This document shows, in pieces, positions 1 to 64,000 of a stretch of DNA of 64,000 bases. The stretch's first letter is position 1; each line of letters starts with the position of its first letter. A model generated the notes under the pieces. It was not told where the DNA came from, did not search any database, and worked only from the letters and a program-made list of their open reading frames with translations. This DNA is from Treponema bryantii (GTDB lineage: Bacteria > Spirochaetota > Spirochaetia > Treponematales > Treponemataceae), in NCBI GenBank assembly GCA_015061465.1, contig SUWN01000002.1:1-64000 (forward strand), in the 5' to 3' direction. Both the position numbers and the translations under genes were made by a program.

Positions 1-1
1 C

Positions 2-25
2 TTTATATGTTTAATTTAATCCTAC
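2..25 (-). repeat. Terminal repeat of a dispersed element (other end lies outside the window)
   Basis: TTTATATGTTTAATTTAATCCTAC, 24/24 identical to the reverse complement of 33327-33350; ends 3 nt before the stop codon of the DMT transporter. Confidence 0.7.
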
Positions 26-28
26 TAT

Positions 29-928
29 TTATTCTGCTTTTTTTGTTTCTGCTAAAATCACGGCAAAGAAAATCAAGACACAACCAATTATCATTCTAAA
101 AGATAATTGCTCTTTTAAGAAAATAGCGCTGAATAAAACACCAAAAACTGATTCAAAAGATAAAAGCAAACTTGCAAAAGAGGGTTGAACATATTTTAGT
201 CCAACATTTTGCAAACTAAACGCTATCATCGTACTGAACAAGCCCAAATAAAGCATAGAAAGAATTACTCTTCCATTTGTGAGCGCTGCCATTGGGAAAG
301 AAGGATTTCCGTTCAAAATGCTTTCGTAAATAGGAGCAACTATCCACGAAAAAATTGCCGCAAAGAAAAATTGTAAAATTGTAATTAATAATGGGTCATC
401 ATCATTTCTATAACATCTTTCTGTCCAAATTATGTGCAAAGCATAAAAAACACCACAAATTAATGTTAAAATATCGCCAATGTTCATTTTTAACAAAGAA
501 TCGTTTCCACCGCTTAAAGCTAACAATCCAATTCCTGTTAAAGACATAATTGCAGCAATAAAAACAAAAATCTGCGGACGTTTTTTATATAATGGCCAAC
601 TTATTAATGGAACTAAAATAACATAAATTGTTGTTAAAAATGCGTTTTTTCCGGCTGTTGTGTAATTACACCCGATTGTTTGAACTGCATACGCTAAAAA
701 CAAAAAAGCACCCGTAATTACGCCATCGATGAGTGTTTTTTTATTTAAAAGTTTTAATTTTTTTATAAAAATCAACGCAAGTCCAACTGCCGCAATTGTA
801 AATCTAAATGCCATCATCCAAATTGGTCCAACTGAATTAAGGCTGTCTTTTACAACAACAAACGCAAATCCCCAAATACAAGCGGTAAAAAGTAATCCCC
901 ACGCCGCAAAAAATGATTTTTTATTCAT
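29..928 (-). CDS. EamA/DMT-family transporter
   Basis: ORF 29..991; likely start at internal Met (MNKKSFFAAWG); ten hydrophobic segments, EamA-like repeats. Confidence 0.8.
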   Translation of the reverse strand: MNKKSFFAAWGLLFTACIWGFAFVVVKDSLNSVGPIWMMAFRFTIAAVGLALIFIKKLKLLNKKTLIDGVITGAFLFLAYAVQTIGCNYTTAGKNAFLTTIYVILVPLISWPLYKKRPQIFVFIAAIMSLTGIGLLALSGGNDSLLKMNIGDILTLICGVFYALHIIWTERCYRNDDDPLLITILQFFFAAIFSWIVAPIYESILNGNPSFPMAALTNGRVILSMLYLGLFSTMIAFSLQNVGLKYVQPSFASLLLSFESVFGVLFSAIFLKEQLSFRMIIGCVLIFFAVILAETKKAE

Positions 929-1056
929 AATTATCCCTAAAAAAAATACAAGGCTGTCTAAAAAATTGAAACATTCACTTTTACGCGACAAAAACTAATC
1001 ACGCAAAAATAACATTAAAATCTTATTAAACAGCCTTATTTCGTATAAAAAATATT

Positions 1057-3504
1057 CTATTTTACTTCGAGTTTTTTAATTTTCCAAATATCGCGAACAT
1101 AATCTTCGATAGTTCTATCAGAAGAGAATTTTCCACTGTTTGCAATATTGATAAGAGTTTTCTTTGCCCAAAGTTTTTTATCCATATATTCTGCAGCAAT
1201 TCTTTCTTGTGCTTTGCAATATGAATCAAAATCTGCAAGAACGTAGTAAACGTCTGCTCTCTGCCCTTCTACACCGTAAACTAAAGAATCATAAAGTTCT
1301 TTAAAAATTTGGTGAGTTGGGTCATAAGTTCCATCTACTAACTGTTCAACAACTCTTGCCAATGCAGGATTTGAATCAAGATATTGTTGTGGATTGTAGC
1401 TATGTTCTCTTTCCATTTGTTTGATTTCTTCTGTTAAGTGACCAAATACAAATGCATTTTCTTTTCCAGCTTCTTCTACAATTTCGATATTTGCTCCATC
1501 CATTGTTCCAAGTGTAAGAGCTCCGTTTACCATGAATTTCATGTTTGAAGTTCCACTTGCTTCGTATCCGGCTGTTGAAATTTGTTCAGAAACATCAGCT
1601 GCTGGGAAAATCTTTTCTGCAACAGAAACGCGATAGTTTTCTACAAATACTACGCGGATTTTTCCACGAACGCGTCTATCGTTGTTGATTCTTTCTGCAA
1701 CTGTGTTAATCAACTTAATAATTGTTTTTGCACGTCTGTAACCACTTGCTGCTTTTGCACCAAAGATGAATGTTCTTGCAGGTGGATTGTAATCAGGATC
1801 TTCTACAAGACGATTATACAAATACATTACGTGTAAAATATTCAAAAGTTGGCGTTTATATTCATGCAAACGTTTTACTTGAACGTCAAAAATGCTTTCT
1901 GGGTCAAGGAATTCATTCTGTGTATGTTTTAAGAAATCTGCAAGAACTTGTTTATTTTCCATCTTAATGTTTATAAGTTCATTTAAACTTTCATCATCAT
2001 CAACGAATTTTTCAAGTCCTTTTAATTTTGTTAAATCTTTTTCCCAACCATGTCCAATTCTTTTTGTAATAAATTCAGCAAGAAGTGGGTTTGCATTTAA
2101 CAACCAACGACGTTGTGTAATTCCGTTTGTTTTGTTATTAAATTTTTCTGGATACAAATCGTACCATTCTTTTAATTCAGCAGTTTTTAGCAATTCTGTA
2201 TGAAGTTCAGCAACACCATTTACGCTAAAACAAGAATGAATTGCAAGCCATGCCATATAAACTTTATCATTGTGAATAATAGACATTCTATGATGTTTAT
2301 CGTAATCATTTGGATATTTTGCTCTTAATTGAATAAGAAGACGTCTATTAATTTCTTCTACAATTTGGTAAATACGTGGCAACAATCCTTGGAAAATACT
2401 AATTGGCCATTTTTCAAGAGCTTCTGCAAGAATTGTGTGGTTTGTATATGCAAAAGTTTTTGTAACAACTGCCCAAGCTTCATCCCAACCGATGTTATAA
2501 TCATCCATAAGAATTCTCATAAGTTCTGGAATTGCAACAACTGGGTGTGTATCATTCAATTGAATTACGTGTAAATCTGCAAATTTTGAAAAATCTGTTC
2601 CATAATCAGCAACATAGTGACGAACTAAATCTTGTAAAGACGCTGAACTGAAGAAATATTGTTGTTTTAAGCGAAGAGCTTTTCCACTTGGCCCCGAATC
2701 ATTTGGATAAAGAACGCGGCTAATATTTTCTGCACTATTTTGTCTTTCTACAGCGCGATTATATTCCATATTGTTGAATAATTGTAAATCAAAACCGTTT
2801 GGTGAAGTTGCAGACCAAAGACGTAATGTATTTACAGTGTTTGTTCCATAACCAATAATTGGCATATCGTAAGGAGTTGCTGTAACTTCTTCTGCGTTTT
2901 CAATATAAAAACGAGGTTGTCCGTCTGGAGTTTTTCCGTAAGCGATATTTCCACCGAATTTTACTGTAACAGCCAAGTCGCTGCGTTTAATTTCCCATGG
3001 GTCGCGATGAGCAAGCCAATTATCTGGATATTCAACTTGATAACCATCTTGAATACGTTGTTCAAACATTCCGTATTCATAGCGGATTCCGTAACCGTGT
3101 CCAGGATAATCCAAAGTTGCCAAAGAATCTAAGAAACAAGCAGCAAGTCGACCTAAACCACCGTTTCCAAGCCCAGCATCTGGTTCTTCATCTTCAATCA
3201 TATCAAAATCGATATTCATGTCTTTAAGAACTTCTTTTACAGCGTCTTTAATTTGTGCATTGATAAGATTGTTGCTTAATGCTCTTCCCATTAAAAATTC
3301 TGCAGAAAGATAATACAACTGTTTTACAGGCTTTTTTTCATATTCTTGACGAGTTGCCATCCAGTTATTCATAATCAACTCTAATGCAGATGCTGAAACT
3401 GCATCAAAAAGGTCATGTTTATTTGCCTGCGAAATGTCTTTTCCATACTGTCTACGTAAACGAGCAGAAAGATTTTGTTTAAATTGTTCAGCATTAAATT
3501 CCAT
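1057..3504 (-). CDS. glgP: Glycogen/maltodextrin phosphorylase
   Basis: Family motifs (EDEEPDAGLGNGGLGRLAACFLDSLATL, EASGTSNMKFMVNGALTLGTMDGANIEI); SD GGAGG upstream of MEFNAEQF. Confidence 0.95.
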   Translation of the reverse strand: MEFNAEQFKQNLSARLRRQYGKDISQANKHDLFDAVSASALELIMNNWMATRQEYEKKPVKQLYYLSAEFLMGRALSNNLINAQIKDAVKEVLKDMNIDFDMIEDEEPDAGLGNGGLGRLAACFLDSLATLDYPGHGYGIRYEYGMFEQRIQDGYQVEYPDNWLAHRDPWEIKRSDLAVTVKFGGNIAYGKTPDGQPRFYIENAEEVTATPYDMPIIGYGTNTVNTLRLWSATSPNGFDLQLFNNMEYNRAVERQNSAENISRVLYPNDSGPSGKALRLKQQYFFSSASLQDLVRHYVADYGTDFSKFADLHVIQLNDTHPVVAIPELMRILMDDYNIGWDEAWAVVTKTFAYTNHTILAEALEKWPISIFQGLLPRIYQIVEEINRRLLIQLRAKYPNDYDKHHRMSIIHNDKVYMAWLAIHSCFSVNGVAELHTELLKTAELKEWYDLYPEKFNNKTNGITQRRWLLNANPLLAEFITKRIGHGWEKDLTKLKGLEKFVDDDESLNELINIKMENKQVLADFLKHTQNEFLDPESIFDVQVKRLHEYKRQLLNILHVMYLYNRLVEDPDYNPPARTFIFGAKAASGYRRAKTIIKLINTVAERINNDRRVRGKIRVVFVENYRVSVAEKIFPAADVSEQISTAGYEASGTSNMKFMVNGALTLGTMDGANIEIVEEAGKENAFVFGHLTEEIKQMEREHSYNPQQYLDSNPALARVVEQLVDGTYDPTHQIFKELYDSLVYGVEGQRADVYYVLADFDSYCKAQERIAAEYMDKKLWAKKTLINIANSGKFSSDRTIEDYVRDIWKIKKLEVK

Positions 3505-3527
3505 AAATAATTCCTCCAAAAGAATTT

Positions 3528-5642
3528 TTATTTACTCATTAAAATTATTGAACTTCCAGAAACTAACACATATCTTCTTTGTTCTCTAAGAAGTTCTTCC
3601 ATTCCACTTTCTGTTATATCTTCAGGAGAGGAAAAAGAAGTATCTGCAACTCGATACCATTTTTTGCCTTCCGATAAAGCTGGTAAAGTAATTGTTAAAT
3701 CATAAATGTCTGTGTTTGTAGCAATATAATAATCTCTATTATCCGTTCCAGTCAATTTAAAACTTAAAAAACGCTTCATCTTGGACCAATCAGGAACTTT
3801 TGCGTTGTTGTCAAACCAAGTGATTTCTGGAACAAGCGATTTATCAAATTGTTCTTCAAAAAAAGTTTTTCTTGTAAAAACAGAATGATTTAATCTCAAC
3901 TTTATTAATTGTGAAGTAAATCTAATTAATCCTTCGTTTTTGTTTACTAAATCCCAATTTATCCAACTGATGTCGTTATCCTGACAATAAGCGTTGTTAT
4001 TTCCGTGTTGGGTTCTTCGCATTTCATCACCTGCAACAAGCATTGGAACTCCTTGCGAAATAAACAAATACAAAAGGAAATTTTTTATTTTTCTTAATCT
4101 GATATTTTCGATTTTAGGATTTACGCATTCTCCTTCATAACCATGATTATAACTCAAATTATCATCCGAACCATCACGATTTTCTTCGCCATTTTCTTGA
4201 TTATGTTTGTTATTATAGCTCACTAAGTCATTTAAAGTAAAACCGTCGTGTGCTGTAATAAAATTTATAGAAGATAAAGGAGAACGTCCACTTAATTTAT
4301 ACAAATCTGAACTTCCTGCAATTCTTGTTGCAGCAGCGTTAGAAATTGTATCATCACCACGAATAAATCTTCGGATATCATCACGGAATTTTCCGTTCCA
4401 TTCGCACCAACGTTTTCCGCCAGGGAATCCGCCAAGTTGGTATAATCCGCCGCAATCCCAAGGTTCTGCAATTATTTTTGTGTTTGCAAGAATTGGATCT
4501 TCGTTTATTGCGTGAGTTAATGGAGGCAAAGAAAGAGGAATTCCAATTTCATCGCGAGTCAAAATTGAAGCCAAATCAAAGCGGAAACCATCAACGTGCA
4601 TTTGCAAAACCCAATAACGCAAACTATCCAAAATAAATTCTCTTGTAATTGGATGATTACAGTTTACAGTGTTTCCACATCCAGAAAAATTCATATAATA
4701 TTGTTTTTCTCTTTGAGGAAGTTGGTAATAAACGTCGTTTTGCAAACCTCTAAATTCAAATGTATAACCGTGTTCGTTGCCTTCGGCTGTGTGATTATAA
4801 ACAACGTCCAAAATTACTTCGATTCCAGCTTTGTGAAGTTCTTTTACAAGTTGCTTAAATTCTTTTACCGAAGCGCCCGGAGTCAAATCTGCTGCGTATG
4901 AAGTTTTTGGTGCAAAAAAACCGATTGTACTATAACCCCAATAATTTACAAGTTTTTCGCCAGTTCTTGGATTAACGTTTCCATTTTCGTTTTCGTCAAA
5001 TTCAAAAATCGGTAAAAATTCAACACTTGTAATTCCAAGTTTTTTTAGATATTCAATTTTTTCTGCAAAACCTTTGTAAGTTCCTTTGTTTTTAACATTT
5101 GATGAATCAGAAGCGGTAAATCCTTTTAAGTGGGTTTCGTAAATTACAGTTTTTTCAAGTGGATAATTTAATGGTTTATCGCCTTCCCAATCAAAATCAT
5201 CATCATCAACAACAACGCATTTTGGAAAATCTGACAAATCAAATAATTCACCGTTTTGAATTCCAGCCAAACCAGCAGAACGTTGGTTGTTATAAGAGCG
5301 AAAAACAGAACCTTTGGAAAAAGCTTTTGCGTAAGGATCAAAAAGATATTTGTGATAATTAAAACGTAAACCTTTTGGTGGATTATATTCGCCATCAACA
5401 CGATATAGATAAAGTGCACCAGCTTTTAAGCCACAAAGAAATACGTGCCAAATATCACCAGTTTTATTTTTTACAGGATCGAACGTAATGCAAGTTGAAG
5501 GTGATTTATCATCGTCTTTTTCAAAAAGAACAAGTTCAACCTTTTTTGCATCTTTACTGTACAAAGAAAAATTTACACCTTTGTCAGTAACAATTGCTCC
5601 ATATTTTAATGGACATCCATCCTGAACAATAATTTCAGCCAT
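3528..5642 (-). CDS. glgX: Glycogen debranching enzyme (GlgX/isoamylase-type GH13)
   Basis: GH13 motifs DVVYNHTAEG, GFRFDLASIL, EPWDCGG, FITAHDGFTL. Confidence 0.9.
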   Translation of the reverse strand: MAEIIVQDGCPLKYGAIVTDKGVNFSLYSKDAKKVELVLFEKDDDKSPSTCITFDPVKNKTGDIWHVFLCGLKAGALYLYRVDGEYNPPKGLRFNYHKYLFDPYAKAFSKGSVFRSYNNQRSAGLAGIQNGELFDLSDFPKCVVVDDDDFDWEGDKPLNYPLEKTVIYETHLKGFTASDSSNVKNKGTYKGFAEKIEYLKKLGITSVEFLPIFEFDENENGNVNPRTGEKLVNYWGYSTIGFFAPKTSYAADLTPGASVKEFKQLVKELHKAGIEVILDVVYNHTAEGNEHGYTFEFRGLQNDVYYQLPQREKQYYMNFSGCGNTVNCNHPITREFILDSLRYWVLQMHVDGFRFDLASILTRDEIGIPLSLPPLTHAINEDPILANTKIIAEPWDCGGLYQLGGFPGGKRWCEWNGKFRDDIRRFIRGDDTISNAAATRIAGSSDLYKLSGRSPLSSINFITAHDGFTLNDLVSYNNKHNQENGEENRDGSDDNLSYNHGYEGECVNPKIENIRLRKIKNFLLYLFISQGVPMLVAGDEMRRTQHGNNNAYCQDNDISWINWDLVNKNEGLIRFTSQLIKLRLNHSVFTRKTFFEEQFDKSLVPEITWFDNNAKVPDWSKMKRFLSFKLTGTDNRDYYIATNTDIYDLTITLPALSEGKKWYRVADTSFSSPEDITESGMEELLREQRRYVLVSGSSIILMSK

Positions 5643-5741
5643 AATGCGCGAATTCTACCATAATTTACGTCTTTTTTCTATAGATAACGCAATTTTAAAA
5701 TTAAAATAGATTTTATTATAAAAAAAATGTATAGTGACATT

Positions 5742-6674
5742 ATGAGTGATAATTTTATTCAAAATACAAATGAAGATGACAAAGAATTAAAAACAGGAAT
5801 GGTTGCCATAATCGGTAGACCTTCTGCAGGAAAATCAACTTTTTTAAATACAGCTTGTCAGGAAGAAGTTTCCATTGTTTCTCCAATTCCTCAAACAACA
5901 CGCAACGCAATTAAAGGAATTGTAAACACATCTTTTGGGCAACTCATTTTTATTGATACCCCAGGATATCACGATTCAGATAAAAAACTAAATTTAAGAC
6001 TAAAAAATGTTACAGAAACTCAATTAGAAGATATTGATTGTGTTCTTTACGTTTTAGATTCTACAAGAGTTCCTGGAAACGAAGAAATTCACACTGCGCA
6101 ATTAATAAAAAAACACGCAAATAAAACTGTAATTGCAATAAACAAAATCGATTCCAAAGAATCAAAAATTCAGCCAATTAGACGTTTTATAAAAGATACA
6201 TTGCCTCAAATTCCACAAGAAAGAATTTTTGAAATGTCAGCACAAAAAGACATTGGAATTAATGAAGTTTTAAAAGCTTTGTATGATATCGCGCCAATTG
6301 CTCCTCCAATGTATTCAGAAGATGATTACACAGACCAAGATTTAGCATTCAGAATTGCAGAAGCGATTCGTGGCGAAGCAATAAATCGATTGGCAGATGA
6401 ACTTCCACACGCTGTTTACGTAGATATTGCGGACGTAGAAAAAAGAAACGAAGGTAAAAAACTTTGGGTTAGAGCATTTCTTTGTGTAGAACGTGAAAGC
6501 CAAAAAGGAATTGTAATTGGAAAAGGCGCAACAAAAATTAAAGAAATTCGTGCCGCCTCACTTAAAAAACTCAACAGAATTTTTATTTACAAAGTAGAAC
6601 TTGATTTACAAGTAAAAGTTGATAAAAATTGGCGCCAGAGAGATTACACTTTGAACAAATTGATTCCGCAATAA
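5742..6674 (+). CDS. era: GTPase Era
   Basis: GRPSAGKST, DTPGYH, NKID motifs and KH domain (GIVIGKGATKIKEI); start placed at MSDNF because a -10-like box lies 6 nt upstream. Confidence 0.93.
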   Translation: MSDNFIQNTNEDDKELKTGMVAIIGRPSAGKSTFLNTACQEEVSIVSPIPQTTRNAIKGIVNTSFGQLIFIDTPGYHDSDKKLNLRLKNVTETQLEDIDCVLYVLDSTRVPGNEEIHTAQLIKKHANKTVIAINKIDSKESKIQPIRRFIKDTLPQIPQERIFEMSAQKDIGINEVLKALYDIAPIAPPMYSEDDYTDQDLAFRIAEAIRGEAINRLADELPHAVYVDIADVEKRNEGKKLWVRAFLCVERESQKGIVIGKGATKIKEIRAASLKKLNRIFIYKVELDLQVKVDKNWRQRDYTLNKLIPQ

Positions 6675-6720
6675 AAATCTATTTGTTTAATATTTTTTTC
6701 GTGTTATAATCAAAGTTGAT

Positions 6721-8064
6721 ATGAATAAAGAAAAAAGTAATTTATATACTCCTAAAATCATTCTTTCCGCTAGTAGTATAATTAAATTGGCGCTAAGAAT
6801 GATGGCGAATATAAATAGAACAATTGCTACTCACAACGAACGAACAGCGTATCTTGCATTAAGACTTGTTCAACATCATCAAATGAATAGCAAATGTACA
6901 AATAAAAATTTATTACTTTTATCGCTTTTTCATACAATCGGATTTTTTAAGTACGACCCTCTTTTTAATCCAAATCCTTTTGAAAACGAAGTAAACCTTT
7001 TTTCTACAGAAAAAGAAACTGAATCAAAATATGTATACGGATATTATTATCTGGAAAATATGACTCCGTTAAAAGATTCTGCAATTGTTCTAAAATTTTT
7101 TAACAAAGATTACCAACCAGAGTTAATTAATTTTTTTCCACAAGCAGAATACAAATCAATTATTTATTTGTGTGCAAGAGTAAATGATTACATCACAAAC
7201 AATCCTGATAAAGAACTTCCAGAAGATTTAAATTCGCTTTTTCCCGAAAAATTAGACCCTCTTTATGTTCAAGTTTTTAACAAGGCAAACAAAGACAATA
7301 AACTTATAAAAAAATTAAATTCAGGAAAATATTCCGAAGAATTACTAAACATCGTCGATAGAATTCAATACAACGAAGAAGATACAAAACAATTGCTCAA
7401 ATTTGTAGTTTATATGTTGGACTTTAAAAGTACTTCTACATTTGCGCACACAATCAACACTTCTTGTTACGCTTGTTCACTTGCAATGCGACTTGGACTT
7501 TCGGAAGAAGAAATTGACATTCTTTTTGCAAGCGCTCTTCTTCATGACATCGGAAAAATTGCAATTCCGCACGTGATTTTGGAATTTCCGGGCAAACTCA
7601 GCGCAGAAGAAATGGGAATTATGAGAAGGCACGTTAATCACACAAAAAAAGTTTTACAAGGAATTGTAGACGATGAAATTTGTGAAAACGCGTTCCGTCA
7701 TCATGAAAAATTAAACGGTTCTGGTTATCCGCAACAATTAACAGCAGACGAAATCTCTTTAACACAAAGGATTCTTACAGTTGCAGATATTACTAGTGCT
7801 TTAAGCGACACGCGAAGTTATAAAGGTGAATTTTCAAAAGAGACAATGATTAATATCATGAACGAAATGACACAAAAAGGAGAATTAGATTCTTCTATCA
7901 CGCACATTTTAGAAACTGAATTTGAAGAAATTCACACAGAAGTTATACAACAACGAGAAGATTTACGCGTAGATTACAATAATGTATTTAATAAATTCTA
8001 TTCTTATTATATAACTGATACATCAGATTTTGCGACAGAAGAAGCAGAATTAGAAGAACTATAA
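6721..8064 (+). CDS. HD-GYP domain phosphohydrolase with a degenerate N-terminal HD-like domain
   Basis: HDIGKIAIP...HHEKLNGSGYP signature; N-terminal FHTIG region. Confidence 0.85.
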   Translation: MNKEKSNLYTPKIILSASSIIKLALRMMANINRTIATHNERTAYLALRLVQHHQMNSKCTNKNLLLLSLFHTIGFFKYDPLFNPNPFENEVNLFSTEKETESKYVYGYYYLENMTPLKDSAIVLKFFNKDYQPELINFFPQAEYKSIIYLCARVNDYITNNPDKELPEDLNSLFPEKLDPLYVQVFNKANKDNKLIKKLNSGKYSEELLNIVDRIQYNEEDTKQLLKFVVYMLDFKSTSTFAHTINTSCYACSLAMRLGLSEEEIDILFASALLHDIGKIAIPHVILEFPGKLSAEEMGIMRRHVNHTKKVLQGIVDDEICENAFRHHEKLNGSGYPQQLTADEISLTQRILTVADITSALSDTRSYKGEFSKETMINIMNEMTQKGELDSSITHILETEFEEIHTEVIQQREDLRVDYNNVFNKFYSYYITDTSDFATEEAELEEL

Positions 8065-8076
8065 GAGGAAATAAAT

Positions 8077-9207
8077 ATGGCTTTAGAATGTGGAATCGTA
8101 GGATTACCAAACGTAGGAAAATCAACAATATTTTCAGCTTTAACAGCAGCACCAGCCGCAGCAGAAAATTTTCCATTTTGTACAATCGATCCAAACGTAG
8201 GAATTGTAGATTTACCAGATGAACGTCTTGATTTTTTATCAAGCATTTTTAATCCTAAAAAGAAAACTCCAGCAGCAGTAAAATTTGTTGATATTGCGGG
8301 GCTTATTAAAGGCGCTTCTCAAGGTGAAGGTCTTGGAAATAAATTTTTGGCAAATATTCGCGAAACAAGTGTAATTGCTCACGTTGTAAGATGTTTTGAC
8401 AATCCTGACATTATGCACGTAAGAGACAACGCAAATACAGAAGCACCAATTGACCCAGAAAGTGACATCCTTACAATCAACTGGGAATTGGCACAAGCAG
8501 ATTTGGACACAATCGAAAAACGTCAAGACAAAGTTACACGCGCAATTCGTTCACTTGGAAAAGAAGAAGAAAAAAAATATGCACCTTGGATTAGTGCTGT
8601 TGCAAAAATCAAACCTTTACTTCAAGACGGAAAATGTGCAAGAATCGCAGATTTAACTGATGACGAAAAAGAAGCTGTAAAAGATATGTTCCTTTTGACA
8701 ATGAAACCAACACTTTATGTTGCAAACGTTGACGAAGATTCAATTGCTGACGGAACAAACAAATACGTAGAAATTGTAAAAAAATATGCAGCTGAAGAAA
8801 AATCAGAAGTTGTTGTAATTTGTGGAAAATTTGAAGCAGATTTGGCAGAAATCACAGATCCTGCAGACAGAAAAGATTTTATGGATTCAGTTGGCTTAAC
8901 AGAAAGTGGATTATCAACTCTTGCAAGAAAAACTTATCACTTAATGGGGTTAAGAACTTTCTTTACAGGCGGACCTGATGAATGTAGAGCTTGGACAATT
9001 AAATCTGGCGACACAGCTCCAAAAGCCGCAGGTGTAATTCACACAGATTTTGAAAAAGGCTTTATTCGTGCCGAAGCTTACACAATCGATGATTTACGCA
9101 CATACAAAGATGAAGCAGGAATTAAAGCAGCTGGAAAAATCCGTCAAGAAGGAAAAGAATATATCGTTCAAGACGGCGATGTTTTATTCTTTAAGTTTAA
9201 CGTATAA
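8077..9207 (+). CDS. ychF: Redox-regulated ATPase YchF
   Basis: GLPNVGKSTIFSALT, DIAGLIKGASQGEGLGNKFL, TGS-like C-terminus. Confidence 0.96.
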   Translation: MALECGIVGLPNVGKSTIFSALTAAPAAAENFPFCTIDPNVGIVDLPDERLDFLSSIFNPKKKTPAAVKFVDIAGLIKGASQGEGLGNKFLANIRETSVIAHVVRCFDNPDIMHVRDNANTEAPIDPESDILTINWELAQADLDTIEKRQDKVTRAIRSLGKEEEKKYAPWISAVAKIKPLLQDGKCARIADLTDDEKEAVKDMFLLTMKPTLYVANVDEDSIADGTNKYVEIVKKYAAEEKSEVVVICGKFEADLAEITDPADRKDFMDSVGLTESGLSTLARKTYHLMGLRTFFTGGPDECRAWTIKSGDTAPKAAGVIHTDFEKGFIRAEAYTIDDLRTYKDEAGIKAAGKIRQEGKEYIVQDGDVLFFKFNV

Positions 9208-9282
9208 ATCATTATATTTAAATACATGTTTCTTTTTATAAAAAAGAACAAACGTAATTTTTTTGTACAAGGAATAAGTTTT

Positions 9283-10107
9283 ATGGCAGATTGTAATCAC
9301 AACTGTAGTAGTTGTAACGAAAAATGTGAAAAAAGAGATTTTCATGTTAATTTACACCCAAAAAGCAGTGTAAAAAAAGTAATTGGTATTGTTAGTGGAA
9401 AAGGTGGTGTTGGAAAATCATTAGTAACAAGCCTTTTAGCTAGTAAAATAAACAAAGCTGGTTTTAAATCAGCAATTCTTGATGCAGACATTACGGGACC
9501 TTCTATTCCAGAAAGTTTTGGCGTTGGACAAATGAGAGCCACAGCTGTTGATGGCGAAGAAGCATTAAATCCTGTAATTACAGACAGCGGAATTCAACTT
9601 ATGTCTATGAATTTCTTGCTTCAAAATGAAACTGACCCTGTAATTTGGCGTGGACCAGTTATTGCTGGCGCTGTAAAACAATTCTGGACAGATGTAATTT
9701 GGCAAGATGTTGATTTTATGTTTGTAGATATGCCACCAGGAACAGGTGACGTTCCTCTTACAGTTTTCCAATCATTACCAATCGACGGAATTATTGTTGT
9801 ATCTTCTCCTCAGCAATTAGTACGCGTAATTGTAGAAAAAGCTGTTAATATGGCAAATATGATGAATATTCCAATTCTTGGACTTGTAGAAAACATGAGT
9901 TACGTAAAATGTCCAGATTGTAACAAAGAAATTACTGTATTTGGCAAAAGTAACATTGACGCAATTGCAAAAGATTTTAATATTCCAGTTCTTGCTCGCA
10001 TTCCAATGGAAGAATCAACATCACAAGCTGTAGACGCTGGAGATATTGAAAGTGTTGAATGTCCATATCTTGATGTTGCAGTAGAAACTGTAAAAAAATT
10101 ACTCTAG
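9283..10107 (+). CDS. mrp: Mrp/NBP35-family P-loop ATPase (Fe-S carrier)
   Basis: GKGGVGKSLVTSLLA, CPDC motif; N-terminal CNHNCSSCNEKC; start at MADCNHN with SD-like AAGGAA. Confidence 0.9.
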   Translation: MADCNHNCSSCNEKCEKRDFHVNLHPKSSVKKVIGIVSGKGGVGKSLVTSLLASKINKAGFKSAILDADITGPSIPESFGVGQMRATAVDGEEALNPVITDSGIQLMSMNFLLQNETDPVIWRGPVIAGAVKQFWTDVIWQDVDFMFVDMPPGTGDVPLTVFQSLPIDGIIVVSSPQQLVRVIVEKAVNMANMMNIPILGLVENMSYVKCPDCNKEITVFGKSNIDAIAKDFNIPVLARIPMEESTSQAVDAGDIESVECPYLDVAVETVKKLL

Positions 10108-10110
10108 AAG

Positions 10111-10578
10111 ATGGCAGAAGAAATAAACAAAATCAGAGAGCAAGCAACGGAGCATTTTAAAAATGGATACAATTGTGCTCAATCGGTTGCTCTCACTTTT
10201 GCAGATAGATTAAACATTTCACAAGACACATTGGCAAGTCTCGCCCAACCTTTTGGCGGCGGGGTTTGTCGTATGAGAGAAATCTGTGGAGCCGTGAGCG
10301 GAATGATGATTTGCCACGGTCTAAAAAACGGAAATAACAATCCTTCTGATAAAAAAAACAAAGACAATGTTTATACAACGGGCCAAGATTTGTGTAATGA
10401 ATTTATCAAACAAAACGGTTCAATTATCTGCAAAGAATTACTTGGTCTTAAAAAAAAAGGAGATTCGCCTATCAGTAGCGAACGCACAAAAGAATATTAT
10501 CAAAAAAGACCTTGCGCACAAATTGTAGCCGACGCAGCAGAAATTGTGGCGCGTAAAATATTCTTTATAGAAAACTAA
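10111..10578 (+). CDS. C_GCAxxG_C_C family protein (putative redox protein)
   Basis: GYNCAQSV...GGGVCRMREICGAVSGMMICHG pattern. Confidence 0.85.
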   Translation: MAEEINKIREQATEHFKNGYNCAQSVALTFADRLNISQDTLASLAQPFGGGVCRMREICGAVSGMMICHGLKNGNNNPSDKKNKDNVYTTGQDLCNEFIKQNGSIICKELLGLKKKGDSPISSERTKEYYQKRPCAQIVADAAEIVARKIFFIEN

Positions 10579-10627
10579 AAATCTATTTTTTTTGCAAAAT
10601 GCTATCTTTTTTGTTATACTTGATACT

Positions 10628-10942
10628 ATGGATAGAAATGCAGAAGATGAAATCACCATTACACAAGAAACAATCCGTGAATTATGCAATATCGTAAATT
10701 CTGCAAATGATGAACAATTCATTTATGATTTTTTTGAATGCTTGTTTACAAAATCGGAACTAAAAGACATTGCAAATCGGTGGTTACTCGTAAAAGAAAT
10801 TGATAAAGGAACACCTCAACGCGAAATTGCAAAAAAATTCGGAATGTCTTTGTGTAAAATCACACGAGGTTCCAAAGAATTAAACAAACCAGACAGCGTG
10901 TTTAGAAAAATCTTAGACAAAAATCAAAACCACAAAGAATAG
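10628..10942 (+). CDS. YerC/YecD TrpR-like DNA-binding protein
   Basis: TrpR-like HTH (LKDIANRWLLVKEIDKGTPQREIAKKFGMSLCKITRGSKEL); start at ATG 7 nt after a TATACT box. Confidence 0.8.
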   Translation: MDRNAEDEITITQETIRELCNIVNSANDEQFIYDFFECLFTKSELKDIANRWLLVKEIDKGTPQREIAKKFGMSLCKITRGSKELNKPDSVFRKILDKNQNHKE

Positions 10943-10951
10943 GAAAATAAA

Positions 10952-13375
10952 TTGACTACACCAAATAAGCTTTATTTTAAAAATCCAGCAAAAAATTGGG
11001 AAGAAAGTTTACCATTAGGAAACGGACGTCTTGGTGTTATGCTAAAAGCAGAACCTTGCGTAGAAACGTTGCAACTAAACGAAGAATCTATTTGGTCAGG
11101 TGGTCCACAAGATAGAATAAATCCTGATTCGTACAAATATTTAAACGAAGTAAAAAAATTAATCCGCGACGGAAAAATGAAAGAAGCACAGGAACTTGCT
11201 TTAGAAACACTTTGCGGAACATCTTTTAACGAACGCGTTTATCAAACAGCAGGAAATTTCAACATTGATTTTTTTACTTCACAAAATTACGGAATTGAAG
11301 GCCCTCTTCCTCCTCACAAAACTCCACAATGCGCTTTAGATTCATACAAAAGTTTTTTAGATTTACAAACTGCAACAGCCTTCGTTAATTACACTGACGA
11401 AAATCAAGCACAAATTACAAGAAAAACTTGGGTTTCGGCTGTAGACGATATGATTTATATGCACGTTAAATCTGACAAAATTGGTGCGTTAAATTTTAGA
11501 GGCGGCTTGGATAGAGGAATTTGGTCAGACAACATTTTTGCAGAAGACGGATTTATTTTTTTAGAAGATTCCCACGGAATTCCTTTTTGTGCAGGTTGTG
11601 GCGTTGTTTGTAAAAACGGTCAAGTTCAAACAAAAGGTCCATTTTTAGTAGGAAAAGATTGTGACGAAATCCTCTTTTTTATAGATATACAAACTTTTAA
11701 ATGTGATTACAAAAATATCGATAAAAAACAATACAACAAATTGATTCAAAAAAACACATGGACTTCTTCATGCAAAAATAAATTGCTAAAAATCAAAAAT
11801 AGATTTGAAAATTCAAATGATTTTTCAAATATTGTACAAAAGATTTATGATTCACATGTAGATGAATACAAATCCTTTTACAACAGATTACAATTTGAAT
11901 TAAATCCAGCTGAACAAGAAAGCGAACTTTCCACACCAGAACTTTTGCAAAACGTAAATAAAAACAATGCGCTTTTAGTTCAGCAATATTATAATTTTTG
12001 TAGATATTTGCTTTTATCTTCATCAAGAAAACCGGGAATTCTTCCAGCCACATTGCAAGGAATCTGGAATTGCTATATGGATCCGCCATGGGGAAGCAAA
12101 TACACCATCAATATCAACTTGCAGATGAATTATTGGGCTGCTTGTATGTGCAATATGGCAGAAACAGAAGAATCGATGTTTGAATTATTGGAGAGAACTT
12201 ACAAAAAAGGCGCTCAAACTGCAAAAAAAATGTACGGTTGCAATGGATACGTTGTTCATCATAACACAGATATTTGGGGAGATTCAGCACCACAAGATTG
12301 TTGGATGCCAGGAACTTTTTGGGTTTTAGGAAACGCGTGGCTTGCAACTCACATTTATGAACATTACGAATATACACAAAATATAGATTTACTTTCAAAA
12401 TATTATTATTTAATGCACGAAGCCTGCCGATTTTACACCGAATTTTTGGAACCTTGCGATTTACTCTCGCCAGATGGAAATCCTTATTTAGTTTTAAATC
12501 CGTCAGTTTCTCCAGAAAATTCTTATGTTACAAAAACTGGTGAAATTGGGGCTATTACTGCTGGTTGCCAAATGGATAATATGATTTTGGAACATTTATT
12601 CACAAGTTGTTTAAAATCGGCTAAAATTTTACAAGACAAAGCAAAAAATCCACAAGGAAAATCCTACAAAAAAAATGAATTTAAAAAAGATTTACAAAAT
12701 TTTGAATACGTTCTAAATCATCTAAATAAACCAGATTTAAACAAAGACGGTTCATTAATGGAATGGAACGAAGAAGTTGAAGAAGTAGAACCTGGACACA
12801 GACACGTTTCGCATTTATACGGACTTTTCCCAGGAATCTCAATCAACACAACAAAAAACGCACAATTTATGCAATCGTGTAAAAAAACACTAGAAAAACG
12901 TTTACAAAACGGAGGCGGTCACACAGGGTGGAGCCAAGCGTGGATTTTGAATTTTAGAGCAAGTTTACAACAAGGTGAAGAAGCGCTTGAAGGGTTAAAA
13001 AAACTCCTCACCCATTCTACTCTTCCAAATTTGTTAGACACTCACCCACCTTTCCAAATTGACGGAAATTTTGGAACTTTAGCTGCAATTACAAGAATGA
13101 TTGTTCAATCGCAATTAGTAAATGATGATGAATTGAATTTGTATTTATTGCCAGCAATTCCAAACGATGCAGAATGGAAAAACGGAAAACTTTTTGGCGT
13201 AAAAACAAAAGGTGGCTTACAAATTGATTTAGAATGGAAAGAAGGAAAAATCAACAAATTAAAAATATTTTCTTCTATAAAAAATCAAGTTGTAAAAAAG
13301 GTGAATATTTTTGAAAACAATGATTTATTAAAACAAATTACGCTAAATTCTTTAGAAGAATTTGATATTATTTGA
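10952..13375 (+). CDS. Glycoside hydrolase family 95 (alpha-L-fucosidase/galactosidase type), no signal peptide
   Basis: WEESLPLGNGRLGVML N-terminus, GGGHTGWSQAWILNFRASL, QIDGNFG. Confidence 0.88.
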   Translation: MTTPNKLYFKNPAKNWEESLPLGNGRLGVMLKAEPCVETLQLNEESIWSGGPQDRINPDSYKYLNEVKKLIRDGKMKEAQELALETLCGTSFNERVYQTAGNFNIDFFTSQNYGIEGPLPPHKTPQCALDSYKSFLDLQTATAFVNYTDENQAQITRKTWVSAVDDMIYMHVKSDKIGALNFRGGLDRGIWSDNIFAEDGFIFLEDSHGIPFCAGCGVVCKNGQVQTKGPFLVGKDCDEILFFIDIQTFKCDYKNIDKKQYNKLIQKNTWTSSCKNKLLKIKNRFENSNDFSNIVQKIYDSHVDEYKSFYNRLQFELNPAEQESELSTPELLQNVNKNNALLVQQYYNFCRYLLLSSSRKPGILPATLQGIWNCYMDPPWGSKYTININLQMNYWAACMCNMAETEESMFELLERTYKKGAQTAKKMYGCNGYVVHHNTDIWGDSAPQDCWMPGTFWVLGNAWLATHIYEHYEYTQNIDLLSKYYYLMHEACRFYTEFLEPCDLLSPDGNPYLVLNPSVSPENSYVTKTGEIGAITAGCQMDNMILEHLFTSCLKSAKILQDKAKNPQGKSYKKNEFKKDLQNFEYVLNHLNKPDLNKDGSLMEWNEEVEEVEPGHRHVSHLYGLFPGISINTTKNAQFMQSCKKTLEKRLQNGGGHTGWSQAWILNFRASLQQGEEALEGLKKLLTHSTLPNLLDTHPPFQIDGNFGTLAAITRMIVQSQLVNDDELNLYLLPAIPNDAEWKNGKLFGVKTKGGLQIDLEWKEGKINKLKIFSSIKNQVVKKVNIFENNDLLKQITLNSLEEFDII

Positions 13376-13585
13376 TTAACTCTGCTTTGAAGTATTGCCA
13401 AAACTCTCTATTTTTGGTAGTATCTTTGATACGTGAAAAGTTTTTTTTGATTTTTTTATCTTTATCCCCGTTTAGAAAAGAAAATCGGACGATTCACTAG
13501 TTTTATGTAAATAGGATTTCTTGTTTCCTTTAATCCTTTACATCAAGCGCTTTATTTTCTGAATTCTTTTTGATAGAGGTATTAT

Positions 13586-13900
13586 ATGTACGCAACTATT
13601 GAATTTAAGGGCAAACAGTACAAAGCAGAAGAAGGTGTTGTCCTTACAGTAGATAAGCTTGACGCTGAACAAGGTTCAAAAATTGATATTGAAACAGTTC
13701 TTTTAGTAAGCGATGGAGACAAAATCAGTGTTGGAACACCTTATGTAAAAGGTGCAAAAGTACAGGTTGTTGTTGAAGAATCTTTCAAAGATAAAAAAGT
13801 TCTTGTATTCAAATTTAAATCAAAGAAAGATTATCACCGTCTTATTGGTCACAGACAACAGTATACAAAAGTACGTGTTGAAAAAATCATTTTAGCATAA
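13586..13900 (+). CDS. rplU: 50S ribosomal protein L21
   Basis: MYATIEFKGKQYKAEEG...KKDYHRLIGHRQQYTKVRVEKI. Confidence 0.97.
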   Translation: MYATIEFKGKQYKAEEGVVLTVDKLDAEQGSKIDIETVLLVSDGDKISVGTPYVKGAKVQVVVEESFKDKKVLVFKFKSKKDYHRLIGHRQQYTKVRVEKIILA

Positions 13901-13922
13901 GTGTTAAATATAGGAGCATATT

Positions 13923-14180
13923 ATGGGAAGAACTAGAGGCGGAAGCGGTGCTAAAAACGGCCGTGATTCAAATCCAAAAAATCTGGGTATCAAAAAATAT
14001 AGTGGAGAATTTGTAACAGCAGGTTCTATTCTTGTAAAACAGCGTGGTACAAAATTCTACCCTGGTAAAAATGTTCAAAGAGCTGGAGATGACAGTCTTT
14101 TTGCAACAGCTGACGGAAAAGTAGTTTACAGTGAAAGAATGAATCACAAATACATTTCTGTTGAACCAATTTCTGAATAA
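13923..14180 (+). CDS. rpmA: 50S ribosomal protein L27
   Basis: [24 protein letters not shown]...[15 protein letters not shown]. Confidence 0.97.
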
Positions 14181-14200
14181 TTAATTATTTAGTTATTAAT

Positions 14201-14234
14201 TACCCGGTTGATTATATCGCCGGGTATTTTTTTT
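14201..14234 (+). terminator. Rho-independent terminator between rpmA and obg
   Basis: TACCCGG (14201-14207) / CCGGGTA (14220-14226) followed by a T tract. Confidence 0.75.
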
Positions 14235-14247
14235 ATAGGGTTAATAT

Positions 14248-15381
14248 ATGATTCAATTTGCAGACGAAGCATTAATAGAAGTTCGCTCCGGAAACGGTGG
14301 AAACGGTTGTGTCGCTTTTAGACGAGAAAAATACATTCCGCACGGTGGTCCAAACGGTGGAGACGGCGGGAATGGAGGCGATGTAATTTTTTGTGTAAAA
14401 CGAAATCTTCGTACATTAGCTAAATTAAGACATAAACATTGCTTTAAGGCTAAAAACGGAGGGGACGGACAAGGTTGGAACAGACACGGTGCTGACGGAG
14501 AAGATATTGTAATTCCAGTTCCACCAGGAACAACAATCAGAGATGCAGAAACTGACGAAATTATTTACGATTTTACATCTGATTGTGACAACGAACAATT
14601 CACTTTATTAAAAGGTGGAAAAGGTGGTTGGGGAAACGTTCATTTTAAAACTTCTACAAACCAAGCACCTCGTTATGCACATCCGGGAACAAAAGGTGAA
14701 ACAAAAATGCTCAAACTCGAATTGAGTATTATGGCAGACGTTGGACTTGTAGGTTTTCCAAATGCCGGAAAATCTTCACTTTTGACAGCTTTTACAAACG
14801 CTCGTCCAAAAATTGCACCTTACCCTTTTACAACAAAAATTCCAAACCTTGGAGTTCTACGTATTGATGATGAAAGCGACATTATTATTGCAGATATTCC
14901 TGGAATTATTGAAGGAGCAAGTGAAGGTTTAGGATTAGGAGACCAATTCTTAAAACACATTACAAGAACTGCATGTTTAATTTTTATGATTGACTGTTCT
15001 GATCCAAATTATCTAACTGCATACGATACTTTGTGTAATGAACTTGCTTCGTATTCAGAAGAATTAATTCAAAAACCAAGAATTGTTTTGTGTAATAAAA
15101 TTGATGAACCAGGTGCTTTTGACAATGCAAAAGAGGTTTGTAAAAAAATTCAGCAAATTGACAAATCAATTCCAGCAATTCCTATTTCTGTAATGATGAA
15201 CAGAGGAATGGATAATGCAAAAAAAGAAATCGTTGCTTTAGTAAACAAACTTGAAAAAAGATTAAGCGATATTTCAATTGCACAAGATGGAAAATCTGAT
15301 TCATTTGGTTCTTCTTTTATGAAAGACCGCGAATTTATAGAAGATGATGATTTTACACAATATCCAGGAAGTGAAAATTGA
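14248..15381 (+). CDS. obg: GTPase Obg/CgtA
   Basis: Gly-rich Obg fold plus GFPNAGKSSLL and DIPGIIEGASEGLGLGDQFL. Confidence 0.96.
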   Translation: MIQFADEALIEVRSGNGGNGCVAFRREKYIPHGGPNGGDGGNGGDVIFCVKRNLRTLAKLRHKHCFKAKNGGDGQGWNRHGADGEDIVIPVPPGTTIRDAETDEIIYDFTSDCDNEQFTLLKGGKGGWGNVHFKTSTNQAPRYAHPGTKGETKMLKLELSIMADVGLVGFPNAGKSSLLTAFTNARPKIAPYPFTTKIPNLGVLRIDDESDIIIADIPGIIEGASEGLGLGDQFLKHITRTACLIFMIDCSDPNYLTAYDTLCNELASYSEELIQKPRIVLCNKIDEPGAFDNAKEVCKKIQQIDKSIPAIPISVMMNRGMDNAKKEIVALVNKLEKRLSDISIAQDGKSDSFGSSFMKDREFIEDDDFTQYPGSEN

Positions 15382-16034
15382 AAATTGCAATAATGGGTGG
15401 AAGTTTTAATCCTCTTCACAACGGGCACGCAATGCTTGCAGAAACTGTGGCGAAGGAATTGGGATACGATAAAATTTTATTTATTCCAACAAACATTCCA
15501 CCTCATAAAGTTATCAATGAAGAAATCTCTCCCGAACAAAGATTGGAAATGCTAAAATCTTTTTGCAAACAATCAAATGGTCTTTTTGAAGTAGAAGATT
15601 GTGAAATAAAAAGAGGCGGAATTTCTTACACAAGTGATACTGTAAAATTTATTTTGGAAAAATACAAAAATGAACTTAGCGGCAAAATTGGTTTAATCAT
15701 GGGTGAAGAAATTGCAGCTGAATTTCATAAATGGTACAACATTGAATTTTTGGCAGAAAATTGTCATTTAATCATTTCTCCACGGATAAAAGATTATGAC
15801 GAAGACGAAAATGTTAGTAAAAACAAACCAAGCGGAAATTTTCACGGAGATTTTTCTACAAAATTTGATAAAAACAATTTTCCTTATGATTTTACATTTT
15901 TATCTTCGCCAATGCTTCCAATATCTTCTACACAAATTAGAGAACGTGTAAAAAATGGAAGAAGTTTCCGATATCTTGTTCCTCAATCAATTTTTGAGTA
16001 TATTGATGAATATGAACTATATAGAAAAAATTAA
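15378..16034 (+). CDS. nadD: Nicotinate-nucleotide adenylyltransferase
   Basis: MGGSFNPLHNGHAML, SSTQIRERVKNGRSFRYLVP. Confidence 0.93.
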   Translation: MKIAIMGGSFNPLHNGHAMLAETVAKELGYDKILFIPTNIPPHKVINEEISPEQRLEMLKSFCKQSNGLFEVEDCEIKRGGISYTSDTVKFILEKYKNELSGKIGLIMGEEIAAEFHKWYNIEFLAENCHLIISPRIKDYDEDENVSKNKPSGNFHGDFSTKFDKNNFPYDFTFLSSPMLPISSTQIRERVKNGRSFRYLVPQSIFEYIDEYELYRKN

Positions 16035-16599
16035 CGAAATTAATGATTATGCAAAAGCAAAATTAAGTACTTCTCGTTATAAACATTCTGTACAAGTTGC
16101 AACAATGTGCGAAGAGCTTTGTGTAAAAGCTGGTTATAAAAAGTTCAAAGGTTATCTTGCAGGAATTTCTCACGACATTTGTAAGGAAATTTCAGAAAAG
16201 AAAATGCTTAAACTTGCTCAAAAAGATGATTTACCAATTTGTAAACAAGAAAAAGACAAAACTTCGCTATTACACGGAAGAGCTGCGGCAATTTTATTAA
16301 AAGAAAAATTTAATATAGATGACGAAGACGTTATAAATGCTGTTAGATATCATGTTTCTGGAAATATAAAAATGAACGAATTTGCCATGTGTTTGTACAT
16401 AGCAGATAAAAGTGAACCTACAAGACCGCATATTACAAAAGAATATTTAGATAATCTTTTTTCTATGCCGATTATAAATATGATGGATTTTGTTTTAACA
16501 GAAAACATCGAATATTTAAAAAAGAAAAATTATACAATTTATGAACAAACTTTTCTTTTACAAAACGAAATTAAGGAACGATTAAGCATAAATGAATAA
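16012..16599 (+). CDS. yqeK: YqeK-type HD-domain hydrolase
   Basis: RYKHSVQVATMCEEL, GISHDICKE, LLHGRAAA; ORF 15955 trimmed to MNYIEK. Confidence 0.87.
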   Translation: MNYIEKINEINDYAKAKLSTSRYKHSVQVATMCEELCVKAGYKKFKGYLAGISHDICKEISEKKMLKLAQKDDLPICKQEKDKTSLLHGRAAAILLKEKFNIDDEDVINAVRYHVSGNIKMNEFAMCLYIADKSEPTRPHITKEYLDNLFSMPIINMMDFVLTENIEYLKKKNYTIYEQTFLLQNEIKERLSINE

Positions 16600-17806
16600 A
16601 ATACGTGACGAACAAAAAGGAATTATCTTTATTGCAGCAATTTTTGTAATAATCATTTCTTTGGGAATATTTTTTTCTGTTTCTCTAAAAACAAACAAAG
16701 TTGAAGAAACTCTAAAAACAACAGATATGTTGCGCGTCCTTTATGTTGTAGAGGATGAAAATACAGAAATGTTATTTTCTTCTGTACTAACATTTTATCC
16801 TAAATCAAATAAAGGTGCGTTAATCAATCTTCCTTCATATACAGGGGCAATTTATAATACTCTTGGACGCGTAGACAGACTTTCTACAGTTTATAATGCG
16901 ACTGGAATTGCAGGCTTTAAACAAGAAGTAGAAAAAATGCTTGGTATTCAAGTTCATTTTACAAGTACAATTTCATTAACAAATTTTATTAAACTTTGTG
17001 ATATTGTTGGCGGTGTAAGAGTATTTATTCCAAATCCTGTTGACTACGTTTCTGAAGAAGGAGAACGTTGGCTTTTACCTTCTGGAGCTGTAAATTTAGA
17101 TGGTGACAAAGTTAGAGTTTATCTTAAATACAAATTAGATGACGAAACAGAAACTGATGTTCAAGAAAGATACCAAAATATTATGGCCGCTTTTTTAACT
17201 GGACTTCATGATAAAAACTTTATTTTATTCAACAACAACACATACCAATTGATTAACAACTGTATCAACACTAATCTAAGAGAGGATGAAGAAGAAACTC
17301 TTTATTCAATGATTGCAGCCATTGATACAGAATCATTAATTCACCAAACAATCACAGGGTCGTGGCGTAACGTGGATAATCAGCAATTATTAATGCCATT
17401 AAACAACGGTGAATTTATAAAAGAAGCTGTTAAACAACTTACAAACATGTTAAAATCTGAAGATGGAACAATTACAAGCCGTGTTTATGTAATTGAAATT
17501 AAAAACGGAACAGAAATACAAGGCTTAGCAAGAAGAACGTCAACTTTATACAAAGATGCTAGTTACGATGTTCTTGCAGCAGTAAATGCAGATTCGCAAG
17601 ATTATGAACAAACTGTAATTATTGATCATATTGGAAACGAAACTGCAGCAAAAAATGTTGGCGAATTAATTCGCTGTACAAACATTAAACAAATAGATTC
17701 TACAACGGAGGTAAAAGATTATACATCAGAAGCTAAAGTTGACTTTACAATCATTTTGGGTAAAGACTTTAACGGACGCTATGTTGTAAAAAAATCTTCA
17801 AACTAA
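16592..17806 (+). CDS. LytR-CpsA-Psr (LCP) family protein with C-terminal LytR_C domain
   Basis: TM anchor, LCP core (GFKQEVEKMLGIQVHF, VNLDGDKVRVYLKYK), C-terminal VEIKNGTEIQGLA-type segment. Confidence 0.85.
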   Translation: MNKIRDEQKGIIFIAAIFVIIISLGIFFSVSLKTNKVEETLKTTDMLRVLYVVEDENTEMLFSSVLTFYPKSNKGALINLPSYTGAIYNTLGRVDRLSTVYNATGIAGFKQEVEKMLGIQVHFTSTISLTNFIKLCDIVGGVRVFIPNPVDYVSEEGERWLLPSGAVNLDGDKVRVYLKYKLDDETETDVQERYQNIMAAFLTGLHDKNFILFNNNTYQLINNCINTNLREDEEETLYSMIAAIDTESLIHQTITGSWRNVDNQQLLMPLNNGEFIKEAVKQLTNMLKSEDGTITSRVYVIEIKNGTEIQGLARRTSTLYKDASYDVLAAVNADSQDYEQTVIIDHIGNETAAKNVGELIRCTNIKQIDSTTEVKDYTSEAKVDFTIILGKDFNGRYVVKKSSN

Positions 17807-17807
17807 G

Positions 17808-18170
17808 ATGAAAACATTAGAACAAAAAGCAATTGAAATTGCAAAATTGATGGAAGACGGTAAAGGGAAAGACGTAAAATTAATCAACATCAGAGAATTA
17901 AATAGTTGGGCTGATTATTTTATTATTGTAACAGTTACAAGTTCAACTCATTGGCAGGGACTTGCAAAACAAATTAAAGAATACATAAAAGATAATGATT
18001 TAGAGATTCATTTAACAAACAAAAAAAGTCCAGACGGAGATGACTGGAATTTGATTGATATTGGACCTATTGTAGTTCATTTGATGTCAGATGCTGCAAG
18101 AGAATTCTATGATTTAGAAAAATTGTGGCACGCTGGTACTTTTATTGATTTTAATGAAAGTCAAGAATAG
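17808..18170 (+). CDS. rsfS: Ribosome silencing factor RsfS
   Basis: DVKLINIRELNSWADYFIIVT, DDWNLIDIGPIVVHLM. Confidence 0.93.
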   Translation: MKTLEQKAIEIAKLMEDGKGKDVKLINIRELNSWADYFIIVTVTSSTHWQGLAKQIKEYIKDNDLEIHLTNKKSPDGDDWNLIDIGPIVVHLMSDAAREFYDLEKLWHAGTFIDFNESQE

Positions 18171-18182
18171 TTGCTTTAAACA

Positions 18183-18221
18183 AAAAAAACGACAGAATAT
18201 TTATTTCTGTCGTTTTTTTTG
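18183..18221. terminator. Bidirectional Rho-independent terminator
   Basis: A-tract + ACGACAGAA/TTCTGTCGT + T-tract between convergent rsfS and the acidic ORF. Confidence 0.85.
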
Positions 18222-18247
18222 TTTAACATAAAAATTTTAGTTATAAA

Positions 18248-18544
18248 TTAATCATCAAATCCGTCGTAAGCTAAATCATCTTCTGTAAGAAGAATATCAT
18301 CATCATGCGAATGCATAGAAATATAACCATCTTCTGGTTCTACATCATCAAATGGTTCATCTTCATATTCTTCTTCTTTGAAAACATCATCGTACAATTC
18401 AACATCATCGTCAAAATCATCTAATGTGTTGTCATCTTCATAGTCAAAGTCATCATCAAAATCAGAATCATCGAACGCATCAAAATCATCAAAATCTTCA
18501 TCATATTCAAAAGAATCATCAAGAATATCGTTTGTTAAGGACAT
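18248..18544 (-). CDS. Hyper-acidic 98-aa protein of unknown function
   Basis: 36 Asp + 12 Glu of 98 residues by hand count; strong upstream promoter-like TTGACA-17-TAAATT and SD TGGAG. Confidence 0.75.
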   Translation of the reverse strand: MSLTNDILDDSFEYDEDFDDFDAFDDSDFDDDFDYEDDNTLDDFDDDVELYDDVFKEEEYEDEPFDDVEPEDGYISMHSHDDDILLTEDDLAYDGFDD

Positions 18545-18597
18545 AAATTCTCCAAAAATTTATTGGTTGGTAAAGCTGATTTTATTCTCTAAAAAAG

Positions 18598-18626
18598 AAT
18601 TTAAATCACTAAAAAATTATTGTCAA
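18598..18626 (-). promoter_or_regulatory. Sigma70-type promoter for the acidic protein gene
   Basis: TTGACA (18621-18626) 17 nt TAAATT (18598-18603) on the minus strand. Confidence 0.6.
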
Positions 18627-18640
18627 CTAGACTTTTGTTC

Positions 18641-19981
18641 CTAATTATCAATTTTTAAGAATGCTTTATAACATTCATAAATCTGGCAAATATCTTCTTT
18701 GCTTGTAATTTCCCAAGGTGCATGCATACTTAAAACAGCAACGCCCGCATCAATTACATTCATTCCGTACTTTGCAGCATGATAAGCGATTGTTCCGCCA
18801 CCTCCTTGGTCTACTTTTCCAAGTTCTGCCATTTGATAAACTACATTTGCATTGTCCATCTGATTACGAAGTTTTGCAATAAATTCAGGATTTGCATCAC
18901 TTGCACCAGATTTTCCTCGGCTACCTGTAAATTTTTGGAACGCTACACCACCACCAAGAACTGACGAATTTTCTTTATCAAATAGATTTGCATTCATTGG
19001 GTCGTATGCTGCATTTACATCGCTAGAAAGCATATAACTATTTGCAAGACAACGACGCAAAACTAATTCTGAATAATTTTGACATCGAGAAATTACTTCT
19101 GCCACCATATTTTCAAACAAATTAGAAGCCATTCCTGTTGCCCCTACACTTCCAATTTCTTCTTTATCTACACACAAACAACAGCAAGTTCGTTTTTCAG
19201 CCTGATTTTCCAACAACGCAGCAACCGAAGTAAAAGCACAAGAACGATCATCTTGACCATACGCAAGTATAAAAGAACGGTCTAATCCTAAATCACGTGC
19301 TTTTCCAGCTGGAACAATTTCTAATTCTGATGACAGAAAATCATCTTCTTCAATTTTGTACTTGTCTTTTAATAATTCAAGAATGATTTTTTTTGCGCTA
19401 TTTTTTTCTTTCTTTTTAGATTTTTCTTCTTTTTCTGGAACTTTACTTCCAAAAATCAAATCCAAATCTTCGCCAGTAATAAATTCACTTGCTTTGTTTT
19501 GCATTTGACTTTGAGCTAAATGTGGTAAAATATCAGAAATACAAAAAACAGGGTCATTTTCATCTTCGCCAATCACAATATTGATTTTTGTTCCATCTTT
19601 TTTGCAAACAATACCGTGAATTGCCAAAGGAATTGTTGTCCACTGATATTTTTTAATTCCGCCGTAATAATGTGTATTCATGTAAACAATATTGTCGTTT
19701 TCGTAAAGAGGTTTTTGTTTTGCATCCAAACGAGGGGAATCAATGTGCGCACCAAGAATATTCATTCCGTTTTCTATATTTTCAGTTCCAATGTTAAAAA
19801 GCGCAATAGCTTTGTCCATTTTTTTTATATAAACTTTATCTCCAGGTTTTAGACTTTCAACAGAATTAATGTCTTTGTAACCAATTTCTTCAGCCATTTT
19901 TGCAATTTGAACAACGCATTCACGTTCTGTTTTTCCGTTATCCAAAAATTTTTTGTAATCATCAATAAGTTTTTTATTCAT
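18641..19981 (-). CDS. M18 family aminopeptidase
   Basis: NILGAHIDSPRLDAKQKPLYE, DDRSCAF, KEEIGSVGATGM; start at MNKKLIDDY with SD AGAGGA. Confidence 0.92.
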   Translation of the reverse strand: MNKKLIDDYKKFLDNGKTERECVVQIAKMAEEIGYKDINSVESLKPGDKVYIKKMDKAIALFNIGTENIENGMNILGAHIDSPRLDAKQKPLYENDNIVYMNTHYYGGIKKYQWTTIPLAIHGIVCKKDGTKINIVIGEDENDPVFCISDILPHLAQSQMQNKASEFITGEDLDLIFGSKVPEKEEKSKKKEKNSAKKIILELLKDKYKIEEDDFLSSELEIVPAGKARDLGLDRSFILAYGQDDRSCAFTSVAALLENQAEKRTCCCLCVDKEEIGSVGATGMASNLFENMVAEVISRCQNYSELVLRRCLANSYMLSSDVNAAYDPMNANLFDKENSSVLGGGVAFQKFTGSRGKSGASDANPEFIAKLRNQMDNANVVYQMAELGKVDQGGGGTIAYHAAKYGMNVIDAGVAVLSMHAPWEITSKEDICQIYECYKAFLKIDN

Positions 19982-19994
19982 AAAAATCCTCTTT

Positions 19995-21170
19995 TTATTC
20001 CATTTCCACGTACGGAGTATCAATTGTTATAACACAATTTGAATTTTTTATATAAGTTTGAACGTATTTTTGGATTTCAGATTTTAAATCTTCATCACAA
20101 AGTTTACAATCAAAAGATTTTACTACATCAAAAATAATATTTGTATGTGTAGGACCCGGTACAATTCTTACATCGTGCGAAGTTAAATTTGTATTAATTT
20201 TTTGTAATCCTGCATGAATTACATCTTTTATTTCTGATAGACGTTCATTTTTTGTATCAATCGGGTCCATATGAATAATTACGCTACAATTTAATTTTTG
20301 CGCAACAGAAACTTCGATATTATCAATAATATCATGCATTTCAAAAATATCTTTATCACCGGGAACTTCAACATGCAAAGAAATCATACGTCGCCCAGGA
20401 CCATAATCGTGAACAATTAAATCGTGAATTCCAACAACATGAGGAAATTTACACACTTCTTCTTCAATTTGATTTACAAATTCTTTAGAAGGAGGAGTTC
20501 CTAAAAGTGGCTTAATTGTTTCTTTTGCAGATTCAATTCCTGTGTACAAAATGAACAATGCAACAAAGATTCCGGCAAGAGCATCAGTAGGAAAAGTTGT
20601 AAATTTAGAACAAACAATTGAAACAATAACCACAAAAGTAGAAATCATGTCTGCAAAACTATCTTGCGCAGTCGCTTTCATAGAAACTGAATCAATTTTT
20701 TTTGCAATTCTACTATTGTAAAAATACATATAAAATTTAATTAAAATTGAAAAAATTAATATAATTATAGAAAAAAGACTGAAATTTACAGGGGAAGGAT
20801 TAAACAAACCTTCAAATGAAGATTTTAAAAGTTCTAATCCCATAAACAAAATTAAAAACGAGATGATTAAACCTGATATATATTCCAATCTTCCGTGACC
20901 AAAAGGATGTTCAATATCAGGTTTTTTGCAAGAAAGTTTAAAACCTAAAATAGAAACTAATGAAGCTGCAGCATCTGAAATATTATTAAATGCATCTGCA
21001 ATCATAGCAACAGAACTTGCTAGAATTCCAAAAATCAATTTTAAGCCAAATAACACGACATTTAAAAAGATTCCAAATACACCGCACAAAGTTCCATATT
21101 GCTGACGTACAAAAGGATTTGAATAATCAGCCCTATTTTTAATAAAAATTCTTGCAAGTAAATTAATCAT
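19995..21170 (-). CDS. Cation diffusion facilitator (CDF) transporter
   Basis: IADAFNNISDAAASLVSILGFKLSCKKPDIEHPFGHGRLEY. Confidence 0.93.
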   Translation of the reverse strand: MINLLARIFIKNRADYSNPFVRQQYGTLCGVFGIFLNVVLFGLKLIFGILASSVAMIADAFNNISDAAASLVSILGFKLSCKKPDIEHPFGHGRLEYISGLIISFLILFMGLELLKSSFEGLFNPSPVNFSLFSIIILIFSILIKFYMYFYNSRIAKKIDSVSMKATAQDSFADMISTFVVIVSIVCSKFTTFPTDALAGIFVALFILYTGIESAKETIKPLLGTPPSKEFVNQIEEEVCKFPHVVGIHDLIVHDYGPGRRMISLHVEVPGDKDIFEMHDIIDNIEVSVAQKLNCSVIIHMDPIDTKNERLSEIKDVIHAGLQKINTNLTSHDVRIVPGPTHTNIIFDVVKSFDCKLCDEDLKSEIQKYVQTYIKNSNCVITIDTPYVEME

Positions 21171-21171
21171 T

Positions 21172-22287
21172 TTAGTTTTCCAATTCGTCTTCTATAAGGT
21201 CAGGTAAAAGTTCAAAGAAATCGTATCCTGTAATTTGTTCGATGTAATCAATTGGTTTTTGATAAGCAGTCCAATCTCCACCTTTGTGAACACCTTTTTG
21301 ATTTGGAATACAAACTGAAATTATACGTGTATTTTCATCAATGCGATTAAAATCATCTTCACCCTTAGGAAGAACCATTACAACTTTCCATGTATATTCT
21401 GGAACATTCATATTATAAACTTGACCTGATTTTGTTTTGATTGGAATATAATCAAATGAACCTTTATCACCACTTCCACCAGAACCAACAGGACCTGCAA
21501 AAATATAAAGTTCATTTCCTTCGAGAGCCAAGTCTCTTTCGTATGCTTCTAAGTCTTTCCAAACAATTCTATTGCTATCAGGAGCTTGTGGAACCATATT
21601 TGTCATAAGGAATGTCATTTCATTATCTTCTACAGTTTTTGTTCTATCTGCCGAGGGACAAACGTGCCCTCTATCAAAACCGTAAGCATTGAATTGATAA
21701 TCTGCTTTTCTTACTCTGTAATATCCATCTGGTAAGTCTGTATCAGGGCGGAAATTATCAGCACGTTCTGCATCTCCAAAATCATCTGTTGACAAGTGCC
21801 AACCTACCCAGTTTGGACAAAGTGTTTCGTTATTATAAGACATTGTAAACTGACTTCTATCCATCAAATAGTTTTTATCGTTAGAAACATCTGTTGTTGC
21901 GTCAGAAGGATTTCCCAAATACATTGGATGATTTTCTGAATATTCAAAATTAACTTCTTGAGGTGTAGTTGATTTTTTTGCAACTGTTGTTTGTGTTGGC
22001 GTAGGTTGTTCATTTTGAACTTCAGTTACTTCAGGTTCAATACCACGAATTTGATCCCAATAAACTAAAATTAGCGGACGTTCTGTTTGTTCAAGTTGAA
22101 TTAATTTTCCATCAGAATTGATTTTAATTACAGGTTTTCCGTAAAAATACCAGCCAAGAGCAACTATAAGTACAATTACTCCGATTATAGAACGCAAAAT
22201 CTTTTGTGATTTTGACATTCTTTTTTTAGATTTGTTTTTTGTTTCTTTTGAAACAGGTTTCTTTTGATTTGATTTTTTTGTAGCCAT
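21172..22287 (-). CDS. Membrane-anchored DNA/RNA non-specific endonuclease (NUC1 type)
   Basis: DRGHVCPSADRT catalytic motif, N-terminal TM helix; start at MATKKSNQ. Confidence 0.88.
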   Translation of the reverse strand: MATKKSNQKKPVSKETKNKSKKRMSKSQKILRSIIGVIVLIVALGWYFYGKPVIKINSDGKLIQLEQTERPLILVYWDQIRGIEPEVTEVQNEQPTPTQTTVAKKSTTPQEVNFEYSENHPMYLGNPSDATTDVSNDKNYLMDRSQFTMSYNNETLCPNWVGWHLSTDDFGDAERADNFRPDTDLPDGYYRVRKADYQFNAYGFDRGHVCPSADRTKTVEDNEMTFLMTNMVPQAPDSNRIVWKDLEAYERDLALEGNELYIFAGPVGSGGSGDKGSFDYIPIKTKSGQVYNMNVPEYTWKVVMVLPKGEDDFNRIDENTRIISVCIPNQKGVHKGGDWTAYQKPIDYIEQITGYDFFELLPDLIEDELEN

Positions 22288-22329
22288 AGTTTGAATTTTA
22301 TCAGTATATATGTTTATATGCAAGTTAAA

Positions 22330-22370
22330 TAAAAAGTCATTCCTCTTAAAACAAGAGAAATGACTTTTTA
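22330..22370 (-). terminator. Terminator downstream of gatA
   Basis: AAAAAGTCATT...AATGACTTTTT. Confidence 0.75.
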
Positions 22371-22380
22371 GATTTAAATT

Positions 22381-23889
22381 TTATTTTTGTACAGGAACTC
22401 CGCACATTGGATGGTCAATTTCCCAATTCTGTGCAACTTTTAAGATTTTTGATTCACTGAACATTGGACCAGCAAACTGAACACCAACAGGCATTGAACC
22501 TGCTTTTTCGCTTGTTTTTCCAGCTGGAACTGAAATAGAAGGGATTCTAGCAAGGTTTACAAATGTAGTGAACAAATCGCTCAAATACATTTCAAGTGGG
22601 TCGTCAACTTTCTGCCCAAGTTTAAATGCAGGAGTTGGACAAACTGGACAAATAACTAAATCGTAAGATTCAAAAAGTTTTGACATTTCTTCTTGAATTC
22701 TTGCTCTTACAGTCATTCCTTTTTTGTAAGTATCACCACTAAATTGTTCAGATAAAACATAATTTCCAATAACAATACGACGTTTTACTTCTGGACCAAA
22801 GCCTTCAGAACGTGTTTGAACATATAATTCATCATAACCTTTGCCAGCATCAACGCGTCTTCCGTAACGAATTCCATCAAATCTGCTTAAATTACTAGCA
22901 GCTTCTGATAAAGCAATTACGTAATAACTTGCAATTGAAGCATCTAAGATTGGTAAATCAACAACATCGATTTTTGCACCTTTTGATTCAAACCATTTTC
23001 TTGTAGATTCAAAAACCGCACCTACATCAGCATCAAGTCCTTTTGTTTCCAAAAATTGTTGAGGAATTGCAACTTTTAATTTTGCAAATTCATCATCTGA
23101 TAATGCTGTAAGATTTTTTAATTCATCTACATTTGGCAAATCGCAAGATGTATCATCATACATATCTTCGCCAGCCATTACAGCCAAAGGTTGTGCAATA
23201 TCATTTGGTGTATGACCAATAATTCCAACCTGATCCAAAGAACTTCCGTAAGCCACAACTCCCCAACGAGAAAGAACTCCATAAGTTGGTTTTAATCCAT
23301 ATACACCACAATATGAAGCAGGAAGACGAACTGAACCACCAGTTTCTGTTCCAAGTCCAAACAATGCTTGATTTGCAGCAACAGCAGCTGTAGAACCACC
23401 AGAACTTCCGCCAGAAACGTATTCTCTGTTGATTGGATTACGTGTAGGTCCATAGCAGGAATATTCTGTACTTGAACCCATTGCAAATTCATCTTGATTA
23501 CAACGTCCAAGAGGAATTGCACCAGCTTCTTCAAGGCGATTAATTACAGTCGCATTATAAGGGGCAACGTATCCTTCCAAGATTTTACTTGCACAAGTTA
23601 AGTGTTGTCCTTTTACAGAAATATTATCTTTTACAGCAAATGGCAAACCTAAAAGTGGTTTTTTATTAAATAAATCATCTAGAGTACCGTCATTTTTTGC
23701 TTGTTCAATTTCTTTATCACAAGCTTCTGCTTTTGAAATTGCATTATCGTACATTTCCAAAAAGGCATTTAATGGTAAAGATGAGTTTTTATCGTTTTCG
23801 AATGTTTCTATAGATTCTTTTACAAGAGAAACGCTTGTAACTTCACCGTTTTTAAGGGATTCTCTTACTTCGTTTATTGTATATTTCAT
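22381..23889 (-). CDS. gatA: Asp-tRNA(Asn)/Glu-tRNA(Gln) amidotransferase subunit A
   Basis: Amidase signature GGSSGGSTAAVAANQALFGLGTETGGSVRLPA. Confidence 0.96.
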   Translation of the reverse strand: MKYTINEVRESLKNGEVTSVSLVKESIETFENDKNSSLPLNAFLEMYDNAISKAEACDKEIEQAKNDGTLDDLFNKKPLLGLPFAVKDNISVKGQHLTCASKILEGYVAPYNATVINRLEEAGAIPLGRCNQDEFAMGSSTEYSCYGPTRNPINREYVSGGSSGGSTAAVAANQALFGLGTETGGSVRLPASYCGVYGLKPTYGVLSRWGVVAYGSSLDQVGIIGHTPNDIAQPLAVMAGEDMYDDTSCDLPNVDELKNLTALSDDEFAKLKVAIPQQFLETKGLDADVGAVFESTRKWFESKGAKIDVVDLPILDASIASYYVIALSEAASNLSRFDGIRYGRRVDAGKGYDELYVQTRSEGFGPEVKRRIVIGNYVLSEQFSGDTYKKGMTVRARIQEEMSKLFESYDLVICPVCPTPAFKLGQKVDDPLEMYLSDLFTTFVNLARIPSISVPAGKTSEKAGSMPVGVQFAGPMFSESKILKVAQNWEIDHPMCGVPVQK

Positions 23890-23891
23890 AA

Positions 23892-24200
23892 TTAAACTCC
23901 TTCACCAAGAACTTTAGGAACTTGAAAATATCCATCCATGAAGTCTTTTGAAACTTTTTTTACATCATGAATTTCAAGTCCTTGTACAATTTCATCTTCA
24001 CGAAGATTTTCTGCTTGTGTAGAAGGATAAGCGTCATAAGGATTTTTGCTGTCATCATATTTTGAAAGAATTTCAAAATAACCAACAATATCATCAACTT
24101 GTTTTTTTAAAATAGATAAATTTGTACTTTCTGGAGAAAGTCGTGATAAATATAACAAATTATCTAAAGTCTGTTCATCGATTTTTTTGTGAGTACTCAT
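23892..24200 (-). CDS. gatC: Asp-tRNA(Asn)/Glu-tRNA(Gln) amidotransferase subunit C
   Basis: Small ORF directly upstream of gatA; GatC-like LDNLLYLSRLSPES...LREDEIVQ. Confidence 0.9.
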   Translation of the reverse strand: MSTHKKIDEQTLDNLLYLSRLSPESTNLSILKKQVDDIVGYFEILSKYDDSKNPYDAYPSTQAENLREDEIVQGLEIHDVKKVSKDFMDGYFQVPKVLGEGV

Positions 24201-24207
24201 AATCTAT

Positions 24208-24236
24208 ATTATAGTAAACTGACAGAGAAAAATCAA
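24208..24236 (-). promoter_or_regulatory. Promoter of gatC, likely leaderless
   Basis: Minus strand TTGATT-17-TATAAT then 7 nt to the ATG. Confidence 0.65.
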
Positions 24237-24248
24237 ATATCTAGCCTG

Positions 24249-25184
24249 AGCTTCTGAACATTCTTCTATGTTCATTAATTTTGCTCAGGCTTCCAGTTTT
24301 ACTTTGCGTAAAACTGGTACATCCTTTTTGTGCACAACCAAGCTTCTGAACATTCTTCTATGTTCATTAATTTTGCTCAGGCTTCCAGTTTTACTTTGCG
24401 TAAAACTGGTACATCCTTTTTGTGCACAACCAAGCTTCTGAACATTCTTCTATGTTCATTAGTTTTGCTCAGGCTTCCAGTTTTAGCTTGCGTAAAACTG
24501 GTACGTCCTTTTTGTGCACAACCAAGCTTCTGAACATTCTTCTATGTTCATTAATTTTGCTCAGGCTTCCAGTTTTACTTTGCGTAAAACTGGTACATCT
24601 TTTTTGTGCACAACCAAGCTTCTGAACATTCTTCTATGTTCATTAATTTTGCTCAGGCTTCCAGTTTTACTTTGCGTAAAACTGGTACATCCTTTTTGTG
24701 CACAACCAAGCTTCTGAACATTCTTCTATGTTCATTAGTTTTGCTCAGGCTTCCAGTTTTACGTTGCGTAAAACTGGTACATCCTTTTTGTGCACAACCT
24801 AGCTTCTGAACATTCTTCTTTGTTCATTAGTTTTGCTCAGGCTTCCAGTTTTACTTTGCGTAAAACTGGTACGTCCTTTTTTTGCACAACCAAGCTTCTG
24901 AACCTTTTACTATGTTCATTAATTTTGCTCAGGCTTCCAGTTTTACGTTGCGTAAAACTGGTACGTCTTTTTTGTGCACAACCTAGCTTCTGAACATTCT
25001 TCTATGTTCATTAATTTTGCTCAGGCTTCCAGTTTTACGTTGCGTAAAACTGGTACGTCTTTTTTGTGCACAACCAAGCTTCTGAACATTCTTCTATGTT
25101 CGTTGATTTTGCTCAGGCTTCCAGTTTTACGTTGCGTAAAACTGGTACGTCACTTTTGTGCACAACCTAGCTTCTGAACATTCT
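24249..25184. repeat. 92-bp tandem repeat array, 10 full units plus a partial unit, each with an internal perfect hairpin
   Basis: CTTCTGAAC recurs at 24251, 24343, 24435, 24527, 24619, 24711, 24803, 24895, 24987, 25079, 25171 (constant 92 bp); most units contain CCAGTTTTAC-N5-GTAAAACTGG and palindrome TTGTGCACAA. Confidence 0.97.
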
Positions 25185-26745
25185 ACTTTTCTTTGTGTAC
25201 TACATTTAGATTTGTAAAAGTTGCAACCGCGGAAGAATTGGAATCTACTGCATAAAAACCTAAATAAACTCCTGTAAATCCACCTGCAACTTCGCTTGAA
25301 AGATAACGTGTGTCTGCTTGAGAAAGCAAAATCATATCTTTTTCTGTTTGTAGAAATAATTGATAACAGTAAGCATTTGCTAAAATTTTAAAAGTTGCTT
25401 TATTCGAAGCAAGTTTTAGTTTTTCTTTTAGGGAGTCTGCCTGCCCTACACAAATTCTAGAATTTGCATAAAAATCATTACCTTCTTTTGTGATAAAAAT
25501 ATCGTAATGATGATTTTCGTCCATAAATAAAGAAAGGCCTGATTCTGCTGTAGAACCTTTTGACACTGTTTCAGATTTGGACAATTCCACCTGACAAGAA
25601 ATTTCTTCCTCAAAAGCACATTGTCTAATTCCTACCCAAGATGGAGAATCTTCAAGATTTTTTATAGTTTTATTTGTTGCTTTAACTTTTAAGAAATCTA
25701 TGCCAAATTCGTAATTTTCTTTATGAGGATTTCTTAAATAATTCCAATCATTTTTTGTTGTTAGATTTTGGAAATTTTTGTGATAATTAAAATTTTGTTG
25801 TTCAAATTTGTGTTCAAAAGGCAATTCAACTTCTAGCAAAGCTTCTCCATAGCCTTGTTTATCAAATAAACTGCAACATGGAGTTCCAATATAAAACCAA
25901 TCATCTTTCCAAATAACTGGTTCCATACAAGTTTCACGTCCTAAATGATGGAAAGGCATGTATTTATCAATTTGTCTAAACGCAAGATGACAAAACCACC
26001 AAGTTCCATCAGTTGCCTGAACAATATCGCCATGCCCCGCACCTTGAAGTTGATATCCGCCAAGATTTCTATTTGTTAAAACAGGATTTGCAGGACAAGG
26101 TTCAAATGGACCTTTTAGATTTTTTGAACGAGCGTAGTTTACCATGTGCCCGTACTCTGTTCCACCTTCGGCATTTAACAAATAATAATATCCGTTGAAT
26201 TTATACATGTGTGGCGCTTCGATGTATCTTCCGCCAGTTCCGTACCAAAGAGGTTCATTTTCTGAAAGTTTTTTTCCAGTTTCAATATCGATTTGGCTGA
26301 TTTGAATATATCCACGACCAGTTTTATCGTTCCCATTAGAAATAAAATAAACTTTTCCATCATCATCAAAAAATAACGATGGATCAATCCCGTCTTGTTC
26401 TACTTTAATTGGGTCTGACCATTCGCCATAAATATCATCTGTCCAAACATAAAAATTTCCGATATTAGAAACGTTTGTTACAACCATGTAAAATCGCCCA
26501 TTATTAAAGCGAATTGTTGGTGCGTAAATTCCTCCACCAGTTATGCTTGAATTTTCTAAAAGCAACTGACTTTTTCTTGTAAGACAATGACCAATTTGTT
26601 TCCAATTGATTAAATCATCGCTTTCAAAAAGTGGAACTCCAGGAAAATAACTAAAAGTTGAACAAACCATATAATATTTTCCATTTGCCGCACACATACT
26701 TGGATCTGGATACATTCCTCTTAAAACTGGATTGTGAAATTTCAT
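25183..26745 (-). CDS. GH43 glycoside hydrolase (beta-xylosidase-like)
   Basis: NPVLRGMYPDPSMCAANGKYYMVCSTFSYFPGVPLF, GIDPSLFFDDDGKVYF, IEAPHMYK. Confidence 0.9.
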   Translation of the reverse strand: MKFHNPVLRGMYPDPSMCAANGKYYMVCSTFSYFPGVPLFESDDLINWKQIGHCLTRKSQLLLENSSITGGGIYAPTIRFNNGRFYMVVTNVSNIGNFYVWTDDIYGEWSDPIKVEQDGIDPSLFFDDDGKVYFISNGNDKTGRGYIQISQIDIETGKKLSENEPLWYGTGGRYIEAPHMYKFNGYYYLLNAEGGTEYGHMVNYARSKNLKGPFEPCPANPVLTNRNLGGYQLQGAGHGDIVQATDGTWWFCHLAFRQIDKYMPFHHLGRETCMEPVIWKDDWFYIGTPCCSLFDKQGYGEALLEVELPFEHKFEQQNFNYHKNFQNLTTKNDWNYLRNPHKENYEFGIDFLKVKATNKTIKNLEDSPSWVGIRQCAFEEEISCQVELSKSETVSKGSTAESGLSLFMDENHHYDIFITKEGNDFYANSRICVGQADSLKEKLKLASNKATFKILANAYCYQLFLQTEKDMILLSQADTRYLSSEVAGGFTGVYLGFYAVDSNSSAVATFTNLNVVHKEK

Positions 26746-26766
26746 TTACGCACCTTCAAAAAAAAA

Positions 26767-28299
26767 TTATTTATTAAATTTCCATTCTTTTAAACAAACG
26801 TCTTCGTTTCCAAAAAGAATGTAGAAGAAATGAACTCCTGTAAAATCTGTTGGAACATCAATTGTGACTTCTTGCCATTCATCGCTATCAACAACAAAAG
26901 AAGTTACTGGAGATTTTGCAACATTATCTAATTTAAGTTCAATTTTTCCGTGACCTTTTACTTTTGTTGTAAATGATTTTGCACCGTCTTCAAAATCAAC
27001 ATCTTTTATTACAAACCAAGCGCCATCTGCAACAGATTTTGAAGCCAATGTATTTTCTTCTGGAATTTTTTCATACCAAATATCAGCAGATGTACACATT
27101 GTAGTTCCAAGTGTTAATTTATATGGATTAAAATTTTCTATTTGTTTTACACCTGCAACTGTACCACTTCTTAATTCAATTTTTAAATTTTCTTCATCAA
27201 CTTGCAAAGTATCTACACAAAGACTTCTAAAACCACCATCTGTTCCCATTTTATCTTGAAGAATCATTGCATGATAAATCATGTAATATTCACCTTTATA
27301 TTTCATAAAGTGGCTGTGATTATTACTGTAATTCATGCCAGCTTCACCTGGATTTCTAAAATAATGACCTTTATATTCCCACGAATCCATATCAAGAGGT
27401 GTTTTACTTGTCATATAAGCCATGGAACAAGTAGATGGTTTTGGAATTCCTTTGAATTTTTCTGGCCATTCATCACGCTTATCCCAACTTGTGTTGAATG
27501 TATAAACATAAGTGTCATTTATATAATTTAATTCACTTGCTTCAAAGAAATATGGTGAAGGCATCACTTTGATTTCGCTAGCAAGAGAAAGCATATCGTC
27601 ACCCAATTGAACAATTCTTGCACTGTTTGGCCATAAATCAGTTCCACTTGGAGCTTTTCCGCATCCGCCAAAAGCAAGCCATGGAGTTCCGTTATCATCA
27701 ATACAAACACCAGGGTCAAAAGGAGCTGGACAATCTCCGAGCCCTTTTGTTTTGTGAGAAATTAATGGCTTTTTCAAAGGGTCTGTCCAAGGTCCTAGAG
27801 GACTTGTGGCTGTTATTACACCAACGCCCGCACCACTATTTGAAAAATACATATAAAAATGAGTTAATCCGTCATCTTCTACGCGAGAAACAATTGAAGG
27901 CGCCCAAGATGCATAAATCCATGGTGCAATTTTTTTTACGTTAATTTCTCCGTGATAAGTCCAGTTCACCATGTCTTCTGTAGAAAAACAAACTAATGAT
28001 TTGATGTGTTCATAAGTATTTTTTCCGTTTTTTCCAACAACTTCATATTGTTGATGGTCGCTTGTTCCGTAAATATAAAGTCTTCCTTCATATTCTACGC
28101 CTGTTGGGTCAGCACAAAAAACATTTGACGAAACAGGATTTGAATTGAACAAAGGTTTGCAAATGTTTTTGCTAGGTTGAATTTCAGCCATATTGATTTC
28201 CTTATTTGCATTATTGTTTGTATTTCCCATTGTTGAGCAAGAAGAAAAACAAATACAAACAAATACAAAATTTTTAATTAATTGTAATATTCGTTTCAT
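26767..28299 (-). CDS. Secreted lipoprotein GH43 enzyme with C-terminal CBM6-like domain
   Basis: Lipobox-like FSSCS; CADPTGVEYEGRLYIYGTSD, DPGVCIDDNGTPWLAFGG, FFEASELNY. Confidence 0.87.
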   Translation of the reverse strand: MKRILQLIKNFVFVCICFSSCSTMGNTNNNANKEINMAEIQPSKNICKPLFNSNPVSSNVFCADPTGVEYEGRLYIYGTSDHQQYEVVGKNGKNTYEHIKSLVCFSTEDMVNWTYHGEINVKKIAPWIYASWAPSIVSRVEDDGLTHFYMYFSNSGAGVGVITATSPLGPWTDPLKKPLISHKTKGLGDCPAPFDPGVCIDDNGTPWLAFGGCGKAPSGTDLWPNSARIVQLGDDMLSLASEIKVMPSPYFFEASELNYINDTYVYTFNTSWDKRDEWPEKFKGIPKPSTCSMAYMTSKTPLDMDSWEYKGHYFRNPGEAGMNYSNNHSHFMKYKGEYYMIYHAMILQDKMGTDGGFRSLCVDTLQVDEENLKIELRSGTVAGVKQIENFNPYKLTLGTTMCTSADIWYEKIPEENTLASKSVADGAWFVIKDVDFEDGAKSFTTKVKGHGKIELKLDNVAKSPVTSFVVDSDEWQEVTIDVPTDFTGVHFFYILFGNEDVCLKEWKFNK

Positions 28300-28463
28300 G
28301 AAGATTAGTATAATTTGATTAAAAATAATTTGATACGTGAAAAAGATTTAATAATTAGATGATAATTCTTTTATTATGAGATTATATTTTGGATAAAACT
28401 CGATTTATTGAATATATATATTTTTATATATATAATTAAAAAAAATGATTTAGAGGAAAAAAA

Positions 28464-29072
28464 ATGAACAAAAAACAAAAAATCGCAATTGGAATAAATA
28501 TTTTTACAGCAATTACACAACTTGTTGTTTCTTCAATTCTTATAATTAGACGCGGCTTTGCGGCTTTTGGATATTACACAATGGACAGTAATATTTTTGC
28601 AGCAGTAACTTCAATATTTTTAATAATTTCCCTTCTTACAAAAAAAGAAGTTTCAGAAAGAATTCATAACTTTAGATATTACTCAACTTGTTGTGTAACT
28701 CTAACATTTCTTGTTGTAATTACAATTTTAGTTCCAATGGATGGGTGGCACACGCTTCCAAACAGACTTTTTATGGGAACTGATTTGTGGCTTCATACAG
28801 TGGGACCATTACTAAACATTGTAAGTTTTATTTTCTTTGAAAGAGAAAACACATTAAGCAAAAAACAGCCACTTTTAGCAATTATTCCAACAATTATTTA
28901 TGCAATTTTTGCAATAATTTTAAATCTTTTAAAAGTTATTGATGGACCATATTTTTTCTTAAAAATATACGAACAACCAATTTGGGAAGTAATTATGTGG
29001 CTTGTAATAATTGGTATTTTAGTATTTATAATTGCATTTTTACTAAAAAAAGCTACATCTACTAAAAAATAA
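28464..29072 (+). CDS. Pr6Pr-like six-TM membrane protein
   Basis: Hydrophobic; TMDSNIFAAVTSIF and DLWLHTVGPLLNIV pattern. Confidence 0.55.
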   Translation: MNKKQKIAIGINIFTAITQLVVSSILIIRRGFAAFGYYTMDSNIFAAVTSIFLIISLLTKKEVSERIHNFRYYSTCCVTLTFLVVITILVPMDGWHTLPNRLFMGTDLWLHTVGPLLNIVSFIFFERENTLSKKQPLLAIIPTIIYAIFAIILNLLKVIDGPYFFLKIYEQPIWEVIMWLVIIGILVFIIAFLLKKATSTKK

Positions 29073-29082
29073 ATTTCATAAA

Positions 29083-29180
29083 AATCCTCTTAATATAGAA
29101 CATAAAATTTTGACTCTTGTATAATGACAAAAAAAGTGATAATGTCAGTAATATAATAACAAATTTTTATTAAGAGGATT
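29083..29180 (+). promoter_or_regulatory. 13-bp inverted repeat whose 3' arm contains the acyl-CoA ligase SD
   Basis: AATCCTCTTAATA (29083-29095) / TATTAAGAGGATT (29168-29180). Confidence 0.6.
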
Positions 29181-29184
29181 CCAT

Positions 29185-31155
29185 ATGACAAAGTTTACAC
29201 TTGACAAAACCTTGCCAAAAAACTTGCCTTTACTTTTTAAGGAAAGGGCAAAAGCGAACCCAAATGAAGGGTTACAAGCTTCAAAAGATAAGGACGGTGT
29301 TTTCCAAACATTTACTTATCAAACTGTATATAAAAATGTTATATGTTTTGCACTTGCATTGCAAGAAATCGGAATCACTCGTGGAGAGAACGTTGCACTT
29401 ATTTCAGACAATCGCCGAGAATGGTTGATTTCAGACTTAGCAATTCAGACACTTGGTTGTGCTGATGTTCCTCGCGGATGTGACTCACTTGGAAATGAAA
29501 TACGTTTCATTATTTCCTTCGCAGACTGCCGTTATGGTTTCTTTGAAAACGCCCGCCAATTAAAAAAAGTAACAGAAAAAATTCAAGAAGTTCCTCTTTT
29601 AACTACAGCTATTTTGTTTGACCCACTTTCAAAAGAAGATGAAGAATTGGTGTCAGAATTCAAAAACTTAAAAATTTACACTTTTGAAGAATTGATGCAA
29701 AAGGGAGAAGCACTTTATTCAGCAAATCCAGAAGAAAACACAAAAAAAATTGAAGCAGAAATGGATTTAACACAACCAGATGATAACGCAACTATTATTT
29801 TTACATCAGGAACAACAGGCACTCCAAAAGGAGTAATGCTTACACATAAAAACTACACAGTTCAACTTTCTGCAATTCACAACTTTATTAAAGTTAAACA
29901 AGGCGACTGGTGGATGTCTATTCTTCCTGTTTGGCACAGTTTTGAAAGATTAATTCAATATGTAGCAATTTACTTTACAGCTGGTCTTGCATATTCAAAA
30001 CCTGTTGCTTCCATTTTACTTGCAGATATGGATGTTATTAAACCACAATGGATTTGTGGTGTTCCACGTCTTTGGGAAGCATTAGCTAACGGTGTAAACA
30101 AAGCAATGGTGAAAAAAGGAGGAATCACATTAAAATTATTTAGATTCTTCGTTGCTGTTGGAAAAGGTTATGCAAATGCAAAAGCAAAAGTTTTAGGACA
30201 TATCTGTCAGATAAAAAAACGTAACAAATTCTTTGATGCACTATGTGGTATTATTCCAATGATTTTATTATGGCCATTACATAAATTAGGCGATGTGCTT
30301 GTTTATAAAAAGATTCGTGCAAAATTTGGTGGAAGAATTAACATCGCAATCAGTGGTGGTGGTGCTTTACAAAAAGATGTTGACGATTTTTACAGAGCTA
30401 TTGGTTTAAACCTTTTGGAAGGATACGGTCTTACAGAATCAGCGCCAGTTATTTCTTTCAGAAATTATAAAGAACCTCGTCAAGGTTGTGTTGGTGCAAT
30501 TTTCCCAACAATGGAATTAAAAATTCTTCCTGAAGAAAACGGAGTTGCAACAAGTAAAGAACACATCGGTTATGGTAAAAAAGGTTTGATTTATATTCGT
30601 AGTGAACAAGTAATGAAAGGCTATTACAAACGTCCAGACTTAACTGCAAAAATCATTGATGAAGATGGTTGGTTAAACACAGGTGATCTTGGCCTTTTAA
30701 CATACGATGATGAAATCAAAATTACAGGGCGTGCAAAAGATACAATCGTTCTTTTAGGTGGAGAAAATATCGAGCCAGCAGTTATTGAAAGCGAACTTCT
30801 TACAAGTCCATACATCGAAAGTGCAATTGTTCTTGGCCAAGACCAGAAATATCTTGGTGCATTAGTTGTTCCATCAAAAGAAAATATTCTTGCATATGCT
30901 ACAGAAAACAATCTTGATACTTCAGATTATGAAGAACTTTTGAAAACAAAAGAAATCATTGATTTAATTGATAGCACAATTAAAGAAAAAGATTCTACAG
31001 CAAACGGATTTAGAGTTTGTGAAAAAATCTGGAAATTTGCATTACTTCCAAATAGTTTTACAGTTGGTGAAGAACTATCTGCAAAACAAGAAATGATGCG
31101 TTACAAGATTGTAGAAAAATATGCAGATGTTATAAAACCTTTGTTTGAAAACTAA
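29185..31155 (+). CDS. Long-chain fatty-acid--CoA ligase (AMP-forming)
   Basis: TIIFTSGTTGTPKGVMLTHKN, GYGLTESAPVIS, GWLNTGDLG. Confidence 0.94.
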   Translation: MTKFTLDKTLPKNLPLLFKERAKANPNEGLQASKDKDGVFQTFTYQTVYKNVICFALALQEIGITRGENVALISDNRREWLISDLAIQTLGCADVPRGCDSLGNEIRFIISFADCRYGFFENARQLKKVTEKIQEVPLLTTAILFDPLSKEDEELVSEFKNLKIYTFEELMQKGEALYSANPEENTKKIEAEMDLTQPDDNATIIFTSGTTGTPKGVMLTHKNYTVQLSAIHNFIKVKQGDWWMSILPVWHSFERLIQYVAIYFTAGLAYSKPVASILLADMDVIKPQWICGVPRLWEALANGVNKAMVKKGGITLKLFRFFVAVGKGYANAKAKVLGHICQIKKRNKFFDALCGIIPMILLWPLHKLGDVLVYKKIRAKFGGRINIAISGGGALQKDVDDFYRAIGLNLLEGYGLTESAPVISFRNYKEPRQGCVGAIFPTMELKILPEENGVATSKEHIGYGKKGLIYIRSEQVMKGYYKRPDLTAKIIDEDGWLNTGDLGLLTYDDEIKITGRAKDTIVLLGGENIEPAVIESELLTSPYIESAIVLGQDQKYLGALVVPSKENILAYATENNLDTSDYEELLKTKEIIDLIDSTIKEKDSTANGFRVCEKIWKFALLPNSFTVGEELSAKQEMMRYKIVEKYADVIKPLFEN

Positions 31156-31172
31156 TTATTAATTTGTTAAAC

Positions 31173-31208
31173 AAAAAACTCCAAAGAATAAATCTTTGGA
31201 GTTTTTTT
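31173..31208. terminator. Bidirectional terminator between convergent acyl-CoA ligase and hslU
   Basis: AAAAACTCCAAAGA-N4-TCTTTGGAGTTTTT. Confidence 0.85.
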
Positions 31209-31231
31209 GTTTTAAACTTTATATAGATTTA

Positions 31232-32701
31232 CTACAAAATATATCTTGTCAAATCTTCGTTCTTAGCAATTCCATCTAACTTTTGGTCGATGTAGTTTGC
31301 ATCGATTGTAATAGTTTCGCCAGAATGTTCATCTGCATCAAAAGCAATTTCGTCAAGAACTTTTTCCATAATTGTATGAAGACGTCTTGCACCAATATTT
31401 TCGCTTCTTGAATTTACGTCTTCTGCAATAAAACTCATTCTATCAATTGCATCTTCTGTAATATCTAATTTTACACCTTCAGTTTCTAACAAAGCTGTAT
31501 ACTGTTTGATAAGAGAATTTTTTGGTTCAGTAAGAATTCGTTTAAATTCATCTTTATGCAAACTATCCAATTCTACACGCAATGGGAAACGACCTTGTAA
31601 TTCAGGAATCAAATCACTTGGCGAAGACACACTGAATGCACCTGCTGCAATAAATAAAATGTGAGTTGTATCAATTACACCGTATTTTGTATTTACATTA
31701 CTTCCTTCAACAATTGGCAAAATATCACGCTGAACACCTTCTCTAGAAACATCCTGTCCATGACTTTCACCGTGAACAGCAATTTTATCAATTTCATCAA
31801 TAAAAATAATTCCGCTTTGTTCTACACGTTCTTTTGCTAAATCAGCAACTTTGTCATGATCAACCATTCCGTCTAAAGTTTCTTCTGTAAGGATTTTACG
31901 AGCTTCACGAATTGTGACAGAACGTTTTTTAGAACGCCCACCACCATTTATCATATTCATGATTCCTTGCATACTATTTTGCAAATCATCAATTGAACCA
32001 CCGGCAATAATTTCCATGCTTGGCATTTGTTGATGGCGATTTACAACCATATCAACTTCTCTGTCTTCGAGTTTGCCTTCTCTAAGCATTTGGCGGAATT
32101 TTTCTCTTGTGGAATTTTCTGTTGAAGATTGTTCTGTTTCTTGAGGTTTTTCTACCATTGCACCTAAATCAACTGTAGAATCTAAATTTGTTGGAGAAAT
32201 AAATCCAAGTGGATTTGTATCTTCATTTTTTGTTTTTTTAGATTTTTCATTTGTACCTGGCAAAAGTAAATCCAAAAGTTTTTCTTCTACAATGCTCACT
32301 GATTTTTCTCTAAGCTGTTCTTCCATTTCTGCTTTTACATCATTAAAACCAACAGCCATCAAATCACGAATCATAGATTCAACATCACGACCAACGTATC
32401 CAACTTCTGTATATTTTGTTGCTTCCACTTTTAAAAATGGTGCATTACAAAGTTTTGCCAATCTACGTGCAATTTCAGTTTTTCCAACTCCAGTTGGTCC
32501 AATCATCAAAATATTTTTTGGAGCAACTTCATCACGCATTTCTTCGCTTAATCTTAAACGTCTAAATCTGTTTCTAAGAGCAACAGCAACTGCTTTTTTT
32601 GCTTCGTGCTGCCCAATGATATATTGATCCAAACGTTCTACAATTTGTTTTGGAGTAAGATTTTCTTGTGTATTTTTTACTACAACTTGATTTTCTGACA
32701 T
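31232..32701 (-). CDS. hslU: HslU ATPase subunit
   Basis: GPTGVGKTEIARRLAKL, GIIFIDEIDKIA, C-terminal DLTRYIL. Confidence 0.97.
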   Translation of the reverse strand: MSENQVVVKNTQENLTPKQIVERLDQYIIGQHEAKKAVAVALRNRFRRLRLSEEMRDEVAPKNILMIGPTGVGKTEIARRLAKLCNAPFLKVEATKYTEVGYVGRDVESMIRDLMAVGFNDVKAEMEEQLREKSVSIVEEKLLDLLLPGTNEKSKKTKNEDTNPLGFISPTNLDSTVDLGAMVEKPQETEQSSTENSTREKFRQMLREGKLEDREVDMVVNRHQQMPSMEIIAGGSIDDLQNSMQGIMNMINGGGRSKKRSVTIREARKILTEETLDGMVDHDKVADLAKERVEQSGIIFIDEIDKIAVHGESHGQDVSREGVQRDILPIVEGSNVNTKYGVIDTTHILFIAAGAFSVSSPSDLIPELQGRFPLRVELDSLHKDEFKRILTEPKNSLIKQYTALLETEGVKLDITEDAIDRMSFIAEDVNSRSENIGARRLHTIMEKVLDEIAFDADEHSGETITIDANYIDQKLDGIAKNEDLTRYIL

Positions 32702-33247
32702 TTAGATTTCCTCCACAGTGATATTTCCGTTTGTGTAAATACAAATATCACCGGCAATTTTCAAACTTTTTTGAGCAATTTCTTTTGCAGACAATGTTGA
32801 ACTATCCAAATATGCAAGCGCAGCCGAATAAGCATAATTTCCACCAGAACCAATTGCCATAACATCATTTTCTGGTTCAATTACATTTCCATCTCCACTT
32901 ATCAAAAGAATTTTAGAAGAATCTGCAACCAAAAGCATTGCTTCTAATTTTTGTAAACTACGTTCAGTTCTCCACATTTTTGCAAGTTCTACAGCAGCAC
33001 GTGTTAAATCACCATTGAATTCTTTTATTTTTGTTTCAAATTTGTCTAACAATGTAAAAGCATCTGCAACACTACCTGCAAATCCTGTTAAAATTTTTCC
33101 ATCATAAATTTTTCTAACTTTTCTAGCATTTCCTTTAGAAACTGTTTCTCCAAGAGTAACTTGTCCATCACCTGCCATTGCAACTTTGCCGTCTCTTTTC
33201 ACAGCAATTACAGTCGTACTTCTAATTTTTGGAAATTGACTTCCCAT
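32702..33247 (-). CDS. hslV: HslV protease subunit
   Basis: [23 protein letters not shown]; start at [12 protein letters not shown]. Confidence 0.96.
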
Positions 33248-33326
33248 TTTTACGATCTCCATCAAAAAATAATTAAAATATATAACGTTAAAGATAATAA
33301 ATATTTGGTTAATTTTCAACAAAAAC

Positions 33327-33895
33327 GTAGGATTAAATTAAACATATAAAGAAAAACATCGAGCGAAAAAGGCTCACGTGAATAACCGTACTTATGCTCC
33401 GCCGAGAGATAGCACGGACTTTTGAACATCGTATAACGTTAGAATGTCTTGTCCGTGCTTCCAGTTTTGTAGTTTCTACAAAACTGGTGGCGCAGCAAGA
33501 TAATTTCGCAATAAAAATGTGCAGCTGCGCCAACGAACATTCACTACGCCTTTTTCAGACAATTTTTTTATATGTTTACTTTATCGAATTTGCCCAAAAA
33601 TTTTAAAATAAACTTTACATATACAAACGTTCGTATTTTAGATATTTCCGCCCATTTTGATAAATTAAACAATTATAAATAATTTAAAAAAAAATAGATT
33701 TTGCGCGAAGGAACGTAGATAGGGGAAAAAACACTCTGCTTGTGGCAGCCACACTAGTGGCTGGTTTTATAGTTTCTATACCACAAGCAGCGTGTAGCGA
33801 GTTATCGAGCGGTTTTGAACCAAGCTACGTGACTGGGAGCAATTATAAATTGTTTTTATTAATTCTTTGATTTTATATGTTTATTTTATTCCTAC
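33327..33895. repeat. Composite structured non-coding element with 24-bp inverted ends (MITE-like)
   Basis: GTAGGATTAAATTAAACATATAAA (33327-33350) versus TTTATATGTTTATTTTATTCCTAC (33872-33895), 22/24 as inverted repeats; several perfect 9-12 bp stems inside. Confidence 0.7.
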
Positions 33896-33900
33896 CACTT

Positions 33901-34800
33901 TTATGAATGAGGATGGGCTTTGTTGTAGATTTCAATTAGTTTTTCTGTTGTGATATGTGTGTATCGTTGTGTGGTAGAGATGCTTGAGTGACCCAATAAT
34001 TCTTGCACAGCGCGAACATCAGCTCCATTTGATAAAAGTTGTGTTGCAAATGTATGTCTAAATGCATGTGGTGAAATATGATGATTTGTTCCTTCAACTC
34101 CAGAATATCTTGAAACAATCCAACGAATTCCAGCGGCAGAAAGACTATTGCCTTTTTGGTTTATAAAAATACATTCAGGTTCATTTTCAACTTTTTTTTC
34201 CTGCAAGATTTTTTTTCTGTCATCCAAATAAATTTTTAATGCGGCTTGTGCTTGTTTTGCAAAATAAACAACTCTATCTTTATTTCCTTTCCCTTTTACA
34301 ATCGCTTTAGAAAAACCTTCCATAAAATCAGAAAATCTCAAATTTGCAAGTTCCGAAACACGACACCCAGAAGAATAAAGCATTTCAAAAATTGCACAAT
34401 CTCTACTTGTCCACAAAAGTTCTTTTAATTCAGGTTGATTACAAAGCGAATTCATTTCATTTGCAGTTAAAAAGCGAGGGATTTTTTTAGGAATTCGAAC
34501 TGTTTTTAATTCAATTGCAGGATTTTTTGGAATATATTGAAACTTTTTACAATACGCAAAAAAAGTTCGTACAGCAGCGATAAATCTATTTATAGAAGTC
34601 GCTGCCATTTTTTTCTTGCTTAATTCGCCAATACAAAACAACAGATTTTCTTTTGTTACATCTTTTATATCAATGTCTTTTCCAACAAACAACATTAAAT
34701 AAACCAAATCTTTTTTATATCCGAGCACAGAATTTGCAGAAAGGCCTCTAACTGCGTCCAAATATAAAAGATATTCACTAATTGCACTATTTAATGTCAT
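33901..34800 (-). CDS. Tyrosine recombinase XerC/XerD family
   Basis: YSSGCRVSEL, HAFRHTFATQLLSNGADVRAVQELLGHSSISTTQRYTH. Confidence 0.93.
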   Translation of the reverse strand: MTLNSAISEYLLYLDAVRGLSANSVLGYKKDLVYLMLFVGKDIDIKDVTKENLLFCIGELSKKKMAATSINRFIAAVRTFFAYCKKFQYIPKNPAIELKTVRIPKKIPRFLTANEMNSLCNQPELKELLWTSRDCAIFEMLYSSGCRVSELANLRFSDFMEGFSKAIVKGKGNKDRVVYFAKQAQAALKIYLDDRKKILQEKKVENEPECIFINQKGNSLSAAGIRWIVSRYSGVEGTNHHISPHAFRHTFATQLLSNGADVRAVQELLGHSSISTTQRYTHITTEKLIEIYNKAHPHS

Positions 34801-34812
34801 TTGTACCTAAAA

Positions 34813-36927
34813 TTATTCTTCGTCTGCTGTATGTAAATAATCACAATCTGGATTTATACAACTTTTGTAACTTCCGTTTTTCTTGTCAAACTTTTCAACA
34901 AGGAACCAATTACATTTTGGACAATACTGGTCAATTGGTTTAAAGTGACTGATAAAATTACAAGTTGGATAATTTGTACATCCGTAGAATGCTTTTCCGC
35001 GTCCTTTTGTTTTGCGTTCAACAATTTCTCCGTTACAACCATCTACTGGACATTTTGCAAGAGAAATTGATTTTGTGTTATGACATGCAGGGAATCCAGA
35101 ACAAGCGAGGAAGAAACCAAATCTTCCAAGTTTTTTAATTAAAGGTTTTCCGCACAACTCACACTTTTCTTCCGTTTGTTCATCCAAGAAACCTTTTATA
35201 CTTTCTTGAGTTTCCATCACTTCATCCACTCGTTTTTTAAATGGACCAAAGAAATTTGCAATCATATCATTCCAAACTACAGTATCATTTTCTACTTCAT
35301 CAAGAATATTTTCAACTTCGGCTGTAAAACTTTCATTGATTACATTTGGGAATGATTCAACAAGGATTTTTGAAATCATTCGACCAAGTTGTGTTGGAAC
35401 TAATTGTTTATTGCTTCTTGTAACATAATATCTATCTAACAACACAGAAATGATTGGCGCATAAGTTGAAGGACGTCCAATTCCTTTTTCTTCCAACATT
35501 CTAACAATAGAAGCATCTGTATAACGCGCTGGACCTTGTGTAAAATGTTGCTCTGGATGGAATTTCTGTACAGCTAATTCTTCACCTTCTTTCATTGATG
35601 GTAAAGATGTAGATTTATCTTCTTTGGAAGAAAGAACTTTGATTACATTGTAAAAACCTTTTTCGCTTACTTTACTTGCACTAACTCTAAAAATTGCATC
35701 TCCTGCTTGAATTTCTACGCTTGTTGTAATCATTTTTGCATTATTCATTTGAGAAGAAACAAATCTTTCCCAAATAATTGAATACAATCTAAACTGGTCG
35801 TGAGTTAAATATTCTTTTACACTTTCTGGAGTATATTCTGTGTATGTTGGACGAATACCTTCGTGAGCATCTTGTGCACTTTTTCCCACAGCATAAGAAA
35901 TTGGTTCTGCAGGCAAATCTTCAGGATGATTTTTTGTAATCCAATTACGAACATCTAACAACGCTGTATCAGAAATACGAACAGAGTCTGTACGCATATA
36001 GGTAATAAGACCAACGCGTGATGAACCGATATTTATACCTTCGTAAAGTTGTTGTGCAATCTGCATTGTTTTTCTTGAAGTAAACGAAAGTTTATTTGCG
36101 GCAGCCTGTTGCAATTTAGAAGTTGTAAAAGGCGCTTTAGGTTTTACAGTTTTTTCAGTTTTTTTAATAGAAGTTACAACACATGGAGAATTTTTTATTT
36201 GTTCTACAATGTCATTTACAACGCTTTCATTTTTTAATTCTGGAGTTTCACCTTTATATTTTACCAAAGCGGCTGTAAATGTTGTTTTTCCTTTTTGAAA
36301 ATCAGCTTCAAGAGACCAATATTCTTCTGGCAAAAATTCTTCAACTTCTTTTTCTCTTTCACAAATTAATCTTAAAGCAACTGACTGAACACGACCTGCA
36401 CTTAATCCATTTTTTACTTTGCTCCACAAAATTGGACTTAAATTATAACCTACAAGTCTATCCAAAACACGACGAGCTTTTTGTGCATTAACTTTTGATT
36501 CTACAATTTCACCCGGTTTTTTTACAGCTTCGTTGATTGCAGTTGGTGTAATTTCGTTAAAAACAATACGACTTATTTGCCCGTCTGTTTTATCTTTTAG
36601 AGCATTTCGTAAATGCCAAGCAATTGCTTCTCCTTCGCGGTCATTATCGGATGCAAGAAAGATTCTGTCTGATTTTTTTGCATCTTTCTGTAATTCTTTT
36701 AATAATTTTGCACGACCACGAACAGTTATATATTCCGGCTGAAATCCATTTTCAATATCAATTGCCATTCTAGATTTTGGTAAATCAATTAAATGCCCCA
36801 TAGATGCCTTTACTGTGTATCCAGGCCCTAAATATTTTTCAATTGTGTGAGCCTTTGCTGGAGATTCTACAATTACCAATGTAGAAGGAGTTTTTGCTTT
36901 TTTTGATGTAGATTTTTTTTCAGCCAT
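34813..36927 (-). CDS. topA: DNA topoisomerase I
   Basis: TLVIVESPAKAHTIEKYLG, YMRTDSVRIS, three C-terminal Cys4 zinc fingers. Confidence 0.97.
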   Translation of the reverse strand: MAEKKSTSKKAKTPSTLVIVESPAKAHTIEKYLGPGYTVKASMGHLIDLPKSRMAIDIENGFQPEYITVRGRAKLLKELQKDAKKSDRIFLASDNDREGEAIAWHLRNALKDKTDGQISRIVFNEITPTAINEAVKKPGEIVESKVNAQKARRVLDRLVGYNLSPILWSKVKNGLSAGRVQSVALRLICEREKEVEEFLPEEYWSLEADFQKGKTTFTAALVKYKGETPELKNESVVNDIVEQIKNSPCVVTSIKKTEKTVKPKAPFTTSKLQQAAANKLSFTSRKTMQIAQQLYEGINIGSSRVGLITYMRTDSVRISDTALLDVRNWITKNHPEDLPAEPISYAVGKSAQDAHEGIRPTYTEYTPESVKEYLTHDQFRLYSIIWERFVSSQMNNAKMITTSVEIQAGDAIFRVSASKVSEKGFYNVIKVLSSKEDKSTSLPSMKEGEELAVQKFHPEQHFTQGPARYTDASIVRMLEEKGIGRPSTYAPIISVLLDRYYVTRSNKQLVPTQLGRMISKILVESFPNVINESFTAEVENILDEVENDTVVWNDMIANFFGPFKKRVDEVMETQESIKGFLDEQTEEKCELCGKPLIKKLGRFGFFLACSGFPACHNTKSISLAKCPVDGCNGEIVERKTKGRGKAFYGCTNYPTCNFISHFKPIDQYCPKCNWFLVEKFDKKNGSYKSCINPDCDYLHTADEE

Positions 36928-36948
36928 TTGTAATCCTCTAAATAAAGT

Positions 36949-38007
36949 CTAACTTTCAAAAAGTGAAAGTTGATTTTGTTTATCCATTTGTGTTTTGCGA
37001 GTTCCAGGATTTTCTACCAGACACTTGCAAAAATCTATATAATTTTCAATCACTGGAGCACCTGCTTCTAGGTATTTTTCCAGTGTATTTTCCCTTTTGT
37101 ATTTGCTTATCTTTTTTTGAGATAAGTCTTTATCAAGTTGTAATTCTACCGTTTTATTAAAAGATTTTGCATTTTCACACAAGGAAACTTTATGAAACAT
37201 AACGTCGCGCCCACTTTCTAAAGCAAAATCCGCAGTAATTAACGCACCACTTCCCGTAGGCGCTTGAATCACAACAGTTGAATCTGACAATCCTGCAATT
37301 ATTCTGTTTCTTGCCACATAATGCCATGTTGCCATATTCATTTTTGGTTCATATTCACTAAGAATACAACCACCTGTTTGTAAAATTTGTGATGCAAGTT
37401 TTCTATTTACAGCAGGAACTATTTCATCAATTGAAGAAGGAAGAACTGCAATTGTTTTTCCTAAATTTTCAACAGATGAAGACTTTTCCATCGCATCAAA
37501 AAATGCATCAACTGCACCACGATGAGCAACCCCATCAGCTCCAACCGCAAGCCCAGAAATTACATTACAACCATCCATTGCAGCTTGAAAAGCAAATTGA
37601 TGAGCAGCATCTTTTCCTTCTGGCGATAATCTTCTTGTTCCTACAACTGAAACAGATTTATTATTCAGAATAGAAACATTTCCTCTTGCAAATAAAACAA
37701 AAGGAGGATTATAAATTTGTAGTAATTTTTGCGGATAATCAGGATGTGAATAAGATAAAATTTTTATTCCCAATGACGCACATGCCATTTGAGAAATTTT
37801 AGCCATTCTTAAATTTTCCTGACTGTCCCAAAGCTTTGGTTTAACATCTCTGTTAATAATTTTACAAATATCTACTATAGACAGTAATGCAAGGTCATAA
37901 GAACTGTCAATATTTTTTTTTAAAATCTTTTTTTCTTCAAAGGATAAAAATGTAATTCTTGATATAAATAGGTCAACAAGAGTTTCTTTATCTATATCAG
38001 TTAGCAT
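36949..38007 (-). CDS. dprA: DNA-processing protein DprA
   Basis: VSVVGTRRLSPEGKDAA, VISGLAVGADGVAHRGAV, GSGALITADFALESGRDV. Confidence 0.93.
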   Translation of the reverse strand: MLTDIDKETLVDLFISRITFLSFEEKKILKKNIDSSYDLALLSIVDICKIINRDVKPKLWDSQENLRMAKISQMACASLGIKILSYSHPDYPQKLLQIYNPPFVLFARGNVSILNNKSVSVVGTRRLSPEGKDAAHQFAFQAAMDGCNVISGLAVGADGVAHRGAVDAFFDAMEKSSSVENLGKTIAVLPSSIDEIVPAVNRKLASQILQTGGCILSEYEPKMNMATWHYVARNRIIAGLSDSTVVIQAPTGSGALITADFALESGRDVMFHKVSLCENAKSFNKTVELQLDKDLSQKKISKYKRENTLEKYLEAGAPVIENYIDFCKCLVENPGTRKTQMDKQNQLSLFES

Positions 38008-38722
38008 AAGCAGCCTCTAACGCAATTTTTTTATTTGCTTCTGCGTTTGCTTTTGTTTCTTCAGACTTTGATGTTGCTATTATTTTATCATACATTTGAA
38101 CAGCTTTATCAAATTCAAATGTTGAATAATATGCTCGTGCAAGAACAAACATTGCATCAATATGTTTTGTATCTATTGTCAAAAGTTTTTCAAGATAAGG
38201 AATTGCTTTTGCAGGTTCGTCCAATTCAAAAACATATAAAACTCCAAGTGCATACATACAACGTGTATATCTGTCATCAATTTGCAATGCTCTTAAATAC
38301 GCATCTTCTGCAAGTTTTAAATAATTGAATTTTTGTTCAGTAGAACCAGTTGCATTAAAATCTAACGCAGCATGACTCATATAACCTGCACAAACTCCAA
38401 CGTAATAATATAAATTCTGATTGTCAGGATAATATTTTAATGCTTCCTCAAAAGCTTTTAATGCCTCGCCATACATTTTATTATCTAAATAGCGAGTTCC
38501 CAAAATCTTATACCAAATTCCAACCTGTCCATTTGCCAATTGAATATCAGCAGCACGTTCGCTATATTTTTCAATTGCTTCTTTTAATTCTTCAACTGTA
38601 GTTGGATTTTGAACACCTTCTTCCAATTTTTGATATCTTAAAATTGTTTTATTTGAAACACCACAAGATGTTATAATCATAATAGAAACTAACAAAACAC
38701 AAAGAATTCTAATTTTTTTCAT
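37997..38722 (-). CDS. TPR-repeat lipoprotein
   Basis: Signal peptide/lipobox (MIITSCG), TPR-like repeats. Confidence 0.8.
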   Translation of the reverse strand: MKKIRILCVLLVSIMIITSCGVSNKTILRYQKLEEGVQNPTTVEELKEAIEKYSERAADIQLANGQVGIWYKILGTRYLDNKMYGEALKAFEEALKYYPDNQNLYYYVGVCAGYMSHAALDFNATGSTEQKFNYLKLAEDAYLRALQIDDRYTRCMYALGVLYVFELDEPAKAIPYLEKLLTIDTKHIDAMFVLARAYYSTFEFDKAVQMYDKIIATSKSEETKANAEANKKIALEAAYAN

Positions 38723-38772
38723 AAATTACCTCTCATAAAAAGTTATCGTAAAATCTATTTATAAATATTTTA

Positions 38773-39654
38773 TTAGCGAATAAAATATTTGTCATGCACA
38801 TTTTTTAGTTGGTCATCATTTATATGCGTATAAATTTGCGTTGTTGCTAAATCTGAATGTCCCAACAATTCTTGCACCGAACGTAAATCTGCTCCACCAC
38901 TAAGAAGATGCGTTGCAAAAGAGTGGCGCAAAGTGTGAACTTTTGCCTCCACACCAGAAAGCGCTTCTAATTCTTTAAACCGTTTCCAAACACCCTTACG
39001 TGAAATCGGTTCACCTTTATAATTTACAAAAACTTCTGCAATATTTCTACCTTTTGTAAAAATTGGTCGAGCTTCATTTATGTATTTTTGCAATTTTTCA
39101 GCCGCTCTATCTCCAAAAGGTACAATTCTTTCTTTATCGCCTTTTCCGTGAACTAAAATAATTCTTTCTTCCATGTGAAGATTAATGATTTTTAACTCAC
39201 ACGCTTCGCTAATTCGTAATCCACACGAATAAATCAATTCAAAAAGCGCATCATCTCTTATTCCATTGGGCTTTGTTTTATCTATTGATTCTAACAATTT
39301 ATCTACTTGTTCGATTGATAAAACTCTAGGAAGTGAACGAGTCGCCTTAGGTCTATCTAGTTGCAACGCCAAATTTTCTTGCCAAATTCCTAGTCGCACT
39401 AAATATTCACCTAACGCTCTTAATGCAGAAATATCTTTTGCAAGAGTAATTTCTGAACATCCGTTTGTTTTTCGCTTTATTAAATAATACATGAGATTCT
39501 GAACAGTAATTTCTCTTAATCTTAGTTTTTCTTCTTTACACCAAGTTAAGAATTCATTCGCGCTAATTTTATAAGTTAGCGCGGTTTGTTCAGAATCTCT
39601 TTTTACAAGAATCAAATCTGTATAAAACTGTGTTAATAGACTTTCTATCGTCAT
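38773..39654 (-). CDS. Tyrosine recombinase XerC/XerD family (second copy)
   Basis: YSCGLRISEACEL, HTLRHSFATHLLSGGADLRSVQELLGHSDLATTQIYTH. Confidence 0.94.
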   Translation of the reverse strand: MTIESLLTQFYTDLILVKRDSEQTALTYKISANEFLTWCKEEKLRLREITVQNLMYYLIKRKTNGCSEITLAKDISALRALGEYLVRLGIWQENLALQLDRPKATRSLPRVLSIEQVDKLLESIDKTKPNGIRDDALFELIYSCGLRISEACELKIINLHMEERIILVHGKGDKERIVPFGDRAAEKLQKYINEARPIFTKGRNIAEVFVNYKGEPISRKGVWKRFKELEALSGVEAKVHTLRHSFATHLLSGGADLRSVQELLGHSDLATTQIYTHINDDQLKNVHDKYFIR

Positions 39655-39656
39655 AT

Positions 39657-41078
39657 TTATTTATCAGTTAAATCGATTGATTTACCAAATTTTCTATTTC
39701 TCTTCCAAATAGCTGGCTCGTCTAAATCCCCTTTATCAAAATAGTCATCAGGAGGATTAAATAAAGGTCTTCTTGTTGGAGGTACATTAGAAGAATCACC
39801 AAACAATGCATCCCCTAACAATCCAGATTTTTCTTCTTCAGTTACATTCATTAATGAAGAAGGAATTTTCTTTTCATTCTTTCCAAATAAAACACAATCA
39901 GGTTGTTGATTTTCAAACAAATCTTCTGTTGCTTTATTTTTACCAGATGTTGGAGTGTGTAACAAATCATCAAAAACGCCTTTTGGAAGAACATTATCAT
40001 CATAAACGTTTTTTTCTTCTTTTATTACAGTCTTTTGATTTTCTGTTATAATATCGTTTTCTTTTTTGTTTCCATTATCAAATCCAGCTGCAATTACAGT
40101 TACCTTTACTTTATCTTTCATTGTTGGATCAATTACTTGCCCCCAAAGAACAAGAGCATCAGGTGCACACTGACAAGTAATAAGTTTTGCAATCTCTTGA
40201 ATTTCTGTTGTTGTACAATCAGGTCCACAAGTAATATTAAACAGAATATTGCTTGCTCCATCAATTTTTGTATCTTCTAACAACGGATTGTTAATACTTG
40301 AAGTTGCAGCATCAATTGCACGATTTCCACCAGTTCCGACTCCAATTCCAAAAATTGCATTTCCTTTATCTTTGAGAGTTGTTTTTACATCATTAAAGTC
40401 TCGGTTAATATAACCAATTTTTGTGATGATTTCAGAAATACCTTGTACCCCCTGACAAAGAACATCATCACACATTTTAAATGTTTCTCCAAAAGGAAGG
40501 TCTGAATTCATTGGATCCATAATTTTTTGGTTTGGAATTACAATTAATGAATCTACGTTTTTACGAAGTTTTTCAATTCCTGCTAACGCATTTCTCATAC
40601 GTTGAGGGCCTTCAAATTCAAATGGTTTTGTAACAACTGCAACTGTCAAAGCACCAAGTTCTTTTGCAATTCTAGCAACAACAGGAGCAGAACCTGTTCC
40701 AGTTCCCCCTCCCATTCCTGCTGTTACAAAAACCATATCAGCGCCTTTTAACAAACCTTTAATTTTTTCAGCATCTTCTTCAGCGGATTTTTCACCAAGT
40801 GCAGGATCAGCTCCACACCCCAAACCTCTTGTAACTTCTTTACCAATAATAAATTTTGTTTGAGCTGCTGTTCCAGACAAGGCCTGTGCATCTGTATTTA
40901 ATGCGATAAATTCAACATTGTTAATATTTGAGTTCACCATTGTAGTAACAGCATTTCCACCCGCTCCACCACAACCTACAACTTTAATAACAGTTGGTGA
41001 TTCCACACCAGTTACAATATCTTTTTGTACGCCTTCAACAGTTGAAGTATTTTGTTCATCAATAATTGAAAAATTCAT
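39657..41078 (-). CDS. ftsZ: Cell division protein FtsZ
   Basis: VVGCGGAGGNAV, GMGGGTGTGSAPVVA; start at MNFSIIDEQ. Confidence 0.97.
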   Translation of the reverse strand: MNFSIIDEQNTSTVEGVQKDIVTGVESPTVIKVVGCGGAGGNAVTTMVNSNINNVEFIALNTDAQALSGTAAQTKFIIGKEVTRGLGCGADPALGEKSAEEDAEKIKGLLKGADMVFVTAGMGGGTGTGSAPVVARIAKELGALTVAVVTKPFEFEGPQRMRNALAGIEKLRKNVDSLIVIPNQKIMDPMNSDLPFGETFKMCDDVLCQGVQGISEIITKIGYINRDFNDVKTTLKDKGNAIFGIGVGTGGNRAIDAATSSINNPLLEDTKIDGASNILFNITCGPDCTTTEIQEIAKLITCQCAPDALVLWGQVIDPTMKDKVKVTVIAAGFDNGNKKENDIITENQKTVIKEEKNVYDDNVLPKGVFDDLLHTPTSGKNKATEDLFENQQPDCVLFGKNEKKIPSSLMNVTEEEKSGLLGDALFGDSSNVPPTRRPLFNPPDDYFDKGDLDEPAIWKRNRKFGKSIDLTDK

Positions 41079-41103
41079 AGCTCCTCCCAAACCATTTTTT
41101 TCA

Positions 41104-42333
41104 TTAGAAAAAAGTCTTAAAAAACGTAATCAATTTATTTTCCGCTTTTCGTTCTTTTTTATTAACAATGTGATTATTTGTAACAGGTTCCTTAAACGCG
41201 TTTTCAACAATTCCAATTACTGTTGCATATTCTGGACTTCTATAATCACTTGTTTCATTTCCTAAAATTTCAGGAATTCCAAGACGAACAGAAGAAGTTC
41301 TAAAAACGGATTTCGCTAAATCGACTACTCCATCCATTTTTGCGCCACCACCAGTCAAAATTATATTTCCTGATAATTGCTTAATCGATTCATTCGTTTC
41401 TCTTTTTATTTTATCACGAACCATTTCAAAAATTTGCTCTACACGAGCTGAAATAATTTCGCACAATTCAGATTTATAAATAACTTCAGGGCCTCTTCCA
41501 CCAACTCCTGGCAAAATTACATCTATATCTTCACCAATATCATCTTCAAAACAACAACCGGATTCAATTTTAATTCTTTCTGCTTCTGCAACAGGAATTC
41601 CTGCAACAACGGCAATATCATTCGTAACAGCATTACCACCCACAGGAATAGAAATTGTACAAATTGGAGCACTATCATAAATAACAAGAACATCCGTTGT
41701 TCCTGCTCCCAAATCAATAATAATTGAACCTAACTCCATTTCATCTTCATAACAAACAGATTTGGAAATAGCAAGAGACTTTTGCACAATTGATTCAAAT
41801 TGATATCCTGCTCTTTCGATACACGAAATAATATTTTTTACAATTGTTTTTGAAATTGTTGTAATATGAACGTCTGCTTCTAGCCGAACTCCAATCATTC
41901 CCATAGGTGATTTTATACCACCAACATTATCAACAGTATAATGCTGAGGAATTACATTTAATTTTTGTTTATCTTCAGGAATTTTAATTGCAGTAGCATT
42001 TCTGATTACTTGTTCTATATCACTTGAATTAATTTCACCTTTACGAGAGTCTTCCCCATGAACAGGAACAACTCCTCGTGAATTAATACTTTCAATTTGA
42101 GGTCCGCCAACCGCTGTATGAACACCAAAAATTTCTACACCAATAGATTGTTCCGTTTCTTCGATAGCTTCTTTTATTGCATTTTTTGCATCTTCAATAT
42201 TTACAACAGAACCGTTTCTTAAACCAGATGAAGCTTTTGTATATGTACCAACGATTTCTAATTTACCATCTTCATTTTCTTGAGCGACAGCAACTCTAAT
42301 ATTATTTGTACCAATATCTAGACCGACAATCAT
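41104..42333 (-). CDS. ftsA: Cell division protein FtsA
   Basis: MIVGLDIGTNNIRVAV, IIDLGAGTTDVLV. Confidence 0.96.
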   Translation of the reverse strand: MIVGLDIGTNNIRVAVAQENEDGKLEIVGTYTKASSGLRNGSVVNIEDAKNAIKEAIEETEQSIGVEIFGVHTAVGGPQIESINSRGVVPVHGEDSRKGEINSSDIEQVIRNATAIKIPEDKQKLNVIPQHYTVDNVGGIKSPMGMIGVRLEADVHITTISKTIVKNIISCIERAGYQFESIVQKSLAISKSVCYEDEMELGSIIIDLGAGTTDVLVIYDSAPICTISIPVGGNAVTNDIAVVAGIPVAEAERIKIESGCCFEDDIGEDIDVILPGVGGRGPEVIYKSELCEIISARVEQIFEMVRDKIKRETNESIKQLSGNIILTGGGAKMDGVVDLAKSVFRTSSVRLGIPEILGNETSDYRSPEYATVIGIVENAFKEPVTNNHIVNKKERKAENKLITFFKTFF

Positions 42334-42357
42334 CTTTCTTCCTCCCACAAAAAATAA

Positions 42358-43191
42358 CTAGCGAATAGACACAGATTGATATCTTAAATCAACTTCTGAA
42401 ATAGTTTGTCCTAATTGTTGAACAACATCTAAAACTACCATCATATATTCTAACGAATCAATATTTAAACTTCTATCCATAAAGACACGCGTTTTTGATT
42501 GTGATGGAATTAATACAAGTTCATAACCACCTGAACTTTTTGGAACAACACAAATTTCTGACAAACATGCAAAATAACTGCTATCAGTAGCTGCGATTTT
42601 GGAAAGTTGGTTTAATAAAGGTCTATATGCACTTGGAACTGACATTCCGTCTGCAATATATTCTACAGGAATTCCTGAAATTATTGGTAGATTTTCGTAC
42701 GATATTTTTTCGTTTACGGGGAAAAAATATCCACTTTCATCAATTTGAATTGGATAACTTGAATTTCCATTTTGCACAAATGTAATAGCCACAGGAAGAC
42801 GTTCTTTAATTTCATAAAAAACTTTATTTGGAAATTTCTTCTCTACCATTACACTCGCAACAGAAGGATTTGCTTTTATTGTTTTTGAAGCATTTTCTAC
42901 ATCAAATTTAATCCAAGTAGTATAACTCAAATCTTTTAGTGTATTATTTACTTCTGTAGAATATGAAGCATCGCCAATATAATTGAATTTTGGGATTGAA
43001 AAACATGGTTTTATATATTTATAAATTATAAATTCCAAGAAAATAATAAAAACTAAAATAAAAAATAAAATTTTTACAACTTTCCAAGTTTTATCATCAT
43101 TCTGAGTTTTTTTTGATTTTTTTTCTTCGTAAAAAAGTTCACTTTCAATAAAATCAACTTTTCCGATTTTTAACGAATTCATGTTTTCCAT
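42358..43191 (-). CDS. ftsQ: FtsQ/DivIB-like protein
   Basis: Single TM, POTRA-like NPSVASVMVEKKFPNKVFYEIKERLPVA; position in division cluster. Confidence 0.85.
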   Translation of the reverse strand: MENMNSLKIGKVDFIESELFYEEKKSKKTQNDDKTWKVVKILFFILVFIIFLEFIIYKYIKPCFSIPKFNYIGDASYSTEVNNTLKDLSYTTWIKFDVENASKTIKANPSVASVMVEKKFPNKVFYEIKERLPVAITFVQNGNSSYPIQIDESGYFFPVNEKISYENLPIISGIPVEYIADGMSVPSAYRPLLNQLSKIAATDSSYFACLSEICVVPKSSGGYELVLIPSQSKTRVFMDRSLNIDSLEYMMVVLDVVQQLGQTISEVDLRYQSVSIR

Positions 43192-43200
43192 ATTTTTATC

Positions 43201-44319
43201 CTAAAATAAACTTTTTTCTTCACAACGTGAAGTATTCAAAACAAATCCGCACATTGTCAGTACCATTAATTCCGAAGACCCACCTTTAGAAAAAAACGGC
43301 AGCGGTAAACCCGTTGAAGGAGCAACGCCTGCAACGACCATACAATGTAATAAAGATTGAATTACAATTATCGTAATTATTCCAAACGTACCATAAGCGG
43401 CAAATCGATTTGGACACTTAAAAGCTGCTAAATAACCACGCCAAGCAAAAAATGAAATTAATGCAGTGTAAAGAATCACACCAAAAAATCCTAATTGTTG
43501 CGCAATTACTACAAAAATATAATCTTCTGCAACAAAAGGAACTGATGCAAAACTAGCAAGCCCAGAACCGATTCCAGTTCCCCACATTCCACCACGATTT
43601 ATTACCATTTTTGCTTTATTTGCTTGATAATTTAGCGACATTTCATTTGCACTTGGATTAAAAAATCCAATAAATCTCTTTAAACGATATTCTTCTGTAA
43701 AAATCAATAAAATGATTAAAGGAATTACAATCAAAGAAACAGGTAAAATCCATTTCACTTTTGATTTTGAAACAACGAACATCATCAATCCAACAAAACC
43801 AATTAGTAAAGTTGTAGAAAGATTTTTTTGAATTACTACAGATCCAAGCATTAAGAAAAACATTGCTACTGCAGGTAAAACAAATTTATCTTCTTCTGGT
43901 TTATCGTATTCTTTGTCAAAGAAATTTGCCAAATATAAAATTACTGCTAGTTTTAATAATTCTGATGGTTGAAAAGAATTTCCGCCAGGTAAAGCAATCC
44001 ATCTTTTTCCACCGTTTTTTTCCACACTCAACGGACCATACGCTGCTAAAATACACAAAATTATTGCTACAAAAACAATCACAACAACAAGTTTTTGAAT
44101 GTGTTTCATATCAAGCAATGCAAAGAAAATCATTCCTGCAAAACCAATTGCAGAACAAATTAATTGAGTTTTTAATGCATTTGCACCATTAAGCACATAA
44201 GAAGAACAAATATATAAAGTACAAATACCAAATCCCCACAGCAAAATTACAGACACAATTAGCCAAACATCGCATTTATGAGAAGATTCAACTGGACGAG
44301 AAGTTGTAAAATTATACAT
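43201..44319 (-). CDS. ftsW: SEDS-family FtsW
   Basis: FQPSELLKLAVILYLA, TGLPLPFFSKGGSSELMVL. Confidence 0.94.
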   Translation of the reverse strand: MYNFTTSRPVESSHKCDVWLIVSVILLWGFGICTLYICSSYVLNGANALKTQLICSAIGFAGMIFFALLDMKHIQKLVVVIVFVAIILCILAAYGPLSVEKNGGKRWIALPGGNSFQPSELLKLAVILYLANFFDKEYDKPEEDKFVLPAVAMFFLMLGSVVIQKNLSTTLLIGFVGLMMFVVSKSKVKWILPVSLIVIPLIILLIFTEEYRLKRFIGFFNPSANEMSLNYQANKAKMVINRGGMWGTGIGSGLASFASVPFVAEDYIFVVIAQQLGFFGVILYTALISFFAWRGYLAAFKCPNRFAAYGTFGIITIIVIQSLLHCMVVAGVAPSTGLPLPFFSKGGSSELMVLTMCGFVLNTSRCEEKSLF

Positions 44320-45769
44320 TTTTTTCCTCCTCTAAAACCAATAACGGAATCAACTTTTCTACAGCCATACTGTGAGAACCTTTTAATAAAATCACAGAAT
44401 CATCATCTTCAAAAGCTAAAATCTGATTTGCAATTTCTGCAAAATTTTCTTCAGAATTTTCATTAAAATAAAAAACATTTTGATTCGGATTTTTTACAAG
44501 CAATTCATTTTTTGCTTCTATCATATCGCTACCAATCAAGAAAATAATTGCTGAACCAACATTTGCAAGAATTCCGCCGATTTTTGAATGAAATTCTTTT
44601 GACTTTTCACCCAATTCTTTCATATCAGCCAAAACGAAGATTTTTTTTCCTTTATTTTCAATTCCGTTTGTAAATTCAATCGACGCTTTCATTGAGTCAA
44701 AATTTGCGTTGTAATAATCTTTTATTAAAGTCACACATTTTTTATTTTTTAGAGTTGCTTTTTGAATATTCAATCTACCAGAAAGATTTTTTACTTCTTC
44801 CAATCCTTTTTTGATTGATTCATCTTTCATTCCAAATTTCAACGCACAAGCAATTACACCAAGCGCATTTTTAAAATTATATTCACCACCCAAAGGAAAA
44901 TTCACAATTGATTCATTCAAGCGGAATTCACAACCTTGTGTTCCATTATTTTTTAGATACTCAATTTTTGCATCAGAAAGATGAGGCCCAAAACGCACAA
45001 CACTTCCTTTTACACCAGAACTCAAATATTCTACAAAATCATCATCTTCTGGAATAAATGCAAATCCATCTTTCATAACGTAATCAAAAACACGTTTCTT
45101 TTCGCGAGCAATATCTTCACGAGAACCTAATTTTCCAATGTGCGCAGTTCCAATGTTAGAAATAATTGCATAATTTGGTTTTAGAACAGAAGCTATTTCG
45201 GCAATTTCATTTTCTCTGTTCATACCCATTTCAAAAATTCCAACTTCATGTTCTTTTCTGATGTTAAATACAGAAAGAGGCAATCCTGTTTCAGAATTAA
45301 AATTTCCTTTTGTTGCAATTACATTAAATTCTTGTTTAAAAATTGAAATAGCAATTTCTTTTGTAGTAGTTTTTCCAGACGAACCTGTGATTGCAATCTT
45401 TTTTAATTTTGGAAATTTTTCTACATAAGCTCTTGCGGCATCTTGTAATGCACGTTTTGTATCAATCACAATTACAAAAGAAACATTTTTATACTTTTTT
45501 GCCAATGTAACATATTCATCTTTTGATTTTAAAAATTCTGCTTCATTTACAAAAACAACACTTGCACCTTGTTCCAATGCAGTCGGAATATATTTATGAC
45601 CATTTTGAGACAGTCCTACAAGAGGAACGAATAAAGAATTTTTGCAAACTTCTCTACTGTCAATGCAAACTGAAGTAAAATAAATTGGCTTTAGAATAGA
45701 AAAAAATAATTTGCCATTTACAGAGGAAAGTAACTGTTTTTTTGTAAGTAAAGATTTCTGTTTATTCAT
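44312..45769 (-). CDS. murF: UDP-MurNAc-tripeptide--D-Ala-D-Ala ligase
   Basis: ITGSSGKTTTKEI, GNFNSETGLPLSVF, YNANFDSMKASIE. Confidence 0.95.
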   Translation of the reverse strand: MNKQKSLLTKKQLLSSVNGKLFFSILKPIYFTSVCIDSREVCKNSLFVPLVGLSQNGHKYIPTALEQGASVVFVNEAEFLKSKDEYVTLAKKYKNVSFVIVIDTKRALQDAARAYVEKFPKLKKIAITGSSGKTTTKEIAISIFKQEFNVIATKGNFNSETGLPLSVFNIRKEHEVGIFEMGMNRENEIAEIASVLKPNYAIISNIGTAHIGKLGSREDIAREKKRVFDYVMKDGFAFIPEDDDFVEYLSSGVKGSVVRFGPHLSDAKIEYLKNNGTQGCEFRLNESIVNFPLGGEYNFKNALGVIACALKFGMKDESIKKGLEEVKNLSGRLNIQKATLKNKKCVTLIKDYYNANFDSMKASIEFTNGIENKGKKIFVLADMKELGEKSKEFHSKIGGILANVGSAIIFLIGSDMIEAKNELLVKNPNQNVFYFNENSEENFAEIANQILAFEDDDSVILLKGSHSMAVEKLIPLLVLEEEKNV

Positions 45770-46082
45770 TACTTTTCTCCCCCGACATTTCTACACGAAC
45801 AACATCTTCTGAGTCCGCTTTATGCATTCCCAGTTCATCAATCGCAATTTTTTCAATACGTTCTGGTTTTGCAAGTTCACTTATATCAGCAACCAAACGT
45901 TTATTTTCTTCAATCAATCTTTCTTGTTCTTTTTCAAGTCTAGCAATTTCTCTTCTCAAATCGTTACATTTATTTGAATGCATAGAATATAAAAAATAAA
46001 AAAATGGAATTAATGCGGCCAAAATACAAATAAGTAAAACTGAGAAAAATCTTTTAATGCCTGCTTTTAATTTTTTATTCAT
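45762..46082 (-). CDS. ftsL: FtsL/DivIC-like septum protein
   Basis: Short TM + coiled coil (LRREIARLEKEQERLIEENKRL), position between rsmH and murF. Confidence 0.75.
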   Translation of the reverse strand: MNKKLKAGIKRFFSVLLICILAALIPFFYFLYSMHSNKCNDLRREIARLEKEQERLIEENKRLVADISELAKPERIEKIAIDELGMHKADSEDVVRVEMSGEKSNE

Positions 46083-46083
46083 A

Positions 46084-47070
46084 TTAAAAACCTATTACTC
46101 CTTCCAAATGAAATTCTGTTGCATCTTTAATTTTTCTTACAACGCGCAATTTTGCACTACGACTAGGAGAATTCATCTTAATTTCTTCTTCAGTAGGACA
46201 AATTGGTTTTCTAGTCAAATCTTCTGCACATGCGCGTCCACCACATCTACAAATTGCAACATTCGAAGGACAAACACATTTTTTAGAAAGATTTTTAAAA
46301 TAATGTTTTACAATTCTATCTTCTAATGAATGAAACGTAATTACGCCCATTTTTCCACCGTTTTCCAAAACATTAAAAGCAGCATGCAAACTTTCTGGCA
46401 AACGTTTCAATTCACTATTTACAGCAATTCTTAAAGCTTGAAATGTTCTTGTAGCAGGATGAATTGGACCGTATCTATAAGATGAAGGAACCGCATTCCA
46501 AATAATTTCTGCCAATTCTTTGCTTGATTCAATTTTTGAACCGTTTCTTGCATTTACAATGGCACTTGCAATTCTTCTACTTAACTTTTCTTCACCATAC
46601 AAATAAATTAAGTTTGCAAGATTTTCTTCTGAAAGATTATTTACCAAATCGGCTGCTGATTCGCCTTCATTTTGATTTAAACGCATATCAAGTTTTTCAT
46701 CATACCTAAAAGAAAAACCTCTATTTGATTCTTCATAATGAAAAACAGAAATCCCTAAATCAAAAAGAATCAAATTTGGTTTTCTTGAATCTTCAGGATA
46801 ATTTTTATAAAAATCATTAAACCAACCGTTATAAAAATTCATCCGTTCACCAAATTCAGCCAATCGAACTTTTGCTTTTGCCTGAATATTTGAATCTGCA
46901 TCCAAACCGATTATTTTTAGATTTTTATATTTAGATAAGAAATTAAAACTGTGCCCACCTTCGCCAAGAGTCGAATCAATCATGAGAGCATCATTTTCAA
47001 ATGACTCTCCCATTGGACTCAAAAATTCGAGACATTCATTTAATAAAACTGGCGTATGCACAATTTTCAT
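46084..47070 (-). CDS. rsmH: 16S rRNA m4C1402 methyltransferase
   Basis: HTPVLLNECLEFL, DSTLGEGGHS, GVITFHSLEDRIVKHYF. Confidence 0.96.
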   Translation of the reverse strand: MKIVHTPVLLNECLEFLSPMGESFENDALMIDSTLGEGGHSFNFLSKYKNLKIIGLDADSNIQAKAKVRLAEFGERMNFYNGWFNDFYKNYPEDSRKPNLILFDLGISVFHYEESNRGFSFRYDEKLDMRLNQNEGESAADLVNNLSEENLANLIYLYGEEKLSRRIASAIVNARNGSKIESSKELAEIIWNAVPSSYRYGPIHPATRTFQALRIAVNSELKRLPESLHAAFNVLENGGKMGVITFHSLEDRIVKHYFKNLSKKCVCPSNVAICRCGGRACAEDLTRKPICPTEEEIKMNSPSRSAKLRVVRKIKDATEFHLEGVIGF

Positions 47071-47107
47071 TTTTCCACCCTACATTAATTTCAGTTAAAA
47101 ACTAAAA

Positions 47108-47551
47108 TTAAAAACAAATATCGCTCAATTCTTTAGTTGCTTCAGCTAAAGATTCTTCACTTGCGTCCCAATACTCTTTATAAACAGAAGAATTCCACAA
47201 TTCAAAATACCTATCAACAGCAAGAATCGTACAATCTTTGTCCAACTTTGCATATTCGCGCAAACTTTGTGGGATAGAAATTCTGCCAGCTTTATCAAAC
47301 TCAACTTCTTGAGCTGGTGCAATAAAACGTCGCAATACCATCCTGTTCTTTTCATTAAACAAGGATGCAGAACTCATTAATTTATTTTTTAATTGAGTCC
47401 ATTCATCGGGAGTAAAGATCCATAAGCAGCAGTCCAAGCCACGAGTGATTACGAGTACATTTTGATTAATTTCAGAACGCAATTTTGCAGGAAACGAGAT
47501 GCGCCCTTTCTCATCTAACGTATTACCATATTCACCTGTCAACAAGTTCAT
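47108..47551 (-). CDS. mraZ: Transcriptional regulator MraZ
   Basis: GEYGNTLDEKGRISFPAKLR, DKAGRISIPQSLREYA. Confidence 0.95.
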   Translation of the reverse strand: MNLLTGEYGNTLDEKGRISFPAKLRSEINQNVLVITRGLDCCLWIFTPDEWTQLKNKLMSSASLFNEKNRMVLRRFIAPAQEVEFDKAGRISIPQSLREYAKLDKDCTILAVDRYFELWNSSVYKEYWDASEESLAEATKELSDICF

Positions 47552-47587
47552 ATCCACTTACTTCCACTTTTCTCCCACATTTTCCCA
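47552..47587 (-). promoter_or_regulatory. MraZ-type operator, four boxes at exact 10-nt spacing
   Basis: Plus strand TCCACT/TCCACT/TCCCAC/TCCCAC beginning at 47552, 47562, 47572, 47582. Confidence 0.75.
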
Positions 47588-47595
47588 CTTAATTA

Positions 47596-47624
47596 CATTT
47601 TATTTGCACAAAAGACTAAAGTCA
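47596..47624 (-). promoter_or_regulatory. Promoter of mraZ/division cluster
   Basis: Minus strand TTGACT-17-TAAAAT directly upstream of the boxes. Confidence 0.65.
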
Positions 47625-47715
47625 ATAATAAAAAATGCCGAAAATACTGCTAATGATTTTTTTTCTAAAATCTTAATATAAAAATGTATAGGTATTTATT
47701 ACTATCTCCATAAAA

Positions 47716-48435
47716 ATGATTAACACGTTTAATGAAAGTAATTTACACAACACATTAAAGGAACTTTACGCATACAAGCACAACGGAAAAACAGAATTTT
47801 TTGATGGAAAATATTATTACGATATCCTTACACCAAAAAACGAAGTAATAGAAATTCAAACAAAGAATTTAAGCAAACTCCTTCCCAAACTTTGTGCAAT
47901 TTTAGAATCTGGCAAAAAAATCACTTTAGTTCACCCCATCGTTATTACAAAAACAATAATCACCACAGATTGCAATAACAAAATTATTTCTAAAAGAAAA
48001 AGCCCAAAAAGAGGAAGTATTTACGATTTATTCAGTGAACTCACAGGAATTTATCCAATTTTATTAAATGAAAATTTCACATTGGAAATTTTAGAAATAA
48101 ATATGTCGGAAATCAGAACAAAAACAAACGAACTTGTTCAATCACAAAACAAAAAACGAAGAATAAAAAAAGATTGGAATAAAACAAACAAAAAATTAGA
48201 TGAAATTTTAAACACGCGAATTTTTAAAACAAAAGAAGATTATTTATCTTTATTGCCACAAAACTTACCAGAAGAATTTTCTGCAAAAGAATTATCACAA
48301 TGCTTTAAACAATCTGTTCTATTCAAAAAAAACACTCGCATAAATTCTCATTTAATCATTTGGGTATTAAAACACATGGAACTAATTGAATTTGTACAAA
48401 TAAAAAACAGGAGTCATTATTATAAAATCAGTTAA
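47716..48435 (+). CDS. Uncharacterised 239-aa protein, possible PD-(D/E)XK-like N-terminus
   Basis: YYDILTPKNEVIEIQTKNLSKLLPKL...LVHPIV...KRKSPKRGSIYDLFSEL. Confidence 0.7.
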   Translation: MINTFNESNLHNTLKELYAYKHNGKTEFFDGKYYYDILTPKNEVIEIQTKNLSKLLPKLCAILESGKKITLVHPIVITKTIITTDCNNKIISKRKSPKRGSIYDLFSELTGIYPILLNENFTLEILEINMSEIRTKTNELVQSQNKKRRIKKDWNKTNKKLDEILNTRIFKTKEDYLSLLPQNLPEEFSAKELSQCFKQSVLFKKNTRINSHLIIWVLKHMELIEFVQIKNRSHYYKIS

Positions 48436-48477
48436 AAAAAAAAGCGTGATAATCTTTCAATTACCACGCTTTTTTTT
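48434..48477. terminator. Bidirectional terminator
   Basis: A-tract AGCGTGATAAT-ctttca-ATTACCACGCT T-tract. Confidence 0.8.
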
Positions 48478-48528
48478 ATTTATAAATTCTAATTTAGAAT
48501 TTTAATAAATTTTGCATTACTCAAAAAA

Positions 48529-49248
48529 CTACCAGTTATCAAGCATGTCATCTTCATCACGATTTTCCAAATCATAAAGATCTGTTACCGCTCTAAGATC
48601 ATCTAAATAAAGATAATATGAACCTTTTGCCTGCATAGGATTACAATCAACTCTAAAACCTAAAATTTTAAATCCAGGTTTATCACCATAATATGCACTA
48701 CTTTGAACAATACCATGTTCTCCATCAGGACTAGGCATAATTACAGCTGTCAATTTTTTCCAACCACTAAATCCAAGATTACCCATATAAACTTCATAGT
48801 TTCTTCCAAAATAATCTTGAATAAGAAGATACATATCATGTGACTGATTACGACCACAAACCCACATAGAAACAGTTTTTACAGTTCCTTCTACAGGCAT
48901 TGGACGACCAGCCATAATATTAAATGAATTAACACCACGTCTAAAGAAATCAACGCGTACACCTAATACTTGTGTATCTAAATCTTCTTTTCCTTCATCT
49001 TCAGGAAGAGGTTCTTTCATTGCAGGAGCACCTTTAAACAAACGTGCAGCAACTACACCATTATCTGGAGACATATGAACATTCCAAGAACCTTCACGTT
49101 CAAATTTATCTACAGAAACTTCTCTTAATGACATCATTGCAGAATCAGCACCAACAGTTTCAGGATTTGGTTCTGAAAGAGTCTGTGTCTGTGCAAAAAG
49201 AACACTAGCAAAAGCTAAAACAAAACAACAAGTTAATAATTTTTTCAT
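48529..49248 (-). CDS. FlaA-like flagellar filament outer-layer protein
   Basis: Signal peptide; GFRVDCNPMQAKGSYYLYLDDLRAVTDLY; tandem with a related ORF. Confidence 0.75.
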   Translation of the reverse strand: MKKLLTCCFVLAFASVLFAQTQTLSEPNPETVGADSAMMSLREVSVDKFEREGSWNVHMSPDNGVVAARLFKGAPAMKEPLPEDEGKEDLDTQVLGVRVDFFRRGVNSFNIMAGRPMPVEGTVKTVSMWVCGRNQSHDMYLLIQDYFGRNYEVYMGNLGFSGWKKLTAVIMPSPDGEHGIVQSSAYYGDKPGFKILGFRVDCNPMQAKGSYYLYLDDLRAVTDLYDLENRDEDDMLDNW

Positions 49249-49988
49249 TTTGCATCTCCTACTTCTTGAACTTCATCATCTGAATCAGCAGAATCACCAA
49301 AATCTACATCTTTCAATTCATAACCGTCATAGATAACAGCTAAAGAATTTGTTGTATATTTAATTTGATCAAAGAAAACTACATAATCATCTACATATTC
49401 TTCTGCATCTGTACGAATTCTAAATCCAACAAAACGCATATTTTCTGGACCAGAACGCAAGTGAGAATGTTGTTGTAACCAACCAGGGATATTTACAACA
49501 ATATTTCTCCAACCATGGAAAGCTAAACTTCCTGCAGGAAGAACATGAACTCTATCAAGAGCATCTTTTACAAGAACTTCTAAATAGTAATTATAATTTG
49601 CACCCCAAACCCAGAAATCAATTTGTGAAACAGTTCCAATAAATGGTATTTCCATTGGTTTATCGTCTTTTGAAGGATAAACTTCAAACCAGTTGTCACC
49701 TTTACGATTGAATGCTGTTTTTACACCAAAAACTTTTGGATCTGGATCATTTGGTCTTCTCAATGGTTTTAAAGAATTTGGAATACCATCATAATATCCA
49801 GTTTTTGGATATCCTTCAGCAACAAAACGGCTAGAATTTACTTCCCATGTCCATTCATTGCTATCTGAACTGTCAAAATTGTCCAAAACAAATGTCTCTA
49901 CACTTTTTGAGCTTGGCTGACTAAATAATGGCAATCCAATCACAAAAAGACATGCAAGACTTACAAAGACTTTTAGTCCCCTTTTCAT
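49245..49988 (-). CDS. FlaA-like flagellar filament outer-layer protein
   Basis: Signal peptide; IDFWVWGANYNYYLEVLVKDALDRVHVLPAGSLAFHGWRNI; spirochaete FlaA pattern. Confidence 0.75.
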   Translation of the reverse strand: MKRGLKVFVSLACLFVIGLPLFSQPSSKSVETFVLDNFDSSDSNEWTWEVNSSRFVAEGYPKTGYYDGIPNSLKPLRRPNDPDPKVFGVKTAFNRKGDNWFEVYPSKDDKPMEIPFIGTVSQIDFWVWGANYNYYLEVLVKDALDRVHVLPAGSLAFHGWRNIVVNIPGWLQQHSHLRSGPENMRFVGFRIRTDAEEYVDDYVVFFDQIKYTTNSLAVIYDGYELKDVDFGDSADSDDEVQEVGDAK

Positions 49989-50126
49989 GCAAAACTCCTA
50001 TATAGCTTAGTCTATATTCCCTAAAACAAAGAATACTTTATTTGATTATCGGAATAAATAAGCAAAATGATAACAGTTTAATTATATTTGTAGTGTTATT
50101 CTTTGTCAAATAATTATATACAAAAA

Positions 50127-51632
50127 CTAGTTTGCTTTTATGCTATTTTTTACAATAACATCGTGAGCAGAACCTTCACGAATACTTGCTGGTGAAAGCA
50201 AAGTAATTTTTGCATTTTGTTGTAATTCTGGAATTGTCAAAACACCACAGTTACACATTGTGTGAATAATTTTACTGATTGTTGTATTCAAGTTGTCGTG
50301 TAAACTACCAGCATAAGGAACGTAAGAATCAACACCTTCTTCAAAAGCCATTCCTTTTTTACCACCTAAATCATAACGTTGCCAGTTTCTAGCACGATTT
50401 GAACCTTCACCCCAATATTCTTTTACATAAGAACCATTTACAATCAATTTGTTTGTTGGAGATTCATCAAAACGAGCAAAGTAACGACCAAGCATTACAA
50501 AATCTGCTCCCATAGCCAAAGCCAATGTTACGTGATGATCATGAACAATACCACCATCAGAACAAATTGGAATATAAATACCTGTTTCTTTGTAATATTC
50601 ATCACGAGCTTTTGCTACTTCAATAGTTGCTGTTGCTTGACCGCGACCGATTCCTTTTTGTTCGCGTGTAATACAAATTGAACCACCACCAATACCGATT
50701 TTAATAAAATCAGCACCAGCTTCTGCCAAGAAACGGAATCCATCAGCATCAACAACGTTACCTGCTCCAACTTTTGCTTCTGGCCATTTTGCATGAATAT
50801 CTTGTAAAGCTCTTTTTTGCCATTCAGTAAATCCTTCAGAAGAATCAAGTGTCATAACATCAACACCAGCTTTTAGCAATGCAGGAACTCTTTCCATATA
50901 GTCACGTGTATTAATTCCAGCACCAACGATGTAGCGTTTTTCTGCATCCAAAAGTTCTAATGGATGTTCTGTATGACTTGCAGCATCTTTACGGAATACT
51001 AAATACATGAGATTTCCGTTTTTATCTACAATTGGAAGTTGGTTAATTTTATTTTTCCAAATAATTTCATTTGCTTCTTCTAAAGTAATTCCATCTTCAG
51101 CTTTAACTAAATCTTTTAAAGCTGTCATATATTCGCTAACTTTTGCACCTTCTGCACAGTGATTAATTCTATAATCTCTTTCTGTGATAATTCCCAAAAG
51201 TTTTCCGTTAGCTTCTCCATTTTCTGTAACAGCAACAGTAGAATGACCTGTTTGTTCTATAAGAGAAACTAATTCAACCAATGTTTGTTCAGGACGAATA
51301 TTTGTATCAGAAGTTACAAAGCCAGCTTTATACGCTTTTACTCTTGCAACCATTGCAGCTTGATTTTCAATTGTTTGTGAACCGTAGATAAACGAAATTC
51401 CACCTTCTTTTGCTAATGCTACAGCAAGTTTATCATCTGAAACAGATTGCATTACAGCAGAAGTGAACGGAATATTCATTGTAAGAGGACAAGTTTCGCC
51501 CTTCTTTTTATTATAACGAACAACTGGTGTTTTTAATGAAACATTTGCAGGAATGCAGTCAGGACCTGTGTAACCAGGGATTAGTAAATACTCATCGAAT
51601 GTGTGTGATGGTTCCTCAAAGAAATATGCCAT
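50127..51632 (-). CDS. guaB: IMP dehydrogenase
   Basis: CBS domains, [31 protein letters not shown]; start at MAYFFEEP. Confidence 0.92.
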
Positions 51633-51817
51633 AATTAAACTCCTTAAAAAAAAGCTCAACTAAAAATGAAAACATTAAAAGGGCTTTTTTTTTTGCTATT
51701 CCAAAAAATTTGGAACAGCAAAAAATCTTTTTAAAAAGTTTACAACGAAACCTTATAGATATATTAGTCATTTACTATAACATAACATTTGAAATTATAC
51801 AAGTGAATTTCAAAATA

Positions 51818-53384
51818 TTAAAATAAGTTTTTCCAATCTGTAGTTAATGGATTACAAGAAAAACCTATTCCAATTTTGTAAGCATTCTTTTTATGTGTAA
51901 AGTCAAATTGCAAATCTAAGTCAGCAACAATTTTTAGAGAATCTTGTAAATAATATGCAAAATCTGTCTCAAAGAGCAAAACGCTAGTTTTTGCACCAGC
52001 AAGTTTTAACATATCAATTACGCCCATTTCATCAAGTTTATCCCTATCTCCATAAAAACTTTCGATTCCATATTCACCACGAGTCAAAAGTTCAGCAGCC
52101 ATTGTAATTTCAAAAGGTTTATCTATATATTCAGCAAATAATCTAAATAAACGAGCGTTTGGACCATATTTAAATCCTAAGAAATAAGCATCTTTGTCAT
52201 AAATATAATTTTCACCGCTTAAAGAAATAATCTGTGCAGGAACAGTAAATTTTCCTGCATAAAATCTATCTTTTGAAGTACGATTATACATCATTGGAGA
52301 TACAAAATACCATTCAAATCCAACATTCAAACCACTTTTATAATCAAAATTATCTTCTCTAAGAACATAGTCATTTCTTGTAAATTGTTCAGATTCTATA
52401 GGAGTTCCATCTAAAATATGATATTCGGCACCTGCTACAAACCCCATTGCCATTGGTTTGTCAGAGTGAGTTTCATGAGGAAGATCAAAATCATCCATAT
52501 TAAATGTTCCGTACATTCTAACAGGACCAACTTTTCCTTCTGCAGCAAGATAAAGAGCGACATTTACATAACCATCTTGATTTCCATTATGCCAAACAAT
52601 TAAAGGAGATAAATCAAATAAAGAAGGAGTTTTATTATAAACATTCGCAAATTCCCCCAAAGACAAACGAACATAATCATTATAGAACGAGAATTTATGT
52701 CCTATAAAAGTTTTTAAAATTTCATTTGGTTCTTCACCTTTATCTGCATCGTGATATTGCAACCAGAATTTTGGAGAAACAATTACATAATTAAAATTAA
52801 ATTTCCAGTTAGAATCGGCTTTCATTGGTGTTTTGTAATCAACCCAAAGATTATCCAAGTAAGGCTGTGAATTACTCAACATTGTATCATAGAACGCTGG
52901 TCCCCATTTTATTAAGCGACGGCCTAAAGAAACATACCAACTTTTGTCATTTGAAATAAAATCCATGTAAGAAACTCTAGGGAATGTCAAATCAAGCAAC
53001 CCACCAACAAATGGAATATTAGTTTTTACAGAACCAAAATCTTCCAAACAAGGAAGCAAATCTTGCATAATATCAACACGTAAAACTAAATCAAAATTAT
53101 TTGTATCTACTTCAAAACCAAAATCAAGGAAACTTGGATTATCATACGCTTGAAGCCAATAATCTTGACGTTTCATCCACCAGTTTGAATCTAAATTATT
53201 CCAAGTATCAGGATTTTGCACCTTCCACAAATAATCACTTTGTGCATCATCGTAATAAATTGGAGCTGCAGGATAATTATTTAGCAAAAAATACGGATTT
53301 ACAGATAAAATTGCATTTACATCCGCAAAACAAAACACCAAATTAAATAAAACTAGTAAAGGAAACAAAAATTTCTTTTTCATA
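51818..53384 (-). CDS. Predicted outer-membrane beta-barrel protein (possibly Wzi-like)
   Basis: Signal peptide MKKKFLFPLLVLFNLVFCFA, alternating amphipathic strands, LGRRLIKWGPAFYDTMLSNSQPYLDN. Confidence 0.55.
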
Positions 53385-53431
53385 TTTACCTCCCATAAAA
53401 AGTCAACGAACAAGTCGACTTTCTAAAATAC

Positions 53432-54541
53432 TTAATTCATGACAGTCAAAGCTTCTTCTGCAAGAGACATTGGTTTGTATTTGCCAATCATCTTTTGTGC
53501 ATCAAAATCTTTTTTGTCGCTGAGCATTGCCCAAACGATTTCTGCCATCTTTCTTGCAGCGGCTACAATTGATTTACCGCTGCCTTTATTTGTTTTCATA
53601 TATTCATAACGCTGCATCATTCTCCAGTTTGAAGTATCTTTGCAACGACGAATTCCCAACACTAACTGTACAAAACAGGTTCTCAATTCCTGAGGGCCTC
53701 GTTTTGTAATCTTTCCATGATGAATGGTCTCGTTCGAATCCTGTACCCAGGGAACAAGCCCATAGAAGGCAGCATATTTCTTTGCACTTGCAAATCTTGA
53801 TATGTCTTCTGTATAAGCTCTGATTGTCCATGCCGTGATTTTTCCACAACCACGAATAGTCAGAAGCCGGTTTACCATCTCATCGTCTTTTGTCAGTTCA
53901 ACCAGCTGTTTTTCAATTATCTTTACGCTTTCTTCAATTCGTTCTATAATTTCAAACATCAGTTTTACTGATTGTGCTTCGAGCACGTAGTCGTTATTCG
54001 ACTCAAGGGTGTCCAGAATTCTCTGGCGCCCTTTTTTACTTTGCAGGCTTCTAAGCTCGTCAGAAAGTCCTAAACTCACCAGTAATGCATGAATCTCGTT
54101 CTTCTGACCGACAGTTGAACGTACAAGTCTTTCCCTTGATTTCAACAAACGTCTGATATTCTCTGTCTCTTTTCCACAAAGATAGCTTTCTGGAAGCATA
54201 TCCTTTGAAAGAAATTCTGAAATTGTTGAAGCATCATGCTTGTCTGTTTTCTTAGTTGATTCATTGATTACCTTGAACTTCAGTGTATTGATTACAGTTA
54301 CTTCTGCACCTGCTTTCTCAACCTGGTTCTTGAAGAACCTTGTATTCCCCGTAGATTCAACTCCAATTTTTACATCAGCACCAGTTGCTTTGTATCTGCT
54401 TATTCTCGCAAGAAACTCCGCATAGCCGTCTGTTGTTGTCGGATACTGTCTAATCTGATCCAGAGATTCAGATTCTTCTTCGGTACGCACATGAACAGTA
54501 AACTGTGTCTTGTGCAAATCAACGCCAATAAAAAATGTCAT
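53432..54541 (-). CDS. IS110-family transposase
   Basis: FFIGVDLHKTQFTVHV, GVESTGNTRFF, KKTDKHDASTISEFL, TIRGCGKITAWTI, GKITKRGPQELR. Confidence 0.95.
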   Translation of the reverse strand: MTFFIGVDLHKTQFTVHVRTEEESESLDQIRQYPTTTDGYAEFLARISRYKATGADVKIGVESTGNTRFFKNQVEKAGAEVTVINTLKFKVINESTKKTDKHDASTISEFLSKDMLPESYLCGKETENIRRLLKSRERLVRSTVGQKNEIHALLVSLGLSDELRSLQSKKGRQRILDTLESNNDYVLEAQSVKLMFEIIERIEESVKIIEKQLVELTKDDEMVNRLLTIRGCGKITAWTIRAYTEDISRFASAKKYAAFYGLVPWVQDSNETIHHGKITKRGPQELRTCFVQLVLGIRRCKDTSNWRMMQRYEYMKTNKGSGKSIVAAARKMAEIVWAMLSDKKDFDAQKMIGKYKPMSLAEEALTVMN

Positions 54542-54559
54542 GATGACCTCCGTCTGATT

Positions 54560-54722
54560 CTATCGCGGAAAGTCTTATCGGTAGTGTGTTCCAATCTCCC
54601 ATTCAGTCTCAATGGACTATAGTATGATGCGGCAAAAGCTCTTCATTCTCCTTACCAAGGATCTGTGTCCTTATTAAAAAATGGCGAACTGATGCCTGGG
54701 TTCCGCTGAATCACTTCAGCGT
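54560..54722 (-). ncRNA. Candidate bridge RNA in the IS110 long left end
   Basis: ~190 nt non-coding upstream of the transposase; 5' stem-loop GCTGAA-gtga-TTCAGC and further short stems (AGGA/TCCT, AGTC/GACT). Confidence 0.45.
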
Positions 54723-54833
54723 ATCACATTACCGCTTGTTCGTTTACCTTTTTATCATGCCTCTATAAATAAATTAGTTTGTAACACAAACCTTTATTCT
54801 ATCTTACATTAAATATCTTTTTTTTCAACTTAA

Positions 54834-54884
54834 AAAAAAAGACTGTTCTACAAGTTTTATATTTTCAACTTATCGAACAGTCTT
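54834..54884 (-). terminator. Terminator downstream of degP
   Basis: AAGACTGTTC/GAACAGTCTT with T-tract on the minus strand. Confidence 0.8.
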
Positions 54885-54922
54885 ATTACTCCTTAAGTAA
54901 AACTCAAGAATATTTTTATAGA

Positions 54923-56425
54923 TTAAAATTTATATGTACCAGTTGTAATTGTTCCTCCGTTTGAATAAATATCAAAATTGATGAATTTTGTTACTTTAGA
55001 AAGTTCTTCGTAAAAATCTTCCAAATTTTCTACAGAAACTCCGTTTACAGCAGTAATAATATCACCATTTTGAATTCTCAAAGCAGCTGCTGGAGAACGT
55101 TCTTGAACATTTGTAGCAACAACCCCTTTTATTTTTTTACTGTCAATTTTTAATTGGTCACGCACAGCATCTGTTAATGGACCAGCAATAAATCCTGGCC
55201 ACAATTTTTGGTTTGAATTTTCCACATCTGCAGCACGTTCTTCAATTTTTACAGTTACATCTGGAATACGTTTTCCACCACGAATAATTCCAAAGGTTGC
55301 ATTTGTACCGGCTTCCAAACCGCCAACATCTCTTACCAATTGATTTACTGTTTTTACAGGTTTTCCGTTTAATTCAACAATAAAGTCGCCTGGTTTAATT
55401 CCACCTTTAAATGCTGGTGAATCAATAAAGATTTCTGCTGCAAAAGCACCATTTGTATCTACGCCCAAATCTTTTTTATATTCATCACTAATATCTAAAA
55501 GAGAAACTCCTAACCAACCATAAGCAACTTTTCCATTTTTTATAAATGAATCAATTGCACTTTTTACATTATTAATAGGAATTGCAAAACCAAGACCTTG
55601 TGAACCGCCTGATTGTGACGCAATCCATGTGTTAATTCCGATTACTTCACCATAAATATTTACAAGTGGACCACCTGAGTTTCCTTGATTGATTGCTGTA
55701 TCTGTTTGAATAAAATCATTTATATTTGTAATTCCAGGTTCTGAACGACCAGTTGCACTTACAATTCCTTGAGTTACAGACTGACTATATCCCAAAGGAG
55801 CGCCCATTGCCAAACAAATATCACCAGTTTGAACTTCATCAGAATCACCTAAAACAGCAACAGGAATTGTTTTGTCTGAAGATTCAAATGAAAGCAACGC
55901 AATATCCATTCTTTCATCAGCCCCGATGATTTTTGCTTCAAATTCACGACCATCGTTCAATTTTACAGAAATTTTTGAAGCTTTACCTGCAACGTGATTG
56001 TTTGTAAGAACATACAACGTATTTCCTGTTCTACGAACAATTACTCCAGATCCGAGACCTTTTGCTTCATATTCTCTAGTTCCATCATCACCTTTTTTGT
56101 CATTTGGATTACCAAAAAAGAAGAAAGGAATATCTGCAAATGGATCTTTGTAAGTTTTTGTTTCTGTAACATCAACTTCTACAACAGATGGTAATAAAGT
56201 TTCACTTATAGAACGAAAAGACGTTTGCAACGCCTCTACAACTTTTAATGCTTCAGCAGGAGTTTGTCGTCTTGTTTCTGCATAAGCAACGCCAGCTGTT
56301 CCTTCTGCAAAAGTTGTTTCTGCAGAACCTTTAACTTTTGTTTTTCCACAAGAGAATGAAACCAAAGCAAAAGCAACAATCGCCATTGCAGAGATTCCTA
56401 AAATTCGTTTAGTCCATTTTTTCAT
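54923..56425 (-). CDS. DegP/HtrA-type periplasmic serine protease with two PDZ domains
   Basis: LTNNHVAGKA, DIALL, INQGNSGGPLVN; two PDZ repeats. Confidence 0.93.
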   Translation of the reverse strand: MKKWTKRILGISAMAIVAFALVSFSCGKTKVKGSAETTFAEGTAGVAYAETRRQTPAEALKVVEALQTSFRSISETLLPSVVEVDVTETKTYKDPFADIPFFFFGNPNDKKGDDGTREYEAKGLGSGVIVRRTGNTLYVLTNNHVAGKASKISVKLNDGREFEAKIIGADERMDIALLSFESSDKTIPVAVLGDSDEVQTGDICLAMGAPLGYSQSVTQGIVSATGRSEPGITNINDFIQTDTAINQGNSGGPLVNIYGEVIGINTWIASQSGGSQGLGFAIPINNVKSAIDSFIKNGKVAYGWLGVSLLDISDEYKKDLGVDTNGAFAAEIFIDSPAFKGGIKPGDFIVELNGKPVKTVNQLVRDVGGLEAGTNATFGIIRGGKRIPDVTVKIEERAADVENSNQKLWPGFIAGPLTDAVRDQLKIDSKKIKGVVATNVQERSPAAALRIQNGDIITAVNGVSVENLEDFYEELSKVTKFINFDIYSNGGTITTGTYKF

Positions 56426-56438
56426 AATAATCTCCCAT

Positions 56439-56485
56439 AAAAAAAGCCAATGTGTAAAACTTTAGTTTTAGCAATTGACTTTTTA
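56439..56485 (-). promoter_or_regulatory. Leader hairpin with U-tract abutting the degP SD
   Basis: Minus strand GTAAAAAGTCAATTGCTAAAACTAAAGTTTTACACATTGGCTTTTTTTATGGGAG. Confidence 0.55.
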
Positions 56486-56548
56486 CGCTATTTTGCAACG
56501 TAGTGAAAAATAGCTTTTTTATACATCAAGCTTGTAACACAAACTTTT

Positions 56549-56589
56549 AAAGATGAAAATCAACTATATTTCAGTTGATTTTCATCTTT
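56549..56589. promoter_or_regulatory. 17-bp perfect stem between map and degP
   Basis: AAAGATGAAAATCAACT-atatttc-AGTTGATTTTCATCTTT. Confidence 0.7.
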
Positions 56590-56686
56590 ATCCCATGAAA
56601 AAAGCCATTATTGTTATAACTAACTTTTTCTTATACTAAACAAGATAATAAAATAAATTAAAAAGTGTTACAAAAATAAAAAAAAA

Positions 56687-57445
56687 TTATTTTTTATAAT
56701 TTAAATCTGTCAAAACTTCTGTGTGATCTTCAAAAACAGCAACTGTATGTTCTACATGACAAGAAACTTGTCCGTCAGCTGTGGCAACTGTCCAACCATC
56801 ATCCAAAACTTCAACGTCTGGAACTCCAAGATTTATCATTGGTTCAATTGCCAAAACCATTCCAGGTTTAATTCTTGGATTCAATCCTTTAAACGGACAG
56901 TTTGGAACAGAAGGGTCTTCGTGAACATCAAGTCCTACACCGTGACCACAATAATCGTAAACTACGCCATAAAAATTCTTGTCCGCAATTTCATAAATAG
57001 CATTTGAAATATCTTTAATTCTGTTTCCTACTTTACAAGCAGCAATTCCAGCTTTTAAACATTCTTCTGTAACTTCTTTTAATTTTTTTACTTTTGGGTC
57101 AACTTCGCCAATTAAAACAGTATGTGTTGAATCACTGATATACCCATCTAAATCAATTCCGGCATCAATAGAAACTAAATCACCTTTACGAATTATACGT
57201 TTTTTAGAAGGAAGACCGTGAATTACTTCATCATTTACGCTGATACAAACAGCACCAGGAAATCCATTTCTATACCAAGCAGGTTTTCCACCATGACTTT
57301 CGATGTAATTTTTAAACATAATATCAACATCGTAAGTAGACATTCCTTCTTTTACTTTTGGCAAAAGTTCATTAAACATATCTGCTGTTAAATGACACGC
57401 TTTTCTAATTCCTGCAATTTCATCTTCATTTTTTAAACGAATCAT
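56687..57445 (-). CDS. map: Methionine aminopeptidase type I
   Basis: ISVNDEVIHGLPSKKRIIRKGDLVSIDAG, YCGHGVGLDVHEDPSVPN. Confidence 0.96.
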   Translation of the reverse strand: MIRLKNEDEIAGIRKACHLTADMFNELLPKVKEGMSTYDVDIMFKNYIESHGGKPAWYRNGFPGAVCISVNDEVIHGLPSKKRIIRKGDLVSIDAGIDLDGYISDSTHTVLIGEVDPKVKKLKEVTEECLKAGIAACKVGNRIKDISNAIYEIADKNFYGVVYDYCGHGVGLDVHEDPSVPNCPFKGLNPRIKPGMVLAIEPMINLGVPDVEVLDDGWTVATADGQVSCHVEHTVAVFEDHTEVLTDLNYKK

Positions 57446-57474
57446 AAAAAAACCTCTATATACAACTAATTATT

Positions 57475-58227
57475 TTAAATTAATTTATTTGCTTCTTCAA
57501 AACAGATTCTAGCAGTTGCTTCATCTCCAAGTTTTGAATAAATTCCTGCCATTTTTTTTAGAAAAAATGCATCATCTTTGTTTGAAAATCCCAAATCTAA
57601 CGCACGTTCCCAAACATCAAGGGCAAGTTCATCATTCATATACCCTTCTATATTACGTTTTAAAATATTTAAAGTAAATGTCATAACTTCTGGAAAAAAC
57701 AAACGAAAATATTGATAACTTCGTTCCATATTAATTATTTCTTCCAAAAGCAAAATTGCATCATAATATTCACCGCGTATAACTAATTCTTCGCAAAGAA
57801 TGTAGCCATAATCCATAAAATCTTCTCTTGTAAACCATTTTTTTAGAGAAAAATTTATATGCGACATTTTCATTCTTTTATATTCTTTTACAGCTTCGTC
57901 TTCGCGTTGTTGCATTAAACAGAAAAAAATCAATTTTGCACGACTTTCTTCATCCTGTCGTTCGCTTAACCATTTATAATAATCAAAAGAGTCGTATGAT
58001 TTTTTTTCGCGGCGGATTTTTATAAAATATGAATCGTCAAAAATAGAACGTTGATGTGAATCAGAAAGAACTCTATATGCATGAACGACACGACTAAATT
58101 CTTCGTTATCGGCAGATTTTCCTGTTGAATCAGGATGAAGATTTTTTACTTTCTCGCGATACGCTTTTTTTATTTCTGCAAGTGTAGCTTCGTTTCGCAC
58201 ACCTAAAACTGCATATAGATTTTCCAT
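57475..58227 (-). CDS. J-domain protein with helical C-terminus
   Basis: YAVLGVRNEATLAEIKKAYREKVKNLHPDSTG...AYRVLSD. Confidence 0.87.
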   Translation of the reverse strand: MENLYAVLGVRNEATLAEIKKAYREKVKNLHPDSTGKSADNEEFSRVVHAYRVLSDSHQRSIFDDSYFIKIRREKKSYDSFDYYKWLSERQDEESRAKLIFFCLMQQREDEAVKEYKRMKMSHINFSLKKWFTREDFMDYGYILCEELVIRGEYYDAILLLEEIINMERSYQYFRLFFPEVMTFTLNILKRNIEGYMNDELALDVWERALDLGFSNKDDAFFLKKMAGIYSKLGDEATARICFEEANKLI

Positions 58228-58249
58228 AAAAAATTAGACAACCTTGTCA

Positions 58250-58291
58250 AAAAAAAATTAGCCGAACTGGTTTTATTCTACCACTTCGGCT
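58250..58291 (-). terminator. Terminator downstream of secG
   Basis: Minus strand AGCCGAAGTGGTAGAATAAAACCAGTTCGGCT followed by a T tract. Confidence 0.75.
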
Positions 58292-58319
58292 ACATAGTAT
58301 TTTAATTATTCTGCAAAAA

Positions 58320-58682
58320 TTATTCAGCAGATTCTTCTGAAGATTCCCACCAGTTAGAATCTGTTGTTTCTGTTGCAGTTGCTTCTTCTGAAGTTTGTGT
58401 TTCTGCTTGCATTTCTGTTGCAGTTGCTTCAAGTGATTCTTTTGCTTTTGGTTTTTTATTTACGATAGCAAGACCAATAGCAAGAACAAAAAACAAAGTA
58501 ACTAAAACAGCAGTTGCTTTTGTTAAAACGCTAGCAGAATGAGAACCAAAGGCAGCAGTTCCTCTTCCTCCCATAAGTCCACCCATTCCGTTTTCACCGT
58601 TATCTTGAATTACTACTAAAAGAACGAGTAAAACACAAACAATAATAAAAGCTACTAAAAGAACAATACCAATTGCACTCAT
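58320..58682 (-). CDS. secG: Preprotein translocase subunit SecG
   Basis: VLLVLLVVIQ...GENGMGGLMGGRGTAAFGSHSASVLTKATAVLVTLFFVLA. Confidence 0.92.
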   Translation of the reverse strand: MSAIGIVLLVAFIIVCVLLVLLVVIQDNGENGMGGLMGGRGTAAFGSHSASVLTKATAVLVTLFFVLAIGLAIVNKKPKAKESLEATATEMQAETQTSEEATATETTDSNWWESSEESAE

Positions 58683-58860
58683 TATAATTCTCCAAAAAAT
58701 TTATTCAAATAAATACGCGGTACACACATATCAAAAATATATACAAGCGTCTTAATATATTAATGAAAATATTATATTTTGACAAGCAATCTTTTTAAGA
58801 AATAAAGATTTTATAAAATATTACTTGTTTTTTTTTCTTTCAAATTATAAACTTTACAAT

Positions 58861-59247
58861 ATGAAAAAGATTATTTTTATTTCGGCAATATTTTTAACAT
58901 TAAATTTAATATCATGTAAAACAGTAAAAGAAATTCCTCAAGACCTAACAATTGCTCAATTAATTCAAAAAGGTCAAGACGCTTATGGAATTGCAAATTA
59001 TGAAGAAGCAGAAACTTATTATTTAACTGCAATCGAACGATTTGGTGACAACACAAACAATTATATAGAAGTAAAATACGAATTGGGGCACTTGTATCTA
59101 AAAACAAAAAATTATGATAAAGCTCATGCTGCATTTACAGAAATTTTAGAATTGTATGATTATGCTTCTACAGGAATGCTTCCTCCTGAATATAAAAAAC
59201 TTGCTCAAATCGGTTTATCAAAAATCCCAGAAAATAAAACAAATTAA
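58861..59247 (+). CDS. TPR lipoprotein
   Basis: Lipobox LISC; TPR-like GIANYEEAETYYLTAIERF; start at MKKIIFIS. Confidence 0.75.
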   Translation: MKKIIFISAIFLTLNLISCKTVKEIPQDLTIAQLIQKGQDAYGIANYEEAETYYLTAIERFGDNTNNYIEVKYELGHLYLKTKNYDKAHAAFTEILELYDYASTGMLPPEYKKLAQIGLSKIPENKTN

Positions 59248-60446
59248 TCTTTTGGTAAAAGGATTGCATTTATTTTTATTTTTTTTGCATCAGCAAGTGA
59301 TTGCACATATTCTTTAGAATATTTTCCAGATTTTCTTGGAGTTGGATGAGGTTCTGCATCTCCAATTAAAATGATTCTTTTAAAAGAAGTAGTTCTCCAA
59401 TTGTAAAATTCACTTGCTGCAAACATCGCTTCATAAACAGCTTCCGGAGTATCACCACCTTCTAAACCATATATTCTAATTGAATTTAAATTTTTAGAGA
59501 ATGTTGTGATATTGGAAGTAAATCCAAACATTTTTACAGGCAAACCTTTATAATCAAAATTATCTGAATAATCACGATAAAATAACAAACCAATTCTTAC
59601 ATCTGGCGCAGAAGCAAAAATTTCTTCTAAAGCAGGCATTAAATCGGTTTTTAGTTTTTCAATGTCATTTTTCATACTTCCTGTTGCATCTATTGCAAAA
59701 ACAACATCTAAATTATTCTTATCTTTTTCTTGTTCTAAAATTTTTTTTATATCTTCAATAATTGTTTCTGGTCCTTTGGAATAAATTACATTTTCTGACA
59801 CTTCTTTAAATTTTTCACTAGCAAATGGGTTATATTCATCAGTCAAAACAAATTCTGGCTCTTTTTTAGGAAGTTTACGAGTTTCCAAATCAAACATAAA
59901 TGGATTATCCATAAAATTTCCTGAATAATCTGCATATGGTTTTTCAAAAGTTCTGATATTTATAAAAGTTCCTTTGCCGATTTGGATTTCACCATTTCTA
60001 GACCATTCATAGCCATAAATAATTGTACTTGGAATATAAAAATGAAATGCGGCACCAAAATCTTCCAAATATTCCACAGAGGAATCTACCAAACTATATT
60101 TTGCACCTTCTGAAACAAGTGGCTTTCCATCAAGGTACCTAACCTCATCACCATTAATTGGATTATATTCTTTTGTACGGTAAGCATAATTATCAGCTTT
60201 TCCATTCGGGTCTTTTGTAGTTTCTGTTAACAAAACTGACATAATTCTTGGTAATTTCTTTATATAAAGATGATAACCAATTATTTCTGAATCTTTTGTT
60301 TCTGTTTGAATTTTAATATCTTCTATTGCTATTCTCAAATTTTCCTGTTCTTGTGTATATAAAATCTTTTGTCCTTCTGCAGTTTGTGCAAAAACAAAAG
60401 TAGAACTCAAAAAAAATGTTAATAATATTTTAAAAATCTGTTTCAT
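59244..60446 (-). CDS. Secreted VWA-domain protein
   Basis: Signal peptide; MIDAS-like VVFAIDATGSMKNDI. Confidence 0.8.
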   Translation of the reverse strand: MKQIFKILLTFFLSSTFVFAQTAEGQKILYTQEQENLRIAIEDIKIQTETKDSEIIGYHLYIKKLPRIMSVLLTETTKDPNGKADNYAYRTKEYNPINGDEVRYLDGKPLVSEGAKYSLVDSSVEYLEDFGAAFHFYIPSTIIYGYEWSRNGEIQIGKGTFINIRTFEKPYADYSGNFMDNPFMFDLETRKLPKKEPEFVLTDEYNPFASEKFKEVSENVIYSKGPETIIEDIKKILEQEKDKNNLDVVFAIDATGSMKNDIEKLKTDLMPALEEIFASAPDVRIGLLFYRDYSDNFDYKGLPVKMFGFTSNITTFSKNLNSIRIYGLEGGDTPEAVYEAMFAASEFYNWRTTSFKRIILIGDAEPHPTPRKSGKYSKEYVQSLADAKKIKINAILLPKD

Positions 60447-60508
60447 ATCTAACATTATCGGACAAAATTCTATTTCTATTAATTTATAAAATATGATAGA
60501 ATAAAAAA

Positions 60509-60958
60509 ATGCTTAAAAGAATTATTTATTTTGCTTGTATTTTTGTTATTTTTATAAATGTAAGTTGTGCATCAAAAACTTATGCTTCAAACTCTGAACA
60601 AATAGAAAAAAGTTCAGAAATTCTCACAGAAGAATCTAAAGAAAAAGAAGAAATTATTTTAATGTTTGATGATTGGAAATATAAAGGTTTTAATAACGAA
60701 TATCCTCTTTGGGCTGAATTTGCCATAAAAAATGATATTTCCAATTTGCAGAAAGTTTTAAATATCACTTCTGAAAACAACATAAACATAATTATCTATT
60801 CTGGAACAAATATTGACCAGTTGATTCATAAATTGGGAAATGAATTATCAAATGAATCTGAATTAATTCAAACTTGGGTTCACATCAATCCACAAATTAA
60901 TTGTAATTATAATGATTACGTTGCAATAAAAATTATTTTAACAAACGAGGTAAATTAA
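60509..60958 (+). CDS. Hypothetical lipoprotein
   Basis: Signal peptide with FINVSCAS lipobox. Confidence 0.6.
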   Translation: MLKRIIYFACIFVIFINVSCASKTYASNSEQIEKSSEILTEESKEKEEIILMFDDWKYKGFNNEYPLWAEFAIKNDISNLQKVLNITSENNINIIIYSGTNIDQLIHKLGNELSNESELIQTWVHINPQINCNYNDYVAIKIILTNEVN

Positions 60959-61921
60959 ATGAAAGTTTTAGTTATTGGTGGCGCTGGATACATTGGAAGT
61001 CACGTTGTAAAAGCAATGATGAAAGCTGGACACAAAGTTACAGTTTTTGACAATCTTTCTAGCGGATTAAGATGCAATTTATTTAAAGAAAACGACTTTA
61101 TTCATGGAAATATTTTGATTCAATCTGAAATTGAAGCTGCTTTTGAAAAAGGATTTGACGCATTCGTTCATCTTGCAGCTTTTAAAGCAGTTGGTGAATC
61201 TATGGAAAATCCAGAAAAATATTCTGTAAATAATATCACAGGAACTTTAAACATTATGAATGCAGCTGTTAAATTCGGTTGTAAAAAAATGATTTTCAGT
61301 TCGTCAGCAGCAGTTTTTGGAGCTCCACAATATTTACCAATTGACGAAAACCATCCAAAAAATCCAGAAAGTTATTACGGATTTACAAAATTAGAAATTG
61401 AACGCTTTATGGCTTGGTACGACCAATTAAAAGGATTAAAATTTGCCGCTTTAAGATATTTTAACGCAGCGGGTTACGATCCTGACGGAGAAATCAGAGG
61501 ATTGGAACGTTCACCACAAAATCTTTTACCTAGAATTATGGAAGTTGCTTGCGGAATGCGTGATGAATTAAAAGTTTTTGGAACAGATTACGATACACGC
61601 GACGGAACATGTATTAGAGATTATGTTCACGTAACTGATTTAGCAAATGCACACGTTTTGGCATTGGAATATATTGCAAAAAACAACGAAAGTTTGACAG
61701 TAAATCTTGGAACAGAAAAAGGAACTACTGTAAAAGAATTGCTCGATGCTTCACGTCGCATTTCAGGCAAAGCAATTCCTTCTGAAGATGTTGAACGTCG
61801 TCCAGGCGACCCAGCTTGTTTGTACGCAACAAGTAAACATGCAAAAGAACTTTTAGGCTGGGAACCAAAATTCAGCGATGTTGATACATTAGTAAAAACA
61901 ACTTGGGAAGTTTACAAATAA
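60959..61921 (+). CDS. galE: UDP-glucose 4-epimerase
   Basis: VIGGAGYIGSHVVKAM, SSSAAVFGAP, YYGFTKLEIE, NLGTEKGTTVKEL. Confidence 0.94.
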   Translation: MKVLVIGGAGYIGSHVVKAMMKAGHKVTVFDNLSSGLRCNLFKENDFIHGNILIQSEIEAAFEKGFDAFVHLAAFKAVGESMENPEKYSVNNITGTLNIMNAAVKFGCKKMIFSSSAAVFGAPQYLPIDENHPKNPESYYGFTKLEIERFMAWYDQLKGLKFAALRYFNAAGYDPDGEIRGLERSPQNLLPRIMEVACGMRDELKVFGTDYDTRDGTCIRDYVHVTDLANAHVLALEYIAKNNESLTVNLGTEKGTTVKELLDASRRISGKAIPSEDVERRPGDPACLYATSKHAKELLGWEPKFSDVDTLVKTTWEVYK

Positions 61922-61943
61922 TTTTTTAACGGAATACGAAAAT

Positions 61944-63161
61944 ATGGAAAAAATAAAATCATTTTTAAATAATCAAAAATCTCAGATGATTGAATTACAA
62001 CAAATTTTAACAGCGATTCCTGCAATTTCACCAGAAAACGGAGGAATTGGAGAATCTGAAAAATGTGCAGCACTAGAAAAATGGCTTAAAGAAAATGGAT
62101 TTTCTGATATTCAAAAATTTTCTGCTCCAGATTCTCGTGTTCCGTCTAAAGAAAGACCAAGTTTAGTTGTAACAATTCCTGGTCAGAAGGATGATTACAG
62201 AATTTGGGTTATGGCTCACATGGACGTTGTTCCTACAGGAGAATTAAGCCTTTGGGAAACAGAACCTTTTGCAATGGTAGAAAAAGACGGAAAACTTTTT
62301 GGTCGCGGGGTTGAAGATAACCAACAAGGTTTAGTTTCATCTGTTTTTGCTTCACTTTATTACGTAAAAAACAATATAACTCCACTTCACACAATAAAAT
62401 TGCTTTTTGTTGCTGACGAAGAATGCGGAAGCGAATACGGAATTGTTTATTTGATGAAAAACTTTGATTTATTCAAAAAAACAGATTGCGTTGTAATTCC
62501 TGACGGTGGTGACCCAAAAGGTGAAACAATTGAAATTGCAGAAAAAAATCTTCTTTGGCTCAAACTTCACGTAATGGGAAAACAAACTCACGGTTCGCGC
62601 CCAGACAGTGGAAACAATGCTTGTCTTGCTGCAAACGATTTGTCTTTACGTTTGAATAAATTAGAATCATATTTTAATAAAAAAGACGATTTATTCCAGC
62701 CAAATTATTCTACATTCCAACCTACACTCAGACAAAAAAACGTTGATAGCATAAACATTATTCCTGGTGACGATGTTTTTTGCATGGACTGTAGAATCTT
62801 ACCTTGCTACAGCCTAAAAGAAGTAATTGCAAAAGTTGAAGAAGTTTGTAAAGAAATCGAAAAAGATTACGGTGTGAAAGTGGAATACACAATTCCGCAA
62901 AAATCAGAAAGCCCCGCAACTTCTCAAGATGCACAGATTGTAAAAAAACTAAGTCAAGCAATTTACAAAACACGCGGAATTAATGCAAAAACAATTGGAA
63001 TTGGTGGCGGAACAGTTGGTGCAGAACTAAGACGCGAAGGAATTGAAGCAGCTGTTTGGAGCACATTGGAAGATATGGCGCACCAACCAAATGAATATTG
63101 TGTTATTCAAAATATGATTGATGACGCCATCACTTTAGCAGTTTTATTTAACGAAGAATAA
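61944..63161 (+). CDS. M20-family metallopeptidase
   Basis: VMAHMDVVPTGE, FGRGVEDNQQGLVSS, FVADEECGSEYG. Confidence 0.9.
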   Translation: MEKIKSFLNNQKSQMIELQQILTAIPAISPENGGIGESEKCAALEKWLKENGFSDIQKFSAPDSRVPSKERPSLVVTIPGQKDDYRIWVMAHMDVVPTGELSLWETEPFAMVEKDGKLFGRGVEDNQQGLVSSVFASLYYVKNNITPLHTIKLLFVADEECGSEYGIVYLMKNFDLFKKTDCVVIPDGGDPKGETIEIAEKNLLWLKLHVMGKQTHGSRPDSGNNACLAANDLSLRLNKLESYFNKKDDLFQPNYSTFQPTLRQKNVDSINIIPGDDVFCMDCRILPCYSLKEVIAKVEEVCKEIEKDYGVKVEYTIPQKSESPATSQDAQIVKKLSQAIYKTRGINAKTIGIGGGTVGAELRREGIEAAVWSTLEDMAHQPNEYCVIQNMIDDAITLAVLFNEE

Positions 63162-63163
63162 AA

Positions 63164-64000
63164 CTAGCGAATCTTAAATATGATTCCCACGATAGCACAA
63201 GTGATTAATAATTGCATAATTACAAATTTTATTAATACTTGTGTTGGAGACCAGTTTCGGTTTACGCGCATATGGTCGTGAAGTGGGAATCTGATTTTTT
63301 CAAAAACTTTAATCTTAAAAAATCTAAGCAAGAAAACTTTTATAAGTCCCATTCCACCGTTTACAAAAATAATAGAAGATGTGGCAAAAATTAAAAATGG
63401 ATTTCCACTTACCATAACACAACTTCCAAGGAAAAATCCTAACGCGCGACTTCCAGCGTCACCCATCAAACATTTACTTGGAAAAGCATTATGCCATAAA
63501 TACCCCATTAACACGCCAGACAAAGCAAAAAGCATTACAGCCCATTGAGCACCTTCTTTAAAATGAGGAACAAGCAAGTACAAAGAAATATCTTTATGTC
63601 CTAAAATAAAATAAAAAATTGCTCCCAAAGTGATTAATCCAATCAAAACTAAAGAAGCAGAAAGCCCATCAACCCCATCTGTACAGTTTGTTGTATTAAT
63701 AGAGGCCCATAACATTATTGTACAAATAATTACGAACACAACAGGATTAACAATAATTTCACTAGAAACAAAAGGAAGCCAAAAACGAACGTTACCATCC
63801 GCAGAAAGATTTTTTAATCCATATAAAAGAACAAAAGAAGCTGCCACACTAATTACTAAATCTAAAGCTCCTTTTAAGTATTCACCCCAACTAGAAACAC
63901 TTTTATCATCTAAAAAACCAGTGAGCATTGTTACCCAAGTTAACAGAAGAATTAACGCTCTATTTAAGTTCATTGGAACAATTAAAAAACAAAGAATTAC
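63164..64000 (-). CDS. mraY: MraY-like glycosyl-1-phosphate transferase (5' end beyond window)
   Basis: LTGFLDDKSV, NTTNCTDGVDGLSASLVLI, GDAGSRALGFFLG, FPLHDHMRVNRNWSPTQV; reading frame stays open to the window edge. Confidence 0.8.
   Translation of the reverse strand, partial: VILCFLIVPMNLNRALILLLTWVTMLTGFLDDKSVSSWGEYLKGALDLVISVAASFVLLYGLKNLSADGNVRFWLPFVSSEIIVNPVVFVIICTIMLWASINTTNCTDGVDGLSASLVLIGLITLGAIFYFILGHKDISLYLLVPHFKEGAQWAVMLFALSGVLMGYLWHNAFPSKCLMGDAGSRALGFFLGSCVMVSGNPFLIFATSSIIFVNGGMGLIKVFLLRFFKIKVFEKIRFPLHDHMRVNRNWSPTQVLIKFVIMQLLITCAIVGIIFKIR

What the first reader, a model, noticed from the sequence alone, without database searches (positions are those of the whole stretch)
33327..33895. 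~570-bp non-coding, heavily structured element with 24-bp inverted ends between hslV and a xer gene
The outer ends form an imperfect 24-bp inverted repeat (22/24). A third related end (TTTATATGTTTACTTTATC, 33567-33585) lies inside, suggesting two abutting or nested elements. The interior is a chain of perfect stems and no credible protein. This looks like a MITE-like or structured-RNA mobile family rather than ordinary intergenic DNA.
Basis: partly seen in the sequence, partly recalled or inferred. Interest (0 to 1): 0.7.

Follow-up and report, generated by a model that had tools for sequence, protein, structure and literature searches.

The report
Mobile structured repeat with swappable hairpin caps
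The stretch is one of about 25-30 copies of a small mobile DNA repeat in a gut-type Treponema, built from two inverted, RNA-like folded units that probably act as portable transcription stops; one of the folds recurs in more than half of 118 genomes sampled from the same genus and matches no RNA family in Rfam.

Summary
Window 33328-33894 is one copy of a dispersed, non-coding, inverted-repeat-bounded family (20 copies aligned, about 10 more partial or interrupted; mostly 505-569 bp). The ends TA[CG]GA[AT]TAAATTAAAC were found only in this genome among 196 of the genus, and the hslV-xerC junction lacks the element in relatives. It is a composite of two head-to-head units, A (minus strand) and B (plus strand). 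Each has an AT outer stem, a short conserved base and a bulky cap. Caps are exchanged wholesale between copies. Unit B's roughly 140-nt core is a genus-wide structured element: 63 of 118 sampled genomes have it, 34 of 42 base pairs show two-sided compensatory change, G-U far exceeds A-C, and nothing reaches an Rfam threshold. Elsewhere it occurs in two forms. One is a 215-bp MITE with other terminal repeats and 10-bp target duplications. The other is a terminator-like stem (A-tract/T-tract, pairing specific to each copy) at gene ends, at sites where relatives have ordinary intrinsic terminators or nothing. Best reading: a trans-mobilised MITE-like family carrying a conserved, probably terminator-acting RNA fold with interchangeable caps. 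Transposase and termination are inferred, not shown. An IS110-family element has repeatedly inserted at one site in unit B.

The parts
33328..33894 (.). Whole composite mobile element (567 bp), inserted between hslV and xerC
   Evidence: Alignment with 19 further copies
33328..33350 (+). Left terminal inverted repeat TAGGATTAAATTAAACATATAAA (TA may be the duplicated target dinucleotide)
33872..33894 (-). Right terminal inverted repeat (22/24 match to the left over 24 bp)
33328..33585 (-). Unit A; folds better on the minus strand (-93.5 vs -85.1 kcal/mol); base GGCG.AGTGAAT.../...ATTCACG.GAGCC with A-tract/T-tract
33402..33541 (-). Cap of unit A (long type, three hairpins; limits approximate); replaced by one of two unrelated shorter caps in 13 of 20 aligned copies
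   Evidence: related hairpins elsewhere in the genome
33567..33585 (-).
33586..33658 (.). AT-rich spacer between the two units; partly duplicated in two copies (L016, L019)
33659..33894 (+). Unit B; folds better on the plus strand (-64.2 vs -51.3 kcal/mol)
33697..33846 (+). Genus-wide conserved structured core of unit B: P0 stem, purine-rich internal loops, P1, three-way junction with P2 (bearing P3 and P4 hairpins) and P5
   Evidence: Covariance-model hit 158.9 bits, E 1e-40 (the window copy is one of the 15 seed sequences)
33728..33735 (+). Region of the core (CAAAA^ACACTC in other copies) at which an IS110-family element is inserted in other copies of this genome; the window copy is not interrupted

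Best explanation
The stretch is one copy of a non-autonomous, transposon-like repeat that a transposase supplied in trans has spread through this Treponema genome. It consists of two related structured units placed head to head and pointing outward. Each unit is a terminator-like structure: an AT outer stem, a short conserved GC/purine 'base' and a large interchangeable cap, followed by a T-rich stretch. On landing at AT-rich gene ends the element most likely acts as a two-way transcription terminator or insulator, unit A for leftward and unit B for rightward transcription. In the window it separates xerC from hslV. Shown: the repeat family, its ends, the element-free junctions in relatives, the two-unit architecture, cap exchange, and the conserved, covarying fold of unit B across the genus. 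Inferred: the transposase in trans, the termination activity, and that selection acts on the RNA form.
For: Family and ends. Ends found only in this genome among 196 of the genus. Element-free hslV-xerC junction in relatives. Fold: 27/42 compensating pairs in 15 sequences; 34/42 in 89 distinct sequences, 96.2% of cells paired versus 82.9% shuffled and 33-45% slid; G-U 168 versus A-C 33. Only own genus among 64 genera positive; 63/118 genomes in the genus. Mobility in a sister species: about 50 MITEs of 215 bp with TIR CAGGGCTTCCGCATTATAAA, 10-bp TSD matching in 9/20 versus 2.8% shuffled. Terminator form: A-tract/T-tract stem paired copy by copy (11.85 versus 7.36 +/- 0.45 shuffled), 19/40 between convergent genes, typically 3-50 nt after stop codons; orthologous sites carry an ordinary intrinsic terminator (G010, G012, G015) or nothing. 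Cap swap on a constant base: within the genome; G079 versus G004 at one orthologous site; a unit-A-like base with another cap in G004.
Against: No transposase with these ends was found (the genome is 83% complete and several contigs break inside the repeats). No target duplication beyond TA in this genome. The T-tract after unit B in the window copy is weak (TTGTTTTTATT). MITE-form copies in other species were never found between convergent genes and 18/29 are between divergent genes, where a terminator has no obvious use. The context calls rest on a crude ORF picker. Covariation was counted on an alignment fitted to the structure. No expression data.
Confidence: 0.6

Rival explanations
1. An ordinary MITE whose internal stems are incidental palindromes; the unit B fold is inherited baggage with no RNA-level function.
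For: Inverted ends, ORF-less, multi-copy; TSD-bearing relatives.
Against: 34 of 42 pairs compensate, with a strand-specific excess of G-U over A-C, and copies without TIRs keep the fold at orthologous sites of different species.
Confidence: 0.12
2. A cis-regulatory or trans-acting structured RNA (riboswitch-like leader or sRNA) spread as a module; the conserved loops bind a protein or ligand.
For: Large conserved three-way-junction fold with invariant positions; TIR copies often lie upstream of genes.
Against: Downstream genes look functionally unrelated; many copies sit between convergent genes.
Confidence: 0.15
3. A REP/BIME-type palindrome moved by a RAYT (Y1-type) transposase acting on single-stranded hairpins.
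For: Intergenic palindromes between convergent genes, and an IS110-family insertion at one fixed site, as known for REPs (PMC1525189).
Against: No Y1_Tnp (PF01797) in this genome or in 7 of 9 relatives searched, including several with many copies; units are much larger than REPs.
Confidence: 0.06
4. A folded single-stranded DNA recombination site (attC-like) recognised by a site-specific recombinase, which would explain the wholesale cap exchange.
For: Caps are exchanged cleanly between constant flanks; G-T pairs would also be tolerated in single-stranded DNA.
Against: TIR and TSD in G109 point to transposition by a DDE-type enzyme instead; no attC R-box architecture was recognised by eye; no recombinase linkage was tested.
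Confidence: 0.07

Closest known systems
MITEs (non-autonomous IS derivatives)
   Same: Inverted ends, small, ORF-less, high copy, intergenic; the sister-species form has TIRs and 10-bp target duplications.
   Different: No parental IS found; two inverted units; interior fold conserved across species that use different TIRs; caps exchanged.
REP/BIME palindromes of enterics and pseudomonads (PMC1525189, PMC12306157)
   Same: Intergenic, often between convergent genes, structured, targeted at one position by an IS110-family element.
   Different: 140-570 bp rather than a short palindrome; RAYT/Y1 transposase absent; three-way-junction fold with strong covariation.
Rho-independent (intrinsic) terminators
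   Same: A-tract, stem, T-tract; sits just after stop codons; occupies sites where relatives have ordinary terminators.
   Different: The stem carries a ~100-nt conserved or exchangeable cap, and the unit is dispersed and mobile.
REP-targeting IS110 elements such as IS621, with bridge RNA/seekRNA target choice (PMC11208160, PMC11187229)
   Same: An IS110-family element (Transposase_20 and DEDD domains on a full-length relative) is inserted at one fixed position of a dispersed palindromic repeat.
   Different: The target is the P1/P2 junction of unit B; the guide RNA was not identified here.

Membership tests
MITE | Terminal inverted repeats, short, no coding capacity, multiple dispersed copies | tested here: met
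MITE | Target-site duplication | tested here: inconclusive
   This genome: none beyond TA, flanks A-rich/T-rich. Sister-species form G109: 10-bp TSD in 9/20 versus 2.8% shuffled
MITE | Ends shared with an autonomous transposase-encoding element | tested here: not met
   In the own genome complete end pairs are 504-569 bp apart with no transposase inside; no such end in 195 other genomes of the genus; the one long G109 copy is read as a MITE split by an IS3/IS150-like element. The genome is incomplete, so a parent could be missing
REP/BIME (RAYT-driven) | Y1/RAYT transposase present | tested here: not met
   PF01797 absent from G000, G079, G040, G004, G172, G021, G093, G064; present in G109 and G010
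Known structured RNA family (Rfam 15) | Covariance-model match above the gathering score | tested here: not met
   No match above gathering score in the window region at relaxed E; none in 17 further loci
Intrinsic terminator | Stem followed by a T-tract, located at gene 3' ends | tested here: met
   Met for the TIR-less form in G079, G040, G004; only partly for the window copy (two terminator-like sites versus 0.3 expected)
Intrinsic terminator | Terminates transcription | not testable with these tools
   No expression data

The most novel reading that the evidence does not exclude
A genus-wide class of mobile, terminator-positioned RNA structures in Treponema in which a constant base carries interchangeable caps and the fold itself is needed for spread or for a host role (a protein-binding 3'-end element), independent of any one transposase family since different species use different terminal repeats.
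Probability: 0.25. Interest if true: 0.8.

Novelty: new variant of a known kind. Interest (0 to 1): 0.6.

Why it matters
It would be an RNA-structured mobile family not in Rfam that is abundant in gut and rumen treponemes, an example of mobile DNA serving as ready-made transcription stops, and a natural system showing modular exchange of caps on a constant base. It also gives a fresh case of IS110-family target choice at a conserved fold.

Tried and rejected
Rfam search of the region and of relatives' copies: nothing above threshold. Phage and plasmid collections: no match. Core and unit-A patterns in viral contigs: none; hits to the end motif there were single, one per listed contig, and taken as chance. 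RAYT/Y1 transposase: absent from most carriers. Riboswitch controlling one pathway: downstream genes look unrelated. Autonomous parent in G109: the 1657-bp copy is best read as a MITE split by an IS3-family element. Group II intron as the element interrupting unit B: dropped for IS110 family after the protein domains were identified on a full-length relative. Inverted-repeat excess in the flanks of this genome's copies: not above shuffled partners once A/T richness is allowed for. A strict motif scan for other caps in 396 kb of G004 found only one candidate; a looser scan for unit-A-like bases gave one good hit among chance-level ones. Literature searches found no description of this family (open-access papers only).

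Full report
What was checked. The window sequence shows the 22/24 inverted ends, the internal third end and a series of perfect stems. Searching the element against its own genome (2.06 Mb, 87 contigs, 83% complete) returned itself, 6 further near-full-length matches at 87-94% identity and many partial ones. The end motif TA[ACG]GA[AT]TAAATTAAAC, with up to one mismatch, occurs 50 times (42 exact) against 3 for the reversed control. Nineteen complete end pairs lie 504-569 bp apart and enclose no transposase. Exact limits in the window are 33328-33894.

Architecture. Aligning 20 copies shows a composite. Unit A (33328-33585) and unit B (33659-33894) each have their own inverted ends and are separated by an AT-rich spacer. 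Unit A folds better on the minus strand and unit B on the plus strand, so the units point outward. The two units share a base motif (GGCG.GAG.GA... / ...CGGGAGCC, judged by eye) but have different interiors. Interiors are exchanged wholesale: unit A has a long cap in 7 copies and two unrelated short caps in 13; unit B has an alternative cap arm in 2 copies (L020, L022). The flanks on either side of the exchanged part are nearly invariant. The long A cap resembles another hairpin repeat found elsewhere in the genome.

The insertion. In 11 relatives whose hslV start region could be aligned, the sequence beyond it does not contain the element; where xerC also aligned, the two genes lie 20 to roughly 110 bp apart. 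The ends of this genome's element are absent from 195 other genomes of the genus. Flanks of the copies are A-rich on the left and T-rich on the right, with TA at each end and no longer direct repeat. This would fit a TA-duplicating transposase but does not prove one. Relatives are too diverged for a base-exact empty site.

Unit B across the genus. Relatives carry the core of unit B (33697-33846) as single units. RNAalifold on 15 sequences gives 42 pairs, 27 with compensatory double changes. On 94 matches (89 distinct) from named Treponema and Spirochaetia records, 34 of 42 pairs have two-sided changes and 96.2% of cells pair, against 82.9% after shuffling and 33-45% when the partner strand is slid; that alignment was fitted to the model, which leans the count towards the structure. 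G-U pairs outnumber A-C 168 to 33, which picks out the given strand as the folded one. The model hits 63 of 118 genomes of the genus and no other genus among 64 sampled in the order. Rfam has nothing above threshold.

Two forms elsewhere. In G109 the core sits in about 50 MITEs of 215 bp with ends CAGGGCTTCCGCATTATAAA; 9 of 20 show a 10-bp target duplication matching at 8 or more positions against 2.8% in shuffled pairs. In G079, G040 and G004 most copies lack such ends. Instead they have an A-tract/T-tract stem whose two sides match copy by copy (11.85 paired bases versus 7.36 +/- 0.45 for shuffled partners). These lie typically 3-50 nt after stop codons, 19 of 40 between convergent genes and 4 between divergent ones. 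At orthologous places other species have an ordinary intrinsic terminator (G010, G012, G015) or almost no intergenic DNA (G002, G003, G010, G015). At one orthologous site the close relative G004 has the same base motif with a different cap, which repeats the cap exchange seen within the window genome. The TIR-bearing copies behave differently: of 29 with both neighbours called, 18 are between divergent genes and none between convergent ones. This is not explained by a terminator role and may reflect target choice.

IS110 link. In at least four copies of this genome an IS110-family element is inserted at the same position of unit B, CAAAA^ACACTC (two left junctions, four right junctions). The element's own gene is cut by contig ends, and its 58-residue remnant matched no Pfam model, but a full-length relative with 78% identity over that stretch carries the Transposase_20 and DEDD_Tnp_IS110 domains. 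IS110-family insertion at a fixed position in dispersed palindromes is known for REPs (PMC1525189), and IS110 target choice is guided by a bridge RNA (PMC11208160).

Interpretation. The mobile-repeat part is well supported. The structured fold of unit B is real by covariation. That the element stops transcription rests on position, sequence form and site replacement, and is an inference; the transposase is unknown. Weak points are the crude ORF-based context calls, a fragmented genome whose contigs often end inside the repeat, and the lack of expression data or of a close strain.

Noticed in passing
window 53432-54559 (minus): A complete IS110-family transposase gene (PF02371 and PF01548) with a long non-coding stretch upstream; a hairpin followed by a T-run (GACTGTTC...GAACAGTCTTTTTTTTT) lies just upstream of it.
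   Followed up: partly
L008, L024, L023, L025, L026, L027 (contigs C10, C66, C77, C2, C73, C24 of G000): A second, different IS110-family element inserted at the same site of unit B in at least four copies; contigs end inside it.
   Followed up: partly
window 1-25: The end of another copy of the element lies at the edge of the window's contig.
   Followed up: no
L298, L300, L301, L302 (contigs C58, C23, C63, C37 of G000): A separate dispersed family of hairpin clusters sharing CCAGTTTTGT..ACAAAACTGG and flanking GCGC-rich stems, which may be the source of unit A's long cap.
   Followed up: partly
L554 (G004:C1:261780-262100): At a site where G079 has the unit-B core, G004 has an unrelated inverted repeat (TAGCCACAGATCAACACAGATGGACACAGAT...ATCTGTGGCTA).
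   Followed up: no
L325 and L334 (G040, G004): The same convergent gene pair carries the core in opposite orientations in two species.
   Followed up: no
L285 (G109:C13:73567-75223): One G109 MITE appears to be split by an IS3-family IS150-like element.
   Followed up: partly
TIR-bearing copies: TIR-form copies are biased to divergent intergenic regions (18 of 29, none convergent); outward-facing TATAAT boxes lie in both terminal repeats.
   Followed up: no
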